Assembly: GCA_031286615.1 (NCBI GenBank)
Contig: JAITUA010000022.1
Location: 62,001-126,000 of the forward strand
Direction: 5' to 3'
From: Chryseobacterium sp.
Lineage (GTDB): Bacteria; Bacteroidota; Bacteroidia; Flavobacteriales; Weeksellaceae
Length of the DNA: 64,000 bases
Shown here in pieces: positions 1 to 64,000 of the stretch (its first letter is position 1; each line of letters opens with the position of its first letter). The notes under the pieces are model-generated. The model searched no databases and was not told where the DNA came from. It saw nothing but the letters and a program-made list of their open reading frames with translations. Position numbers and translations under genes: made by a program.

Positions 1-723
1 CTACAGCCCACAATTTTTGATAATTATGAAATAAAAGTATCAGCTTTTGATTATGCATTTATCGGGTATAGTGTAAGCTCGGCAAGTAATCAGGTGGCAC
101 AGATCATCAGAAAAGACGGAAGAAAACTTTTTAATGAGCAGGTGAATATTTCAAATATGAAAATTCACAACTTCAACGTGGGATTGCCGGTTCCTTTTAT
201 GATTTTCAGCAAACCTATGAGTGAGATTATGAAGTTCGATTTCAACCCTGATAAAATTAACTTCATGTACCTATATGCTGGTTATCAAAAACATGAAATC
301 GACAATCTGAACAATAAAGGGTTCTGGATTTTCAATATCATGACTCAGATTCTTTTGCCTAAAGATATCAAAATGACAGCCAATTACAGCTATCTGACAC
401 CAAAGGCAGGATATTTCTACTTCACGGCAGAGAAACCATTCAACAACTCTCTTGATATCACATTGACGAAGAAGTTTATGAACAACCGTCTGACATTATC
501 TGTTTTCGCGAATGATATTTTCAACGGACAGATGATGCAGGTACGTTCTAACCCGCCATCAGGAACACCGGTAATGATCAGCAGTAAATATGACACGAGA
601 AATTTCGGATTTTCTATCAACTATAAAATTCCGACAAGAAATAAACTGGCAAAAGAGGATCCAAACATCCTGAACCAAACCAAAAAAGAGGATAACGGAG
701 GTGTAATGCAACAGGCACAATAA
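1..723 (+). CDS. C-terminal part of a TonB-dependent-receptor-type outer membrane beta-barrel protein (5' truncated)
   Basis: The reading frame is open from base 1, so the gene starts before the window and only about 240 residues are seen. The sequence alternates polar and hydrophobic residues in short strands, with typical late-barrel phrases such as LSVFANDIFNG and FGFSINYKIPTRN, as in the large Bacteroidetes outer membrane beta-barrel family related to TonB-dependent receptors. The tail after the last strand is Asn/Gln/Lys-rich and ends MQQAQ. No plug domain or TonB box can be seen because the front is missing, so the substrate cannot be named. An internal GTG at 94 is not a convincing start because the barrel pattern continues upstream of it. 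A strong terminator follows at 742. Confidence 0.8.
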   Translation, partial: LQPTIFDNYEIKVSAFDYAFIGYSVSSASNQVAQIIRKDGRKLFNEQVNISNMKIHNFNVGLPVPFMIFSKPMSEIMKFDFNPDKINFMYLYAGYQKHEIDNLNNKGFWIFNIMTQILLPKDIKMTANYSYLTPKAGYFYFTAEKPFNNSLDITLTKKFMNNRLTLSVFANDIFNGQMMQVRSNPPSGTPVMISSKYDTRNFGFSINYKIPTRNKLAKEDPNILNQTKKEDNGGVMQQAQ

Positions 724-741
724 TTCTTCATATAACAGAAT

Positions 742-780
742 AAAAATAAGCGTAAAATGATTTACGCTTATTTTTTTTTT
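742..780 (+). terminator. Intrinsic terminator after the beta-barrel gene
   Basis: A perfect 15 bp stem (742-756 with 761-775) has a four-base ATGA loop and runs into ten consecutive T. It lies 18 bases after the stop codon. Confidence 0.9.
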
Positions 781-830
781 ACAGAATAGGTTTTGGCTAA
801 AGCCAACGGATGATTTTATAAAAGTAAAAC

Positions 831-960
831 AGGTTATCTCAAAAGTAAAATAAAATTGCCTTTTTGTCATTCTGACGAAGGAAGAATCTTATTAATAAAA
901 AGCGTATGAGATTCTTCACTACACTTCATTTCGTTCAGAATGACACTTTTGAGACAGCCT
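831..960. repeat. MITE-like dispersed palindromic repeat, copy 1
   Basis: The outer ends form a 15 bp inverted repeat with two mismatches (831-845 with 946-960, type AGGYTRTCTCAAAAG). Inside is a second inverted repeat beginning GTCATTCTGA at 866 and ending TCAGAATGAC at 944. The inner core is nearly identical, on the opposite strand, to 55082-55161. It encodes no protein. Size, nested inverted repeats and intergenic position suggest a non-autonomous mobile element; that is an inference. Confidence 0.75.
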
Positions 961-1019
961 TTCCTATTGATAGTAAAATGGTGTTATTTGTGAAAACATT
1001 AGTGATAGTAGTGTTTACA

Positions 1020-1727
1020 TCAAAAATCTATCGTCTGAAATCTCCAGTTCAGTGTATCTACCAATGTCAGCTGATTGATACTTACCGGAAGATCTGTTAT
1101 AATTTTCAGCGTCTGAAGAGCCATCATGCTGCCAATTATTCCTGGAAGAGCTCCCAAAACGCCAAGGCTGTCACAATCCGGCATATCCTCATCGAAAGGC
1201 GGTTCTGGAAAAATATCCCTTAAATTTTTACTCCCGTTATGATTAAATACAGCTGTCTGTCCTGAGAATCCGAGAATACTTCCGTAAACCAGAGTTTTTT
1301 TTAATTTTACACAAGTGTCATTCACCAGGTATCTTGTGGAAAAGTTGTCTGATCCGTCAACGATAACATCGTACTGAGAAATTATTTCTTCAGCGTTTTT
1401 TTCATTGAGTTTTTCCTCAATCCCATTCAATGTAACCTGATGATTGAGTTCTTTTACAAATATTTCTGCACTCTTTACTTTGGATAATCCTACTCTATTT
1501 TCGGTATGGATGATCTGTCTGTTCAGATTATGAAGTTCTATCTCATCAAAGTCTGCAATTCCCAGAGTTCCTACTCCTGCGGCGGCCAGATATTGAATAA
1601 TAGGACTCCCCAAACCTCCTGCACCTATGACAAGGACTTTTGAAGCCATTATTTTCTTTTGGCCTTCCAAGCCTATTTCTTCAATAAATATCTGCCGGCT
1701 GTATCGTGAAAAATGATCTTTTTTCAT
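1020..1727 (-). CDS. thiF: ThiF: adenylyltransferase that activates ThiS for thiazole synthesis
   Basis: A 235-residue member of the ThiF/MoeB/HesA (E1-like) family, which adenylates the C-terminal glycine of the sulfur carrier ThiS. The nucleotide-binding loop GAGGLG is at residues 35-40, the LNRQ motif at 68-71, and GSDNFSTR at 125-132. A conserved cysteine lies in DCDSLGVLG at residue 185, the position used for sulfur relay in ThiF. Only two cysteines are present, so the CxxC pairs that hold zinc in many relatives are missing; the stretch where one pair is expected reads NLRDIFPEP. It is the last gene of the minus-strand thiamine operon, separated from thiH by a palindromic repeat. MoeB or HesA is the alternative, but the thiamine context favours ThiF. 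Confidence 0.9.
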   Translation of the reverse strand: MKKDHFSRYSRQIFIEEIGLEGQKKIMASKVLVIGAGGLGSPIIQYLAAAGVGTLGIADFDEIELHNLNRQIIHTENRVGLSKVKSAEIFVKELNHQVTLNGIEEKLNEKNAEEIISQYDVIVDGSDNFSTRYLVNDTCVKLKKTLVYGSILGFSGQTAVFNHNGSKNLRDIFPEPPFDEDMPDCDSLGVLGALPGIIGSMMALQTLKIITDLPVSINQLTLVDTLNWRFQTIDF

Positions 1728-1735
1728 AATTATAT

Positions 1736-1833
1736 TTGAACCATTAAGATTCTTTAAGTTGGTAAGGAAAGTTAAGTTGAGCTTCGCTTTATCTTAACTA
1801 AGCTTCACCCCTTCAAATTTCTTAATGGTTTAA
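1736..1833. repeat. Palindromic intergenic repeat between thiH and thiF
   Basis: Outer 11 bp inverted repeat AACCATTAAGA (1739-1749) with TCTTAATGGTT (1820-1830). Inside is a further inverted repeat, AGTTAAG near 1770 with CTTAACT near 1793. The arrangement resembles the extragenic palindromic repeats scattered through flavobacterial genomes. It fills almost the whole thiH-thiF gap, and the transcript would fold into a long cruciform-like hairpin. Confidence 0.6.
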
Positions 1834-1838
1834 AAATT

Positions 1839-2957
1839 TTAAATTCCACTATAAACAGAATCCCAATCTTTCATGACGGGATCGTAGCCGGCTTTTTTAA
1901 TCATGAGTCTGATGTCATCCATACTTCGTTCGTCACTGGTTTCAAACTGTTCCAGAGATTCTTTGTCTACGGCATAGCCGCCAGGATTGGTTTTTGAGCC
2001 TGCACTCATTGCTGTAGCTCCCAGAGACACTATATTATTTCTGAATACTTCATTTTCCCTCGTAGAAATGGAGATTTCAAGGTCTTCATTCCAAATTCTG
2101 TAAGCACAAATGAGTTGAAGAAGGTCTTTATCTTCCATGATAAAATTGGGTTCAATGATTCCTTCTGCTGGCCTGAGCCTTGGAAAGGAAACAGAGAATT
2201 TACTTTTCCAGTACTGTTTCTGAAGATAATCTATGTGTAATGCGTTGAAAAAGCTGTCGATTCTCCAATCTTCAAGACCTAACAAAACCCCAAGCCCGAT
2301 TTTGTGGATCCCTGCTCTTCCTATTCTGTCCGGAGTTTCCAGACGAAAATGGAAGTTTGATTTTTTACCTTTCGGGTGATATTCTCTGTAAACATCCTGA
2401 TGATAGGTTTCCTGATATACCAGCACGGAATGTACTCCTTCTTCATGAAGCAATCTGTATTCTTCTTCCATTAAGGGCTGAACTTCAATGGAAATATTGG
2501 AAAAATGAGGTTTTAACTTACGGACAGCATTCTGAAAGTAAGGAACTCCAACTATTTTATTGGCTTCACCACTTACAAGCAGTACATGATTCACGCCCAT
2601 TGATTTCAGCACTGATGCTTCAATCATCAGCTCCATATCGGAAAGTGTTTTCCTTTTCAGATGATTATCAAGACTGAATCCGCAATAGGTACAGATATTC
2701 TGACATTCATTGCTGAGATACAGTGGAGCATAGAGCTGAATGGTTTTTCCAAATCGTTTTTGGGTAAGTGCCTGTGTCATTCCTGCCATCAGTTCCAGTT
2801 CCTGAGAAGCGACTGGTGACAGAAGATTCAGGAAATCATCAAGTGTTTTATTCTTTTTCTGAAGACTGGATCTTACATCAGACAGAGTTACTTTTTCAAG
2901 CTTATTCTTTACCTCCTCCCAATGGTAGCATTCAAAAACATCTTTAAAACTTTTCAT
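1839..2957 (-). CDS. thiH: ThiH: 2-iminoacetate synthase (radical SAM, tyrosine lyase)
   Basis: A 372-residue radical SAM enzyme that cleaves tyrosine to dehydroglycine (2-iminoacetate), the glycine-derived precursor for the thiazole ring. The CxxxCxxC cluster motif is at Cys85, Cys89 and Cys92 (CQNICTYC). Length and the C-terminal BATS-type region fit ThiH; the related cofactor enzymes CofG/HydG are less likely because thiG lies 9 bases upstream. Use of ThiH, rather than the oxygen-dependent glycine oxidase ThiO, means the pathway does not need O2 at this step. No ThiO is seen in the window. Confidence 0.95.
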   Translation of the reverse strand: MKSFKDVFECYHWEEVKNKLEKVTLSDVRSSLQKKNKTLDDFLNLLSPVASQELELMAGMTQALTQKRFGKTIQLYAPLYLSNECQNICTYCGFSLDNHLKRKTLSDMELMIEASVLKSMGVNHVLLVSGEANKIVGVPYFQNAVRKLKPHFSNISIEVQPLMEEEYRLLHEEGVHSVLVYQETYHQDVYREYHPKGKKSNFHFRLETPDRIGRAGIHKIGLGVLLGLEDWRIDSFFNALHIDYLQKQYWKSKFSVSFPRLRPAEGIIEPNFIMEDKDLLQLICAYRIWNEDLEISISTRENEVFRNNIVSLGATAMSAGSKTNPGGYAVDKESLEQFETSDERSMDDIRLMIKKAGYDPVMKDWDSVYSGI

Positions 2958-2966
2958 AATTTTGAT

Positions 2967-3743
2967 TTATTCAAACAAAAACGAAGTAAGCGGACTTGAA
3001 GCCTCGGCATGATTCGCAATTGCCCCCAATCCTGATTCAAAAGCTCTTCTTCCGGCAATAACTCCTTCTTTAAAAGCTACAGCCATATTTAATGGATTTC
3101 TTGCAACAGCAATGGCGGTATTAACCAAAACAGCATCTGCTCCCATTTCCATGGCTTTTGCCGCATCTGATGGCGCCCCTATTCCGGCATCTACTACTAC
3201 CGGGACATTGCTCTGACTGATAATGATTTCAAGAAAATCCTGTGTTCTTAATCCTTTATTCGTTCCGATGGGTGCTCCCAAAGGCATTACCACAGCAGTT
3301 CCTGCATCTTCAAGACGTTTGCACAAAACAGGATCGGCATGAATGTAAGGCATCACCACAAATCCCAGTTTGGCAAGTTCTTCGGTTGCATATAACGTTT
3401 CAATAGGATCTGGTAACAAATATTTCGGATCCGGATGAATTTCCAGTTTTACCCAGTTTGTTTCCAGTGCTTCTCTGGCCAATTGTGCTGCTAATACGGC
3501 TTCCTTTGCTGTTCTGGCTCCGGAAGTGTTAGGGAGAAGATGAACATTGGTTTCTCTTAAGGAATCAAGCAGATTGTCTTCATTGGACTGGGCATCAATT
3601 CTTTTCAATGCCATGGTTACCATATCGGTTTCTGATGTAATGACAGACTGTACCATATCTCTAAGACTTCCAAATTTTCCTGTTCCTAAAAACAGTCTTG
3701 ATTCAAAAGTTCTTCCTGCTATTTCTAATTTCTGATTGTTCAT
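2967..3743 (-). CDS. thiG: ThiG: thiazole synthase
   Basis: A 258-residue TIM-barrel enzyme that joins deoxyxylulose 5-phosphate, dehydroglycine and ThiS-thiocarboxylate sulfur into the thiazole phosphate. The lysine that forms the Schiff base is Lys99 in VKLEIHPDP. The phosphate-binding end includes [14 protein letters not shown] and [12 protein letters not shown]. The start codon overlaps the thiE stop by four bases (ATGA at 3740-3743), indicating translational coupling. Confidence 0.96.
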
Positions 3744-4366
3744 ATCATTACTTTTTTTAGTTCATTAATAATAGTCGGCTGCTTTGTAATAATTCCGGAT
3801 ACGGCAACACCGTAAATACCAATCTCCTGTAATGTTAAAATATCTTCAAGGGTAACACTTCCAATGGCAAATATTTTAGGAATGTCTAATGATTTTTCTC
3901 TTAACCCATCTATGATTTTCTGATATCCTTCAAACCCAAGAACAGGTCTTAATTTTTCTTTGGTTGTGGTAAATCTCAATGGTCCCAAACCGATATAATC
4001 ACAAGATTCATTGATTCTCCGGATAATGTCTGAAAGTGTATTAGCTGTACCCCCAATGATTTTATTTTCTCCTAAAATCTGTCTGGCTTCTTCTACAGCA
4101 CTGTCATTTAATCCTAAATGCACACCATCGGCGTCAATTTTTTGGGCTATTTGTACATGATCATTGATAATACAAACCGACTGATATTCTGAACAAAGTT
4201 GTTTTGATATTTCACAAAGACTGATTAATTCATTTTCAGGAGCATTTTTCCATCTTACCTGTACCCAATTGATTCCGTTATCAAGGGCTTTTCGGATATG
4301 AAATTCCTGTTCCTGTAGTGTATTTCCTTGTGATATGTATTGTAATTTTTCCATTTTTCTATACAT
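3740..4366 (-). CDS. thiE: ThiE: thiamine-phosphate synthase
   Basis: A 208-residue TIM-barrel enzyme that couples HMP-diphosphate to thiazole phosphate. It keeps the family signature: VQVRWKN (pyrophosphate-binding Arg/Lys), [10 protein letters not shown] with the Asn-Asp pair, [21 protein letters not shown] and VAVSGII. It overlaps the thiD stop by eight bases. A second ATG at 4354 lies just after the thiD stop and could be the real start; the four extra residues do not affect the fold. It is the canonical one of two ThiE-like genes in this operon. Confidence 0.93.
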
Positions 4367-5071
4367 GCGTTCCCAACAAAGAGGGATTGCTTTTTAAAAA
4401 TTTTTCGATGTATAATTTCCCATTTCGGCAGGTTGTTTCCATATTTTCACCTTTGGCAAGTTCTGCTGTAATAGCTGATGATAAAACACAACCCGAACCA
4501 TGTTTAGGAAAGTATTCATCATTATGACTGTTGGGTTGTAAAACAATTTCTTTTTCCTTTTCAACTAAAATATCCGTTCCTAAATGATCTTTTCTATGTC
4601 CTCCTTTAATCAGCAATGAGCATTTATTGGTATCCGGTAAAAGATTATTTTCTTTTAAAACACTGTATTCATTATAATTGGGAGTTATCAAACTGAGTTT
4701 ATTAACAATCGTTTTTAATTGAGGAAGAGTTTTAAGGTCAAAAAAATTGAATTCGGAAGTGCTTTTAAGAACGGGGTCCCAAACTATTTTTACTTCGGGA
4801 TTGCCAATTTTTACTGTTTTTATAATTTCATCCAGAAATTCTGCATCTTTCACAATTCCGATTTTCACTGCTGAAACCGGGTAACTTCCCATCAACACCT
4901 GAATCGATTTTGTCACTTCGTCCAATGGCCGCCATTCAAGACTAAGACATTGGGAAGCTGTTTGCAATGTCAATGCTGTACATACTCCCAGCCCCATTAC
5001 TTTCGACTGTTCAAAGGTTTTACAATCTGACAATAAGCCTGCTCCACCACTTGGATCAAAGCCTGCTATAC

Positions 5072-5096
<25 letters not shown>
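4359..5096 (-). CDS. thiD: ThiD: hydroxymethylpyrimidine (phosphate) kinase
   Basis: A 245-residue ribokinase-fold kinase that phosphorylates HMP and HMP-phosphate to the diphosphate. The N-terminus carries the substrate-site motif IAGFDPSGGAG, followed by VCTALTLQTA. WDPVLKSTS and the C-terminal KHGSGCVLSSAI (anion hole and catalytic region) are in place. It is slightly shorter than the usual 260-270 residues. It overlaps both neighbours in the operon, by 25 bases with the ThiE-like gene upstream and by eight with thiE. Confidence 0.93.
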
Positions 5097-7491
<2,395 letters not shown>

Positions 7492-7698
7492 TTAACCGCC
7501 TTGAGTGGCAGTAATGATTAAAACTGAATCGTTGTTGTTGAGAATGGTTTCTGCCCAGACTGACAGCGGAATAATACGATTGTTGAGGGCTACAGCAATA
7601 CCTTTTTTCTTTCCGGGTAACTCAATAGCCAATAATGCTTCCAGGTTTGCAGGAAGTACATCAAATGTTTTTCGGGTGTGGTTGATTATAAGTTCCAT
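7492..7698 (-). CDS. thiS: ThiS: sulfur carrier protein
   Basis: A 68-residue ubiquitin-fold protein ending in the required Gly-Gly (TATQGG). It is adenylated by ThiF, loaded with sulfur and then donates it to ThiG. The ATG at 7698 gives MELIINHTRK and the normal family length of about 66-68. The frame is also open from an ATG at 7734, which would add 12 residues (MAIPKVYLKLLG) with no family support. It is the first gene after the TPP riboswitch. Confidence 0.88.
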   Translation of the reverse strand: MELIINHTRKTFDVLPANLEALLAIELPGKKKGIAVALNNRIIPLSVWAETILNNNDSVLIITATQGG

Positions 7699-7768
7699 TC
7701 CTAATAATTTTAAATATACTTTAGGAATGGCCATTATTGTACAATAGAATGTACAGCAAAAGTCATCT

Positions 7769-7848
7769 ACTTTTCCCTACGCTGGTATGATCCAGATCAG
7801 GTTCAAAGGGTAAAGTCTCAGTCTGTTGGTAACAGACACCCCTAAAGT
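7769..7848 (-). promoter_or_regulatory. TPP riboswitch (THI box) controlling the thiamine operon
   Basis: On the minus strand the aptamer has the conserved pieces in order: GGGGTG, a P3 hairpin GTCTGTT-ACC-AACAGAC, CTGAGA, then ACCC, TGAACCTGATCTGG and ATACCAGCGTAGGGA. P1 is ACTTT (7844-7848) with AAAGT (7769-7773). The 3' strand of P1 can instead pair with ACTTTT at 7758-7763 just downstream, giving two exclusive states. No T-run follows, so control of translation is more likely than termination; that is an inference. Confidence 0.95.
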
Positions 7849-7853
7849 TGGGA

Positions 7854-7883
7854 CGAAGTTAGACATTTTTTTAGAATGAGCAA
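7854..7883 (-). promoter_or_regulatory. Promoter of the thiamine operon
   Basis: TTG (7881-7883), 19 bases, then TAACTTCG (7854-7861), one base from the Bacteroidetes TAnnTTTG box. The predicted start lies at the 5' edge of the riboswitch P1 stem, which fits an mRNA beginning with the aptamer. Confidence 0.65.
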
Positions 7884-7902
7884 AATCTGATTTTTTAAGC
7901 AA

Positions 7903-7936
7903 TAAAAAAAGGTCAGAGATTCCCCCTGACCTTTTT
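7903..7936 (-). terminator. Terminator of the T9SS protein gene
   Basis: Stem AAAAAGGTCAG (7906-7916) with CTGACCTTTTT (7926-7936), nine-base loop, followed on the minus strand by a T-rich tract. It ends transcription from 10039 before the thi promoter. Confidence 0.88.
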
Positions 7937-7972
7937 ACTAATTTAATACTATTTTTATTACAAAATTGATTG

Positions 7973-10039
7973 CTATTTTTTGATCATCTTAATTGATTGT
8001 TGAGAACCATCCTTCATATCAAGACGCAAAATATACATTCCTTTTGGAAGATCATTTAATTTCAATTTAGACTGAATCTGACTGATACTGCTTATCATTC
8101 TTCCGGATACATCTATAACTTTTGCTGATTTTATTAATTCAGGTTTATTGATATGAACTGTTTCTGAGAATGGATTCGGATATATTTTTATTCTCTCTTT
8201 TCCGCTCGTTTCTGATATTCCTAAGCAATTAGAACCCATTGTTGCTGTGACCATTGTTCTGGCCGATTCGCATATTGAAGTAATTTTCCAGTTGTATAAA
8301 AAGTTATAATAGGTAGCACTTGATGCTCCATAAGATAATCCTGCTTTAATATTACAGACACCAGCCAAAAGATATGGATAAGTATACCCAGTACTAATTT
8401 CTCTTCGCATACTGTTTATATCATTTGCCGCTTCTACGACAAGCCTGTAGTTCATTCCTGCTAATGGGACTTTAAAATTAAGTTCTATCGTGTTTAATGT
8501 TCCTGCCGCACTTACGTTAACGTTTGTAGCTTTAGACTGCAGAATATTTCCGGCTGCATCTTTTAAACTAATCACAACTTTTCCTGTCGCGTTACTTCCC
8601 ATAGGATAGATGTCCACTTGTTTTATGATCATTGGAGAATAAGCGTCAAACAACAATCCATAATCCCCAAATTCTGTACCTCCGGAGGTTGAAGTTGGTG
8701 CAGTTTTACCAATATAAGCGTCTGATCCTATAGATGCTGCAGAAACCCAATAATTAGTTGTAGAAGTGAGAGGAGGGGTAGTATAGGAAGTTCCTGTACC
8801 CAATTCATTTCCTCCAGAATTGACATCATACCATATTGGCGTAACTCCTGGATTAACTCCTGCGGATAATGTAACAGTTGAACCACTACATCCTGTAGCT
8901 CCCGTAGCCGAAGTGACTGTAGGTGGATCACATTGGGTTATGATTTGTATAGGCTGAAGTGACCATATACTTGTATTTCCTCCCCCACAATTAGCTCTTA
9001 CCCAAACATAATATATTGTAGAAGGGGTTAATGAATTTATTGTAGTAGAAGTACCTGATACATTCTGTACCATTGGTGTTGTAGAAGCTGTGGGAGCTAT
9101 ATTGCTGGTACTGTAATAAATATCATACCCAACTGGAGAAGAAACAGGTGCATTCCATGAAAGTGCTGCTGTATTAGCTGTAGTTAATCCTCCTGTAAAT
9201 CCTGAAGGAACATAACAAGTTGGCGGCGTCCAAGTGTATGTTAAACCAGAAGTTGGCATACCGGGAATTGCAACGGTTGTATTAAATGCTTGAGAGCTAC
9301 TATTTGCTGTTCCCGGAATTGAATTTACAAATTCTAATGTTGTAGCATTAAGCCTTGTTTTAAAATCTGCATTATTAGCACCTCTTAACCCCACCTGAGT
9401 AGTCCCAGAAAGCGCTGTGCTTCCTACCAGATAAGATCCACCACTATAAACCATATCTATAATATTTGAGGTCTCTTTTAGGCGAAGCTGAAAAGAGAAA
9501 GTATATATATTGGTCATTGCTGTACCTCCATTGGGCCTGAAATCTTTCCATTGAATAACAACTTCCCTATTCGGTGCTGTTCCTACCGTCTTCCACGTTA
9601 TATCTCCTGTAACCCCATTTACGTCATATATACTGCTTATATCCCTTCCAAAAACTGAAATTGCCCCTTCATAAGCTAAACCTCCTAAAATAGGCGAAGT
9701 GATAGTACCTCCAGGAATTGTAGTTCCAAAAGTAATAAAGCCATTACTTGTTACCTGCAGCGTATCATAAGAAGTTCCGTTAAAAACAAAATTGAAAGGC
9801 AAAACCAAAGGATAAACATTACTATTGAGATTACCTGTCGAGGTATTATCTGTTGCTACCCCTAATACAGTACCCGCAGTAATCGGAGAATATGTACCCG
9901 ATGATTGAGAAAATCCATAAATGCTCACCTGTGCATCTACGGTACAATAACCAGATAATAAAAGAGCTAAACCGAGGGCTGTTTTCTTTAAATAATTCTT
10001 TTTTCTGCATGGAGAAAAAAAATTGTAAATGTGTTTCAT
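7973..10039 (-). CDS. Secreted protein with fibronectin-III/Ig-like domains and T9SS type A sorting domain
   Basis: A protein of about 688 residues with an N-terminal signal peptide (Lys-rich start, ALGLALLLSG core, cleavage near VDAQ). Residues about 30-265 form a beta-rich domain; about 280-370 is a fibronectin type III domain (SALSWNAPVSSPVGYDIYYS); about 375-440 resembles the CHU_C-type Ig-like repeat (PIWYDVNSGG, TSYTTPPLTSTTNYWVSA). The last 80 residues are a T9SS type A sorting domain (IYPNPFSETVHI ... KGMYILRL ... KMIKK). It is therefore exported by PorSS and attached to or released from the surface. The frame opens at a GTG (10054), but the ATG at 10039 gives the better signal peptide. 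A broken paralogue lies upstream at 10321. Confidence 0.88.
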   Translation of the reverse strand: MKHIYNFFSPCRKKNYLKKTALGLALLLSGYCTVDAQVSIYGFSQSSGTYSPITAGTVLGVATDNTSTGNLNSNVYPLVLPFNFVFNGTSYDTLQVTSNGFITFGTTIPGGTITSPILGGLAYEGAISVFGRDISSIYDVNGVTGDITWKTVGTAPNREVVIQWKDFRPNGGTAMTNIYTFSFQLRLKETSNIIDMVYSGGSYLVGSTALSGTTQVGLRGANNADFKTRLNATTLEFVNSIPGTANSSSQAFNTTVAIPGMPTSGLTYTWTPPTCYVPSGFTGGLTTANTAALSWNAPVSSPVGYDIYYSTSNIAPTASTTPMVQNVSGTSTTINSLTPSTIYYVWVRANCGGGNTSIWSLQPIQIITQCDPPTVTSATGATGCSGSTVTLSAGVNPGVTPIWYDVNSGGNELGTGTSYTTPPLTSTTNYWVSAASIGSDAYIGKTAPTSTSGGTEFGDYGLLFDAYSPMIIKQVDIYPMGSNATGKVVISLKDAAGNILQSKATNVNVSAAGTLNTIELNFKVPLAGMNYRLVVEAANDINSMRREISTGYTYPYLLAGVCNIKAGLSYGASSATYYNFLYNWKITSICESARTMVTATMGSNCLGISETSGKERIKIYPNPFSETVHINKPELIKSAKVIDVSGRMISSISQIQSKLKLNDLPKGMYILRLDMKDGSQQSIKMIKK

Positions 10040-10320
10040 AAATAAAGTTTGCACTCAATATAATAAATTTTTAAAAACTCAAAACAATCAAAGATTTAAA
10101 ATAATATTGACAATATTAAAACACAAAAACAATATTAAATACTAATATAAAATGAAAATATTAAAAATAATTTAAAAACAGAACTCTTTTTAGTTTAATT
10201 AATAAACCATATGAAGACCTTTAAATAAATATCATTCAAAACACTGAAAGTAATTAATTTTAACAACAAATAATAAAAACAATAACCATAGCCACAATTT
10301 TACATTATAATATTTAAAAT
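10040..10320. other. Very AT-rich intergenic stretch upstream of the T9SS gene
   Basis: About 280 bases made almost only of A and T runs. No ORF, RNA gene or clear hairpin is seen. On the minus strand TTTTG, 17 bases and TATATTGA near 10060-10090 is a weak promoter candidate for the T9SS gene. Confidence 0.5.
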
Positions 10321-10540
10321 TTACTTTTTAATCATTTTAATATTATCAATACTTCCATTCATCATTAGTAAATGAAATCTATATAATTCTGATTTTAGAT
10401 CACCTAAAGTATAAGTCGCTGCCGTACAAGTATTACTATTGGATCTGAAATTTTTCCATTAAATCACAACCTTCCTTTTAGGAGCTGCATCTATTGTTTC
10501 CCAACCGTCTGGTCCAAAATAACTAACAATTCTTTATTTT
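10321..10540 (-). pseudogene. Remnant of a paralogous T9SS sorting-domain protein
   Basis: On the minus strand the frame reads GPDGWETIDAAPKRKVVI, a stop, then WKNFRSN. This matches GDITWKTVGTAPNREVVIQWKDFRPNG of the intact neighbour, with a TAA stop where the neighbour has a Gln codon. A few codons later the same frame jumps to a sorting-domain tail ending NGSIDNIKMIKK and a stop at 10321. So it has an in-frame stop and has lost several hundred residues between the N-terminal domain and the C-terminus. The upstream part of the frame ends in another stop near 10540. Confidence 0.78.
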
Positions 10541-10651
10541 AAATTATTAATTATGATCAAAATTAGACATAAAGCCAAAACCTGAATATTTTGTAAAATA
10601 AAAATTAAAAATGATTTAAAATAATTTCATTTTGCTAAACTTTTCATTTAA

Positions 10652-10683
10652 AGAAAAAAGAGCGGCTAACACCACTCTCTTTA
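10652..10683 (-). terminator. Probable terminator after the RluA-family gene
   Basis: On the minus strand AAAGAG...GTGG, a six-base loop, then CCGCTCTTTTTTC forms a slightly imperfect hairpin with a T-run, about 40 bases after the stop codon at 10724. Confidence 0.55.
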
Positions 10684-10723
10684 CAGCTATTTAATTTTTA
10701 ATATTATTATTTTTCAGAAAAAC

Positions 10724-11398
10724 CTATTCACAAGCTCTCCAAATTGCATCATTCTGTGGCACAGGAGCTATGATTTCAATATTTTCTTTGGTAACGGGAT
10801 GAATAAACTCCAGCTTTCTTGCATGAAGATTGATTCCTCCATCCGGGTTGGAACGTGGGGCTCCATATTTTAAATCTCCTTTGATTGGAACTCCTGTTTT
10901 GGATAACTGTGCTCTGATCTGATGGTGCCTTCCTGTTTCAAGGTCAATTTCCAATAACAGATAATTGTCTAATGTCTTGATAACATTATAGGTCAGAATT
11001 GCTTCTTTTGCCCCATCTGTCGCTTTAGAAAAAACAATAGCTTTATTATTTTTTTCGTTTTTCTTTAAATAATGAACCAATCTCTGGCTTTGCGGGATCA
11101 TTTCTTTTCCTACAACAGCCCAATATGTTTTTTTCACCTCACGGTTTTTTACCATCTGCGTAAGACGGGAAAGCGCTTTGGAAGTTTTTGCATAGATCAC
11201 CAGCCCGGAAGTTGGACGATCTATACGATGAACCAAGCCGAGAAAAACATTTCCCGGCTTAGCATCTCTTATTTTTATAAAATTCTTGATGGATTCTAAT
11301 AGTGATTCATCACCGGTCTTATCACCCTGAACGAGCTGTCCAACCTTTTTATTAATCACCAGAAGATGGTTGTCTTCATATATAATCTGCTCCTTCAT
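10724..11398 (-). CDS. RluA-family RNA pseudouridine synthase
   Basis: A 224-residue enzyme that isomerises uridine in structured RNA. The catalytic motif HRIDRPTSG is at residues 58-66, with Asp60 as nucleophile. LETGRHHQIRAQL and the C-terminal LHARKLEFIHPVTKE are typical of the RluA/RluC/RluD branch. There is no S4 domain in front; the protein starts directly with EDNHLLVINKKVG, as in short RluA/TruC-like members. The exact uridine cannot be told from sequence. It follows the small membrane protein by 11 bases, in one transcript with panB. Confidence 0.9.
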   Translation of the reverse strand: MKEQIIYEDNHLLVINKKVGQLVQGDKTGDESLLESIKNFIKIRDAKPGNVFLGLVHRIDRPTSGLVIYAKTSKALSRLTQMVKNREVKKTYWAVVGKEMIPQSQRLVHYLKKNEKNNKAIVFSKATDGAKEAILTYNVIKTLDNYLLLEIDLETGRHHQIRAQLSKTGVPIKGDLKYGAPRSNPDGGINLHARKLEFIHPVTKENIEIIAPVPQNDAIWRACE

Positions 11399-11409
11399 AC
11401 TTCTTCCGT

Positions 11410-11724
11410 CTATCTTCTTCTATTGGATAATGAAAGGATGATTCCCGCCAAAAGCCCTACAGTTTTTACTGCAGAAAGTTTTGAACCTTCCGGAATGAAT
11501 GCTCCCAATACACAGATGGCAGCGGCTGCATACATAGCATAGACAAAATTCTTATTGGTAAGCAGCGGAGCCTGAATAAAGAAGCTCGCTCCTATCAGAA
11601 CATAAAAAACTTTTCTTGAAAGCAAATGATTGATTTCCGGGGAAAATAAATTAAACCAACCCACCGCAAGACAAATTAATGCCGCGATAGATAATATTCC
11701 CTGGATAGATTGTTGATTCTGCAT
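11410..11724 (-). CDS. Small four-helix membrane protein of unknown function
   Basis: A 104-residue hydrophobic protein with about four membrane spans (around residues 8-28, 36-56, 61-78 and 85-98), ending in a positively charged SNRRR tail. No catalytic motif is visible and I do not recognise a characterised family. It lies three bases after panB and 11 before the pseudouridine synthase, so it is co-transcribed with both. Nothing in it suggests a part in pantothenate synthesis. Confidence 0.75.
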   Translation of the reverse strand: MQNQQSIQGILSIAALICLAVGWFNLFSPEINHLLSRKVFYVLIGASFFIQAPLLTNKNFVYAMYAAAAICVLGAFIPEGSKLSAVKTVGLLAGIILSLSNRRR

Positions 11725-11727
11725 AGA

Positions 11728-12543
11728 TTAATAGCTTTCATTTTCGTTTGGAAACTCTACATTCTTCACATCTTTTACATATTGAGAAACTGCTCCTGTA
11801 ATTTCTGTGTAAAGATCAAGATATCTTCTTAAGAATTTCGGACTGAAACCTTTGTTCATTCCTACCATATCATGATATACCAAAACCTGTCCGTCACAAT
11901 CTGCTCCTGCACCGATTCCGATAGTAGGAATAGAAATGCTTTCAGTCACTTTTTTCGCCAATTCTGCAGGTATTTTTTCCAATACAACAGAAAAACAGCC
12001 TAATTCTTCCAAAAGCTGTGCATCAGCAATCAGTTTTTCAGCTTCTGCCTCTTCTTTAGCTCTTACTTTATATGTTCCGAATTTATAGATAGACTGCGGT
12101 GTTAATCCCAAGTGTCCCATTACCGGAATTCCTGCATTGATAATTTTCTTAATTGATTTGGAAATTTCTTTTCCGCCTTCAATTTTCACAGCATGTGCTC
12201 CACCTTCCTTCATCATTCTTACCGCAGACTCCAAAGCTTTTTCAGGATTACTCTGATAAGTTCCGAAAGGTAAATCTGCTACCACTAAAGCCCTGTCGGT
12301 TCCTCTTACCACACTTTGAGCATGATAGATCATTTGATCCAGCGTAATAGGCAATGTGGTTTCAAAACCAGCCATCACATTTGCTGCAGAGTCTCCAATC
12401 AAAATAGCATCTACTCCACCTGCATCTACCATCTTTGCTGTGGTAAAATCATAAGCTGTAAGCATTGTTATTTTTTCCTTGTCGAATTTCATTTTACGCA
12501 AGGTTTCAGTTGTAACTTTTTTAATTTCAGAGTGAACAGACAT
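11728..12543 (-). CDS. panB: PanB: 3-methyl-2-oxobutanoate hydroxymethyltransferase
   Basis: A 271-residue TIM-barrel enzyme that makes ketopantoate from 2-oxoisovalerate and methylene-tetrahydrofolate, the first committed step to pantothenate and CoA. The N-terminal [29 protein letters not shown] carries the metal-binding Asp. [25 protein letters not shown] and [21 protein letters not shown] are all family blocks. No panC or panD is nearby. It heads a three-gene unit. Confidence 0.96.
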
Positions 12544-12565
12544 AATTTATCTATTTTTAAAAGTT

Positions 12566-12590
12566 AAAAAGTCGGCCTTCAGCCGACTTA
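12566..12590 (-). terminator. Terminator between the crp-family gene and panB
   Basis: AAGTCGGC (12569-12576), loop, GCCGACTT (12582-12589), followed on the minus strand by five T. It separates the regulator transcript from panB. Confidence 0.8.
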
Positions 12591-12604
12591 AGTTTTTGTA
12601 TGAT

Positions 12605-13318
12605 TTATAAAACTACATGACCGAGTTTCATGAGTTTGTCGTGATTTAAGATCTTGATATTTCTTCCGTCTACTTCAATCAGACTGTCCTGTTTGAATTC
12701 TGAGATCAGACGGATGGCACTTTCTGTAGCGGTACCAATGATATTGGCAATTTCTTCTCTTGTCAATGAGATCTTAATAAAGCCTTCTGGGTCTACTCCC
12801 AGCTTCTGTTCCAAAAGCAGCAGTATTTCAGCCAGTCTTTCTCTTACCGTTTTTTGGGCAAGGAAAGTAATGGTATTTGAAGATTCTCCTAGTTCGTATG
12901 AGATTTTTTGAAGCATTACGAAAGACAGCTGAGGGTCTACTTCCAGAAGATACATGAATATATCTGCGGGTAAGAAAACACATTCAATATCTGTCATAGC
13001 TTCTGCTTTGGCCTGGAAATTTTCCCCGCAAAGCAAAGAACGATAGCCGATGATATCCCCTTCTTTGATAAATCTTAAAATTTGGTCTTTCCCGAACGCT
13101 CCTGATTTCGAAAGTTTGGCAGCCCCTTTTTCCAGAACAAAAACTCCTTTTGGAGTTTCACCATCCTCGAAAATGGTATCATGTTTCTGAAAACTCAGTT
13201 TCTTTTTGCCATTAATGTATTTTTCAAAATCTGCGCTAGAAAGTCTTTCTTTAAATGATTTATCATTAAAAACTCTGGCGAACCTCTCTTCAATTGCTAT
13301 CTGTTGTTCCTGCGGCAT
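12605..13318 (-). CDS. Crp/Fnr-family transcriptional regulator
   Basis: A 237-residue regulator with an N-terminal cyclic-nucleotide-type beta-roll (about 40-130), a dimerisation helix (about 130-165) and a winged helix-turn-helix (recognition region LTREEIANIIGTATESAIRL at 185-204). It has only two cysteines (97 and 113) and no N-terminal cysteine cluster, so it is not a canonical [4Fe-4S] Fnr sensor. The divergent position beside the cbb3 oxidase genes suggests it controls respiration under low oxygen. A TGAT-N4-ATCA site lies between its promoter and its start codon, which suggests autoregulation. What it senses cannot be read from sequence. Confidence 0.88.
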   Translation of the reverse strand: MPQEQQIAIEERFARVFNDKSFKERLSSADFEKYINGKKKLSFQKHDTIFEDGETPKGVFVLEKGAAKLSKSGAFGKDQILRFIKEGDIIGYRSLLCGENFQAKAEAMTDIECVFLPADIFMYLLEVDPQLSFVMLQKISYELGESSNTITFLAQKTVRERLAEILLLLEQKLGVDPEGFIKISLTREEIANIIGTATESAIRLISEFKQDSLIEVDGRNIKILNHDKLMKLGHVVL

Positions 13319-13324
13319 TTTATA

Positions 13325-13336
13325 TGATATTTATCA
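13325..13336. promoter_or_regulatory. Fnr/Crp-like operator in the crp-ccoI divergent region
   Basis: TGAT-ATTT-ATCA is an inverted repeat that matches eight of the ten defined bases of the Fnr half-sites (TTGAT-N4-ATCAA). It overlaps the predicted start of the crp-family transcript and is about 60 bases upstream of the predicted ccoI start. A similar site is at 15832. Confidence 0.5.
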
Positions 13337-13367
13337 CAAAAATAGAACTTTTTAACACGATAAACAA
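13337..13367 (-). promoter_or_regulatory. Promoter of the Crp/Fnr-family gene
   Basis: TTG (13365-13367), 20 bases, then a perfect TAnnTTTG box, TATTTTTG (13337-13344), reading on the minus strand, with the start codon 19 bases further on. Confidence 0.7.
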
Positions 13368-13379
13368 AAAAAATTGTTA

Positions 13380-13387
13380 TAATTTTG
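13380..13387 (+). promoter_or_regulatory. Probable -7 box of the ccoI promoter
   Basis: TAATTTTG matches TAnnTTTG exactly, 19 bases before the GTG start. No TTG is found at the usual distance upstream, so the promoter may need an activator. Confidence 0.5.
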
Positions 13388-13406
13388 TAGTTCAATATTT
13401 TATGGG

Positions 13407-15785
13407 GTGAGCGAGAACTGTTTTCATTGTGGTCAAGGGATAGAAAAAGAGAGAATTTTATTTGATGAAAAGACTTTCTGTTGTAATGGATGTAAGTCTG
13501 TTTACGAAATTCTAAATTTAAATAATTTAAGCAATTTCTATGAGCTTAATAAAGGGGCGGGAATTCGTCCGAATGATGAAAATTCTACTCAATTTGATTA
13601 CTTAGACACACCGGAAATTTTTGAAAAAGTGACTGATTTCTCTGAAGGAAACACAAGTCTCGTTACATTCAAAATCCCTGTAATTCACTGTTCTTCATGC
13701 ATCTGGTTATTAGAAAGCCTTCATACATTAAATAAGCATATTAAATATTCGCAGGTTAATTTCACAAGAAAGACCTTACAGATTTCATTCAACCATAACG
13801 ATCTGAAATTAAGCGAACTCGCTAAATTTTTAACTAACCTGGGGTACAAACCAGTTATCAGCCTTGAAACCGCTGATAAAAATGAAGATCATCTCGACAA
13901 ATCTTTATTGGTAAAATTTGCCATTGCCGCCTTTGCTTTCGGTAACGGAATGTTCCTTGCTTTTCCTGAATATATCGGAGGTGAAGATTATTGGATGGAT
14001 CATTATAAAGGCTTATTCAGAACCTTGATATTCCTTCTGGCAACACCCGTTGTATTTTACTCAGCTTCAGATTATTATAAATCTGCATGGTATGGTTTAA
14101 AAAACAAGATCGTCAACATTGATGTTCCGATTGTCTTAGGAATTTTTGTTCTATACGGGAGAAGTATCTATGAAGTCGTAACAGATTATGGCCCAGGATA
14201 TTTCGATACTCTTTGTGGACTTTTATTCTTCATGCTTCTCGGAAAAATTTTCCAAAAAAGAACATATAATGCACTTTCCTACGACAGAGATTACAAGTCT
14301 TTCTATCCGATTGCTGTAACAAAAGTTGATTTCGAAGGAAAACAGGATAATATTTTACTTTCTGAAATAAAAGTGGGTGATAGAATTCTCGTTAGAAACC
14401 AGGAAATCATTCCGGTAGACGCTATTCTTATCAATGGAGAAGGAAACATCGACAACAGTTTTATTACAGGAGAAAGTGAAAGTATCAGCAAACAGCCTGG
14501 TGATAAGATCTTTGCCGGAGGTAAGCAGATTGGATCATCACTGGAACTGGAAGTTATCAAAGACGTAGATCAAAGTTACCTTACCCAGCTATGGAACAAA
14601 GAAGCCTTCAAAAAACATGAAACAGGACTTGACACACTGACAAACAACATCAGTAAGTATTTCACATTCATTATTTTAGGTATTGCTCTTGTTGCAGGAA
14701 CCTATTGGGCATTTATTGATCTGGAGAAAATGTTCCAGGTGATTTCAGCTATTCTGATCATTGCGTGTCCTTGTGCACTTGCATTGTCAGCACCTTTCAC
14801 TTTCGGTCACATTATGAGGATTTTAGGCCGAAATAAGTTTTATGTAAAAGATACCTTAACGATTGAAAAGATAGCGAAGCTTGATACAATTGTTTTTGAC
14901 AAAACCGGAACAATTACCCACAGAAAAAAATCAAATATCAAATACGAAGGGCCAGAAATCAACGAATTTGATTCCCTGAATATTAAAACATTATTAAAGA
15001 ACTCGAACCACCCTCTTTCAAAATCATTATATGAATTCATTGAAGTAAATGATGATTACTTCCCTGTAGAAAATTTTGTTGAAATTTCAGGAAAGGGATA
15101 TGAGGCCAATGTAAGAGGAAACCTTTATAAAATCGGGTCTGCCCGTTATAATGACCAGGAACCTAAAAATCTGGAAACAGCGGTTTATATCAGCAAAAAC
15201 GGAGCGTATTTGGGGAAATTCATCTTTAAGAATGAATACCGTCCAAAACTGAAAGAACTTTTCACAAAATTAACCAACTATAAAATATTTATCCTGAGTG
15301 GAGATAATTCCTCAGAAGAAAATCAGCTTAAAGAGCTTATTCCAAATTACAAAGGAATGGCCTTTAACCAGAACCCGGAAGACAAGCTGAATTACATTAA
15401 AAACCTTCAGGATCAGCACATGAAAGTAGCGATGCTTGGAGATGGACTTAATGATGCGGGGGCTTTAAAACAAAGTAATGTGGGAATTGCAATTGCTGAT
15501 GATACAAATAGTTTTACACCATCCTCTGATGTGATTATGAATGGTGATAAAGTGGTTACACTGGACAATTACCTGAACGTCTGTAAGGGTTCTATCACTA
15601 TTGTGAAAATGACATTTATAATCAGTTTTCTGTACAATATTGTTGGTTTAAGTTACGCTGTTACAGGGCATATGCATCCGCTCTTTGCTGCAATCATCAT
15701 GCCAATCAGCTCTATTACGGTGGTTACCTTTACTACACTTTCAACATGGATCTTAGGTAGGAAATATTTCAAAAAACAGGCTTAA
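13407..15785 (+). CDS. ccoI: CcoI-type copper-transporting P-type ATPase for cbb3 oxidase assembly
   Basis: A 792-residue P1B-type ATPase, by context the copper exporter that supplies the cbb3 oxidase. It has an N-terminal metal-binding region (CFHCG at 5-9, CCNGC at 25-29) and an HMA domain with CSSC at 95-98. The transmembrane ion motif CPC is at 454-456, the phosphorylation motif DKTGT at 498, TGES near 355, and GDGLNDAGAL in the hinge. The start is GTG at 13407; the ATG five bases upstream is in another frame and ends after two codons. It opens the oxidase locus, next to ccoS. Confidence 0.93.
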   Translation: MSENCFHCGQGIEKERILFDEKTFCCNGCKSVYEILNLNNLSNFYELNKGAGIRPNDENSTQFDYLDTPEIFEKVTDFSEGNTSLVTFKIPVIHCSSCIWLLESLHTLNKHIKYSQVNFTRKTLQISFNHNDLKLSELAKFLTNLGYKPVISLETADKNEDHLDKSLLVKFAIAAFAFGNGMFLAFPEYIGGEDYWMDHYKGLFRTLIFLLATPVVFYSASDYYKSAWYGLKNKIVNIDVPIVLGIFVLYGRSIYEVVTDYGPGYFDTLCGLLFFMLLGKIFQKRTYNALSYDRDYKSFYPIAVTKVDFEGKQDNILLSEIKVGDRILVRNQEIIPVDAILINGEGNIDNSFITGESESISKQPGDKIFAGGKQIGSSLELEVIKDVDQSYLTQLWNKEAFKKHETGLDTLTNNISKYFTFIILGIALVAGTYWAFIDLEKMFQVISAILIIACPCALALSAPFTFGHIMRILGRNKFYVKDTLTIEKIAKLDTIVFDKTGTITHRKKSNIKYEGPEINEFDSLNIKTLLKNSNHPLSKSLYEFIEVNDDYFPVENFVEISGKGYEANVRGNLYKIGSARYNDQEPKNLETAVYISKNGAYLGKFIFKNEYRPKLKELFTKLTNYKIFILSGDNSSEENQLKELIPNYKGMAFNQNPEDKLNYIKNLQDQHMKVAMLGDGLNDAGALKQSNVGIAIADDTNSFTPSSDVIMNGDKVVTLDNYLNVCKGSITIVKMTFIISFLYNIVGLSYAVTGHMHPLFAAIIMPISSITVVTFTTLSTWILGRKYFKKQA

Positions 15786-15831
15786 AAGCCCTTATTTAGA
15801 CTGATTTTAAATTAGCTGAAATCGTCTTTTC

Positions 15832-15863
15832 GTGATGAAAGTCATTATTTTTCACTAAATTTG
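15832..15863 (+). promoter_or_regulatory. Putative operator and promoter in front of ccoS-ccoNOQP
   Basis: GTGAT-N4-GTCAT (15832-15845) resembles the GTGAT-N4-ATCAT site at 13324-13337 and is followed by TAAATTTG (15856-15863), a perfect TAnnTTTG box, 31 bases before the ccoS start. A second box, TAATTTTG, lies at 15880, almost at the start codon. Confidence 0.45.
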
Positions 15864-15894
15864 AACCCCGAAAATAGGTTAATTTTGTTGTCCA

Positions 15895-16107
15895 ATGGAT
15901 ATTCTATATTTAATGATCCTCTGCAGTGTTTCTTTAGCTGCGATTTTCTTGGTCGTATTTATAGTGTATGCCCGAAAAGGACAGTTTGAAGATGATGAAT
16001 CTCCGGCTGTCAGAATCCTTTTTGATGATGAAAAAGTCAAAGAAAATGATGAAACAGGCAACAAAAGTAAAGACGAGAAAGAAATAGGAGAAAATAATAA
16101 AAATTGA
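15895..16107 (+). CDS. ccoS: CcoS: cbb3-type oxidase assembly protein
   Basis: A 70-residue protein with one N-terminal membrane span (LYLMILCSVSLAAIFLVVFI) and the family signature YARKGQFEDDESPAVRILFDDE. CcoS is needed for cofactor insertion into the cbb3 oxidase, after the CcoI ATPase brings copper across. The tail after the signature is a low-complexity Lys/Glu/Asn stretch. It starts 109 bases after ccoI and 21 bases before ccoNO. Confidence 0.92.
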   Translation: MDILYLMILCSVSLAAIFLVVFIVYARKGQFEDDESPAVRILFDDEKVKENDETGNKSKDEKEIGENNKN

Positions 16108-16128
16108 GAAAAATAGTGAATAGTTGAT

Positions 16129-18390
16129 ATGGAAACACAGAAGTTTAGTTATGACAATGGTATTGTCCGTGCGTTCCTTTATGCGACCTTAGTTTTCGGT
16201 CTTATAGGGTTTACGTTCGGGCTTACGGCGGCATTAATGCTTTTCTACCCTGAATTACCTGAATTCTTTTTCGGGACAGATGACACAACCATCAAAAGTT
16301 TGGCATCAGGAAATATTCAAGGTTTAATAAACACTCATGGTGCATTTGGTTTTGGTAGAATCAGAATGCTGCACACCAACACCGTAATCTTTGCATTCGT
16401 TTGTAACATTGTTTACACGGGTATTTATTACTCATTACAGAGATTATTAAAAACAAGAATGTACAGTGACACTTTGTCTTGGTTACATTTCTGGACTTGG
16501 CAGTTTATGATCGTTGCTACGTTCATTACATTCTTTATGGGGATCAATACCTCTAAGGAATATGCTGAACACGAGTGGCCGATTGACATATTGATCGCAT
16601 TCTCTTGGATCATTTTTGGTATCAATATGTTCCTGACTATTTCAAAGAGAAGAGTGAGACACCTTTATGTAGCGATTTGGTTCTACATTGGTACTTGGAT
16701 TGCAGTAGCAATGCTTCACATCTTCAACAACCTTGAAGTACCTTTATCTTTCACAGGCTGGAAATCTTATTCAGCATATGCAGGGGTAAAAGATGCTATT
16801 GTACAGTGGTGGTATGGACACAATGCGGTTGCATTCGTATTGACGACTCCGGTTCTAGGTTTAATGTATTACTTCCTTCCGAAGGCTGCAGACAGACCGG
16901 TATTCTCTTATAAACTGTCTATTATTCACTTCTGGTCATTAATTTTCGTATATATCTGGGCTGGTCCTCACCACCTTCAGTATACAGCTCTTCCAGCTTG
17001 GGCTCAGGCGGTAGGAACAGGGTTCTCTATCATGCTTATTGCACCATCTTGGGGAGGTATGTTAAATGGTCTTCTTACATTAAGAGGAGCTTGGGATAAA
17101 GTAAGAGAAAATCCTATCCTTAAGTTCTTCGTAGTAGCTGTTACTTGTTATGGTATGGCAACTTTTGAAGGACCCCTTTTAGCTACAAAAAACATCAACA
17201 AAATTGGTCACTTTACAGACTGGGTTATCGGTCACGTACACTTAGGAGCTCTTGGATGGAATGGTTTCATGGCATTCGGGGTTATCTATTATTTGGTACC
17301 AATTATGTGGAGAACAAAACTTTGGTCTGTAAAATTAGCTAACTGGCACTTCTGGTTAGGTACTTTAGGAATCATTTTCTATGCAGTTCCAATGTATATT
17401 TCAGGATTCACACAAGGATTAATGTGGAAGCAATTCAACCCGGACGGAACCTTATTATGGAAAAACTGGTTGGATACTGTAACGGCTATTATCCCTTACT
17501 TCAAAATGAGATTCGTAGGAGGTTTATTCTATATCTCAGGATCTATCCTAATGATTGTAAACGTAATTGCTACGGTAAGAAAAGGATCATTCCAGAAAGA
17601 AGTTCCTGCTGAAGCTCCTGCATTAGCAAACATCAGTAAAAACAGAAAAGAAGGAGAAGGTACTCACCTTTGGCTGGAAAGAACTCCGGTATTATTAGGT
17701 ATTTTATCTTTCATCACAATATCTATTGGTAGTTCAATTGAGATCATCCCTACACTGTCTCTTAAGAAAAGTGTACCTACGATTTCTGCGGTAAAACCTT
17801 ATTCACCACTTGAACTTGAGGGTAGAGATATCTATATCCGTGAAGGATGTAACGCTTGTCACTCTCAGATGATCAGACCGTTCAGAGATGAGATCACAAG
17901 ATTCAACGGTAAAAACGGACAATACTCCAAAGCTGGAGAATTCGTATACGACAGACCATTCCTATGGGGTTCTAAGAGAACAGGACCGGATTTACATAGA
18001 GAAGGTGGTAAAAACCCAAGTTCTTGGCACTACAAGCACATGTATAACCCAAGATCAACTTCTGCAGGTTCTATCATGCCTCGTTACCCTTGGTTAATTG
18101 CTACTGACTTAGACAGAACTAAGATGGTAGACAAAATGAAGCTGATGAAAAATGTATTCGATGTACCTTATTCTAAGGCTGAAATCGATTCTGCAGATAA
18201 ATGGGCAAACAACCAATCAGCAAAAATTGTAAAAGATATCTTCTCTGAAGCAAATGACCTTAAACAGGCTTATGCTAAGAGACCTCAGGGAGAATTAGAG
18301 AAAAAAGAAATTGTAGCTCTTATTTCTTATCTTCAGAGATTAGGAACAGATATCAAAACAACTGAAATCAAAACAGCAAGTAATAACTAA
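16129..18390 (+). CDS. ccoNO: CcoNO: fused catalytic subunit I and monohaem subunit II of cbb3 cytochrome c oxidase
   Basis: A 753-residue fusion. Residues 1 to about 480 are the CcoN haem-copper oxidase core with about 12 spans and His-rich motifs (HGAFGFGRIRMLHTN, WYGHNAVAF, GPHHLQYTALPAW, WVIGHVHLGALGWNG). After a linker (about 480-520) and another span comes the CcoO part with a c-type haem site CNACH at 574-578 and the MPRYPW axial region. The pair is separate in proteobacteria and commonly fused in Bacteroidetes. This high-affinity terminal oxidase reduces O2 at low concentration. Confidence 0.96.
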   Translation: METQKFSYDNGIVRAFLYATLVFGLIGFTFGLTAALMLFYPELPEFFFGTDDTTIKSLASGNIQGLINTHGAFGFGRIRMLHTNTVIFAFVCNIVYTGIYYSLQRLLKTRMYSDTLSWLHFWTWQFMIVATFITFFMGINTSKEYAEHEWPIDILIAFSWIIFGINMFLTISKRRVRHLYVAIWFYIGTWIAVAMLHIFNNLEVPLSFTGWKSYSAYAGVKDAIVQWWYGHNAVAFVLTTPVLGLMYYFLPKAADRPVFSYKLSIIHFWSLIFVYIWAGPHHLQYTALPAWAQAVGTGFSIMLIAPSWGGMLNGLLTLRGAWDKVRENPILKFFVVAVTCYGMATFEGPLLATKNINKIGHFTDWVIGHVHLGALGWNGFMAFGVIYYLVPIMWRTKLWSVKLANWHFWLGTLGIIFYAVPMYISGFTQGLMWKQFNPDGTLLWKNWLDTVTAIIPYFKMRFVGGLFYISGSILMIVNVIATVRKGSFQKEVPAEAPALANISKNRKEGEGTHLWLERTPVLLGILSFITISIGSSIEIIPTLSLKKSVPTISAVKPYSPLELEGRDIYIREGCNACHSQMIRPFRDEITRFNGKNGQYSKAGEFVYDRPFLWGSKRTGPDLHREGGKNPSSWHYKHMYNPRSTSAGSIMPRYPWLIATDLDRTKMVDKMKLMKNVFDVPYSKAEIDSADKWANNQSAKIVKDIFSEANDLKQAYAKRPQGELEKKEIVALISYLQRLGTDIKTTEIKTASNN

Positions 18391-18412
18391 AAAACATTAA
18401 AAGGCTCATATT

Positions 18413-18613
18413 ATGATTCCTCAGAACTTTAAAGATATATTATCCAATACAGAAAATGCTGGTTTCTACCAGACACTGGCTCTGATTTTCTTTATGCTGT
18501 TCTTCGTTGCTTTGGTAATTTATGTTTTTAGCAGGCCTAAAAAATATTACAAAGAAGAAGAAGAAGCACCTCTTGGGGATGATGAAGATGACGATTTTAA
18601 TTTAAAAAATTAA
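18413..18613 (+). CDS. ccoQ: CcoQ: small cbb3 oxidase subunit
   Basis: A 66-residue protein with one membrane span (about 20-42) and YVFSRPKKYY after it, followed by an acidic tail (DDEDDDF). Size, topology and position between ccoNO and ccoP identify it as CcoQ, which stabilises the oxidase. It is 22 bases after ccoNO and 10 before ccoP. Confidence 0.85.
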   Translation: MIPQNFKDILSNTENAGFYQTLALIFFMLFFVALVIYVFSRPKKYYKEEEEAPLGDDEDDDFNLKN

Positions 18614-18623
18614 ACTATTTTTT

Positions 18624-19505
18624 ATGAAACAAAGAACACCTGTTGTTATAAACATCTTAATAATAATTGGACTTTTAATAGTTTTTTATTATTTATTTGT
18701 ACAGAGCTACGCGTTCCTTTCTTCACCTTACTTCTGGGGAACTGTTGTGATCGCTGGTATCCTTGCCTATATCCATGGCGCCATTGGAGACCTTATCGAG
18801 AACAACAAATTCAAAAAATTATCTCCGGAAGAAAAAGCAGCTTATTTAGCTGAAAAGAAAGTTCCTTTCCTAAAAAGAATGTATCAAAGTGCATTCAAAA
18901 AGCAAACTGCTTCTGAAGAGAAAGATATCCTTATCGACCACGGTTTCGACGGAATTATGGAGTTGGATAATCAATTACCAAAATGGTGGGTAGGTTTATT
19001 CTATTTTGGGACCGCTTTTTGTATTGTATATATCGCTGCATACTCTTTCACAGACTTCGCTCACCCGTTAAGCGAATATGAAAAAGAATATAAAGAGCAG
19101 TTAGCTAGTATTGAAGAATACCAAAAAACTCAACCACCTGTAACGATTGAAACAGCTAAATATTCAGCTGATAACATTGCAGAAGGTAAAGAATTATTCA
19201 AAACAAACTGTGCATCTTGTCACAAAGAAGACGGTAGTGGAGGTATCGGACCAAACCTTACTGATAACTACTGGATCAACCAGCCTGAGAAAACGTTATT
19301 CAAAAACGTATTCCATATGGACTGGAACGGTTCTCCTACTAACCCTGCGATGAGAGCATTCGGTAAAAACGGAGAAGTTTCAGGTGCAGAGATTGAGAAG
19401 ATTGCAGCGTATGTATATCACATCAATCAAGAGCAACCACCAGTGACTCAGGCTCAGGGAGGAGCAGCTCCTCAAGGAACTGAAGCACATTGGGAAAAAG
19501 AATAA
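18624..19505 (+). CDS. ccoP: CcoP: cytochrome c subunit III of cbb3 oxidase, monohaem form
   Basis: A 293-residue subunit. It has two N-terminal spans (about 9-28 and 34-52), a cytoplasmic loop, a further span (about 127-147) and a periplasmic cytochrome c domain with a single CASCH at 196-200. The GIGPNLTDNYW and AYVYHINQ motifs are typical of CcoP. Proteobacterial CcoP has two haems; this one has only one CxxCH. The Gln/Ala-rich tail has no motif. It ends the oxidase structural operon before a strong hairpin. Confidence 0.93.
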   Translation: MKQRTPVVINILIIIGLLIVFYYLFVQSYAFLSSPYFWGTVVIAGILAYIHGAIGDLIENNKFKKLSPEEKAAYLAEKKVPFLKRMYQSAFKKQTASEEKDILIDHGFDGIMELDNQLPKWWVGLFYFGTAFCIVYIAAYSFTDFAHPLSEYEKEYKEQLASIEEYQKTQPPVTIETAKYSADNIAEGKELFKTNCASCHKEDGSGGIGPNLTDNYWINQPEKTLFKNVFHMDWNGSPTNPAMRAFGKNGEVSGAEIEKIAAYVYHINQEQPPVTQAQGGAAPQGTEAHWEKE

Positions 19506-19528
19506 TTTAAAAAATTAGAAACATATGA

Positions 19529-19585
19529 AAAAAACATAATTTGTTATTAGATTAAAATAGTAACGAATTATGTTTTTTCTTTTTT
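19529..19585 (+). terminator. Terminator between ccoP and ccoG
   Basis: An 18 bp stem with one wobble (19529-19546 with 19561-19578), 14-base loop, then a T-rich tract. It would end or weaken the ccoNOQP transcript, so ccoGH may be expressed at a lower level. Confidence 0.85.
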
Positions 19586-19600
19586 AAAAACCTATTACAT

Positions 19601-21055
19601 ATGTCAGACATAGAAGAAATAGAAGTACGCGGCGGACAGGGACAGGTTCTGGACCCTGAAACTTACAGAGATTCTATAGGGACAATGGAGCAATCCGGAA
19701 AAAGAAGATGGGTATTCCCGAGAAAGCCTAAAGGGAAATATACCAACTATAGAAACATTGTAAGCTATTTATTATTAATTATTTATTTCACATTACCATT
19801 CATCAAGTTCAATGGTAACCCATTATTATTGTTCAATGTCATAGACAGAGAATTTTTCATCTTTGGACAGCCTTTCTATCCACAAGACTTTTTTATCCTT
19901 ACTTTAGGTGCTATTGCCTCTTTAATCTTTATTATTGTTTTTACGATTGCGTTCGGAAGAATTTTCTGCGGGTGGATTTGTCCTCAGACAATTTTTATGG
20001 AATCGATCTTCCGTAAAATAGAATACTTGATTGAAGGTGACAGAAACAAGCAAATGAAGCTGGACAGACAGGAGTGGAACAGCGAAAAGATCTGGAAAAG
20101 AAGCTTAAAATGGACTGTTTACATCATTATTTCATTGGTGATCACGCACTTTATGTTCATGTACATTGTAGGATATGAAGAAGTATTCAAGATCATTGGT
20201 GAAGGGCCATTTGCACATCCTACCAATTTTATCGTAATGATTCTTCTTACTGCCGCATTTTACTTTGTATTTGCATGGTTCAGAGAGCAGGTTTGTACAT
20301 TGGTATGCCCATACGGAAGACTTCAGGGGGTATTGATTGATAAAGATACAATCAACGTTTTCTATGACTTTAAAAGAGGAGAAAACAGATCAAAATGGAG
20401 AAAAGGCGAAGACCGTAAAGCCGTTGGCAAAGGAGATTGTATCGACTGCCACCAGTGTGTAGTGGTATGTCCTACCGGAATTGACATCAGAGACGGGCAA
20501 CAATTGGAATGTATAAACTGTACAGCCTGTATTGATGCCTGTGATGAAGTGATGGAAAAAGTAGGACTTCCAAAAGGATTGATCCGATATGCTTCTGAAA
20601 ACGAAATTGAAAAAGAAACTCAATTTAAGTTTACAGGAAGAATGAAAGGATTTACAGTATTCTTATTCCTTCTTGTAGGATTCTTAGGGTATCTTCTTTA
20701 CAGCCGTGGCGAAATGGAGGCTAAATTCATTAAACCGGCAGGTAGTACTTTCTTTGTAAAAGAAGGAAAAATTACCAATACTTATAATTATACTTTCCTG
20801 AATAAGACAAACGAGAAAAAGATCGTTACCATCAAAGTAATTGATCCCGCACATGGTGAAATCACCTACAGTGCATCCAGCAAAATTCAGGTAGACAGAG
20901 ATAAGATTTCTAAAGGGACTATTAATATCAGTTTCCCGGAAGATGAAATGAAACTTTCTAAACAGAATATTACCATTGGCGTTTACGATATGAAAGGTAA
21001 ATTGATTGATTCATATCAGACTTATTTTGAAGGGCCATTCAAACTGCAATTTTAA
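19601..21055 (+). CDS. ccoG: CcoG: iron-sulfur protein for cbb3 oxidase assembly
   Basis: A 484-residue membrane protein of the FixG/RdxA/CcoG family, which reduces copper for the oxidase. It has about five spans, an NapH-type motif CGWICPQTIF, a second CTLVCPYGR, and a double ferredoxin-type cluster region (CIDCHQCVVVCPTG then CINCTACIDAC). The C-terminal third is an Ig-like domain as in other CcoG proteins. It begins 22 bases after the hairpin behind ccoP. Confidence 0.94.
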   Translation: MSDIEEIEVRGGQGQVLDPETYRDSIGTMEQSGKRRWVFPRKPKGKYTNYRNIVSYLLLIIYFTLPFIKFNGNPLLLFNVIDREFFIFGQPFYPQDFFILTLGAIASLIFIIVFTIAFGRIFCGWICPQTIFMESIFRKIEYLIEGDRNKQMKLDRQEWNSEKIWKRSLKWTVYIIISLVITHFMFMYIVGYEEVFKIIGEGPFAHPTNFIVMILLTAAFYFVFAWFREQVCTLVCPYGRLQGVLIDKDTINVFYDFKRGENRSKWRKGEDRKAVGKGDCIDCHQCVVVCPTGIDIRDGQQLECINCTACIDACDEVMEKVGLPKGLIRYASENEIEKETQFKFTGRMKGFTVFLFLLVGFLGYLLYSRGEMEAKFIKPAGSTFFVKEGKITNTYNYTFLNKTNEKKIVTIKVIDPAHGEITYSASSKIQVDRDKISKGTINISFPEDEMKLSKQNITIGVYDMKGKLIDSYQTYFEGPFKLQF

Positions 21056-21065
21056 TTAGATAAAA

Positions 21066-21518
21066 ATGAAGAACTTTAGTTGGGGACACGGTGTTGTAAT
21101 TGCATTATTAGCATTCATAGTTTTTATATTATCCATGATGTTTCTTTTCCCGAACGGGCAGAAGAACTCGGAAATGGTAACCGATAATTATTATGAAGAA
21201 GAGTTGAAATATCAGGATGTCATTGATGCTAAGAAAAAAGCAGATGAATTACCGGAAAAACCTGTATACAGCCAGGATCCTAAAGGAATTAAAATTACTT
21301 TTCCAAAAGATTATAACAACTCAAATACTACGGTAAAATTTGTTTTAAACAGAACCGACGACCAGAATTTAGATATCAAAAAATCTGTACAGCTTGATGC
21401 CAGCCAGTCTTTCATAATCCCTTCACAGGTATTGAAAATGGGTAACTATACACTTAGACTGAGTTGGACTACAGATAAAACAGACTATAGAATGGATTAT
21501 GATGTGATATGGAAATAG
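21066..21518 (+). CDS. ccoH: CcoH/FixH-family assembly protein
   Basis: A 150-residue protein with one N-terminal membrane span (about 8-28) and a periplasmic beta-sandwich. The motif VTDNYYEEELKYQ just after the span is the FixH signature. FixH/CcoH helps cbb3 assembly, acting with CcoI. It follows ccoG by 10 bases and overlaps the next gene by 10. Confidence 0.9.
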   Translation: MKNFSWGHGVVIALLAFIVFILSMMFLFPNGQKNSEMVTDNYYEEELKYQDVIDAKKKADELPEKPVYSQDPKGIKITFPKDYNNSNTTVKFVLNRTDDQNLDIKKSVQLDASQSFIIPSQVLKMGNYTLRLSWTTDKTDYRMDYDVIWK

Positions 21519-22234
21519 GACTTATTGTATCGGCTATTGCTTTAGGCTTTGCTTCCGGTTTTCACTGTATCGGAATGTGTGGCCCTATTGCCTTGTCGAT
21601 GGGATTAACCAAAAAACAGGCTGCCAACTTCTATCTTCAGAACCTTACCTATCAATTCGGAAGAATTTTTACCTATTCATTTTTAGGGGCACTTCTTGGG
21701 ATTATCGGGCAAGGATTTGAAATGGCAGGCTTCCAGAAATATCTGACTATTACTGCAGGAGTTCTTTTGATTATAATGGCTGTATTTTCCTTTGGCGGAA
21801 AAGATTTTGCATCTAAGATTCCTTTCCTATCCAAATTTCTGTATAGTGTAAAAATGAATCTGGGAAAACTTCTTCAGAAGGCAGATTATCGATCAAGGTT
21901 TACTACAGGGCTTCTTAATGGCTTTTTACCATGTGGAATGGTTTACATGGCTCTTACAGCAAGTCTTGCAGGTGGAGGAATATGGCAGGGAGCGTTATAT
22001 ATGGCTTTATTTGGATTGGGAACCCTTCCGTTCATGTTTGCCATTGTTTTGGCTGGAAATCTCATGAATCAAGCTTTCAGAGTAAAAGTTTTGAAAGCGG
22101 TTCCGGTAATCATGATTATTTTAGGAGGATTATTTATTCTAAGAGGTCTTGAACTGGGAATTCCATATGTTTCTCCAAAAGCAGAAGCTATGACAATCTC
22201 TAAAGATCCGAACGGGGCTGTTAACTGCCATTAA
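21509..22234 (+). CDS. TauE/SafE-family (UreH-like domain) membrane protein of the cbb3 locus
   Basis: A 241-residue protein with six or seven spans. It opens with GFHCIGMCGPIALSMG and has a repeat-like second half with LPCGMVYMAL. Paired Cys motifs inside membrane helices suggest metal or thiol handling. Such genes often end cco loci in Bacteroidetes, where a role in copper delivery is assumed. It overlaps ccoH by 10 bases, so it is translated from the same mRNA. Sulfite export is only the family name, not shown here. Confidence 0.82.
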   Translation: MEIGLIVSAIALGFASGFHCIGMCGPIALSMGLTKKQAANFYLQNLTYQFGRIFTYSFLGALLGIIGQGFEMAGFQKYLTITAGVLLIIMAVFSFGGKDFASKIPFLSKFLYSVKMNLGKLLQKADYRSRFTTGLLNGFLPCGMVYMALTASLAGGGIWQGALYMALFGLGTLPFMFAIVLAGNLMNQAFRVKVLKAVPVIMIILGGLFILRGLELGIPYVSPKAEAMTISKDPNGAVNCH

Positions 22235-22252
22235 TTTGTATTTAAATCAACC

Positions 22253-22990
22253 ATGAAGAAAACCATTGTCTTATTGCTGATAAGCCTTTTTACATTGCAA
22301 TCCTGCAGTGTGAGTTCTGAAATTGTCTATCACAAGGACGCCGCCTCTACTTCCGTAATGGATATTGATACAAGAGAGTTTATGGCAGAGATGATGGCCA
22401 TGACACCAGATTCATTAAAGCAAAAGGAATTCGGAGAAATGGATAGACTTCCAACTACCTGGACAAGTATGTATGATGTTGCCAGAAAAGAAGGAAAATT
22501 AAAAACAGAGAATCCCGATTCCATCAAAATCATGAAAAAAATCTTCATGAAGTCTACGAAAGAAAATAACACACTTGCAGGGTTTTCTTTTAAGATGGAT
22601 CATTTTACTCCGGAAGATTATCTGATGCTGAAAAGTTTTACAAAAACTGAAAAAATCCCGCAGGATCAGAATATTTATAATAACTGGGACGGAAAAACTC
22701 TTACGATTGATACCGAAAACTTTAATCTTAAAAGTATTGAAGAGGCTATTCGCTCCAAAAGCTCAAAGGAAGAAAGTGAGAAGATGGCCGGAATGATGAT
22801 TATGTTTTTCAAAAAGATCGGCACTACTTTAAAGTTTGAAAACCCTATAAAATCAATGACAGGGAAGCATGACTGGGTAAAGCAGATTGATGATCATTCA
22901 ATAAGAATAGAATATGATCTGAAAGCCATTTATGATAAGGATACAAAACTCAAAAACGAAGATAAAAAGATTATCATTGTTACAGAATAA
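22253..22990 (+). CDS. Hypothetical lipoprotein
   Basis: A 245-residue protein with a lipoprotein signal (KKTIVLLLISLFTLQSC, Cys about residue 20). The mature part is rich in Lys, Asp and Met, with predicted alternating helix and strand. I recognise no domain. It starts 18 bases after the TauE/SafE gene and may be read through from the oxidase locus, but nothing ties it to the oxidase. Confidence 0.75.
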   Translation: MKKTIVLLLISLFTLQSCSVSSEIVYHKDAASTSVMDIDTREFMAEMMAMTPDSLKQKEFGEMDRLPTTWTSMYDVARKEGKLKTENPDSIKIMKKIFMKSTKENNTLAGFSFKMDHFTPEDYLMLKSFTKTEKIPQDQNIYNNWDGKTLTIDTENFNLKSIEEAIRSKSSKEESEKMAGMMIMFFKKIGTTLKFENPIKSMTGKHDWVKQIDDHSIRIEYDLKAIYDKDTKLKNEDKKIIIVTE

Positions 22991-22993
22991 AAC

Positions 22994-23022
22994 AAAACCC
23001 ACCGAGATCCGGTGGGTTTTTA
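22994..23022. terminator. Bidirectional terminator between the lipoprotein gene and serS
   Basis: AAAACCCACCG (22994-23004), five-base loop, CGGTGGGTTTT (23010-23020), with T on one side and A on the other, between convergent genes. Confidence 0.9.
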
Positions 23023-23047
23023 TTGTATACTAAATTAACTGATTAGT

Positions 23048-24316
23048 TTAGTTGATTACTTCAAATCTTGCATATTCTGCAATTTTCTTAGGAAGTTTGA
23101 TTCCTTCTGGCGTCTGGTTGTTCTCAAGCAAAGCCGCCATAATTCTTGGCAGTGCCATTGCGGATCCGTTCAGGGTGTGAACCAATTGAGATTTACCATC
23201 ACCTTTGTAACGGCATTTTAATCTGTTCGCCTGGAACGTTTCAAAGTTGGAAACAGAGCTTACTTCCAGCCACATTTCCTGAGCTGCACTCCATACTTCA
23301 AAATCATAAGTCATAGCAGATGCAAAACCAGTATCACCGCCGCAAAGTCTTAATACTCTGAATGGAAGTTCAAGATCGGTAAGGATTTCCTTGATATGCT
23401 CCACCATTTCTTCCAAAACAGCATAAGAGTTTTCAGGTTTTTCAATTCTTACAATCTCTACTTTTTCAAACTGGTGAAGACGGTTCAAACCTCTTACGTG
23501 TGCTCCGTAGCTTCCCGCTTCTCTTCTGTAACACTGAGAAAATGCCGTATTCTTGATTGGAAGATCTTTCTCATCAAGCAATACATCACGGTAAAGGTTT
23601 GTTACAGGAACTTCTGCTGTAGGAATCAGGTATAATTTATCTTCGTTGATATAATACATCTGTCCTTCTTTATCCGGCAGCTGCCCGGTTCCAAATCCTG
23701 ATGCTTCATTCACAACGTGAGGAGGATTTACTTCTGTATATCCTTTTTCTACGTTCTTATCTAAGAAATACTGAACCAAAGCTCTCTGCAATCTTGCTCC
23801 TTTTCCTAAATAAACAGGAAATCCTGCTCCTGCAATTTTAACCCCTAATTCAAAATCAATAAGGTTATATTTTTTGGCCAGTTCCCAGTGAGGAATAGCT
23901 CCTTCACCAAGACCTTCTACCGGATGAGACTGGAAAATCATCTCGTTATCATCAGCAGAAGCTCCGCTTTTTACCAATTCATTTGGAATGTTTGGAAGCT
24001 GGTACAGAATATTCAGTAAATCGTTTTCCTTAACTTCTAACTGGGATTTCAATTCTGAGCTCGACTCTTTGTATTGTGCTGTTTTAGATTTTGCAGATTC
24101 CGCTTCTTCTTTTTTCCCTTCTTTCATCAAAAGCCCGATTTCTTTCGAAATTTTGTTGATTTCGGATAGCTGGGAATCTAGTTCAAACTGGATTCTTTTT
24201 CTTTCGTCGTCGGCAGCGATAGCCTCGTCTACCAACTCAAGATTTTTGAATTGTCTTTTCTTAAGACCTTCTAAAACGCGTTCTTGATTGTCGCGCAAAA
24301 AATTGACTTGTAACAT
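23048..24316 (-). CDS. serS: SerS: serine-tRNA ligase
   Basis: A 422-residue class II synthetase that charges tRNA-Ser. The N-terminal long coiled-coil arm (about 30-100) that grips the tRNA is evident from its Glu/Lys/Leu heptads. The core has the class II motifs: PHVVNEASGFGTGQLPDKEGQMYYI and IPTAEVPVTNLYRD, TAFSQCYRREAGSYG (motif 2), and NGSAMALPRIMAALLENNQ (motif 3). Length is normal. The leader contains a hairpin and a direct repeat. Confidence 0.97.
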   Translation of the reverse strand: MLQVNFLRDNQERVLEGLKKRQFKNLELVDEAIAADDERKRIQFELDSQLSEINKISKEIGLLMKEGKKEEAESAKSKTAQYKESSSELKSQLEVKENDLLNILYQLPNIPNELVKSGASADDNEMIFQSHPVEGLGEGAIPHWELAKKYNLIDFELGVKIAGAGFPVYLGKGARLQRALVQYFLDKNVEKGYTEVNPPHVVNEASGFGTGQLPDKEGQMYYINEDKLYLIPTAEVPVTNLYRDVLLDEKDLPIKNTAFSQCYRREAGSYGAHVRGLNRLHQFEKVEIVRIEKPENSYAVLEEMVEHIKEILTDLELPFRVLRLCGGDTGFASAMTYDFEVWSAAQEMWLEVSSVSNFETFQANRLKCRYKGDGKSQLVHTLNGSAMALPRIMAALLENNQTPEGIKLPKKIAEYARFEVIN

Positions 24317-24343
24317 TTTATTTAGATGTTAAAAATTAGATGT

Positions 24344-24378
24344 TTAGCTTATAATAAGCTAACAATTGTACAAATTTA
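24344..24378 (-). promoter_or_regulatory. serS leader hairpin and -7 box
   Basis: TTAGCTTA-TAA-TAAGCTAA (24344-24362) is a perfect 8 bp hairpin. Just upstream on the minus strand is TAAATTTG (24371-24378), a perfect TAnnTTTG box. The mRNA would begin close to the hairpin. Confidence 0.5.
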
Positions 24379-24382
24379 AAAA

Positions 24383-24901
24383 TTATTTTGTGATAGTAAC
24401 GGTATTTGTTGAAGTTGGTGCATCAGCATCTTTTGAAAATACAGGAACCCTGTTATACAAAACTTTTGAAACCTGGAATACCGTTGGTGTATTACGATAC
24501 TGAATTTCCAAGGTATCAATCACATTATCACTTACATTAGTATTTTTTGTATAGGTAATCTGCATTCTGGAGTAGTAAGAATTTCCCGTCCCAGGATTAT
24601 CAGGACTTATAGAATCTAGTCTTCTTCTTTTGGCACCTGCCAGATATTCCATATAGAATAAGGAATCTGTTGTCATTCTTAACGAAATACTTACCGGAGC
24701 AATATCTTTAGTTCCAAAAATATCATTTACGGAAAACCCGGTATAAGATCCACTTTTTTTACTGTTCAGGAGATCCTGTCCGGCACTGTTTTTCACATAG
24801 ATATTAAGTAACTGATCTATTCTCTGCAAAGAATCATCATCACTTTTACAACTTACAAGTGCAAAAGCCGCAATAAGTATGCCCCAAAAATATTTCATCA
24901 T
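24383..24901 (-). CDS. Hypothetical lipoprotein
   Basis: A 172-residue protein with a lipoprotein signal (YFWGILIAAFALVSC, Cys about residue 18) followed by KSDDDS, the acidic stretch after the lipid cysteine that often marks surface export in Bacteroidetes. The rest looks beta-rich and resembles no domain I can name. It is upstream of serS on the same strand with a 66-base gap. Confidence 0.75.
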   Translation of the reverse strand: MMKYFWGILIAAFALVSCKSDDDSLQRIDQLLNIYVKNSAGQDLLNSKKSGSYTGFSVNDIFGTKDIAPVSISLRMTTDSLFYMEYLAGAKRRRLDSISPDNPGTGNSYYSRMQITYTKNTNVSDNVIDTLEIQYRNTPTVFQVSKVLYNRVPVFSKDADAPTSTNTVTITK

Positions 24902-25022
24902 AAATACAAAGGTAAAATATTAATCTTTAGGCTGCTTCTTTATTTTTCAAAATATTTCTGATATTATAGACAAAAATATAAGCTATTCGATTTTGCTCAT
25001 TATTAAGAATTGTTCTGACTCA

Positions 25023-26270
25023 TTATTTTTTTATAAATTTTTCTTTTAAAATCTGTATTTCTTCTTTTGAAATCATATAATCTTTGAAACTGAATTCTGC
25101 TACGCTATAAAACTTTCGGAATAACAGACATGCTGATATTAAATAAGAAGATATGGTTGTAAAACAAGCTCCCAAAATCCCCCATTTGGGTATGGTTAAA
25201 AAGGAAAGGATAATAGTAACAAGTAAGCCTGTTATTGATTTTATATTAAGAATTTTAAGCTCCCTGATTCCTGAAAAATAATGTCCTGTCATATCACTCA
25301 TCGCAATGGCAAAAATTCCCGGAGATAACAGCAGCATAATCATTTTGGTATCTTTAAATTCTACCCCGAAAATCATTTCATATACATAAGAGGGTATTAG
25401 GATAATCCCTAAAATAAAGCCTGCCATGAGAAAAAATGTCAGCTTTAGAGCATCTTTAGTCTTTTGAATAGATTCATCTTTGCTTTTGCTGTTAACCACA
25501 TCAGAATATAAAATTACAGCGATACTTCGGGTAATAGTCCAGATTGCTTCTGAAAAAGTAACTCCTATGGAAAAGATGCCAACACTTGCAAGGCCTTCAA
25601 AATATTCTAAAAAATAAAAGGAAAGTCTGTAATTCAGAAACTGAACAAAAGCACTCAGCTGAGTTTTCCAGCCGTATTCAAACATATTTTTTCCTACTTC
25701 TTTAGAGAAATATATTTCAGCAACATTGCATTTTTTTATAATCTGAAAGAAGCTGGTAAAAAACAAAAAAACGAGACACCCAATCTGGGCAAGAAAATAC
25801 ACAGAAACATCCTTTTTACCAAAACCATACACCAGCAATCCAATAAAAATGATGTGAACCAGCTGTTGTAATACGGTATAGTTATTAAACATTTTAATAT
25901 TCTGTGTCCCAATAAATAAGCTGATATTCGTTGACAGAAGCGAAGAAAATATTGAAATCCCGATAAGGTACAGAAGATATTGACTCTGGATAGATGCCAG
26001 ACCAAATAAAAATGGAATCAAAAGACCAATCAGAAGGGACCATAAATAGGAATATAAAAGAATTTGCTCTATTTTAAATCTTGCAGCAAAATATGAAGTA
26101 CTGCTGCCGGAAAAAATACTACTGAAAAAACTTACTGCAGCGGCATTTGCCACTACAATGGAGATAGTTCCTTTTCCCTCACTCCCCCACATATTCGTAG
26201 AATAGATCACCAGACCGAAACTTAATATCAGTATTAAAAAACGAGAAATAAATGTTTTTATAATGGTCAT
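25023..26270 (-). CDS. Wzx-like polysaccharide flippase (MATE/MOP superfamily)
   Basis: A 415-residue membrane protein with about 12 spans. The first helices (FLILILSFGLVIYSTNMWGSEGKGTISIVVANAAAV) match the oligosaccharide flippase pattern of Wzx/RfbX proteins, which move lipid-linked sugar units across the inner membrane. A charged C-terminal tail follows the last helix. Its start overlaps the stop of the glycosyltransferase gene by four bases (26267-26270), so the two are translated together. The sugar moved cannot be told. Confidence 0.8.
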   Translation of the reverse strand: MTIIKTFISRFLILILSFGLVIYSTNMWGSEGKGTISIVVANAAAVSFFSSIFSGSSTSYFAARFKIEQILLYSYLWSLLIGLLIPFLFGLASIQSQYLLYLIGISIFSSLLSTNISLFIGTQNIKMFNNYTVLQQLVHIIFIGLLVYGFGKKDVSVYFLAQIGCLVFLFFTSFFQIIKKCNVAEIYFSKEVGKNMFEYGWKTQLSAFVQFLNYRLSFYFLEYFEGLASVGIFSIGVTFSEAIWTITRSIAVILYSDVVNSKSKDESIQKTKDALKLTFFLMAGFILGIILIPSYVYEMIFGVEFKDTKMIMLLLSPGIFAIAMSDMTGHYFSGIRELKILNIKSITGLLVTIILSFLTIPKWGILGACFTTISSYLISACLLFRKFYSVAEFSFKDYMISKEEIQILKEKFIKK

Positions 26271-27412
26271 CTTTTTGGTCTTTCCATAGCTTGTTTGACA
26301 AAATCTGTAAATGAACCTTTTATACTATCCCAGGTATATTTCTCTTCATACTCCTTTCTTGCATTATGTGCGTGAAGTTTATAAATTTCGGGATTATGAA
26401 TATAATTCAAAATAATATCAGCAATTGTTTCCGCATCTGTAGGATTTACCAGAAATCCAAATGGAGAAACATCCATAAATTTTCTGATAGCTTTTAAATT
26501 TGTATAAATAACAGGTTTACCTGATGCTGCATAATAAAAAATTTTGATTGGCAAACAATGATCATTTTCAAAGTTCAGATCTCTAAGATCAAAACATAGA
26601 TCTGCATCTGCATAAGATTGGGTAAAATCTTCAAATAAAACGGTATTAACTATCTTTATATTCTTCCATGCATATTTTTTCAATAGTTCAGAAAAATAAA
26701 TCTCATCTTTTTTAGTTCTGGCAGCGCCTACAAGAAGGATTTCAATATCTAAACCGGGTTTTTTCATCCGTACTGTATCAGCGGCTCTAAAAAAATTCTC
26801 AATTCCTTTCTCTTTAGACAACTGTCCGGTATAGCAAATAGTAATTTTCTCTGGATTTAGATTTTTAATATGGGGATAAATATAGCTATTGTCAGGAAAA
26901 TAAGGCAGAACAATTCTTTTTTTGAATGGAAAAAAAGAAGCTAAAGGAAACTTTTTAGTCTTCTCTCCAAAGATAAAGTGAGTACTTATATAACCCGCAT
27001 ACAATTGGATCATTAAAAATTTAATTGCATGAACAAACTTTAGCAGATAAGATGAATATCCGCTTAGCATTCTCATAGAAGGATACCATTCTGTAACATC
27101 ATAGATACAGCTTACATTATGCTCTTTTACAAATTTCTTTGAAGCAACTACAGCAAGGGGTTCAGAACAAATGATCGTCTGGGGTTGAAAATTATCACAA
27201 ACCTTACGGAATGTTTCCATTTTCTTTTCTATACTTTCTTCCAGAATGGCGTAGGATTCTATTTCAATTCCGTCAATAACTTCTTTATAATCTGCATATA
27301 AACTGCATATTTTTACTTCATACCCATTATCTCTAAGAGCTTTTGCCTGATGATAAAAAATACGGTCATCATTATAGCTGTGGGATGTCGTTAAAAAAAG
27401 TACTTTAGGCAT
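26267..27412 (-). CDS. GT4-type glycosyltransferase
   Basis: A 381-residue GT-B fold glycosyltransferase. The N-terminal domain opens VLFLTTSHSYNDDRIFYHQAKAL, as in many flavobacterial family 4 enzymes. The C-terminal domain has ITICYTGQLSKEKGIENFFRA and a sugar-nucleotide end (LPIKIFYYAASGKPVI), where the usual E-x7-E is partly changed. Coupled to the flippase gene, it probably builds a surface polysaccharide or glycan. Confidence 0.85.
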   Translation of the reverse strand: MPKVLFLTTSHSYNDDRIFYHQAKALRDNGYEVKICSLYADYKEVIDGIEIESYAILEESIEKKMETFRKVCDNFQPQTIICSEPLAVVASKKFVKEHNVSCIYDVTEWYPSMRMLSGYSSYLLKFVHAIKFLMIQLYAGYISTHFIFGEKTKKFPLASFFPFKKRIVLPYFPDNSYIYPHIKNLNPEKITICYTGQLSKEKGIENFFRAADTVRMKKPGLDIEILLVGAARTKKDEIYFSELLKKYAWKNIKIVNTVLFEDFTQSYADADLCFDLRDLNFENDHCLPIKIFYYAASGKPVIYTNLKAIRKFMDVSPFGFLVNPTDAETIADIILNYIHNPEIYKLHAHNARKEYEEKYTWDSIKGSFTDFVKQAMERPKR

Positions 27413-27447
27413 TAGTCTTACTCGAATCTATGCAAAGATACATTAAA

Positions 27448-27478
27448 ACAAAAAAGTGAGAAACAGGTTCTCACTTTA
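27448..27478 (-). terminator. Terminator after the 162-residue protein gene
   Basis: AAAGTGAGAA (27453-27462), five-base loop, TTCTCACTTT (27468-27477), with a T-rich tract following on the minus strand. Confidence 0.85.
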
Positions 27479-27509
27479 TGATTATTCAGCTGTATAAGCT
27501 TAATAGCGT

Positions 27510-27998
27510 TTATTTTATAGAAGCCGCCCAGCTTTTCTCTAAAGGAAGAAGGAAGTGGCTCAAAAAGTCAAGGTAAGTGTTTTTTGAGAAGTCAAAAACC
27601 TGAATATCATTTGAAAGTTCTCCGTTTCTCAGTTTTGTTTTAAAATCAATCAGCTTTAAAGTCTTCACTTCACCATTTTCTACAAAACTAGCTTTCATTC
27701 TGTCGAAAAGACCCAATTGATATTCTTCATCAATTTCTCTCATTATCTTTCCTAGAGCATCAATGCTGCATCCTGAAGCCATTTCTTTCTCTTCATCTAC
27801 ACACACTACAATAAACTGATTCTTTTCAATTTTAAATGAAGAAGAAAGCGGTTTTCCATGTGCAGCCCATGTAGCAAGGAAATCAAACAGTTTTTCAGTA
27901 ATTACTTTTGCCTCTTTAGTTTCAAAAGGTCTTGAAGCCGGATATATAATGACTCTGTAGTCGTTGGTTTCTACAATATTAGATTCTTCGATTTTCAT
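27510..27998 (-). CDS. Conserved flavobacterial protein of unknown function
   Basis: A 162-residue soluble protein with no signal or membrane span. Motifs include VIIYPASRPF, WAAHGKPLSSSF and FVVCVDEEKEMASGCSIDALG. Flavobacterial relatives are often labelled ABC transporter ATPase, but no Walker A or B motif or ABC signature is present here, so that name is not supported. It is a single-gene unit ended by a strong terminator. Confidence 0.78.
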   Translation of the reverse strand: MKIEESNIVETNDYRVIIYPASRPFETKEAKVITEKLFDFLATWAAHGKPLSSSFKIEKNQFIVVCVDEEKEMASGCSIDALGKIMREIDEEYQLGLFDRMKASFVENGEVKTLKLIDFKTKLRNGELSNDIQVFDFSKNTYLDFLSHFLLPLEKSWAASIK

Positions 27999-28108
27999 AA
28001 TGTAAGTATTTATTTTTCAAGGATCTGTACAATTATTTTCAGTTCTTATTCCTGAGTAGAATATTTTTGAAATGATGATATCAAACCCTTATTATCTTAG
28101 AGACAAAA

Positions 28109-29245
28109 TTACGCAATTTTCTCGAGTTTGAGATCATTGTATTTTTTACTCAGCACATAGAGCATCATAATGAAAAGTGGAAAGATAAACGGAAAGAAGA
28201 ACCTCAATGCCGCCGACTGCGGAAAGAAAAAGAATTTGATGTATACATTCACAAGGAAAAGCACGGAAATCATTCTTACCCAAGCATCTTTTGAACGCCA
28301 AAATACGATTGCGATCATGATGCTTACAGACAAAGTCACTTTTTTAAAGTAAATAATCTTGATATAAATAATACTCAGATAGTCTTTTAAACTTACATCA
28401 ATGGGATGCGTGGAAATAATAGGCCTTCTATTGATAAAGGTATCGTAAAAAACATCTTTCCAGCCCGGATAATGGTAAAATTTAATGATCGCCAGATACA
28501 TTGCTAAAAGTACTGTACCCTGTACAATAAGAGAAACATCAATCTTCTTTTCTCTGAAATAGTAAAAGAAGAAAACAGCCATAATATAAGTCAGGGTAAA
28601 TGTAATATAGTCCGGACGTATAAAGGTAATTGCAAACAGAAGTACAAACATCCCCCATTTGCTCCATTTTTTGATCAGCCCAATAATAAATATCAGGATA
28701 AACTGAAAAATGAACATATCCGGTGTGGAAACTCTGGACATATACGTCATGGGCGGCAAAAGCATGCAGGCAACCGTTAGCCCTGCTGCAAGCCAGTATT
28801 TCTTCGGAAAAAGGAGCTTTAGAATATAAAACAATAATAATCCTGAAAAAAAATAAGAAATAAGACTGGTAAACAGAACGGCCATTGGAGAAGTAAGTCC
28901 CAGCTTATAAAAAAGGGTTATTACAAGAATATACCCTACTTTGATTTGAAAATAGGGTAATTGTTCTGTAAAAGATTGTGTATTTTTTACGAAATACTGT
29001 CTAGGAATGTCCCATTGCTTTATTCCGATGATGTCTCTATAATGATCTGCAGGAGCTTCTTTTTTTATTTCATCGTAAGTGATGATTCGAACTTTATCCG
29101 GTGAATTCGGGAACTCAGAAGTGTACATGCTTCCTAAATACCCCGGCATGTCCCAGTCATATACTCTGTTTTGGTAATTCCAGAATGTAAGAAAAGCAAG
29201 TATCGAAATTATAAACAAAAAGGAGAGCCTCCATTCTACCTTCAT
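28109..29245 (-). CDS. Polytopic membrane protein (glycosyltransferase-39-like), function unknown
   Basis: A 378-residue protein with about nine or ten spans. After the first span comes a periplasmic loop containing YDWDMPGYLGS, an Asp-rich early loop as in GT-C membrane glycosyltransferases, though no firm family motif is visible. It starts 20 bases after the CCG-domain gene and is the last gene of that unit. A lipid-sugar transferase is possible; this is an inference from topology. Confidence 0.65.
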   Translation of the reverse strand: MKVEWRLSFLFIISILAFLTFWNYQNRVYDWDMPGYLGSMYTSEFPNSPDKVRIITYDEIKKEAPADHYRDIIGIKQWDIPRQYFVKNTQSFTEQLPYFQIKVGYILVITLFYKLGLTSPMAVLFTSLISYFFSGLLLFYILKLLFPKKYWLAAGLTVACMLLPPMTYMSRVSTPDMFIFQFILIFIIGLIKKWSKWGMFVLLFAITFIRPDYITFTLTYIMAVFFFYYFREKKIDVSLIVQGTVLLAMYLAIIKFYHYPGWKDVFYDTFINRRPIISTHPIDVSLKDYLSIIYIKIIYFKKVTLSVSIMIAIVFWRSKDAWVRMISVLFLVNVYIKFFFFPQSAALRFFFPFIFPLFIMMLYVLSKKYNDLKLEKIA

Positions 29246-29265
29246 AAACCTGTATAAGATTACAA

Positions 29266-30051
29266 TTATAAATCTTCTGCTTCAGCAAGAAGTTCAACAA
29301 TATCTTTTACGGCAACTTCGGTATTTTTGTTAAAGTGTTTTACACCATCTGTCATCATGGTATTACAGAATGGGCATCCTGTAGCAATTACCTTTGGTTC
29401 AAAAGATAAAGCTTCTTCTGTTCTTTCGATATTGATGTCTTTTTTTCCTTTTTCAGGTTCTTTAAACATCTGTGCTCCACCTGCTCCACAGCAAAGTCCA
29501 TTGGTTTTGCAACGTTTCATTTCTACAAGCTCTGCATCCAGCTTTTCAAGCAGCATTCTTGGAGCTTCATATTCGTCATTGGCACGTCCCAGGTAACAAG
29601 GATCATGGAAAGTAATTTTTTTCCCTTTGAATGCTCCTCCTTCTATTTTCAGTCTTCCTTCTTCCATTAAGGTTTTAAGGAACTGAGTATGGTGCACTAC
29701 ATCAAAGTGACCACCTAAGCTTGGATATTCATTTTTCAGGGTATTGAAACAGTGCGGACAAGCCGTTACGATTTTCTTTACTTCGTAAGCATTCAACACT
29801 TCAATATTTGTAAGGGCCATCATCTGGAAAACAAATTCGTTTCCAGCTCTTTTAGCAGGATCTCCGGTACAGCTTTCTTCCTGTCCCAACACTGCAAATT
29901 CTACCCCTATTTTATTTAATATCTTGCAAAATGCTTTTGTAATTTTTTTAGCACGGTCATCAAAGCTTCCCGCACATCCAACCCAAAATAAAACTTCCGG
30001 GGCTTTTCCTTCGGCAGCATATTCTGCCATTGTTTTTATATTGAAATCCAT
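29266..30051 (-). CDS. CCG-domain iron-sulfur protein (heterodisulfide-reductase B / LutA type)
   Basis: A 261-residue soluble protein with two cysteine-rich CCG domains: CPHCFNTLKNEYP and HDPCYLGR in the first half and CKTNGLCCGAGGAQMF and CPFCNTMMTDG in the second, which together hold a [4Fe-4S]-type cluster. Members act as electron-transfer partners of membrane FeS proteins. The neighbour upstream (30140) is such a partner. The true electron donor and acceptor are not known. Confidence 0.88.
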   Translation of the reverse strand: MDFNIKTMAEYAAEGKAPEVLFWVGCAGSFDDRAKKITKAFCKILNKIGVEFAVLGQEESCTGDPAKRAGNEFVFQMMALTNIEVLNAYEVKKIVTACPHCFNTLKNEYPSLGGHFDVVHHTQFLKTLMEEGRLKIEGGAFKGKKITFHDPCYLGRANDEYEAPRMLLEKLDAELVEMKRCKTNGLCCGAGGAQMFKEPEKGKKDINIERTEEALSFEPKVIATGCPFCNTMMTDGVKHFNKNTEVAVKDIVELLAEAEDL

Positions 30052-30058
30052 TTCTTTT

Positions 30059-30131
30059 TCAATTTGAAAATGTGAGAATTTGGAAATTTGAAATGATATA
30101 GAATGGCATCAATTTCAAATCTTCAAATTGA
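30059..30131. repeat. Palindromic intergenic repeat between the two iron-sulfur genes
   Basis: Outer TCAATTTGAA (30059-30068) with TTCAAATTGA (30122-30131). Inside, ATTTGAAAT-GAT pairs with ATCAATTTCAAAT with one unpaired base. The spacer is built almost wholly of these arms. Confidence 0.6.
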
Positions 30132-30139
30132 TTAATTAT

Positions 30140-31477
30140 CTAGTTTTCCGATGCCCAGTTCAGACGGTCAGCCTGATTGTACTGCCAAGGAGCTGCATTG
30201 TTTTCCACATTGGTCATCATCAGATTCAGTTCCTGTGGAGCAGCAGATTGTTCCATGACAAGGAATCTTCTCATTTCAAAAATAATGGAAAGTGGATCAA
30301 GCAATACAGGACAAGCCTCTGTACATGCATTACATGTTGTACAAGCCCAAAGTTCTTCTTTTGTGATATAATCGTTCAACAGTTTTTTACCGTCATCAAC
30401 GAATTTTCCGTTTGCATCAATGTTTCTTCCTACTTCTTCCAATCTGTCTCTTGTTTTCATCAGGATCAGTCTCGGAGAAAGTTTCTTACCGGTTATATTA
30501 GCCGGACAAACAGAAGTACAACGTCCGCATTCTGTACAAGAATACGCATTAAGAAGCTGTACCTGATTCAGGTCAAAGATATCTTCAGCACCGAATTTAG
30601 AAGGTACATCAGCTTCAGCTCCTTCGGCTGGTGCAGCATAAGGATCAGCGTTAGGATCCATCATTAATTTGATCTCCTTGGTTACAGAGTCAAGATTATT
30701 GAATTTTCCTTTTTTATCAAGATTTGCATACCATGTACTTGGAAATGCAAGAATAATATGCAAATGTTTTGAGTAATAAAGATAGTTCATGAAGAAAAGA
30801 ATTCCCACAAAATGGAACCACCAGGCTCCTTTTTCTGTGAACATCAAAAATCCACTATCAAAATTAAAGATTTCCAAAAACGGAACTAATGTCATTTCAC
30901 TGATCGGGAAGCTTCCATGTTCAGGAAAAACACCTCTCGCTTGTAAAATAAAATCTGAAGCATTCATCATAAAGAAAGCCATCATCAGAGCGAATTCAAT
31001 GATCAAAATCCAGTTTGCATCATTTTTCGGCCATCCGAAAAGTTCTTTCATTGTCAATCTTTTTACTCCGTAAAAATTTCTACGGATAAAGAAAATGACA
31101 ACGCCAATTACCACCAAAAGTGCTAAAACCTCTAATGTTGCAGTGAAGAAATTATAAAATGTATGCCCAAAAATGCTTGATAAGAAACGGTGTGTTCCAA
31201 ATATTCCATCAACAACAATTTCTATTAATTCGATATTAATAATCACAAAACCAACATATACAAAAAGGTGTAAAACTCCTGCAACAGGACGTGCCGTCAT
31301 TTTACTCTGACCCATTGCTACACGAGCCATCGTTTCCCAACGTTCTCCTTTTCTATCGTTCCTATTGATTTCATGACCCAACCTGATATTTCTATAGATC
31401 TTTAGAAGGCTTTTGGTAAACAAACCAAATCCGGCCACTAATAAAATCAGGAAAATAATGTTATCGATGTACTGCAT
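30140..31477 (-). CDS. Membrane-anchored double-[4Fe-4S] oxidoreductase subunit (HdrC/HdrE-like)
   Basis: A 445-residue protein. The N-terminal half has about five membrane spans in a respiratory nitrate reductase gamma/HdrE-like arrangement. The C-terminal half has two ferredoxin clusters: CTECGRCTSVCPAN and CTTCNACTEACPVLLDP. Together with the CCG protein it resembles a quinone-linked HdrDE or Glp/Lut-type electron-transfer pair. The unit order is mlaD-like, this gene, CCG protein, membrane protein. Its start follows the mlaD-like stop by eight bases. Confidence 0.88.
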   Translation of the reverse strand: MQYIDNIIFLILLVAGFGLFTKSLLKIYRNIRLGHEINRNDRKGERWETMARVAMGQSKMTARPVAGVLHLFVYVGFVIINIELIEIVVDGIFGTHRFLSSIFGHTFYNFFTATLEVLALLVVIGVVIFFIRRNFYGVKRLTMKELFGWPKNDANWILIIEFALMMAFFMMNASDFILQARGVFPEHGSFPISEMTLVPFLEIFNFDSGFLMFTEKGAWWFHFVGILFFMNYLYYSKHLHIILAFPSTWYANLDKKGKFNNLDSVTKEIKLMMDPNADPYAAPAEGAEADVPSKFGAEDIFDLNQVQLLNAYSCTECGRCTSVCPANITGKKLSPRLILMKTRDRLEEVGRNIDANGKFVDDGKKLLNDYITKEELWACTTCNACTEACPVLLDPLSIIFEMRRFLVMEQSAAPQELNLMMTNVENNAAPWQYNQADRLNWASEN

Positions 31478-31485
31478 AAGGGGTA

Positions 31486-32436
31486 TTAGTCTTTATTATT
31501 TTTACCGAAAACCGAGAAGTTGATATATCTTTTCGGGTTCGCTTTCATATCTTCGATTAATGTATTCAGGTTGGAAGATGCTGAGTTCAGATTATTGTAA
31601 AGCTGGTCATCTTTCATCAGTTTACCTAAACTTCCTTCTCCCTTGTCTATTCCACCAATCACCTGATTCAGTTTTCCTACAGTAGCATCCAAGTTGGCGA
31701 TAGTTGCATTTAATTGTTTAGTATCAATGCTCTGCGCCAGATTTCCGTATTTATCCAGTGTCACCTTTCCACTCTGCATCGTAAGACTGGCATCGTCCAA
31801 TACTTTCTGTAGTTTAGGATCATTGTGTCCTACCAGGTTGTTTACACTTCCTGCTGTAGTTTGTAGGGCACCTACGGTTTTATTAAGATTGGATAATAAA
31901 GCTTTTATTTCAGCTCTGTTTTGTGCATCAACAAGCAGATTGGCATTAGCCATCAGAGAGTCTACTCTGTGTAGAACCACCTGCAGCTGATCTTTTACCG
32001 GACCTACCTGAGAAGAAAGACTTCCCAGCGTTCCCAGTTTAAAAGCTCCCTGCAGGGTATCACCGTCTTTAGCGGTTTGACCTCCGTATGCAAGGTTTAC
32101 TCTCATTTCTTTGCCAGACATTAATCCTGGTTCAAAGATTTCTAATGATGAATTTTTTGAAAATTCAAATTTGTTATCTACTGTAATTTTTACAACAAAA
32201 TTAATTTTACCGTCTTTTGAGGTAAGAGGAATAATTTTATCCACCTGCCCTACTTTCAATCCGTTAATAGAAACCGCCGCAGACTGCGCCAGACCTTCTA
32301 CATTGTCATATTTTGCGTAAAATATATTGTCGGTAGTAAAAAGGCTTTTCCCTTTCATAAACTGAAACAACACCACAAAGCCTACAATAGCCAGAAGTGT
32401 GATCACACCAGCTTTTAATTCTTTACTGAACTTCAC
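31486..32436 (-). CDS. MlaD-family MCE protein
   Basis: A 316-residue protein with an N-terminal span (about 11-28) and an MCE domain (about 37-115; YAKYDNVEGLAQSAAVSINGLKVG), then a long helical region rich in Asn/Leu (about 150-300). MCE proteins form rings that pass lipids between membranes with an MlaE/MlaF ABC pair. That pair is not here but at 49.2-50.8 kb. It heads the iron-sulfur operon, an unrelated setting. Confidence 0.88.
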   Translation of the reverse strand: MKFSKELKAGVITLLAIVGFVVLFQFMKGKSLFTTDNIFYAKYDNVEGLAQSAAVSINGLKVGQVDKIIPLTSKDGKINFVVKITVDNKFEFSKNSSLEIFEPGLMSGKEMRVNLAYGGQTAKDGDTLQGAFKLGTLGSLSSQVGPVKDQLQVVLHRVDSLMANANLLVDAQNRAEIKALLSNLNKTVGALQTTAGSVNNLVGHNDPKLQKVLDDASLTMQSGKVTLDKYGNLAQSIDTKQLNATIANLDATVGKLNQVIGGIDKGEGSLGKLMKDDQLYNNLNSASSNLNTLIEDMKANPKRYINFSVFGKNNKD

Positions 32437-32515
32437 TTGCTAATTTTTTTCTAATAAGCAAATATAACACATTTTAAATAAATCTTTTCCAATATTGTTC
32501 TGCGTTAAATACAAA

Positions 32516-32545
32516 AAAAAGCGACAAAAAAATTTGTCGCTTTTT
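32516..32545 (-). terminator. Terminator after the PpiD-like gene
   Basis: AAAAAGCGACAAA (32516-32528) with TTTGTCGCTTTTT (32533-32545), four-base loop, T-run of eight on the minus strand. Confidence 0.9.
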
Positions 32546-32565
32546 ATATCATTGAAATGATTTTT

Positions 32566-34719
32566 TTATTGTTGCTGATTTCCAAGTTTACCCCAGATTT
32601 CAATTCTAAAATCTTCAATATCTGCATTATCCTGAAGACTCTTCATCCAAGCCTGTCCGAACATTCCAGAACTTCTCTGTGTAAGAGATTCTGTAAACTG
32701 TTTAAGATCTCCAGGTTGTTTGTTGATTGTTTCTGATTTTTTGATCAAAACATATACTCCTGTTCCACCTTCAACCGGGTTAGAAAGCTTACCTTTTGCA
32801 ACACCGAATGCTGCACCGGCAACTTTAGGTTCCATTGCACCAGCTACTGAAGGGTTCAATAGATTTACCTGAGCAGATTGTTTTGGAGCTGCAAATAATT
32901 TAGCTACCTGATCTAAACTAGAAGCTTTTGCTGCTGCAATTTTATCAGAAATTTGTTTTGCAGCTAATTTATTTTTAACGATAGTTTCGATCTGATCTCT
33001 TACAGATTCCGGATCAGCAAGACCTGCATCTTGTTTTCCGTTTAGATAAACTACAATTTTATCACCTGTTCCGTCTACAGTAAACAGTTCAGTATCTCCT
33101 TTAGTTCTTTTCTTATCGAAAGCCCAGGTAAGGATCTCCGCATCTTTTTCAGTACCTAAGCCCTGAATCTGACCTTCAAATCTTTTTGCTGCTTTTGGAT
33201 TAGAGAACTGGTAATTTCCTTTTTTAGCAATGTTCACGAAATCGTTGAAAGATTTTCCTTGAACCTGCTGAATGAATTTTCTTGATTTTTTGTCTGATTC
33301 AGCCTCAGTAGCATCTGAAGGTTTAATTGCTTTCACAAGGTTGGCAACTTTATACCCCATTGATCCTGATTTTTTATCTTCAATATTGATGATATGATAA
33401 CCGAACTGCGTTTCTACTACTCCTGTAGCTCCTTTAGGATTGCTTGCAAGGTAAGCAAGGAATTCTGGAACGAAAGGTGTTTCCGGAGTTGTCCACCCTA
33501 AGCTACCTCCTTGTGCTGCAGAATTCGGATCACTGGAAAGCTTAAGGAATTCTGTAAATTTAGCAGGAGTTGCTTTTACAATAGCACCAATAGAGTCTGC
33601 TAATTTCTTAGCCTGTTCTTTAGTTCTTGTTACTCCTTCACCTGCAGGACTTCCTTTGAATGCAATAAGGATATGTCTTGATAAAGTAGAATCTGAAGCT
33701 CTTTTACCAACAAGTTTAGAAACTACATAAACGTCTTGCTCTTTATAAGGTCCAAAAGTCTGACCTACTGCCGCTGTAGTAATCTGATCTTTGATTGTTG
33801 GAGGCAATTGAGCAGGATTCATATACTGAGGATTGAATGGCGCATCAGAATTTGCCATTACAAACATAGAATCGTTTTTCGTATTCTGGAAGTTTTCAGT
33901 ACCTCCGCTTGCATCTGTACCTCCTGAATATAATTTTGTAATTTCTTTCAGAGTTGCTGCATCATCTGCTGCACTAGGTTTGGATGGGAAATATACGACA
34001 CCGATATTTCTGCTTGGTTCAGCTTTGAACATTACAGGGTGTTTCTGGATGTAGTCTGCCAGATCCTGTGTTGTAACATTGATCTTGGTTTTCTGAAGAT
34101 ATGCTGCGTAATCTACTTTCACAAAGTCGATATCTGCAAGCTGATCTCTCTGCTTCATCAGTTCTTCTGCTTCTTTCTTACCGGTAGTGATACCTGCTGA
34201 AATATTGGTAAACACCTGTCTTGCCATTAGTCTGTACTCAATCGTCTTTTTAGTTTTCAACCATTGATTATATCCTTCAGGATTGGTGTTTTTTAATGTT
34301 TCAATTTCTTTTTTAAGATCTTGAGTTTTAAAGTTACCTTTCTCATCAAAGAACTGTTGATTTTGGGCAAACATCTGATCGTACTGGATTTGGTTCCAGA
34401 AATAATCATCAGTCATTTCAAAGCCTAGTTTCTCAAACTGTTGTTTGATAAGTTTAGATTGTACAAGTAACTGCCACGCCTGTTCTTCAAGACCGGCTTT
34501 CGGACGACCTTGTTGTTCTGCCTGCTGCTGCAACACGAAAAGCTGATCATTGAACTCTTCGCGGGTGATTTTCTCACCATTTACTTTTCCTAAAACGTCA
34601 GGATTTTTACCAAAAACCTTGTCGATACTATCCGGGTTCACCAAGAACGCCAAAAGCGCTAAGGCTATTACTCCCATTAAAAGCCAAGGCTTACTCCTAA
34701 TCTGTCCTAAAATTGCCAT
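32566..34719 (-). CDS. PpiD/SurA-type periplasmic peptidyl-prolyl isomerase
   Basis: A 717-residue membrane-anchored foldase. It has one N-terminal span (WLLMGVIALALLAFLV), then a SurA_N-like chaperone region (VLGKVNGEKITREEFNDQL). A parvulin domain follows (SRHILIAFKG ... AAQGGSLGWTTPETPFVPEF ... VETQFGYHIINIEDK, about 345-455) with a further helical/rotamase-like C-terminal part. It assists folding of outer membrane and secreted proteins. It is divergent from lon, the cytoplasmic protease, a quality-control pair. Confidence 0.92.
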   Translation of the reverse strand: MAILGQIRSKPWLLMGVIALALLAFLVNPDSIDKVFGKNPDVLGKVNGEKITREEFNDQLFVLQQQAEQQGRPKAGLEEQAWQLLVQSKLIKQQFEKLGFEMTDDYFWNQIQYDQMFAQNQQFFDEKGNFKTQDLKKEIETLKNTNPEGYNQWLKTKKTIEYRLMARQVFTNISAGITTGKKEAEELMKQRDQLADIDFVKVDYAAYLQKTKINVTTQDLADYIQKHPVMFKAEPSRNIGVVYFPSKPSAADDAATLKEITKLYSGGTDASGGTENFQNTKNDSMFVMANSDAPFNPQYMNPAQLPPTIKDQITTAAVGQTFGPYKEQDVYVVSKLVGKRASDSTLSRHILIAFKGSPAGEGVTRTKEQAKKLADSIGAIVKATPAKFTEFLKLSSDPNSAAQGGSLGWTTPETPFVPEFLAYLASNPKGATGVVETQFGYHIINIEDKKSGSMGYKVANLVKAIKPSDATEAESDKKSRKFIQQVQGKSFNDFVNIAKKGNYQFSNPKAAKRFEGQIQGLGTEKDAEILTWAFDKKRTKGDTELFTVDGTGDKIVVYLNGKQDAGLADPESVRDQIETIVKNKLAAKQISDKIAAAKASSLDQVAKLFAAPKQSAQVNLLNPSVAGAMEPKVAGAAFGVAKGKLSNPVEGGTGVYVLIKKSETINKQPGDLKQFTESLTQRSSGMFGQAWMKSLQDNADIEDFRIEIWGKLGNQQQ

Positions 34720-34953
34720 TTTATAAATTATAGTTTTTTATCAGTTTGCGAAAATACACATTTTTAAGAAATTACAGAAACAGAACTGCTTTATTTTGAT
34801 TTTTAATGCAAAGATTATCTAAAAAAGGAAATTTTGACCGTATTTTTAAGTAAAAAACAAATGGCATAAGTATTGTGCATTTTTAGAATATTATAATATG
34901 CCACACGTTTTCAGAGCATATTATAAAAAATCCCTTTAACGATAAAAAACGAA

Positions 34954-34970
34954 AATGACAATTTGTCATT
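34954..34970. promoter_or_regulatory. Inverted repeat just upstream of lon
   Basis: AATGACA-ATT-TGTCATT is a perfect 7 bp inverted repeat ending nine bases before the lon start. A second palindrome, ATATTATAATAT, lies at 34888-34899. Either could be an operator; no known heat-shock element is recognised. Confidence 0.4.
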
Positions 34971-34979
34971 CGATTGACT

Positions 34980-37385
34980 ATGATAGAATTTGAAGATATT
35001 AGTTTAGAAGAAATGATCAGTGACGGATTTGATATCGTAACTGAAGAAATCAATCTTTCCGACTTCGCTGAGACTGATAAAAATTCCGAACAGAAAATAT
35101 TCCCTATACTTCCCGTAAGAAATATGGTGATGTTCCCCAATGTGGTAATTCCTATTACTGCCGGGAGAAAAACCTCTATACAGCTTCTTGAGGAGGCACA
35201 GAAGAACGGAGATTTCATTGGAATTGTAAGCCAGAAAAATTCGGATATGGAACAGCCTGCCGAAAAAGATATTTATACTACCGGTACCCTAGCAAAGATC
35301 ATTAAGATCATTAAGCTTCCGGAAGGAAATATTACAGCGATCACGAAAGGTTTCCATAGATTCAAGATTAAAAAAATAGTTGAAAATCAGCCTTATTTCA
35401 GGGCAGAAATATCAAAATTAAAAGATACACGCCCTAAAAACCAGGAGGAATATGAAGCATTGCTTGAGAACATCAAGGATCTTGCTTTAAAGATCATTGA
35501 GCTGGATCCGAATATTCCTAATGCAGCCAATTTTGCAATCAAAAACATCAATAATAATGATGATCTTCTTAATTTTATCTGTACCAATGCCAGTTTTTCT
35601 TCGATAGCAAAACAAAAGCTTCTTGAAGAGAAAAACCTGATGATAAGAGCTAATCAATGCTACGAAATGATGCATGAGGATTTCAGAAAGCTGGAATTGA
35701 GAAATCAGATTCATCAGAAAACCTCAAAGGATCTTGACAAGCAGCAGAGGGAATATTTCCTGAATCAGCAGATCAGAACCATCCAGGAAGAATTGGGTGG
35801 AGGACCTGAAAGCGATGTGGAAGATCTGATTGCCAAGGCTAAAACCAAAAAATGGAGCAAAGAAGTAGAGGAACATTTCCAAAAGGAAATCGGCAGATTG
35901 CAGCGCCAGAATCCAAATTCTCCGGACTATAATGTACAGAGAAACTACCTGGATTTCTTTACAGACCTTCCTTGGGAAACATATACAAAAGATATTTTTG
36001 ATATTGCAAAAGCAGAAAAGGTGCTTGACAAAGCTCACTTCGGGCTAGAAGATATCAAGAAAAGAATTCTGGAACACATGGCTGTTTTAAAATTAAAAAA
36101 CAACATGAAGTCTCCTATCTTATTATTGGTAGGGCCTCCGGGAGTTGGTAAAACGTCTTTAGGAAAGTCTATTGCCGATGCTTTAGGAAGAAAATATGTA
36201 AGATTATCATTGGGTGGTCTTCATGACGAGAGCGAAATCCGCGGACATAGAAAAACCTATATTGGTGCTATGGCGGGAAGAATTTTACAGTCGATCAAAA
36301 AATCCAGAACTTCAAACCCGGTAATCGTCCTTGATGAGATTGATAAAATCGGGCAGGGTCTTCATGGAGATCCAAGTTCAGCATTACTGGAAGTTCTTGA
36401 TCCTGAACAAAATAAATCTTTTTATGATAATTTCCTTGAGATGGGTTATGACCTGTCAAAAGTAATGTTTATTGCTACGGCCAATTCTCTTTCAACCATA
36501 CAGACTCCTCTTTTGGACAGAACGGAAATTATTCAGATTGCCGGTTATACTTTAGAGGAAAAGATTGAGATTGCGAAAAGACACTTAATCAAGAAACAGC
36601 AGGAGGAAAATGGTCTGGATGCAAAGTCATTCAAACTTGGAAATACAGAGCTTAAACATATTATAGAAGCCCACACTTCGGAAAGCGGTGTAAGAACCCT
36701 GGAGAAAAGAATTGCTGCCGTTGGAAGATGGGTAGCTCTTCAGACCGCTTTGGTAAAGGAATATGATCCAAAAATTTCTGTTAACAAAGTAGATGAAATC
36801 CTTGGGGTTCCAAGACCGAAAAGCTTATCCGAAATCACCGGAGTTCCAGGAGTTGTAACAGGTCTTGCCTGGACAAGTGTAGGCGGAGATATTCTTTATA
36901 TTGAAAGTATTTTAAGCAATGGTAAAGGGGCATTAACAATGACCGGAAATCTTGGAACAGTAATGAAAGAATCTGCAACTATTGCCTTAGAATATATTAA
37001 AGCCAAGCATGACGACCTGGGAATTCCTCAGGAGGAACTGGACAAGAAAAACATCCACGTACACGTTCCTGAAGGAGCAACTCCTAAAGACGGACCGTCT
37101 GCAGGTATTGCAATGCTTACATCAATGGTTTCTTCTTTTAAAAACAAAAAGATAAAACCTCACCTTGCGATGACGGGAGAAATTACTTTAAGAGGAAAAG
37201 TTCTTCCTGTAGGAGGAATCAAAGAAAAACTTCTTGCTGCTACAAGAGCCGGAATTAAAGATGTTATCCTTTGTGAAGCCAACAGAAAAGATGTTGAAGA
37301 GATCAAAAAAGATTATTTAAAAGATCTGAAAGTACACTACGTCAGCAGAATGGAGGAAGTCATTGACATCGCCATTGAAGAATAA
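34980..37385 (+). CDS. lon: Lon: ATP-dependent endopeptidase La
   Basis: An 801-residue LonA protease for misfolded and regulatory proteins. The N-terminal substrate domain (about 40-240) is followed by the AAA+ module with Walker [10 protein letters not shown] and the [24 protein letters not shown] block. The C-terminal serine protease domain has [11 protein letters not shown] (catalytic Ser) and [14 protein letters not shown] (catalytic Lys). The ATG at 34980 is chosen over a TTG two codons earlier. A strong terminator follows. Confidence 0.97.
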
Positions 37386-37416
37386 AAACATTTGTAACAT
37401 ATTAACTTCTCAATAG

Positions 37417-37454
37417 GAAACACGTTCTGAATTTCAGAGCGTGTTTCTGTTTTA
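37417..37454 (+). terminator. Terminator after lon
   Basis: GAAACACGTTCTGAA pairs with TTCAGAGCGTGTTTC (37417-37447, one wobble), then CTGTTTT. Confidence 0.85.
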
Positions 37455-37591
37455 TAGACAAATACATTCTTTTCTTTGCTGCATGGAATAAAATTTGATA
37501 CAATAGAAGAAAATTCTGAAGGATTGAATAAAAAATTTTTCAATTCAGAGGGGTTTTCTTATTTTTATTCCACACTGCAGATTTATAGATT

Positions 37592-38704
37592 ATGAATTTT
37601 CTTAGACTTCCTTTCCTTGTCAAGCTTACACTTGTGGTAATTTCTATCATCGGTCTTGGCTATCTTCTGGCATTGGGACAAAGTATTTTAGCTCCGTTTT
37701 TCCTTGCATTCCTTATGGCTATGCTGTTTTTGCCGGCCGCTACTTTTATGGAAAGAAAGTTAAGATTTCCGAGATCTATTTCTACAATGACTTCAGTATT
37801 TATTATGCTGATGATCCTAAGTGGTATTATTTATTTTTTCACCAATCAGCTATCGGATTTCAGCAAAGATCTTCCACACCTCAAGGAACAGTTTACCACT
37901 GTTTTCAATAGCCTTCAGCACTGGGTTTCCAAAACATTTAATGTGAAAGTGGATGAACAAGTGGATTACATTAACCAGGGATTAACTAAACTGCTATCTT
38001 CTTCGGGAGTAATTTTAGGATTTACTTTTGGAATTTTCTCTACAGGATTTGGCTTTATTATATTTTTCACCCTGTTTTTTATCTTTATTTTAAATTACAG
38101 AAGGCTTTTAAATAATTTTATCGTTACCGTTTTCAACGAAAGACATAAATCAAGCGTACAGGAAGCTGTAAATGAGATCCGTATCATGACCAAGAAGTAT
38201 ATATTCGGGCTTTTTCTTCAGGTAATTATCGTTTCTGTTTTAACATCTATTCTCCTTACAGTTTTAGGAGTAAAATATGCAATTCTCTTAGGTGTTCTTA
38301 CCGGGCTATTAAATGTGATCCCATATCTTGGAATTTTTATTTCACTTCTTATTTCCTGTTTTATAGCTTTTGCAACATCTACTCCTTCAACGTGTATCTA
38401 TGTTGCTTTGGGATATATTGCCATTCATGCTGTGGACGGAAATATTGTCCTGCCATTTGTGGTGGGCTCCAAAGTAAAAATCAATGCTTTATTTTCATTT
38501 ATCGGGATCCTTTTAGGAGAGCATCTTTGGGGAATTGCTGGAATGTTCCTATGTATACCAGCCATTGCTATAATAAAAATCATCTGTGAAAGAGTTGACG
38601 ATCTCAAACCTTGGGGAAGATTGCTCGGAGAGGAACAGAAACCTAATAAAAAGAAGAAAAGTTATAAGATTTCTAAGAATATTACACTAAAGGAAATGGA
38701 TTAA
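37592..38704 (+). CDS. AI-2E family (TqsA/PerM-type) membrane transporter
   Basis: A 370-residue permease with about eight spans in the usual pattern: paired N-terminal helices, a soluble amphipathic region (about 85-140), then the C-terminal helices with GLLNVIPYLGIFIS and the VVGSKVKINALFSFIGILLGEHLWG signature. Family members include the AI-2 exporter TqsA and ion antiporters, so the substrate is open. The tail is Lys-rich and cytoplasmic. It is a single gene, ended by the hairpin at 38762. Confidence 0.88.
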   Translation: MNFLRLPFLVKLTLVVISIIGLGYLLALGQSILAPFFLAFLMAMLFLPAATFMERKLRFPRSISTMTSVFIMLMILSGIIYFFTNQLSDFSKDLPHLKEQFTTVFNSLQHWVSKTFNVKVDEQVDYINQGLTKLLSSSGVILGFTFGIFSTGFGFIIFFTLFFIFILNYRRLLNNFIVTVFNERHKSSVQEAVNEIRIMTKKYIFGLFLQVIIVSVLTSILLTVLGVKYAILLGVLTGLLNVIPYLGIFISLLISCFIAFATSTPSTCIYVALGYIAIHAVDGNIVLPFVVGSKVKINALFSFIGILLGEHLWGIAGMFLCIPAIAIIKIICERVDDLKPWGRLLGEEQKPNKKKKSYKISKNITLKEMD

Positions 38705-38761
38705 ATATGAGTAATGAGTGATAAGCGATAAGTAATAATTGACATATTCTTAACTTTAAAT

Positions 38762-38795
38762 AAAAAAGACTGCCTTTTTAAAGACAGTCTTTTTT
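38762..38795. terminator. Bidirectional terminator
   Basis: AAAAAAGACTG (38762-38772) with CAGTCTTTTTT (38785-38795), extended by CTTT/AAAG after one mismatch. It serves both the AI-2E gene and the convergent small peptide gene. Confidence 0.9.
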
Positions 38796-38800
38796 AATTA

Positions 38801-39049
38801 TTATGAAAGAGGACACAAAGGACTCATTCCATTTGGACAAGTTTCCGAACAAAGGATATAAGATTGACTGTCTGGGCAGTATCCATAAGTTGGACCTCCA
38901 GGTTCTCCTCCAGGGCCACCTAAACAAGGATCTCCCGGTGGAATTTTACATGGACAGCCTATTGGTCCTATATCACATTTTCCTACACCTCCTCCCCCTT
39001 GGATTTCTCTTAAATCCGTACGGTTTAATTTTTTAAGATTTTTCAGCAT
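38801..39049 (-). CDS. Small GG-leader, cysteine-rich bacteriocin-like (RiPP-precursor-like) peptide
   Basis: An 82-residue protein with a leader-like N-terminus (MLKNLKKLNRTDLREIQGG) that ends in a double glycine, as in bacteriocin-type leader peptides of Chryseobacterium. The rest is rich in Gly, Pro and Cys, with eight cysteines (25, 32, 34, 42, 58, 67, 71, 79) and no further charged helix. No peptidase-containing ABC transporter, modification enzyme or immunity gene is seen near it. Product function is unknown; a secreted disulfide-rich or modified peptide is the likely idea. It has its own terminator. Confidence 0.75.
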   Translation of the reverse strand: MLKNLKKLNRTDLREIQGGGGVGKCDIGPIGCPCKIPPGDPCLGGPGGEPGGPTYGYCPDSQSYILCSETCPNGMSPLCPLS

Positions 39050-39176
39050 GATTTATTAGTTTAAATTGTCTTCCGAAGATATACAATAAAATTATACAAA
39101 AGCACTAATTAACGTACATTAACAATTGATTTCATATTTTATGTTAAATCAAATACAAAATATCCTATTTTTATTT

Positions 39177-39184
39177 TACATTTG
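39177..39184 (+). promoter_or_regulatory. Probable -7 box for the DoxX-like gene
   Basis: TACATTTG matches TAnnTTTG, 17 bases before the ATG. No TTG is seen at the expected distance. Confidence 0.4.
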
Positions 39185-39201
39185 ATATCAAATCATCAAT
39201 C

Positions 39202-39579
39202 ATGAAAATAATAAAATTCATTTTATGCTTACTGTTCGGTCTTATGTTTATTAATGCCGGATTAAACAAGTTCTTTAATTATATGCCTATGGAAAAACCC
39301 ACTCCGGAGCAGATGAAACTCTTCGCAGCTTTTGGAGAAATCAGCTGGCTGATGCCATTAGTGGGTATTGTAGAAGTCATTGGCGGATTATTGTTTATTT
39401 TCCCAAAAACAAGAGCATTGGGAGCTATTGTTATTTTACCGGTGATGGTAGGAATTGTTACCCATGTTTTCACTATGGACAAATCTCCAATGGGAATGGG
39501 TATTGCCGGAGTGATGTTCCTGATCAACCTTTGGATGATTCTTGACAACAAGGAAAAATATAAACACTTAGTTTCATAA
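39202..39579 (+). CDS. DoxX-like membrane protein
   Basis: A 125-residue protein with four spans (about 4-20, 46-66, 72-90, 98-113). FINAGLNKFFNYMP near the start and VEVIGGLLFIFPKTRALGAIVIL in the middle are typical of the DoxX/DUF417-like group. Members are often linked to redox or quinone processes, but the role here is not known. It is a single gene divergent from the GG-leader peptide. Confidence 0.8.
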   Translation: MKIIKFILCLLFGLMFINAGLNKFFNYMPMEKPTPEQMKLFAAFGEISWLMPLVGIVEVIGGLLFIFPKTRALGAIVILPVMVGIVTHVFTMDKSPMGMGIAGVMFLINLWMILDNKEKYKHLVS

Positions 39580-39584
39580 GGTTA

Positions 39585-39628
39585 CAGATAATAGGTTGCA
39601 GGTCGTATTGCCTACAACCTATTATCTG
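39585..39628. terminator. Long hairpin between convergent genes (terminator or dispersed repeat)
   Basis: CAGATAATAGGTTGCAGG (39585-39602) and CCTACAACCTATTATCTG (39611-39628) form an 18 bp stem with one mismatch and an eight-base loop. No T-run follows, so it may be a repeat element as much as a terminator. Confidence 0.55.
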
Positions 39629-39646
39629 CTTTCTGCTACCTTTCCT

Positions 39647-41005
39647 CTACACAAAAGCACTGAAACCAGTAATAGAACGTCCTACAATCAATGAATTGAT
39701 CTCTTTTGTTCCTTCATAAGAATAAATAGCTTCTGCATCAGCAACAAATCTGGCTACATCGTACTCCAGTAGAATTCCATTGCCTCCCATTACTTCTCTT
39801 GCTCTGGAAACAATATCTCTGGTTCTCAATGTACAGAAAACTTTAGCTAAAGAGGCGTGCTCATCTTTCAAAATTCCTTCATCCTGCATTTCAGACAATC
39901 GGAACACCATAGTTTGCATTGCAGTAAGATTGGACAACATTTCTACCAAATGCCCCTGAATCATTTGAAATGAAGCAATAGGTCTCCCAAACTGTTCTCT
40001 TTTTCGGGTATAATCCAAAGCGCTTTCATAGGCTCCTCTTGCGCATCCTGTGGCCATCCATGCTACTCCCGCTCTGGTCATTCTCAGTACTTTTCCGGTA
40101 TCTTTAAATGAATTGGCGTTCTGAAGACGGTTTTCTTCGGTTACAATACAGTCTTTTAACGTAATTAATCCGTTCTGTACAATCCTCAAGGCCATTTTTC
40201 CTTTGATCTTTTCTACAGAATATCCCGGATTATCTTTTTCAACAATAAATCCTTTCACTTCGCCACTGTCCAGATCTCTTGCCCAGATAATAATGATATC
40301 AGCAAAAGTCGCATTACCTATCCATTTTTTCTGACCATTTAGAACCCAGCCTTCAGGTGTTTTTTTACAGGTTACGGTAAGGCCTCCTGCCGCTCCGGAA
40401 CCAACTTCCGGTTCTGTAAGCCCGAAAGCGCCTATTTTTTCAAATTTCTGCATTTGCGGAAGCCACTTTTGCTTCTGTTCTTCAGACCCGCAGATATAAA
40501 TAGAACCCATTGCCAGCCCGGATTGTACTCCAAAAAATGTAGCAATGGAAGCATCCACTCTTGCCATTTCCATCGCAATAACTCCTTCCATCAGAAAAGG
40601 CATTCCCGGACAGCCATAACCTTCGTAAGTAACACCGCAGATATCCAGTTTTTGGAATTTTGGAATCAATTCAAACGGAAATTCGTCTCTGAGCCAGTAA
40701 TGATTCACCAGAGGTTTTACTTCTTTTTCCATGAAAGCTCTTACTTTAAGCTGAATTTCACGCTGTTCGGGAGTAAGGGTATGGTAGATATCATAGAAAT
40801 CTCCGTCAATAGGTGGAAGTTCTTTCTTTTTCTTTTCCGGATCAAGCATTTTCATAAGCCCGGAAAGCTGTTTATCATCCAGTTTTGAGAAATTATGCAT
40901 CAGTTTCGGAAGATCCACTTTTTGAGAAATGGCACTTAGCTGATCAAAATCTATGGATGTGAATAGTCCTATTGCGTTTCTGATTTTGGAAAAGGTATTT
41001 GACAT
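39647..41005 (-). CDS. Acyl-CoA dehydrogenase (glutaryl-CoA-dehydrogenase-like)
   Basis: A 452-residue FAD enzyme. After an N-terminal extension of about 65 residues it has the three-domain fold: QKWLPQMQKFEKIGAFGLTEPEVGSG in the flavin site, NGQKKWIGNATFADI, RKREQFGRPIASFQMIQGHLVEML, and the C-terminal base region YEGTKEINSLIVGRSITG. In this group the general base sits in YEGT (Glu), as for glutaryl-CoA dehydrogenase. Substrate cannot be set from sequence alone. Single gene, convergent with the DoxX-like gene. Confidence 0.9.
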   Translation of the reverse strand: MSNTFSKIRNAIGLFTSIDFDQLSAISQKVDLPKLMHNFSKLDDKQLSGLMKMLDPEKKKKELPPIDGDFYDIYHTLTPEQREIQLKVRAFMEKEVKPLVNHYWLRDEFPFELIPKFQKLDICGVTYEGYGCPGMPFLMEGVIAMEMARVDASIATFFGVQSGLAMGSIYICGSEEQKQKWLPQMQKFEKIGAFGLTEPEVGSGAAGGLTVTCKKTPEGWVLNGQKKWIGNATFADIIIIWARDLDSGEVKGFIVEKDNPGYSVEKIKGKMALRIVQNGLITLKDCIVTEENRLQNANSFKDTGKVLRMTRAGVAWMATGCARGAYESALDYTRKREQFGRPIASFQMIQGHLVEMLSNLTAMQTMVFRLSEMQDEGILKDEHASLAKVFCTLRTRDIVSRAREVMGGNGILLEYDVARFVADAEAIYSYEGTKEINSLIVGRSITGFSAFV

Positions 41006-41139
41006 AGTGATAGATTATAATTTTGGTTTGTAAAAGATAAGCAAAAATTGCTCCGAAAGCAAAGCACGAAACCCTTTCTTATTTTACAAAACACTTAATT
41101 TCAATCAATTAAAAGAGAATATTCCGTTTACAAGTTTTT

Positions 41140-41147
41140 TACTTTTG
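41140..41147 (+). promoter_or_regulatory. Probable -7 box for the DUF4349 gene
   Basis: TACTTTTG matches TAnnTTTG, 66 bases before the ATG at 41214. Confidence 0.4.
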
Positions 41148-41213
41148 ATTTTCAAGCGTTACAAAAGATTCTGGCTGAACTTTGACTCAAGGAAAACAAC
41201 AAAAATCAACGCT

Positions 41214-42125
41214 ATGAAAACGACTTACATTAAATTATCTCTATCCGCCGTACTTTTATTAGGAATTTATTCATGTAAAAAAGGCGAAGTTGCTGAAACA
41301 GATCTTAATGCTTATGCTACAACAGATTCAACTGCTGCTATTGTTTCAGATAGTATTTCATCAGTTGCCGATATGAAGGTAAAGGACAAACAGTTCATCA
41401 AGACAGCAGATGTCAGCATGGAAGTGAAAGATGTATATAATGCAACCATCGCCATTGAAAAATCGGTTCAGGAACTTGGTGGTTTTGTTACCAATAGCAA
41501 TCTTCAAAGTAATGTAATTTCTGAAGACATTTACAACACTTCCAACGAAGAAGCTATGCTGGTTAAAAAATACCAGTCGGAAAACAGAATGCAGGTGCGT
41601 ATTCCTACTGAAAAGCTGGGTGAACTTTTAACAGCAATCAATTCAAACAAATTATTTCTTAATTCAAGATCCATCAATGCGGAAGATGTGACAGCCAACA
41701 TCAAATATTCCGAACTGGAAGGAAAAAGAAATCAAAAAACATCTGAGAACATCAACAAGCTGAAAACAAATAAAGATAAAGTAACGCTGGATGATGAGAA
41801 TATGTCTGAAGGAAATTTTCAAAAGCTTGCCAGCATGAACATGACGGATAATTTAAAATACAGCACCATTGATATTTACATCAAAGAACCTCAATTGCGT
41901 ATCGCTGAAATTGCCGTTACCAATACCACAAGCATAGATAATAAATATAAATACAATTTCATCTATGACGCAAAAGATGGCTTCGTCTATGGTTTTTATC
42001 TGATCCAGAGAATCATAGTTGCCCTTATCAATATCTGGCCAATTCTATTAATTGCAGCAGCTCTGATCTATTTCCTAAGAAAAAGAAAAATTTCAAAACC
42101 TGAGCAACCGAAGATCCAACAATAA
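41214..42125 (+). CDS. DUF4349-domain lipoprotein
   Basis: A 303-residue protein with a lipoprotein signal (LSAVLLLGIYSCKKG). It has the DUF4349 pattern: KQFIKTADVSMEVKDVYNATIAIEKSVQELGGFVTNSNL, a coiled segment, RMQVRIPTEKLGELLTAI and DIYIKEP, then one C-terminal span (IWPILLIAAALIYFL) and a basic tail. The frame extends upstream to 41145, but the ATG at 41214 gives the signal peptide. Function is not known. Confidence 0.85.
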   Translation: MKTTYIKLSLSAVLLLGIYSCKKGEVAETDLNAYATTDSTAAIVSDSISSVADMKVKDKQFIKTADVSMEVKDVYNATIAIEKSVQELGGFVTNSNLQSNVISEDIYNTSNEEAMLVKKYQSENRMQVRIPTEKLGELLTAINSNKLFLNSRSINAEDVTANIKYSELEGKRNQKTSENINKLKTNKDKVTLDDENMSEGNFQKLASMNMTDNLKYSTIDIYIKEPQLRIAEIAVTNTTSIDNKYKYNFIYDAKDGFVYGFYLIQRIIVALINIWPILLIAAALIYFLRKRKISKPEQPKIQQ

Positions 42126-42280
42126 AAAACTCTACTAACCAATTGGTTATCATCATAATTTTAGATTTTACAGCCTTCTGTTTTCAGGAGGTTTTTATTT
42201 TTTTTGAAAAAAACTGTAACGATTGTAATACCTGTTTTACCTACTATTTAAAAGAACAGAAAATCAAAAAAATTAATACT

Positions 42281-43156
42281 ATGAAAAATTTATTAAAACT
42301 TGGATTTGCGGCGTTATTATCATTGAGTTCTATGACTATTAATGCACAAAGAAACACCAACAGCAAAGATAACAGCCTGCTTTGGGAGGTTTCCGGGAAT
42401 GGTCTTTCTAAACCTTCTTATATTACCGGGACTTTTCATATCTTATGCAGTAAAGATTTTGAAATAAAACCTAAGGTTTGGGATGCTCTTAAAAAGTCGG
42501 AAAGCTTTGTTATGGAAATCAATTATACTGATCAAAATGAAATGGCTTCAATCCAAAAAATGATGACCGCTGATAAAAAAATTTCTGAACAACTTACCCC
42601 TGAGCAAGCAAAAAATTTAGACAAAATATTAGCTGATTATGGAACCAATCTGAAAAATGTTGATTCTCACAGTTCGACAGCTTTATATTCTCTTGTTGCC
42701 ACAAAAGCAATCCCCTGCTCTCAGAATGAAGTAAAAATGTATGAAATAGAATTATTGAAAACAGCTTTACAGAATAAGAAAAGTGTAAGCGGGTTGGAAA
42801 AAGTGGATGATCAGACCTACGCAATAAGCCAGGCATACGATCTGAAAGAAACAATCTCTCAGTTGAAGTTAGGTAACGAGTATGCTATCGCAGCAAAGAA
42901 AATGACAGAAGCATTTAAAAATGAAAATCTAAAAGATCTGGATCAGTTGATTAAAAATCCAAAATTCATGAATAAGAGACAGGAAAAGCTTGTACTTACC
43001 GACAGAAATAAAAAATGGGCAGAAAAAATGCCGGAAATGATGAAAAACCAAAGTTCTTTCTTTGCCGTAGGAAGCGGCCACCTTTGGGGAGAAAACGGTT
43101 TAATCAATCTTCTGAAAGCAAAAGGTTACACCGTAAAGCCGGTATCAAACTTATAA
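42281..43156 (+). CDS. TraB/GumN-family protein
   Basis: A 291-residue protein with an N-terminal signal (LKLGFAALLSLSSMTINAQ). Family landmarks are present: GLSKPSYITGTFHILC near the start, Glu-rich helices in the middle and the C-terminal FFAVGSGHLWGENGLINLLKAKGYTVKPV. These proteins are thought to be metal-dependent peptidases related to Tiki. The ATG at 42281 is chosen because the frame upstream lacks a signal sequence. It lies 24 bases before the sigma factor gene, so they may share a transcript. Confidence 0.88.
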   Translation: MKNLLKLGFAALLSLSSMTINAQRNTNSKDNSLLWEVSGNGLSKPSYITGTFHILCSKDFEIKPKVWDALKKSESFVMEINYTDQNEMASIQKMMTADKKISEQLTPEQAKNLDKILADYGTNLKNVDSHSSTALYSLVATKAIPCSQNEVKMYEIELLKTALQNKKSVSGLEKVDDQTYAISQAYDLKETISQLKLGNEYAIAAKKMTEAFKNENLKDLDQLIKNPKFMNKRQEKLVLTDRNKKWAEKMPEMMKNQSSFFAVGSGHLWGENGLINLLKAKGYTVKPVSNL

Positions 43157-43180
43157 TCATAACCAAACCATGAAACCACT

Positions 43181-43690
43181 GTGAGTAATCCAACTGAAAC
43201 TGCCTTTTTAAAGCTTGTCAACCAGCACAAAGGTATTTTATACAAAGCCTCGCGGATCTATGCAGATTCTGTAGAAGACCGGGAAGATCTGCAGCAGGAA
43301 ATCCTTATCCAGCTTTGGAAGTCCTATCAGAATTTCAAAGGGAACAGCGAGTTCTCAACCTGGATGTATCGGGTTGCCATCAATACCGCGATTACGTTTT
43401 TAAAAAAGGAAAAACAGAGATCCAATAATCATACAGATGCTCCTCACCATTTTGAGGTACAGCAGGAAGATTATAATCCCACAAAAGACAGGCAGCTGGA
43501 AATTTTCTACAGTGCCGTTCAGGAGCTGAATTCCTTAGAAAAAGCCGTCATATTTTATTTCATGGAAGGAATGTCTCACAAAGAAATCGGAAACAATCTG
43601 GGACTCAGCGAAGGCAATGCCCGCGTAAAACTCAACAGAACAAAAGAAAAAATACAGCAAATCATAAAAAAATCAGGCTATGAATTTTGA
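43181..43690 (+). CDS. ECF-type RNA polymerase sigma factor
   Basis: A 169-residue sigma-70 family factor. Region 2 (DSVEDREDLQQEILIQLWKSYQNFKGNSEFSTWMYRVAINTAITFLKK) and region 4 (LNSLEKAVIFYFMEGMSHKEIGNNLGLSEGNARVKLNRTKEKIQQIIKK) are clear. The start is a GTG at 43181; a five-codon upstream ORF (ATG at 43170) ends in a TGA overlapping it. The stop overlaps the next gene by 11 bases, as for sigma/anti-sigma pairs. Confidence 0.9.
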   Translation: MSNPTETAFLKLVNQHKGILYKASRIYADSVEDREDLQQEILIQLWKSYQNFKGNSEFSTWMYRVAINTAITFLKKEKQRSNNHTDAPHHFEVQQEDYNPTKDRQLEIFYSAVQELNSLEKAVIFYFMEGMSHKEIGNNLGLSEGNARVKLNRTKEKIQQIIKKSGYEF

Positions 43691-44285
43691 TCAATTAAAA
43701 GAACAGTGGAATAAAGAAGACAGTGATGTCCATATTCCTGATACCATAGAACAGCTAAAAGAAAGTAAACATCCTATAGAAAAGATTCAGAAAAATATGA
43801 AAAGAGAATTTCCTATGCAGATTCTTGCGATTATTCTTATGGCTTTCTTTCCTCTTCAGTTTCAATTTCCTTCTTCACAATACATTATTTATTATATATC
43901 CTATACAATGATGGTCGTAATATCCTCATATTATCTGTTTGGATTTTATAAATTTTACAAACAGACGGAGCTTTACACAGGAAACACCAAAAACAGCCTT
44001 TGGAAAATATACCACGAACTTCGCCTGAACATGGAACGATACCAGTCTTTCGGATTTTTATTACTTCCACATTTTCTGGTAACCATAGGATTGGTGATTT
44101 ATAATACAATGGAAAAACAAGGTAAATCATTGACAGAACTCACCTCTTCTCATCAACAAGGATTAATCATTGCAGTATTGATCGGTACTTTAGGGGTTAT
44201 AACCAGCATTGTTCTATGGACAAAATATATCTATGGAGGAAGCGCCAAACAATTGGAAAAGATCCTGAATGAAATGGAAGAATAA
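43680..44285 (+). CDS. Membrane protein, probable anti-sigma factor
   Basis: A 201-residue protein with a soluble N-terminal part (about 1-40, NFDQLKEQWNKEDSD) and four membrane spans (about 46-62, 66-84, 118-137, 158-178), ending in an acidic helical tail. It overlaps the ECF sigma gene by 11 bases, the arrangement of a membrane anti-sigma partner. There is no recognisable ZAS zinc motif. The anti-sigma role rests on context and topology only. Confidence 0.7.
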   Translation: MNFDQLKEQWNKEDSDVHIPDTIEQLKESKHPIEKIQKNMKREFPMQILAIILMAFFPLQFQFPSSQYIIYYISYTMMVVISSYYLFGFYKFYKQTELYTGNTKNSLWKIYHELRLNMERYQSFGFLLLPHFLVTIGLVIYNTMEKQGKSLTELTSSHQQGLIIAVLIGTLGVITSIVLWTKYIYGGSAKQLEKILNEMEE

Positions 44286-44319
44286 TACCATAAAAAACTA
44301 TCACAAAAGATTTCTACAA

Positions 44320-44352
44320 GAACCTCGGACCTGCTCTGAGGTTTTGTTTTTT
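44320..44352 (+). terminator. Terminator after the sigma/anti-sigma pair
   Basis: AACCTC-G-GA, a short loop, TC-T-GAGGTT, then TTGTTTTTT (44321-44352). Confidence 0.8.
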
Positions 44353-44403
44353 AAAAAATCGTTATTTATCATCTTCAAATTTATCTGAGGTTTTATTTTT
44401 CCG

Positions 44404-44411
44404 TAAATTTG
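44404..44411 (+). promoter_or_regulatory. Probable -7 box of the pgi promoter
   Basis: TAAATTTG matches TAnnTTTG, 81 bases before the ATG, giving a leader of about 75 bases. Confidence 0.45.
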
Positions 44412-44492
44412 CAGATCAGAAATAAATCATTATGAATTATGAGCTATTTTCATCCGATACAATGATTTTCTGAACAATAAAAATTCTGTAAT

Positions 44493-46133
44493 ATGCTATC
44501 AAAAATAAATCCAACACAAACTAACAGCTGGAAAGCACTTGATGAACACTTCGGTGGAAATGACTTTGATCTTAGAAGCCTTTTTCATTACAATCCGAAC
44601 CGTTTTAATGAGTTTTCCCTGCAAAAGGACAACTATCTTTTTGATTACTCTAAAAATTTAATCGATTCAAGAACGAAGGATCTTTTATTACAACTGGCTG
44701 AAGAAAGCCAGCTAAAGGATGCCATTTCCAGAATGTTCTCCGGTGATAAAATAAATGAAACAGAAGGAAGAGCAGTTCTTCATACGGCACTAAGAGATTT
44801 CTCAGACCGTGAAATTTTTGTGGACGGAGAAAATATCAAACCACAGATCAAAAGAGTGCTTGATCATATGAAATCTTTTTCTGAGAAGATCATTTCAGGA
44901 GAACATAAAGGTTTCAGCGGAAAAGAGATCACAGATGTAGTAAACATCGGTATCGGAGGATCAGATTTGGGTCCTGTGATGGTTTGTTCAGCTTTAAAGC
45001 ATTTTAAAACGAGATTAAATGTTCACTTTGTTTCCAATGTGGACGGAAATCATATTGCAGAAGTGGTAAAGAATTTAAATCCTGAAACCACTTTATTCAT
45101 CATTGCTTCCAAGACATTTACGACTCAGGAAACAATGACAAATGCAAACTCAGCAAAGGACTGGTTCCTGAAGGCTGGAAAGCAGGAGGATGTAGCCAAG
45201 CATTTCGTTGCTTTATCTACTAATATTGAAGAAGTTAAGAAGTTCGGAATCGCAGAAGAAAATATTTTCGAGTTCTGGGACTGGGTAGGTGGAAGATATT
45301 CTCTTTGGAGTGCTATCGGATTAAGCATCGTACTTTCTGTAGGGTATGAAAACTTTGAGCAGCTTTTAAAAGGTGCTTTTGATACTGACCAGCACTTCCA
45401 GACTGCTGATTTCTCTGAAAATGTTCCTGTATTAATGGGACTTCTGGGAATCTGGTATCGTAATTTCTATGCTGCAACAACGTATGCAATCTTACCTTAT
45501 TCTCAATATCTGGACAGATTTGCTGCGTATCTTCAGCAGGGAGACATGGAAAGCAACGGAAAATGTGTAGACAGAAATGGTGAATTTGTAGAATATGAAA
45601 CAGGTCCTATCATCTGGGGAGAGCCAGGTACAAACGGTCAGCACGCATTCTACCAACTGATCCACCAGGGTACAGAATTGATTCCGGCAGACTTCATTGC
45701 TTATACAAAAAGTCCAAACAAAGTTTCGGATCATCAGGATAAATTATTAGCAAACTTTTTCGCTCAGACTGAAGCACTTGCCTTTGGAAAACTGGAAGAA
45801 GAAGTTGAAGAGGAACTTAGAAATTCAGGAAAATCTGATGAAGAAATAGACAGACTGATCAATTTTAAAGTCTTCCACGGAAACACACCTACTAACTCTA
45901 TACTATTCAAGGAATTAACTCCTTTTTCACTAGGTCAGCTGATTGCTTTATATGAACATAAGATTTTTGTTCAGGGAGTAATCTGGAATATTTTCAGCTT
46001 TGACCAGTTTGGAGTGGAATTAGGAAAAGTATTAGCCAACAAAATCCTTCCTGAGCTTGAAAACAATGAGGCAATAAGCTCTCATGACAGCTCTACCAAT
46101 GGATTGATCAATTACTATAAAGAAAATAAATAG
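44493..46133 (+). CDS. pgi: Pgi: glucose-6-phosphate isomerase
   Basis: A 546-residue enzyme interconverting glucose 6-phosphate and fructose 6-phosphate. Conserved blocks are [41 protein letters not shown] (phosphate site), [30 protein letters not shown] and [19 protein letters not shown] (catalytic Glu/His). Length matches the long bacterial form. It lies 47 bases before folD. Confidence 0.97.
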
Positions 46134-46180
46134 TAAGTAAAAAGAAAGTAAAAGTAAATCTATAAAGTAAAAAAGTAAAA

Positions 46181-47065
46181 ATGGCAGAAATTCTTGACGG
46201 ACTTAAAGTATCCAAGGAAATTAAAGCAGAGATCAAGGTTGAAGTAGAAAAGATTCTCGCAAGCAAAAAAAGAGCTCCACATTTGGTAGCAATTCTTGTA
46301 GGGAATAATGGAGCTAGCAAGGCCTATGTAAACTCTAAAGTAAAAGACTGTGAAGAAGTAGGATTTCAATCCAGCTTAATCAAATTTCCAAGCACAGTTT
46401 CTGAATCAGAACTATTGGAAAAAATTGACGAGCTTAATAAATCTAAAGCAGTTGACGGTTTTATCGTTCAGCTGCCTTTACCGGACCAGATAGATCAGGA
46501 AAAGATCATCAATGCAATTGATCCAAGAAAAGACGTGGATGGTTTCCACCCTGAAAACTTCGGAAAAATGGCGCTTGAAATGGATACTTTCTTACCAGCT
46601 ACTCCTTTCGGGATTTTAACATTATTGGAAAGATATAATATTGAAACCAAAGGAAAAGACTGTGTAATTATCGGAAGAAGTAAAATTGTAGGAAGACCTA
46701 TGAGTATCCTGATGGGTAGAAAAGATTTCCCTGGAAACTCTACCGTTACCCTTACACACTCTTATACGAAAGACATTGAAGAATATACAAGAAAAGCAGA
46801 CATCGTAATTACCGCTTTGGGAGATCCTCACTTCTTAAAAGGAGATATGATCAAAGAAGGAGCTGTAATTGTTGACGTGGGTATTACAAGAGTAGACAAT
46901 GACTCTCCAAAAGGATATTACCTTGCAGGTGACGTAGATTTTGACAGCTGTGCAGCTAAAGCAAGCTGGATTACTCCGGTACCTGGAGGAGTAGGCCCAA
47001 TGACAAGAGCGATGTTGATGAAAAATACCATCATTGCTTACAAAACTTCGGTCTATAACGACTAA
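46181..47065 (+). CDS. folD: FolD: methylenetetrahydrofolate dehydrogenase / cyclohydrolase
   Basis: A 294-residue bifunctional enzyme making 10-formyl-tetrahydrofolate. The catalytic YVNSKVKDCEEVG (Tyr-x3-Lys), VDGFIVQLPLPDQI, KDVDGFHPENFGKM, the NADP site VIIGRSKIVGRPMSILM and the end block TPVPGGVGPMTRAML are all present. queE begins seven bases later. Confidence 0.96.
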   Translation: MAEILDGLKVSKEIKAEIKVEVEKILASKKRAPHLVAILVGNNGASKAYVNSKVKDCEEVGFQSSLIKFPSTVSESELLEKIDELNKSKAVDGFIVQLPLPDQIDQEKIINAIDPRKDVDGFHPENFGKMALEMDTFLPATPFGILTLLERYNIETKGKDCVIIGRSKIVGRPMSILMGRKDFPGNSTVTLTHSYTKDIEEYTRKADIVITALGDPHFLKGDMIKEGAVIVDVGITRVDNDSPKGYYLAGDVDFDSCAAKASWITPVPGGVGPMTRAMLMKNTIIAYKTSVYND

Positions 47066-47072
47066 TTTTAAA

Positions 47073-47702
47073 ATGAATAAAGAAGAAAATATTTTATTAA
47101 AAGAAGGTAAAATGCTCCCTGTAATGGAGCATTTTTACACTTTACAGGGAGAAGGAGCACACACAGGAAAAGCCGCTTACTTTATCAGGCTGGGAGGCTG
47201 TGATGTAGGATGTCACTGGTGTGATGTAAAAGAAAGCTGGGATCCGGAACTCCATCCTCTGATGAATGCAGTGGAAATTGCAGAAACAGCTGCAAAACAT
47301 TGTAAAACAATCGTTCTGACTGGTGGTGAACCTCTGATGTGGAACTTAGACATACTGACTTCCAGATTGAAAGAGCTGGGATGCACTGTACATATTGAAA
47401 CTTCAGGAGCTTATCCTATGAGCGGAAATCTGGACTGGATTACCCTTTCGCCAAAGAAAACAGGACTGCCTAAAGAAGAGATCTATCAAAAAGCTCATGA
47501 ACTTAAAGTGATCATTTTCAATCAGCATGACTTTACGTTTGCGCAGGAACAGGCTTCAAAAGTTTCTGAAAGCTGTAAGCTCTATCTTCAAAGTGAATGG
47601 AGTAAAAGAGATGAGATGTATCCTAAGATCACAGATTTCATCCTGGAACATCCGGAATGGCAGGCTTCAGTTCAGACTCACAAATATCTGAATATCCCGT
47701 AA
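47073..47702 (+). CDS. queE: QueE: 7-carboxy-7-deazaguanine synthase
   Basis: A 209-residue short radical SAM enzyme of the queuosine/deazapurine pathway, converting carboxytetrahydropterin to 7-carboxy-7-deazaguanine. The start is EHFYTLQGEGAHTGKAAYFIRLGGC, and the cluster motif is CDVGCHWC (CxxxCxxC). TGGEPLMWN follows. The ATG at 47073, eight bases after folD, is preferred over an earlier in-frame ATG at 47034 inside folD. No queC, queD or queF is in the window. Confidence 0.92.
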   Translation: MNKEENILLKEGKMLPVMEHFYTLQGEGAHTGKAAYFIRLGGCDVGCHWCDVKESWDPELHPLMNAVEIAETAAKHCKTIVLTGGEPLMWNLDILTSRLKELGCTVHIETSGAYPMSGNLDWITLSPKKTGLPKEEIYQKAHELKVIIFNQHDFTFAQEQASKVSESCKLYLQSEWSKRDEMYPKITDFILEHPEWQASVQTHKYLNIP

Positions 47703-47745
47703 AAAAGCTTAAATTAGCTGGGCTTATCCGCTATAATACTGATAG

Positions 47746-49116
47746 ATGCAGAGAATTCGATACTCTAGATACCTGAAATCGATCATTATGTTGCTTGACC
47801 TTATGGTTATTGCATCTATCTTCATATTCTTTTTTATAAGCAGAAACGAAAGTTTAAAATACCATAAAGAAACCTGGTATCAGAATATTTTTTCTCTGAT
47901 TCTGTTGTTTTTGTTCTGGGTGCTTCTTAGCGGTAGGACAAAAATATACAACATTCCGAGAAACCTTACGTATACCTTGTTTCTTGAACGCCTTTTAATC
48001 CACTTCCTCTTTTTTATACTTGGCGTACTGCTTATAGGAAAGGTAAGTAACAATGTATTTTTCAATTCGGATATATACTGGCTCTCGCTTTACCTTTTCA
48101 TTTTCATCTTCCTTGTAAAATCTCTGATCTATTTTGCGATCAAGTATTTACGTTCCCTTGGGGCTAATTACAGGAATGTCATGTTTTTAGGAGACAGCCA
48201 TTCCACAGAAATTCTGAAGAATATTTTCACAGACCGTAAAGACTACGGATATAGGATATTTGAATATGAAAATTCCGAGATCAACATCAATGAACTGGTT
48301 GCTTTCTGGAAAAAGAATGGGATTCATACCTTATTCCTATCTATGGAAAATTCCTATGGTGAGTGGATTCAGAATGAGATTTTCAAATTGGCAGAAGATA
48401 ATAAGATTCATATTTCACTCATTCCAAGTATCACGCAAAGCGATTTTTTCCTGTATGATCTTGGATACATACAAACCCAGCCGGTCCTTAACCAGGCAAG
48501 ATATCCTTTAGATTATTATTCTAATTTTCTGATGAAAAGGACTTTTGATATTCTGTTCTCTGTTGTTATATTGGTTTTTATATGCTCATGGGTATTTCCC
48601 ATCATTGCAGTTTTAATCAAGGCAACGTCCAAAGGTCCCGTATTTTTCCTTCAGAAAAGGTATGGTTTCCATGAAGAAGTTTTCAATTGTTTTAAATTCA
48701 GGACAATGGTTGTAAATGATGAATCCACAACCAAAACCACATCGGTAAATGATTCAAGAATTACCAAAGTAGGTAAGTTTTTAAGGAAAACCAGTCTTGA
48801 TGAACTTCCGCAGTTCATCAATGTACTGAAAGGTGAAATGTCTGTGGTTGGGCCGCGTCCTCATATGCTTGCCGTAGATAATTATTATAAGCCAAAAATA
48901 GGGAGATACAGCTTGAGAAGTATGGTAAGCCCCGGTATCACAGGATTGGCACAGGTAAATGGACTACGCGGTGACTTCGGAGATGTGGAAGTAGAGATGA
49001 AAAAACGTGTTCTGGCTGATGCTTTCTATGTAAGAAACTGGAGTTTTGTACTTGATCTGGTGATTATTTTAAAAACCGTTTTCCTGGTTATAGGCGGAGA
49101 TAAAAATGCAAAATAA
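47746..49116 (+). CDS. Polyprenyl-phosphate sugar-1-phosphate transferase (WcaJ/WbaP type)
   Basis: A 456-residue enzyme that starts exopolysaccharide or glycan repeat synthesis by loading a sugar phosphate onto undecaprenyl phosphate. The N-terminal half has four or five spans and a CoA-binding-like domain (RNVMFLGDSHSTEILKNIF). The C-terminal catalytic domain has KRTFDILFSVVIL, GPVFFLQKRYG, FKFRTM, LRKTSLDELPQFINVL and SVVGPRPHM. It probably works with the surface-glycan genes at 25-27 kb, though they are 20 kb away. Confidence 0.9.
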   Translation: MQRIRYSRYLKSIIMLLDLMVIASIFIFFFISRNESLKYHKETWYQNIFSLILLFLFWVLLSGRTKIYNIPRNLTYTLFLERLLIHFLFFILGVLLIGKVSNNVFFNSDIYWLSLYLFIFIFLVKSLIYFAIKYLRSLGANYRNVMFLGDSHSTEILKNIFTDRKDYGYRIFEYENSEININELVAFWKKNGIHTLFLSMENSYGEWIQNEIFKLAEDNKIHISLIPSITQSDFFLYDLGYIQTQPVLNQARYPLDYYSNFLMKRTFDILFSVVILVFICSWVFPIIAVLIKATSKGPVFFLQKRYGFHEEVFNCFKFRTMVVNDESTTKTTSVNDSRITKVGKFLRKTSLDELPQFINVLKGEMSVVGPRPHMLAVDNYYKPKIGRYSLRSMVSPGITGLAQVNGLRGDFGDVEVEMKKRVLADAFYVRNWSFVLDLVIILKTVFLVIGGDKNAK

Positions 49117-49219
49117 AGAACAGGGCCAGGCCAATATTGAAATAATTTTAACACAAAACCAGGCTTTAGTCTTATTCTCGACTGTAGCCCAATTAAATAA
49201 AAAAGTCTAATTTAGCAGT

Positions 49220-49972
49220 ATGTTAAAAAAGTTTTTCACAGCAGTAGGGGAATACATGATCCTCTTGGGAAAATCCCTGCAGAAGCCTCAGAAAATGAGG
49301 GTTTTCTGGAAGCTGTTCATGAGAGAAATTAATGATTTGGGAGTAAATTCTTTCGGACTTGTCATCTTCACATCCATATTCGTTGGAGCGGTAGTGGCTA
49401 TTCAGATGTTCAACAACTTTGATGCTTCTTCCTTTCCTATTCCGCCTTCATTTGTAGGATATGCTACGAAAGCGGTTTTGGTTTTGGAATTTGCCCCTAC
49501 CATTATCAGTCTTATTCTGGCAGGTAAGGTAGGTTCCTATATTGCATCAAGTATTGGAACAATGAGAGTTTCCGAACAGATTGATGCATTGGATATCATG
49601 GGAGTAAACTCACCCAATTTTCTGATATTTCCTAAAATTATCGCCTGTATGCTGTTTAATCCCCTTCTTATTGCTATCAGTATCGTTTTTGGTATTGGTG
49701 GTGGATATATTGCCGGGATTTTAACAGGAAACTGGACAGAAAATGATTATATCGTTGGTATTCAAATGTATATGCCGAATTTATTTATTTACTATGCATT
49801 TACCAAAACTATAGTTTTCGCTTTTATCATTGCAACGGTTCCTTCTTATTTCGGGTACAATGTAAAAGGAGGATCACTGGAAGTAGGTAGAGCAAGTACG
49901 CAGGCAGTGGTATGGACAATGGTATTCATTATCATTTCTGAATTAATTTTAACCCAATTAATATTAAGCTGA
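49220..49972 (+). CDS. mlaE: MlaE-family ABC transporter permease
   Basis: A 250-residue permease with five or six spans. The MlaE signature is seen: FTSIFVGAVVAIQMFNNF, EFAPTIISLILAGKVGSYIASSIGTMRVSEQIDALDIMGVNSPNFLIFPKI. It moves phospholipid or similar lipid together with the MlaF ATPase and an MCE protein. Its stop overlaps the mlaF start by one base (TGATG). Confidence 0.93.
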   Translation: MLKKFFTAVGEYMILLGKSLQKPQKMRVFWKLFMREINDLGVNSFGLVIFTSIFVGAVVAIQMFNNFDASSFPIPPSFVGYATKAVLVLEFAPTIISLILAGKVGSYIASSIGTMRVSEQIDALDIMGVNSPNFLIFPKIIACMLFNPLLIAISIVFGIGGGYIAGILTGNWTENDYIVGIQMYMPNLFIYYAFTKTIVFAFIIATVPSYFGYNVKGGSLEVGRASTQAVVWTMVFIIISELILTQLILS

Positions 49973-50787
49973 TGATTGAGGTAAAAGATCTTAAGAAAAG
50001 TTTTGATGATGTTGAAGTATTGAAAGGAATTTCAACTTCATTTGATAAAGGAAAAGTAAACTTAATCATTGGGCAGAGTGGTTCCGGTAAAACCGTTTTT
50101 TTAAAAAGTTTATTGAATGTTTATATGCCTTCTTCAGGGGAAATTCTGTTTGACGGAAAAGATATCAACACAATGACGAGAGATGAAAAACAGCATCTTC
50201 GTTCAGAAATCGGGACCGTATTTCAGGGAAGTGCATTATTTGATTCCTTAACAGTGGAGGAGAATATCATGTTCCCTCTTGATATGTTTACCAATCTTAC
50301 CTACAGAGAAAAAAAGAAAAGGGTTTTTGAAGTAATAGGACGAGTACATCTTGACAAAGCGGAAAGAAAATATCCTTCTGAAATTTCCGGAGGTATGCAG
50401 AAAAGGGTGGCGATCGCCAGAGCGATTGTGAACAATCCTAAATACTTATTCTGTGATGAGCCCAATTCCGGACTGGATCCGTATACTTCAAAGATAATTG
50501 ATGATCTTCTGTATGAGATCACCAAAGAATATAACACCACAACCATCATCAATACTCACGACATGAACTCTGTAATGACGATTGGCGAGAAAATTGTATA
50601 CCTAAGACTGGGAATCAAAGAGTGGGAAGGTAATAAAGACATCCTGATTACAGCAGGCAATAAAAATCTGATTGATTTCGTTTATTCTTCAGAACTGTTT
50701 AAAGAGCTGAGAGAATATTTACTTGAGAATAATAAAACGATTGAAACTACAAATACAAAAATAGACGATAATGAAAAAGGTACTTAG
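49972..50787 (+). CDS. mlaF: MlaF-family ABC transporter ATPase
   Basis: A 271-residue ATPase. Walker A GQSGSGKT, Q-loop VFQGSALF, signature SGGMQKRVAIARAI, Walker B YLFCDEPNSGLDP and the switch His in NTHDMNSV are in place. The C-terminal extension of about 35 residues is rich in Asn/Lys/Thr. The next gene starts 17 bases before its stop codon. Confidence 0.93.
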   Translation: MIEVKDLKKSFDDVEVLKGISTSFDKGKVNLIIGQSGSGKTVFLKSLLNVYMPSSGEILFDGKDINTMTRDEKQHLRSEIGTVFQGSALFDSLTVEENIMFPLDMFTNLTYREKKKRVFEVIGRVHLDKAERKYPSEISGGMQKRVAIARAIVNNPKYLFCDEPNSGLDPYTSKIIDDLLYEITKEYNTTTIINTHDMNSVMTIGEKIVYLRLGIKEWEGNKDILITAGNKNLIDFVYSSELFKELREYLLENNKTIETTNTKIDDNEKGT

Positions 50788-51382
50788 TATAGCGTTAATA
50801 GGATTTTCAATGTGGGCTTCTGCACAGATTTCACTGGCAGGTAAGGCTAACTTAATTTTTCCTACCGGCTCTCCTTCCTGGTCTAATATTAAAGGAACAG
50901 TGAATGATGCCATTGACGGAACGGGTAAAAACAATGTAGGTTTCAATGTCGGACTTTCATTAAAAGTGGGTCTTCCTACTTCATTGTTTGTGATGCCGGA
51001 AATCTATTATACTCACTTCAAAAATGAGTTTACTACAGAGAACACTACTTTTGATGTTAAAAGCAACCGTATTGATGTTCCGGTTCTTTTAGGATATAAC
51101 CTTTTGGGGAATATGCTAGGCGTTTTTGTAGGACCTGTTGGAAGTTTTAATTTAAATAAAGACAATACTTACAACGATTTCAAAGAAAATGCTAAAAATG
51201 ATTTTACCGTTGGCTATCAGTTTGGAGCACAGCTTGAAATCAAAAAGCTTATTGTAAATGCAAGATATGAAGGAGCTTTCAGTAAGGATGAAAGAAACTT
51301 TATCAACAGAGTTTCCGGTTCGGAAATCAGATATGATAACAGACCTAACCTCTTTATGGTAGGTTTAGGATACAAATTCTAA
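50771..51382 (+). CDS. Outer membrane beta-barrel (porin-like) protein
   Basis: A 203-residue protein with a signal peptide (KKVLSIALIGFSMWASAQ) and alternating beta strands ending in a C-terminal aromatic residue (MVGLGYKF), as in eight-stranded barrels of the OmpW/PorT-like kind. It overlaps the mlaF end by 17 bases, so it may be the outer membrane end of the lipid transport system; this is an inference from position. Confidence 0.82.
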   Translation: MKKVLSIALIGFSMWASAQISLAGKANLIFPTGSPSWSNIKGTVNDAIDGTGKNNVGFNVGLSLKVGLPTSLFVMPEIYYTHFKNEFTTENTTFDVKSNRIDVPVLLGYNLLGNMLGVFVGPVGSFNLNKDNTYNDFKENAKNDFTVGYQFGAQLEIKKLIVNARYEGAFSKDERNFINRVSGSEIRYDNRPNLFMVGLGYKF

Positions 51383-51406
51383 TTTAATATCGAAAATAAC
51401 AACTTT

Positions 51407-51433
51407 AAACCCTCAAATTAAATTTGAGGGTTT
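51407..51433. terminator. Bidirectional terminator overlapping a stop codon
   Basis: AAACCCTCAAATT (51407-51419) and AATTTGAGGGTTT (51421-51433). The minus-strand gene ends inside the stem: its last codons AAC CCT CAA ATT and the stop form one arm. Confidence 0.85.
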
Positions 51434-51729
51434 TTATTTTGATTTTCAAGTTCAGCCTGACGTTTTGCAATATCTGCGGCCTGTTTTTCAAGCTCTTCTT
51501 TGTCTTTCTGCAGCTGTTTGAATTCCTTTTTCTTCTGTTCCGCTTTTATAGCGCTTCCTTTGCTTACATACCCTACCATTCCTCCAATGATAAGCCCTAT
51601 TCCTACTCCTGCCATCACTCCCATAATGTGAGAAATTTTTATTTGTTCTACGGCAAAATCTGTAGTCAAATAGAAAAGTAATGCAGAAACAGCCAAAAGT
51701 ATAAGTCCGGTAATTGATAAACTCTTCAT
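51418..51729 (-). CDS. Small membrane protein with coiled-coil tail
   Basis: A 103-residue protein with two spans (about 5-22 and 35-54; VMAGVGIGLIIGGMVGYV is glycine-zipper-like) and a Lys/Glu/Gln coiled-coil (about 60-100). No catalytic motif is visible. Function unknown. It lies 86 bases after the M48 peptidase gene on the same strand, separated by a terminator. Confidence 0.75.
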   Translation of the reverse strand: MKSLSITGLILLAVSALLFYLTTDFAVEQIKISHIMGVMAGVGIGLIIGGMVGYVSKGSAIKAEQKKKEFKQLQKDKEELEKQAADIAKRQAELENQNKNPQI

Positions 51730-51755
51730 AATATTGTGTTTAGGTGGTTATATAA

Positions 51756-51796
51756 AAAAGCCTTATCAAATTTACTAAAAATTTAATAAGGCCTTA
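51756..51796 (-). terminator. Terminator after the M48 peptidase gene
   Basis: GCCTTAT-C-AAATTT and AAATTTAATAAGGC form a stem with one unpaired or mismatched base (51760-51791); a short A/T-rich tract follows on the minus strand. Confidence 0.75.
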
Positions 51797-51815
51797 TTCA
51801 AGATTAAAATTCTAA

Positions 51816-52622
51816 TTATATTTTTCCTCCCGCAGCCTTATAATATTCTAAAGCTTTCGGAAGATCCTTATTGATATCTGAAATTCTTGTTTCCGGATTC
51901 GGGTGGGTAGATAAGAATTCCGGTTGTCTTGCTCCTGTAGATGCTGCTTCCATTCTGTTCCAGAAAGGGATTGCCGCTCTCGGATCATATCCTGCCATAG
52001 ACATCAGGTATAGCCCCATTTCATCAGCTTCCGATTCCTGTCCTCTTCCGTATTTCAATAAAGCTACCTGTGAACCAATAGGATAAACCTTCTGGAAAAC
52101 ACTCGCCCATTGTGAGTTTGAAATTGTTCCTCCCAGGATAGCACCTCCGTACTGTGCTACCATTGCCTGAGAAATTCTTTCATTACCGTGGCCTGCCAGT
52201 GCGTGGGAAACCTCATGTCCCAGTACTACCGCAAGTCCGTTATCGTCTTTTGTTACCGGTAATATTCCCGTATAAACGGCTACTTTACCACCAGGCATAC
52301 ACCAGGCATTCAGTTCGTTGCTTTGCAGAAGATTAAATTCCCAGCTATAATTGGCAAGATCTGCTGATCTTCCTATACTCTGATAATATCTTTCTGCTGC
52401 ACTTTTAATTCTGTTTCCTACACTTACCACTCTCTTTGCATCTGCCGTACCGGTAATTACTTTACCTTTAGACAATGTCGTCTTGTATTCCTGCGAAGAC
52501 ATTGTTAAAATTTCCGAATTGTTGGCCAGCTGTAAAGACGATCTTCCGGTAATCGGGTTTGTAGTACAGGCAACAGCCGACAGAGCAATAGCTCCCATTC
52601 CTAATAGATGTGTAACTTTCAT
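51816..52622 (-). CDS. M48-family metallopeptidase lipoprotein (LoiP/BepA-like)
   Basis: A 268-residue zinc protease. The lipoprotein signal ends at ALSAVAC (Cys about 19), followed by TTNPITGRSSLQL, the typical start of the family. The active site is HEVSH (HExxH) in VVLGHEVSHALAGHGNERIS, and the third zinc ligand is in ESEADEMGLYLMSMAGYDPRAAIPFW. It probably guards outer membrane assembly like BepA/LoiP, but without TPR repeats. Confidence 0.92.
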   Translation of the reverse strand: MKVTHLLGMGAIALSAVACTTNPITGRSSLQLANNSEILTMSSQEYKTTLSKGKVITGTADAKRVVSVGNRIKSAAERYYQSIGRSADLANYSWEFNLLQSNELNAWCMPGGKVAVYTGILPVTKDDNGLAVVLGHEVSHALAGHGNERISQAMVAQYGGAILGGTISNSQWASVFQKVYPIGSQVALLKYGRGQESEADEMGLYLMSMAGYDPRAAIPFWNRMEAASTGARQPEFLSTHPNPETRISDINKDLPKALEYYKAAGGKI

Positions 52623-52681
52623 AGTTTGAGTGTTAATAATTCAACCTTAACAATTTTTATTCCAAAATATTTCAGAAAGAA

Positions 52682-52689
52682 TATATTTG
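52682..52689 (+). promoter_or_regulatory. Probable -7 box for the DUF4251 gene
   Basis: TATATTTG matches TAnnTTTG, 38 bases before the ATG at 52728. Confidence 0.4.
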
Positions 52690-52727
52690 CATACATTTTG
52701 CTGTTTAAATTTAATAATTATCTCATT

Positions 52728-53276
52728 ATGAAAAAGTATATTTCTTTACTAATGATTTTTGGATTTCTGTTCTTTTTTCAGAGTTGTGCTTCACAGGGCT
52801 CATTAGATCCGAAAACAGTGGACACATTAATTGATTCTCAGGAATTCACATTCCATGCAGAAAGAGCCAATCCTACGAATTATGATGTTATTAATGTCCT
52901 GAATTCAATGCCTAATGCTACTGCAACGAGAGTCCTGAATCTGAACGGAGATTATACCATTGATGTGAGTAAAACCACGCTGGACGTAGTGTTGCCATAT
53001 TTCGGAAGATTATTCAATCCAACTTATGGAAATACAAATGACAACAGCTACAGATTCACTTCAAAAGATTTTACAGTCAATAAAACTCAGAATAAAAAAG
53101 GAACCTGGACATTAAAGTTCAAGCCTAAAGATGCAAAAAATGTAGATGAAGTGAATATTGAAATCTTTAAAAACGGCAAAGCCTTCGTTTCTATGAGGAG
53201 TAACGACAGACAGCCGATCACTTATGACGGATATGTTTCAAAAACTGAGGTAAAACAGGAAAAGGAGAAACCTTAA
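52728..53276 (+). CDS. DUF4251-domain lipoprotein
   Basis: A 182-residue protein with a lipoprotein signal (LLMIFGFLFFFQSC). The mature domain matches DUF4251: LIDSQEFTFHAERANPT, GDYTIDVSKTTLDVVLPYFGRLF, and YRFTSKDFTVNKT; function unknown. An in-frame extension to 52608 is ignored because the ATG at 52728 gives the signal. Its stop codon overlaps the stop of the convergent meaB (TTAA at 53273-53276), so no terminator separates them. Confidence 0.85.
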   Translation: MKKYISLLMIFGFLFFFQSCASQGSLDPKTVDTLIDSQEFTFHAERANPTNYDVINVLNSMPNATATRVLNLNGDYTIDVSKTTLDVVLPYFGRLFNPTYGNTNDNSYRFTSKDFTVNKTQNKKGTWTLKFKPKDAKNVDEVNIEIFKNGKAFVSMRSNDRQPITYDGYVSKTEVKQEKEKP

Positions 53277-54265
53277 TCCTTGTTTTCATTAGATAAAAAT
53301 TTTTCAACAAATAATTTTGCTTCAGTACTTGGATTGGAAACCATCGCTGAAGCATTTTTTTTGTGCATATGATAGGCTTCTTCTACTGTATTGCTCTTTT
53401 TCATCAGGGATAAAATATATTCCTGAACCCAATATTCGAATCGCTTTTCGGCCTGCTGAACACGGATTTCGTCGAAACGTCCGGTTTTCTTTTTCAGATC
53501 AATAAACTCGAAGATTTTATCATAAACGTCTTGTAATCCCTCGTTGTGTAGAGCTGATCCTAATAAAACAGGAATTTTCCAGCCTTTTTCTTTAGGTGGG
53601 ATAAAATCCAGGGCTCTTTTTAATTCCAGTCTTGTATTTTTTGCTTTCTGAAGATTGTCCTGATCTACTTTATTGATGAAAATAAGGTCTACCATTTCCA
53701 TGATCCCACGCTTAATTCCCTGAAGCTCGTCTCCGCCTCCAATGATTTTAAGGAATAAAAAAACGTCGGTAATATCAGCAACAAGGACTTCTGACTGTCC
53801 TACTCCAACGGTTTCTATTAAAATATAATCGTATCCTGCTGCTTCACAGATCATCATGGTTTCAAAAGTAGTGTTGGCTACACCGCCCAGAAAACCTGAA
53901 CTCGGGGAAGGACGAATGAAAGCATTTTCTTCTTTGGCCAATTCCTCCATTCTGGTTTTATCACCTAAAATACTTCCTTTATTGATTGCCGAACTGGGAT
54001 CGATAGCCAGAACAGCTACTTTTTTACCCTGTGCAATCACCAACCGGCCGAAGTTTTCTATAAAAGTAGATTTTCCGGCTCCCGGAACCCCTGTCACCCC
54101 TACTCTCACAGAATTTCCGGTAAGAGGCATAATCTTCTTCAAAAGGTCTTCTGCCTGTACTCTATGTTCTGCTTTTTTACTTTCAACCAATGTAATAGCT
54201 TTTGCAATCAGGCGTTTGTTTCCTGACTGTATTCCGTCTATTAGCTCTTCTGTAGAAAATTTCAT
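53273..54265 (-). CDS. meaB: MeaB: GTPase chaperone of methylmalonyl-CoA mutase
   Basis: A 330-residue G3E GTPase that guards B12 loading of the mutase. Walker A GVPGAGKST, AVLAIDPSS, the switch block GDKTRMEELA, IETVGVGQSE and the NKVD guanine-specificity motif are present. The ATG at 54265 is favoured over an in-frame ATG at 54301, which adds 12 atypical residues. Its partner, the mutase large subunit, is encoded at 60.6 kb on the same strand. Confidence 0.93.
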   Translation of the reverse strand: MKFSTEELIDGIQSGNKRLIAKAITLVESKKAEHRVQAEDLLKKIMPLTGNSVRVGVTGVPGAGKSTFIENFGRLVIAQGKKVAVLAIDPSSAINKGSILGDKTRMEELAKEENAFIRPSPSSGFLGGVANTTFETMMICEAAGYDYILIETVGVGQSEVLVADITDVFLFLKIIGGGDELQGIKRGIMEMVDLIFINKVDQDNLQKAKNTRLELKRALDFIPPKEKGWKIPVLLGSALHNEGLQDVYDKIFEFIDLKKKTGRFDEIRVQQAEKRFEYWVQEYILSLMKKSNTVEEAYHMHKKNASAMVSNPSTEAKLFVEKFLSNENKD

Positions 54266-54434
54266 TGATTCAAAATTAATAATTAAAATGGGAATGGTCA
54301 ATAGCCGGCTGATAATGATGAGATAAAAGACTTAAATTAACTTCATTTGAGATTACTGATTTTTCAAGATTTTAATTTTTATTTCTTCTAAATTAAAACT
54401 AGAAAGCCCTGTATCAACGGCTTAAGGAATTTAT

Positions 54435-54442
54435 TACATTTG
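54435..54442 (+). promoter_or_regulatory. Probable -7 box for the twin cytochrome genes
   Basis: TACATTTG matches TAnnTTTG, 22 bases before the ATG at 54465. Confidence 0.45.
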
Positions 54443-54464
54443 TTATATATCAAAAAGAAGAAAC

Positions 54465-54758
54465 ATGAAAAAACTCATCGCTGCGGCTTCGTTTACTGCT
54501 ATTTTGCTGGTATCCTGTACGCCGAAAGCTGCTACATCCACTGCTACTGCAGGAACTTCAACCTCTACTGCAGAACAGATTGCCCAAGGGAAAACTATTT
54601 TTGAAAACTCTTGTGGAAGATGTCATAAATTACCTGATCCTGCTTCACATAATCCTGTACAATGGGTAGGAATCATGAATTCTATGGCTCCAAAGGCAAA
54701 ATTAACGGATGAACAGCACCAATGGGTTTATGATTATATTGTTTCTGTGAAGAAGTAA
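54465..54758 (+). CDS. Small monohaem cytochrome c lipoprotein, copy 1
   Basis: A 97-residue protein with a lipoprotein signal (AAASFTAILLVSC), a Thr/Ala/Ser-rich linker (TSTATAGTSTS), and one cytochrome c domain: QGKTIFENSCGRCHKLPDP with CGRCH, and a Met candidate in MNSMAPKAKL as axial ligand. It is an envelope-anchored electron carrier. A close paralogue follows 20 bases later, so this is a tandem duplication. Confidence 0.87.
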   Translation: MKKLIAAASFTAILLVSCTPKAATSTATAGTSTSTAEQIAQGKTIFENSCGRCHKLPDPASHNPVQWVGIMNSMAPKAKLTDEQHQWVYDYIVSVKK

Positions 54759-54778
54759 TCATCAAACAAAAATAGGAT

Positions 54779-55066
54779 ATGAAAAAACTCATCTTATCCG
54801 GTATCGCAGTATCAGCATTTCTGGTATCCTGCGGACCCAAAAGTGTGGCTGTAACAGGGCCCAAGTATACCTCATCCGAGCAGTTGGCGCAAGGAAAAAC
54901 CATTTTTGAAAATTCCTGCGCAAAATGCCATAAGCTGCCAGAACCAACGAAACATGACGACAAGGGATGGATCAACACATTGAGCAGAATGGCTCCAAAG
55001 GCTAAACTGACTGATGACCAACATCAAATGGTGTATGATTATCTGATCTCTGTCAACAAAAAATAA
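54779..55066 (+). CDS. Small monohaem cytochrome c lipoprotein, copy 2
   Basis: A 95-residue paralogue of the preceding gene, with the same signal type (FLVSC), CAKCH haem site and the shared AQGKTIFENSC and RMAPKAKLTDDQHQ blocks. The linker is shorter and different. Its stop codon touches the left end of the dispersed repeat at 55065. Confidence 0.87.
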   Translation: MKKLILSGIAVSAFLVSCGPKSVAVTGPKYTSSEQLAQGKTIFENSCAKCHKLPEPTKHDDKGWINTLSRMAPKAKLTDDQHQMVYDYLISVNKK

Positions 55067-55193
55067 GACTGCCTCAAAATTGTCATTCTGAACGAAATGG
55101 AATGGAGTGAAGAATCTCACGCTTATGGTTATCAATGAGATTCTTCCTTCGTCAGAATGACAAAAGTCAAATGAATTGACTTGAGATAGTCTT
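55065..55193. repeat. MITE-like dispersed palindromic repeat, copy 2
   Basis: Outer inverted ends AAGACTGCCTCAA (55065-55077) and TTGAGATAGTCTT (55181-55193). The inner core 55082-55161 is the near-identical reverse complement of 866-944. It abuts the stop codon of the second cytochrome gene. Confidence 0.75.
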
Positions 55194-55220
55194 ATTATTT
55201 TAATTATAAGTCAAAACAGA

Positions 55221-55727
55221 TTATTCTGTCTTTTTTATGGTTCTTGTTCTGTTTACTTTTCCTTTGATCAGCTTTTCTCTATCTTCAAGTATTTCGAGGG
55301 CCGCACGGCTGTAAGCAAATTTTTTAGCTTCTTTAAGTGTTCCTAAAGCCTGTTTATATTCAAAATTTCTTTCTTGCAGAAGAGAAAGACAGTTCAGAAT
55401 TTCTGATTTGTCAATTCCTTTTAATTTCAGAGCGAATTCAATTAATTTTTCGGCTTCCTTATAATCTTCATTATTCAAAAGACATTCAATGTAATATTTG
55501 GGCGTATTGATATTTCCGATGTTACTCTGCATGGCTTCATCAAAGTATTTCTTTGCGGTTTCATAATCTTTCAGTTCTTCGGAATATACTCTTCCCATCA
55601 GACACAGGCTGTCTGCATCCTCCGGTTCGTAGGATAACGCATAGTTCAGTGCATCCATGCATTCAGAAAGGTTGAATGGAAAGTAATCCAATGCTTCAAA
55701 ATAATATTTACTTTTAGTTAAGGTCAT
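55221..55727 (-). CDS. TPR-repeat protein at the end of the RtcB-PrfH operon
   Basis: A 168-residue protein with about four helix-turn-helix TPR-like units (ALSYEPEDADSLCLMGRVYSEELKDYETAKKYFDEAM is a clear one) and a basic C-terminal tail (KGKVNRTRTIKK). The start is taken at the ATG at 55727, overlapping prfH by 14 bases; an ATG at 55748 would add seven residues. Overlap means it is translated with PrfH. TPRs bind proteins; the partner is unknown. Confidence 0.8.
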   Translation of the reverse strand: MTLTKSKYYFEALDYFPFNLSECMDALNYALSYEPEDADSLCLMGRVYSEELKDYETAKKYFDEAMQSNIGNINTPKYYIECLLNNEDYKEAEKLIEFALKLKGIDKSEILNCLSLLQERNFEYKQALGTLKEAKKFAYSRAALEILEDREKLIKGKVNRTRTIKKTE

Positions 55728-56412
55728 TGTTGTAGTTTTTAAGGTCATTTTTCAAGGCATTCCTTTGTTTTTTGAATGTCTTGGTTTCGTAATTCTTTTT
55801 AAAATCTGTTCCTGAAAATGTACGAACCGGATTTCCACGTTCTACCTGCATCTGAAGAGACCAGGTTTCTTTCAGTTTTCTTTCCAGCTGTTGGATATAA
55901 ACTGCCATTACCTTTTCTTTTAATCTGATAACGGATAACTTTTTATTTTCCAGCTGGGAACGTGAGTCCTGTACAAACACTGTTTCTTTGGTCAGAATAT
56001 GAGTGGCACGCACCGCAGTATTCACTTTGTTTACATTTTGTCCTCCGCTTCCCTGGCTTCTCGCTGTTTGAAATCTGATATCTTTTTCGTTGAAATCAAT
56101 CATTTTTACATCTTCCAATTCAAAAATCCCGATAAACCAATTGCTTCTTTTGTGCAGTTTCCTGAAGGTGCTTTTTCCTATCCAGCAAACTGTTCCCAGC
56201 CAGTTTTTAAGAAACGCGTCAACGTCTTTTCCTTTTAAAAGCAGAGTCACTGATTTTAATGTAAGGTTTTCATCACCATTTTCGCGATGAATGATTTCGT
56301 ACTCTATTGTATTTTGTTTGGCCTCTTCAAGAAAGGTCTTCAGAACTTTAGCGGCTACCCACTGGCATTCTAAAGGACCTCTTCCTGAAGTGATCTGTAT
56401 TAATTTTTCCAT
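55714..56412 (-). CDS. prfH: PrfH: peptide chain release factor homologue
   Basis: A 232-residue class I release-factor-like protein. The catalytic GGQ is at residues 123-125 (SQGSGGQNVNKV), followed by the usual TAVRATHI and basic tail. It lacks the long N-terminal domain of RF1/RF2. PrfH is known as the partner of a distinct RtcB (RtcB2) and acts on ribosomes whose 16S decoding centre has been cut. Here it follows a nucleotidyltransferase-like gene by one base, in the RtcB operon. Confidence 0.93.
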   Translation of the reverse strand: MEKLIQITSGRGPLECQWVAAKVLKTFLEEAKQNTIEYEIIHRENGDENLTLKSVTLLLKGKDVDAFLKNWLGTVCWIGKSTFRKLHKRSNWFIGIFELEDVKMIDFNEKDIRFQTARSQGSGGQNVNKVNTAVRATHILTKETVFVQDSRSQLENKKLSVIRLKEKVMAVYIQQLERKLKETWSLQMQVERGNPVRTFSGTDFKKNYETKTFKKQRNALKNDLKNYNNDLN

Positions 56413-56413
56413 T

Positions 56414-56959
56414 TTATGTTGGCATTTTGCTTAATAAAGGGTGTCCTACAGGATCTATTCCCTTTTGTAATAAATCTTTTGCAGCCATTACTGCCCAGCA
56501 TTTGTCACTGGAATGAATATTTCTGTAAAATGAAAGTAAAATATCGGGTCTCACAACGGTAAACCCATTGGCTTCGATAGTTTCAAGATCATCTCTTTCA
56601 AAGAAATCAATGGTAATTCTGTGAAACCTATCATTTTCCAATTCTACTGTTTTCTCATACCTGCGGAAGTTTTCCTCGCTCGGCAGATGATCATACCGGG
56701 TCCAGACTTTCTGAAATCCTTCCTGCTGAAGAATGATAACCACGTCTGCAACATTTTCTTTCTTTACAAAAACATCAATATCCTTATGGTCGTGAGCATG
56801 TTTGTATTCTGTATGTCCTTTTTCTGACATAAAATGCCATGCCCAGCCTCCTGATATAATGATTTTATCTTTTAATATATTTAAAATTTCGAGTCCCAAC
56901 CGGATTCTGAACTCCGGCCAGACTTCACCGTATCTTTTTATGTTATGTGGTGCTCCCAT
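56414..56959 (-). CDS. Nucleotidyltransferase-fold protein inside the RtcB-PrfH operon
   Basis: A 181-residue protein. The pol-beta-type NTase pattern is visible: GGWAW at 37-41, then DID at 60-62 and a third acidic residue Asp118 in ITIDFFE. The C-terminal FTVVRPDILLSF and KDLLQKGIDP resemble aminoglycoside nucleotidyltransferase or AbiEii-like relatives. Its stop is one base before prfH. Substrate unknown: it could modify an RNA end, a tRNA or a small molecule. Confidence 0.78.
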   Translation of the reverse strand: MGAPHNIKRYGEVWPEFRIRLGLEILNILKDKIIISGGWAWHFMSEKGHTEYKHAHDHKDIDVFVKKENVADVVIILQQEGFQKVWTRYDHLPSEENFRRYEKTVELENDRFHRITIDFFERDDLETIEANGFTVVRPDILLSFYRNIHSSDKCWAVMAAKDLLQKGIDPVGHPLLSKMPT

Positions 56960-56988
56960 TTTTTGTTTTTTTTTTAGTTGAACATTTT

Positions 56989-57019
56989 AACCTTACAGGC
57001 TATTGAAGCCCATAAGGTT
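56989..57019 (-). other. Intercistronic hairpin between rtcB and the NTase gene
   Basis: AACCTTA (56989-56995) with TAAGGTT (57013-57019) and inner GGCT (56998-57001) with AGCC (57007-57010). No T-run directly follows on the minus strand, so it looks like an mRNA stability or processing element rather than a terminator. Confidence 0.5.
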
Positions 57020-57036
57020 GTAAAGTATTACATTGA

Positions 57037-58428
57037 TTATCTGTCCATTCTCACAATTCTCGGCTGAAATGTTCCCAGAATATCTACCAATTCACTCTGT
57101 GCATTCATCACTTCATTGATGTCTTTATAGGCCATTGGTGCTTCTTCTGCATTTCCGCCCATGAGCGTGACATTTTTAAGTTTTAATTCTTTTTTGATGT
57201 CATGCTGAGTGAAAAGGGCTCTGCATTCTCCTCTTGAGTGCGCTCGTCCGGCTCCGTGAGATGCTGAATTCAGGGAATCCGGGTTTCCTTTTCCGCGAAC
57301 GATAAATCCTTTCGCTGTCATAGATCCGGGAATCATTCCCAATTCATTTTCATTGGCAGGTGTTGCTCCTTTTCGGTGAACAATCACTTCTTTTCCGTTA
57401 TGGATTTCTTTCCAGGCAAAGTTGTGATGATTTTCAATTCTGGCTTTTACTCTTCCACCAACGGCTTTTACAAGTCTTCTGTGAATATCATCATGACAGG
57501 CTGAAGCATAATCTCCGGCGAGATTCATTGCTGTCCAGTATTCTAATCCCAGGTGTGTACTAAGGTCCAGCCAGGCGAAGTTTTGGGCTTCTTTTGGTAA
57601 TGGACACTGTTCTGTCGCTACTCTTGAGTAATATTGGGCAATTTCTGCTCCGAGGCCTCTTGAGCCGCTGTGAGAAAGGATTCCCAGATATTTTCCTTTT
57701 GGCAGGCCAATCTGCTCGTCTTCTTCGGTGATTTCCACTTCTCCGAATTCTACAAAGTGATTTCCTCCGCCTGAGGACCCCATCTGTTTGATTGCTTTTC
57801 CCTTTAATCTTCTTAAGATCGGGATCATATCGAATGTATCTCTTTCAAAAATCTCATGGTCTATGTGAGACTTGTGTGTTTCATACATTCCGAATTTTGT
57901 ATGTTCGGCAAGAGCTTTTTCATATTTATCTCTTGCTCCTTCAAGATATGAAATAGGTGTATCCAAAATACTGAGACTCATTCTGCAGCCAATATCCATT
58001 CCTACTCCGTAAGGGATTACCGCATTTTCCACCGCCAGAACTCCACCAATTGGAAGTCCGTAGCCGCTATGGGCATCAGGCATTAATGCTCCCTGTGTAG
58101 AAATAGGCAGTTTCAAAGCTGTGTACAACTGATTTTTTGCCTCTTCTGAAATATTGTTACCAAAAATCTGAAATGCGGCACGTTGTGAATTCAACATTCT
58201 TTTTTCAGTTTTTTTGGATGAAAGCAGGGCTTCTGCAATTTGTCCGAAAGTCAGATCTTTTTCAAATTCTTCCGGATTCAGCAGGATTTCCTTTAAAAGA
58301 GATTTTACATGGTGAATATTCTTCGTTGCAAAATTTCTTTTCATGACTTCCAATGCTACGTTTACGCTTTGGTTATTTGGATAGCCCAGTTTTAATATAT
58401 CTTTTCCTTTTAGTTTTAAATTTCCCAT
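57037..58428 (-). CDS. rtcB: RtcB-family RNA ligase
   Basis: A 463-residue GTP-dependent ligase joining 2',3'-cyclic phosphate (or 3'-P) and 5'-OH RNA ends. Metal and guanylylation residues are present: MPDAH (Asp118, His120), GMDIGC (Asp145, Cys148), GGGNH (Asn223, His224), SHSGSRG (His253), ENHHN (334-336), and the GMP-accepting His391 in SHGAGRAHSR. Paired with prfH it fits the RtcB2 type that repairs cleaved rRNA. It begins 27 bases after the basic protein gene. Confidence 0.95.
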   Translation of the reverse strand: MGNLKLKGKDILKLGYPNNQSVNVALEVMKRNFATKNIHHVKSLLKEILLNPEEFEKDLTFGQIAEALLSSKKTEKRMLNSQRAAFQIFGNNISEEAKNQLYTALKLPISTQGALMPDAHSGYGLPIGGVLAVENAVIPYGVGMDIGCRMSLSILDTPISYLEGARDKYEKALAEHTKFGMYETHKSHIDHEIFERDTFDMIPILRRLKGKAIKQMGSSGGGNHFVEFGEVEITEEDEQIGLPKGKYLGILSHSGSRGLGAEIAQYYSRVATEQCPLPKEAQNFAWLDLSTHLGLEYWTAMNLAGDYASACHDDIHRRLVKAVGGRVKARIENHHNFAWKEIHNGKEVIVHRKGATPANENELGMIPGSMTAKGFIVRGKGNPDSLNSASHGAGRAHSRGECRALFTQHDIKKELKLKNVTLMGGNAEEAPMAYKDINEVMNAQSELVDILGTFQPRIVRMDR

Positions 58429-58455
58429 TGTTTTTGTTTTAAATAACAGTTGGAC

Positions 58456-59193
58456 TCATAAGTCCTGTAAGCTTTCTGCAATCTCTGTTGCAGACATTGT
58501 GCAGGTAATATATTTCCTGCTTTTGATAAGTGGAATATCTTCTCTTTTTCTTCTCCATGGGTATGATCTGCCATCAATTGTTTTGCGGATAATTCCTACA
58601 ATTTTATGCTGTCCTAAATAATCTCCCAGTTCTGCACACTCTTTTTCCAGTTCAAAGTCTACAGGTTTATAGTGGGTAATCATATTGGGCCTTGTACGCA
58701 GGGCAAATCTCCAGGGTTCAATAAATTCGTAGTAAGGAACATAAGACTTCCGGGCCGGGCAATATTCTTCCTGTTTCAAAAAATACTGCCTTTCTCTTGC
58801 TGTAAGGCCCAGCTTTGGGTCATTCCAGGAATATGAAGAAATATGGTTGAGTTTCTGTGCTCTTTCTACATATATTCTCCGCCCAAATTTTCTTTTCTTT
58901 TTTAAAAACTGGCGGCTTTCGGAATACATGTAGGTATTAATTTTCTTCAATATTCCTTCAAAGAAATCTCCGTCTTTGGACCTCATTACATCTTCCCTTA
59001 CTGCAAAGCATCTTACAAATCCTCTTTGATAAGGCTTATCCAAAGGAATCCATGGGATATTTCGTCTGATATTCCAAAGTTCATCACTACGTTGATATTT
59101 TTTTCTTATCTGCTTTTCTACATCTTTTCTAATTGTTCTTTTTCTGCTTCTCACGCTTCTCAGCCGGGAAAACAGAAGGTTATCATTTTCCAT
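58456..59193 (-). CDS. Highly basic protein of unknown function heading the RtcB operon
   Basis: A 245-residue, strongly basic soluble protein (many Arg/Lys, e.g. RKRTIRKDVEKQIRKKY at 17-33 and LKKKRKFGRR). Motifs include WIPLDKPYQRGFVR and SYPWRRKREDIPL. No nuclease, NTP-binding or HTH motif is visible. The charge suggests RNA or ribosome binding; this is an inference. It is the first gene after the putative attenuator and 27 bases before rtcB. Confidence 0.75.
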   Translation of the reverse strand: MENDNLLFSRLRSVRSRKRTIRKDVEKQIRKKYQRSDELWNIRRNIPWIPLDKPYQRGFVRCFAVREDVMRSKDGDFFEGILKKINTYMYSESRQFLKKKRKFGRRIYVERAQKLNHISSYSWNDPKLGLTARERQYFLKQEEYCPARKSYVPYYEFIEPWRFALRTRPNMITHYKPVDFELEKECAELGDYLGQHKIVGIIRKTIDGRSYPWRRKREDIPLIKSRKYITCTMSATEIAESLQDL

Positions 59194-59205
59194 TGTTCAC
59201 AGAAG

Positions 59206-59266
59206 TATGATGTGAGATCATAATTTTTTTCTCACACAACTTTTAATCAACTAAAACACTAGTTGA
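59206..59266 (-). promoter_or_regulatory. Two inverted repeats between the attenuator and the first structural gene
   Basis: TATGAT-GTGAG-ATCATA (59206-59222) lies 13 bases before the start codon and could hide the ribosome-binding region. TCAACTA-N6-TAGTTGA (59247-59266) is 7+7 bp and could be an operator. Confidence 0.4.
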
Positions 59267-59334
59267 ATGGATTAATAATAGACAGTAACAGTTCTGAGGG
59301 ATATACCTCATCCTATTTTGTCTGTAATGACACT

Positions 59335-59413
59335 AAAAAAGATTTCGGGTAAACCTGGGAGTTTGAAATATTGCGCAATAAAAAACCCGAAATCTCTACG
59401 ACTTCGGGTTTTG
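59335..59413 (-). terminator. Attenuator: terminator with a competing downstream segment
   Basis: On the minus strand AAAACCCGAAG (59402-59412, segment 3) pairs with a T-ended arm containing AGATTTCGGGT (59385-59395, segment 4), followed by six T. A further copy ACCCGAAATCT (59340-59350, segment 5) followed by five T can pair perfectly (11 bp) with segment 4 instead. Segment 3 can also pair with segment 2 inside the leader ORF. Confidence 0.75.
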
Positions 59414-59434
59414 ATATTTTATTGTACTGTTATT

Positions 59435-59512
59435 CTAAGAATGTACCAAACCGCGAAGCCTTACCACCATAAGGGGCAATCCAACTGTAGAATTCTGTTT
59501 AGTTCTGAACAT
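59435..59512 (-). CDS. Leader peptide of the RtcB-PrfH operon (25 codons)
   Basis: ATG at 59510-59512 to TAG at 59435-59437, encoding MFRTKQNSTVG then LPLMVVRLRGLVHS. It sits between a consensus promoter and a terminator. Codons 19-22 (CTT CGC GGT TTG) hold segment 2 (59448-59458), which can pair with the pre-ORF segment 1 (GCTTCG on plus, 59514-59519) or with segment 3 of the terminator. Four Leu and four Val codons are present. No homologue is recognised. Confidence 0.6.
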   Translation of the reverse strand: MFRTKQNSTVGLPLMVVRLRGLVHS

Positions 59513-59553
59513 TGCTTCGTCGTTTTTTATTGGTTAAACTTGATTTTCAGGTG

Positions 59554-59583
59554 CAAATATATAAATTTTTCTGAGAATCAAAA
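59554..59583 (-). promoter_or_regulatory. Promoter of the attenuator/RtcB operon
   Basis: TTTTG (59579-59583), 17 bases, then TATATTTG (59554-59561), a perfect TAnnTTTG box on the minus strand. It overlaps the end of the M28 peptidase intergenic edge, so the leader transcript starts near 59548. Confidence 0.75.
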
Positions 59584-59592
59584 TATTTTTTT

Positions 59593-60579
59593 TCACTTAA
59601 GGTGAATAATACTGAGAAAAATAGCATCAATAACTTTTGTCATTCTCTTTGTATCGAGGGTTTCCAGAGTGTCTGTAGGCTCGTGATAATTTTTATTTCT
59701 GAAGAAGGAAGTATCGGTAATCATGAGTGCCGGAAAATCAAAGTTCCAATAATTGAGATGATCGGAAAAGTCTATTCCAGCTACAAATTTCGGGGCTGAG
59801 AAGGTTTCTGTTTTTATTTGTTCTGAGCCTTTAAAGTTGTTGATAAAGTTTCTTACAAACGGGCCAGCTCCACTGAATTTTTTAACCAAAGTAATAAAAT
59901 CACCTTTATCACCGTATATCCATGAAAGAACACCTACAGGAAAGCTCTGAGAACCTTTTTCATCTTTGAAATACCCGATCATTTCTACACTGGCCATTCC
60001 ATAGACATCAATATTTTTATCTTTTAAATATTTTGCGTGGACATAACTTCCCATATTTTCGGTTCTGAAATAAGGAGGTTCTTCTAAGGTGTAGGCTACA
60101 AGATCTACTCTGTACTTCAACTTTTGACCTTTAAGCATTCTTGCCAACTCCAAAAGGGCTGTAACTCCGGTTGCATTATCGTCTGCTCCCTGCTGGTCTC
60201 CACAAACGTCGTAATGAGCTCCTATGATGATTCGTTTCTTGTTTTCTGTTCCAAAGGAAGTAATTACGTTTTTATATATTTTCCCGTCCACTTTATATTC
60301 CTGGTAAGCAGTGCTGTCACCATTGGCATTGAAAGTTTGATGGATATAGTCTGCAACTGCATTCAGCTGCTCTATGTTTTTATGATTTCTAAATTGTGGG
60401 GTTTGGGTAAGTACTGTTAAATGCTTTTTCACCAAAGAAGTATCTGCAACGATCTTCGAAGTTTGTATAGGTTCATTTTCCTTCCCTGAAGCTAACAGAA
60501 AAACACCAGCAATAATAAATAAGCCTACGAGAAGAAACAGTTTTTTCCTCGTAGGCTTTATTATATTTTTCAGATTCAT
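59593..60579 (-). CDS. M28-family metallopeptidase
   Basis: A 328-residue aminopeptidase-type zinc enzyme with an N-terminal signal anchor (LFLLVGLFIIAGVFLLASG). The metal ligands are in IIGAHYD, QGADDNATG (bridging Asp), LEEPPYF (Glu-Glu) and the late FSDHLNYW. It probably trims peptides in the periplasm or at the surface. It starts 42 bases after the methylmalonyl-CoA mutase stop and could be read through from it. Confidence 0.9.
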   Translation of the reverse strand: MNLKNIIKPTRKKLFLLVGLFIIAGVFLLASGKENEPIQTSKIVADTSLVKKHLTVLTQTPQFRNHKNIEQLNAVADYIHQTFNANGDSTAYQEYKVDGKIYKNVITSFGTENKKRIIIGAHYDVCGDQQGADDNATGVTALLELARMLKGQKLKYRVDLVAYTLEEPPYFRTENMGSYVHAKYLKDKNIDVYGMASVEMIGYFKDEKGSQSFPVGVLSWIYGDKGDFITLVKKFSGAGPFVRNFINNFKGSEQIKTETFSAPKFVAGIDFSDHLNYWNFDFPALMITDTSFFRNKNYHEPTDTLETLDTKRMTKVIDAIFLSIIHLK

Positions 60580-60621
60580 AGGCTGCGTTTTAATTCCAAA
60601 TTGAAATTAAAGCTTTTCTGT

Positions 60622-62742
60622 TTATTTTTCTAAAAATCTTTCTAAAATTTCTACTGCACATTTCGGAAGGTTGGTTCCAGGGCCGAAAATAAAGTCTGCA
60701 CCGTTGGCATAAAGGAATTCATAATCCTGTTGGGGAATTACTCCTCCTACCACGATGGTGATATCATCTGCTCCCAGTTTAGATAATTCTTCCACTACCT
60801 GAGGAACTAATGTTTTGTGTCCTGCAGCCAGTGAAGAAACTCCTAAAATATGAATATCATTCTCCACGGCTTGCTTCGCCACTTCTTCAGGTGTCTGGAA
60901 TAACGGGGCTACATCGACATCAAATCCCATATCAGCAAATGCTGTGGCTACTACTTTTGCTCCTCTGTCGTGCCCGTCCTGTCCCATTTTGGCTACCATA
61001 AGTCTTGGGCGGCGTCCTTCTTCTTCTTCAAATTTCTGAGTCAGATGAAGGGCTTTTTCAAAGTATTCGTTTTTACCGGCATTCATTGCGTATACACCAG
61101 AGATTGTTTTAATATTTGCTTTATATCTTCCGAAGGTTTCTTCCATGGCATCACTCATTTCCCCAAGAGTAACTCTTCTTCTTGCAGCTTCAATACATAA
61201 TGCAAGTAGATTTCCTTTTCCTGTTTTCGCGCTTTCACGGATCTCATTCAGGATTTGTTCAACAGCATCAGCATTTCTGTCTGTTTTGATCGTGTTTAAT
61301 CTTTCGATCTGCTTTCTGCGAACTTCTGTATTATCAATGTCTAAGATTTCTATCTGATCTTGTTTTAGTGAGGATTTGAATGAATTAACACCAATGATGA
61401 ACTCTTCTCCACTATCAATTTTAGCCTGTTTTTTCGCTGCAGCTTCTTCAATTCTCATTTTTGGAATTCCTGCTTCGATGGCTTTGGTCATTCCTCCTTC
61501 CTGCTCAACCTCATCGATGTATCTCATCGCTTCTTCGATCATTTGCTGAGTAAGGCTTTCTACCAGATTACTTCCTCCCATTGGATCTACCACATCACAT
61601 ATTCCGCTTTCCTGCTGAAGAATGATCTGAGTATTTCTTGCAATTTTTGCTGAATAGTCTGTAGGAAGCGCAATGGCTTCATCCAGTGCATTGGTGTGGA
61701 GAGATTGTGTCCCTCCTAAAGCTGAAGACAAAGCCTCAATGGCTGTTCTTGTAATATTATTGAAAGGTTCCTGCTCTGTCAGAGACCATCCGGACGTCTG
61801 AGAGTGAGTTCTTAATGCAAGAGATTTTGGATTCCGAGGATTAAACTGTTTTAAAAGGGTTGCCCAGATATACCTTGCAGCACGCATTTTAGCAATTTCC
61901 ATGAAGTGATTCATCCCGATTGCCCAGAAGAATGATAGTCTTGGAGCAAAATCGTCTACATTCATTCCTGCTTTTATTCCTGTTCTTACGTATTCAAGCC
62001 CATCTGCAAGTGTATATGCCATTTCAAGTACCGGTGTGGCACCTGCTTCCTGCATATGGTAGCCTGAAATAGAAATTGAGTTGAATTTTGGAATGTTTTG
62101 CGAAGTATATTCAAAAATATCTGCAATGATCTTCATAGAAGGCGCTGGCGGATAGATATAGGTATTTCTTACCATAAACTCTTTCAGAATATCATTCTGA
62201 ATAGTTCCTGAAAGCAGTTCCTGTTTTACTCCCTGCTCTTCTGCTGCTACGATATAGAAAGATAAAATAGGAAGTACCGCCCCATTCATGGTCATGGATA
62301 CTGAGATCTGATCCAATGGAATCTCATTGAAAAGGATTTTCATGTCTTCCACAGAGTCGATGGCAACTCCTGCTTTTCCTACATCTCCTACTACTCTTGA
62401 GTGATCAGAGTCATACCCTCTGTGCGTTGCCAAGTCAAATGCAACTGAAAGTCCTTTCTGACCTGCGGCAAGATTTCTTCTGTAAAAAGCATTGGATTCC
62501 TCTGCAGTAGAAAATCCTGCATATTGACGAACCGTCCAGGGTTTCTGTACATACATTGTGGAATACGGTCCTCTCAGATAAGGAGCAATTCCTGGAGAAG
62601 TCTGCGTTAATGATTCATCTTTTACATCTTTTTTCTCATAGGATGATTTGAGTTCAAGGCCGTCTTTTTCAAAATTGTAAATCTCTCTTTTCTGAGGTAA
62701 TACATTAAAATCCGGTTTTTTCACAGAAATTGTCTTTCGCAT
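60622..62742 (-). CDS. scpA: Methylmalonyl-CoA mutase, large (catalytic) subunit
   Basis: A 706-residue B12 enzyme interconverting methylmalonyl-CoA and succinyl-CoA. The TIM barrel has [42 protein letters not shown] and [12 protein letters not shown]. The C-terminal cobalamin domain carries [24 protein letters not shown], with the DxHxxG motif. The small subunit is not in the window. Meab (53.3 kb) is its chaperone. Confidence 0.96.
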
Positions 62743-62839
62743 TCCAATTATTTTTGTCCCCGTAAAGTTAATTTTTTTGAACGAAACATGAAACTTCTGT
62801 TAACGCTCTGTTTTAGTTTAATTTAACAAAAGAAAAGAA

Positions 62840-62865
62840 AAAGGCCGGACAAATGCCCGGCCTTT
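62840..62865 (-). terminator. Terminator after the truncated T9SS gene
   Basis: AAAGGCCGG (62840-62848) with CCGGCCTTT (62857-62865), loop of eight, then T-rich on the minus strand. Confidence 0.9.
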
Positions 62866-62885
62866 CTTATTGGTATATCGTCTGC

Positions 62886-64000
62886 TTATTTTTTGATAAG
62901 CTTCGTATTGTAAGTATTTTTGTCATCTTTTATCGTGATCACATACATACCTTTGATTAATGAAGCAACATTAATTCTTTGTCCATCAATCTGACCCTCC
63001 TGAGCTAATCTTCCGTCAGCAGTATAGATTTTGTAATCTGCCTTACCTTTAAGATTTTTCACTTCTACGAAAGTATCTGCAGGGTTCGGATAAATTGAAA
63101 TTTCAGTTGATTTAACGTCTTTTGTTTCATTTACCGCAAGAGTTTCTGTAATTTTTACAGAGAAATCTTTGAATGAACCTTGTGAAATAACACCACCTCC
63201 CTGTACTGGAACTGATGGGCTGCCACATGGTCCTGTAGCTGCATTAAAGAAAGTATTTGCCACTCTCATTCTTAGGAGTTTATCTCCTGCATATGCAGTA
63301 GCTGGTACAGTGAATACCATAGTCCCTGTATATTGTCCATTCGCTGGAGGAACAGTTGTTTTAGTACCTATTTTCTCTGAAGCTTCAAACACTCCGTTTC
63401 TGTTAAAGTCAATCCAAACTTCCATTTTGTCATTATAACCTGCTGTGTTACCAACATTGAAATAAGACAATGTATATTGTGTTCCTTTGGTTAAATTAAC
63501 TTGTTTAGTTACATCTTCAGTAAAATCCTGATAAGTACTGAAAATAGTTTTATAGGTTAATTGAGAATACGCTAAGTTCGCTAAGTTTAATTGAGCTAAA
63601 CCACTGTTAAAGCTAAAGCTTGCAAAGCTATTTCCACCTGTTGTCATTAAACAATAGTCTGAACCAGTTCTTAAGCCTTTTGTTTTGAATGCATAAGTAG
63701 GAGAGAATGTTCCAGGAACTGTATTCACTACTGCAGCCACCTGAACTTCATAGTTAGTCTCATCTTCAAGTGAGCTTAATGATACAAAATTAGTAGCGCT
63801 GGCAGCATTTGTCCAGTTAGTTTCTCCCAGTTTTCTATATTTAATAGCATATGTGGCACCTGGTACGCTGTTCCATCCAATTGTAGCGGATGTTTTCAAA
63901 ATTCCTGCAGCAATTGAACCTACTCCTGTTGGAGCGTCTGTAGTTGAAGTAGGAGCAGCTCCTACTATAATCTTAGGAGATACGGCATAGAATACATTTC
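62886..64000 (-). CDS. T9SS-secreted protein with FnIII and GEVED domains (N-terminus beyond window)
   Basis: The frame is open to base 64000, so the gene starts outside the window; about 371 residues are seen. In order there is a Pro/Thr-rich joint (AAPTSTTDAPTG), a fibronectin type III domain (ATIGWNSVPGATYAIKYRK), a GEVED domain (MEVWIDFNRNGVFEASEKIG ... LLRMRVAN) and the T9SS type A sorting domain (IYPNPADTFVEV ... KGMYVITIKDD ... KLIKK). An internal TTG at 63899 is not a start, as the FnIII domain begins before it. Probably a surface adhesin or enzyme. Confidence 0.87.
   Translation of the reverse strand, partial: NVFYAVSPKIIVGAAPTSTTDAPTGVGSIAAGILKTSATIGWNSVPGATYAIKYRKLGETNWTNAASATNFVSLSSLEDETNYEVQVAAVVNTVPGTFSPTYAFKTKGLRTGSDYCLMTTGGNSFASFSFNSGLAQLNLANLAYSQLTYKTIFSTYQDFTEDVTKQVNLTKGTQYTLSYFNVGNTAGYNDKMEVWIDFNRNGVFEASEKIGTKTTVPPANGQYTGTMVFTVPATAYAGDKLLRMRVANTFFNAATGPCGSPSVPVQGGGVISQGSFKDFSVKITETLAVNETKDVKSTEISIYPNPADTFVEVKNLKGKADYKIYTADGRLAQEGQIDGQRINVASLIKGMYVITIKDDKNTYNTKLIKK

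Follow-up and report, generated by a model that had tools for sequence, protein, structure and literature searches.

Upstream of the rtcB-prfH operon of a Chryseobacterium sp. lies a leader that, judged by comparison with related sequences, is a real, conserved cis-regulatory element. It is very likely a cis-acting, ribosome-mediated transcription attenuator that controls the (ORF245)-rtcB-(NTase)-prfH-TPR operon, and it probably turns these genes on upon ribosome stalling. Conservation of the leader, its linkage, alternative pairings with some compensatory change and an open frame of fixed length are established. A conserved leader with alternative pairings would provide a concrete answer to how Bacteroidota rtcB-prfH operons are switched on; if this reading is true, it would also give that phylum a natural reporter of ribosome stress.

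Layout of the leader and its operon

Leader and operon are located on the minus strand of the window, that is, of the whole stretch of 64,000 nucleotides that was analysed. The promoter (59554..59583), read from the sequence, comprises the boxes TTTTG (59583-59579) and TATATTTG (59561-59554), which we take to be of Bacteroidota type from their consensus; in the second box, T and G are invariant or nearly so among 33 aligned loci. From a transcription start predicted near 59548, the RNA would run through segment 1 (CGAAGC, 59514..59519), just 5' of the ATG at 59512, into a leader ORF of 25 codons plus TAG (59435..59512, MFRTKQNSTVGLPLMVVRLRGLVHS). Segment 2 (59448..59460) can pair with segment 1 over 6 bp or, with one bulged C, with segment 3 (59400..59412), which can form either an antiterminator with segment 2 or a terminator with segment 4. 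Segment 4 (59395-59382) and its T-run (59385-59380) make up an intrinsic terminator at 59380..59395, in which six T follow the 3:4 hairpin. Segment 5 (59340..59350), whose role is uncertain, can form 11 bp with segment 4, and between the two lies the perfect palindrome TATTGCGCAATA (59369..59380), which is present in 61 of the 70 genus leaders. Reading the minus strand placed the promoter, the 25-codon ORF, segments 1-5 and the T-run where the initial annotation had put them, and the four pairings it had claimed (1:2, 2:3 with its bulged C, 3:4 and 4:5) are all present as described. A further hairpin inside the ORF (59461..59479; 59479-59475 with 59465-59461) was absent from that account. The fold energy of the window's leader corresponds to a z score of -1.66 and 9 of 200 shuffles fold equally well, so thermodynamics alone is a weak guide here; a simple terminator scan of the window did not have the 3:4 terminator among its output.

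The first gene of the operon is optional and encodes a 245-aa protein (ORF245, 58456..59193) for which Pfam, NCBIfam and PADLOC searches returned nothing at E <= 0.001. It is followed by the RtcB RNA ligase family gene (57037..58428; PF01139, 269.6 bits, cut-off 27), a gene for a small nucleotidyltransferase-like protein that is missing from some relatives (56414..56959; PF14907, 20.5 bits, below the cut-off of 31.2), the gene of the PrfH release factor homologue (55714..56412; TIGR03072, 207.4 bits, cut-off 166.65) and, as final gene of the run, that of a TPR protein (55221..55748; PF14559, 29.6 bits, cut-off 25). Against TIGR03073, which describes release-factor-linked RtcB, the RtcB of the window scored 140.6 bits, under the cut-off of 271.8. 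None of the operon proteins recognised in these domain searches is biosynthetic. ORF245, which had not figured in the initial annotation, is missing from many relatives; 53 of the 55 loci with a relative of it are in Chryseobacterium, with identities of up to 95%. ORF245 relatives were also seen at rtcB-prfH loci of other families, on either side of rtcB.

Conservation, linkage and helix pairing

Leader DNA was matched in 147 of 148 genus genomes (E <= 0.001), although the match in one of them (G123, 73% complete) is merely a piece. Operon-type rtcB was found in 145 of these genomes (E <= 1e-80) and is missing from G079, G123 and G147. G079 has no leader and no rtcB even at E <= 1e-10. G147 kept the leader without segment 5 and has only a distant rtcB paralog; the 5 kb read 3' of its leader contain none of the operon's proteins. 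When 70 genus leader loci were fetched and read, 69 had rtcB downstream on the same strand, which supports the proposed link of the leader to the RtcB-PrfH operon, and a check of relatives found leader ORF and pairing segments kept upstream of rtcB. Among the 40 more distant of these loci (L038-L077), 17 have the ORF245 gene, 22 have rtcB without an ORF245 match and one (L076) has neither; thus, the leader goes with rtcB. Where ORF245 is lacking, the leader match is separated from rtcB by about 230-410 nt. All 53 Chryseobacterium loci score at least 164 bits, with the leader 170-510 nt upstream of the ORF245 gene, and they overlap partly with the 148 genus genomes and are not an independent sample.

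Pairing percentages and two-sided changes were counted on an alignment of 33 genus leaders. The mutually exclusive pairings 2:3 and 3:4 that had been claimed are both kept (96.7% and 91.0% of cells paired), and the values for 1:2, 4:5 and the ORF hairpin are 97.0%, 81.4% and 99.4%. In the covariance analysis that the initial annotation had suggested, 3:4 and 4:5 each have 3 pairs with two-sided changes (8 cells in either helix) and the ORF hairpin has 2 such pairs (7 cells); within the genus alignment there are none in 1:2 and none in 2:3. In shuffle controls the pair count of 3:4 was reached by 5 of 500, that of 4:5 by 118 of 500 and that of the ORF hairpin by 17 of 500, and the covariation score by 0/500, 0/500 and none, respectively. 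When the 3' side was shifted by one column, 3:4 and 4:5 gave a higher covariation score than in their true register, with fewer paired cells; the true register of the ORF hairpin outscores its slid version. A single base in each of segments 3, 4 and 5 varies in concert, the combinations in the 33 rows being A-T-A (20), G-C-G (6), G-T-A (4), A-T-G (2) and a gap (1). Conservation of the leader and pairing of its helices are more than chance.

A wider set was assembled from 70 genus leaders, 26 leaders of the family and 5 from outside the family, and 99 of these 101 could be parsed. The final pair of 1:2 is C-G in 87 leaders, A-T in 8, T-G in 3 and other in 1. Within 3:4, pair c0-g0 is A-T in 89, G-C in 6, G-T in 3 and other in 1, and pair c5-g5 is A-T in 79, G-C in 10, G-T in 9 and other in 1. 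Each of these three varying pairs is standard in 98 of the 99 leaders; on an RtcB tree of 66 tips, their variation takes 2 to 11 steps on each side. For 2:3, s0-c0 is standard in 92/99 leaders (C-G in two) and s1-c1 in 91/99; two-sided changes in 1:2 and 2:3 appear only once other families are added. Two flanking pairs that would extend 1:2 hold in only 65 and 10 of the 99 leaders, and by eye the 2:3 bulge seems shifted in several. The earlier claim that 4:5 is also followed by T stands within the genus, where 65/70 leaders have a T-rich tail 3' of segment 5, and holds poorly outside the family (2/5, with 16/24 in the family leaders). Since the tail is not kept there, a function of 4:5 as second terminator appears doubtful.

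Proposed mechanism, precedents and rival explanations

The leader ORF has 25 codons in 90 and 26 codons in four of the 94 parsed genus and family leaders, using a parser that accepted 20-32 codons; L153 and L157 have a shorter ORF, whose stop adjoins segment 2. For 75 distinct 25-codon ORFs, pN/pS of codons 2-12 was 0.62, whereas the two frames obtained by shifting gave 1.01 and 0.75; this is a modest indication that the frame may be coding. No codon or amino-acid run is conserved among these 75 ORFs.

Ten leaders were folded with a ribosome mask at set P-site codons, both before and after segment 4 is present. With the P site at codon 1, 4 or 7, 2:3 is dominant before segment 4 in all ten, except in L177 at codon 7. 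At codon 10 or 13, three leaders (L038, L155, L177) go over to 1:2. At codon 22, 2:3 is lost in 10/10 leaders, and at codon 25, 7 bp of it persist in L145 and L151. This behaviour before segment 4 exists supports the direction suggested earlier, namely that an early stall leads to anti-termination. With segment 4 available, 3:4 prevails at almost every position of the mask, L072 and L182 providing the exceptions, which means that switching, if it occurs, has to be kinetic. In the absence of a ribosome, seven of the ten leaders are predicted to form mainly 2:3 instead of 1:2, and an untranslated leader may therefore not be off, but may read through.

From the leader we infer co-transcriptional switching, its direction and its signal. 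RNA polymerase would start near 59548, and the nascent leader would be translated from the ATG at 59512. A normal ribosome run would cover segment 2, 3:4 would form and transcription would stop at the T-run. If, by contrast, the ribosome were delayed within roughly the first 13 codons, segment 2 would stay free, so that 2:3 could form before segment 4 and permit read-through. Given the lack of a conserved codon run, impairment of the ribosome in general is the most likely signal, and it would fit an operon of RNA repair and ribosome rescue.

Classical trp-type attenuators consist of segments 1-4 and a leader ORF, with mutually exclusive 2:3 and 3:4 pairings. The present leader has all of these in common with them, but lacks a regulatory codon run. 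We rejected a trp-type amino-acid attenuator because there is no codon run for an end product and the recognised operon proteins are non-biosynthetic. Leader-peptide attenuators have been inferred from transcriptome data in Flavobacterium psychrophilum (PMC9723704); this is flavobacterial leader-peptide attenuation too, but of amino-acid operons, and its main text uses neither the term rtcB nor the term release factor.

For RtcB-PrfH, no such leader had been known to the initial annotation, yet Pseudomonas aeruginosa has one, in the arrangement PA5471.1-armZ(PA5471)-prfH(PA5470). The leader peptide PA5471.1 is proposed to attenuate PA5471 (armZ, RtcB-like), which lies beside PA5470 (prfH) (PMC12057347, PMC13041342). 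According to the passages available from both papers, full translation would result in the 3:4 terminator and stalling in read-through, and deletion of PA5471.1 or an early stop in it is reported to raise expression; confirmation of the attenuation needs further studies, as PMC12057347 states. Like PA5471.1, the leader of the window precedes an rtcB-like gene that is accompanied by prfH and, as far as these passages describe PA5471.1, both have a short leader ORF, a 3:4 terminator, a proposed read-through upon stalling and a constitutive promoter. However, the two belong to different phyla and are likened by layout, not by sequence; ArmZ is known in P. aeruginosa as MexZ anti-repressor, whereas the Bacteroidota leader is set apart by its comparative support, its ORF hairpin and segment 5. 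It is most likely the Bacteroidota version of a kind for which one described precedent, PA5471.1, was found. Together with this precedent, it suggests that rescue operons of distant phyla may be governed by ribosome performance on a short ORF.

As to the gene pair itself, RtcB2-PrfH is reported to protect E. coli against colicin E3 (PMC9223846), and translational coupling was proposed in the 2006 description of rtcB-prfH (PMC1586002), in whose available text neither leader nor attenuat occurs. Among the matches listed in a literature search (titles, abstract openings and passages), there was no account of such a leader in Bacteroidota and, outside Pseudomonas, none of a leader switching an rtcB-prfH operon.

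Could the leader instead be a stand-alone small RNA with a constitutive terminator, the operon having its own promoter further down? We consider this very unlikely. Such an RNA would be in line with the weak similarity to the Bacteroides sRNA BTnc005 (Rfam RF04178; 29.7 bits, E 5.9e-5), with which an A-rich stretch followed by a terminator aligns, with G147, which retains the leader in spite of having no operon-type rtcB, and with the spacing before rtcB in loci without ORF245, which leaves room for a promoter. However, the BTnc005 gathering score (174.8 bits) is far above that of the leader and the other loci found in this search are not at rtcB, with operon-protein hits in the flanks of 0/25; membership in the family was rejected on score and genomic context. 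Moreover, the leader tracks rtcB, both being absent together in G079, and the leaders keep, with partial compensation, an antiterminator pairing for which a plain terminator would have no use. A leader peptide that senses Leu/Val tRNA charging, or that is a drug-specific arrest peptide, appears highly improbable as well, even though the second half of the window's peptide is L/V-rich and contains RLRG, the R-L-R of which we presume to match the +x+ motif of macrolide leaders. The initial annotation had considered the tRNA sensor, but in many relatives the centre of the ORF is of the FAKA instead of the LMVV type while the RNA hairpin is retained, so that the Leu/Val codons are not supported in this role. 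Arg at codon 18 is absent in 12 of the 75 distinct ORFs, and LRG is explained by segment 2, an RNA-pairing element. The codons in question lie in or next to segment 2, and a stall there would cover segment 2 and favour termination. The lack of a conserved amino-acid run makes a specific tRNA or drug sensor unlikely in general.

A real attenuator might also answer any slowing of translation, be it by antibiotic, tRNA shortage or cold, and not damage specifically. This reading, which overlaps with general ribosome impairment as the signal, falls only just short of probable. It agrees with the absence of specialised codons and with PA5471.1, for which responses to antibiotics that target the ribosome and to the loss of cca or suhB are reported (PMC12057347, PMC13041342), but the conserved tie to a ribosome rescue operon can be taken as an argument for damage as the selected signal. 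We hold more tentatively, as plausible and somewhat short of probable, the most far-reaching form of ribosome-mediated attenuation: ribosomes damaged in the decoding centre would stall in the first codons and thereby switch on the repair enzymes, and such short-ORF leaders, in several unrelated sequence classes, would be general for Bacteroidota rtcB-prfH operons, in parallel to PA5471.1.

Leaders beyond the genus and other elements near rtcB

At E <= 0.01, a model made from the genus leaders found matches in 65 of 148 family genomes, including 20 of the same genus. Of the 34 family loci that were read, 25 have rtcB downstream; eight (L156, L158, L159, L168-L171 and L173) have no operon proteins downstream and were taken as chance terminators. 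At the remaining locus (L149, genome G270) the leader is followed by the TPR gene alone, rtcB and prfH not being found downstream. The layout is present on reading in Paenimyroides, whose leader has a weak model score (31.1 bits), and in Empedobacter, which the model missed.

In the class, 59 of 345 genomes have rtcB at E <= 1e-100. Outside the family, 66 places were read. In 19 of them prfH lies within the flank that was fetched (mostly 1.5 kb), a more distant prfH escaping this count; one of the 19 was dropped. As a rule, we looked for a terminator, an ATG ORF of 8-40 codons ending <= 60 nt before it and an antiterminator of -9 kcal/mol or better. This combination occurs in 12/18 prfH-linked versus 6/47 other rtcB upstreams (Fisher p = 4.3e-5), figures to be read in the light of a rule written after many of these sequences had been viewed, a 60-nt limit added after the first run and species that are not independent. 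Among dinucleotide shuffles, it was found in 0/1080 for the prfH-linked and 6/2820 for the other upstreams. The combination was not found in 6 of the 18 prfH-linked upstreams; in five of these (all but L227) an ORF of 14-15 codons was seen before the operon, by eye and not blind.

Among the six other upstreams with the combination, L190, L194 and L201 look like real leaders, at loci with rtcB and no prfH found nearby. By eye, the prfH leaders of L209, L222, L223, L224, L229 and L230 seem to belong to a different sequence class, their final hairpin containing the stop codon of the short ORF or lying next to it. Upstream of rtcB without prfH, 2-8 tRNA genes were predicted at eight loci (L183, L184, L186, L188, L189, L191, L192 and L199); the tRNA scan covered 12 such loci and gave one gene in L185 and none in L187, L196 and L197.

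In the genome of the window, the palindrome TATTGCGCAATA has only two sites, the one in the leader (59369-59380) and a second (L082:2677-2688) that immediately precedes a paralogous rtcB, in a neighbourhood that also includes a divergent HopJ-like gene and a WYL regulator. It is a candidate for an operator shared by the leader and the rtcB paralog. Both genome copies are near an rtcB; against this, of the second sites read in other genomes, 5/10 are at that paralog and 5/10 elsewhere, and at the paralog the palindrome of the window's genome and of three others is part of a longer 7-5-7 repeat that was not seen in the leader.

The upstream regions suggest that rtcB may be under two control modes. 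An inverted repeat, T[AG][CT]GCA[AG]-N4-6-[CT]TGC[GA][CT]A, was observed upstream of 10 of 47 Bacteroidia rtcB genes without prfH (L193, L200, L203, L205, L206, L211, L220, L226, L238 and L239). Among the prfH-linked upstreams it occurs in L227 alone, at a site common to the neighbouring L220. The same inverted repeat is also present at the paralogous rtcB beside the WYL gene.
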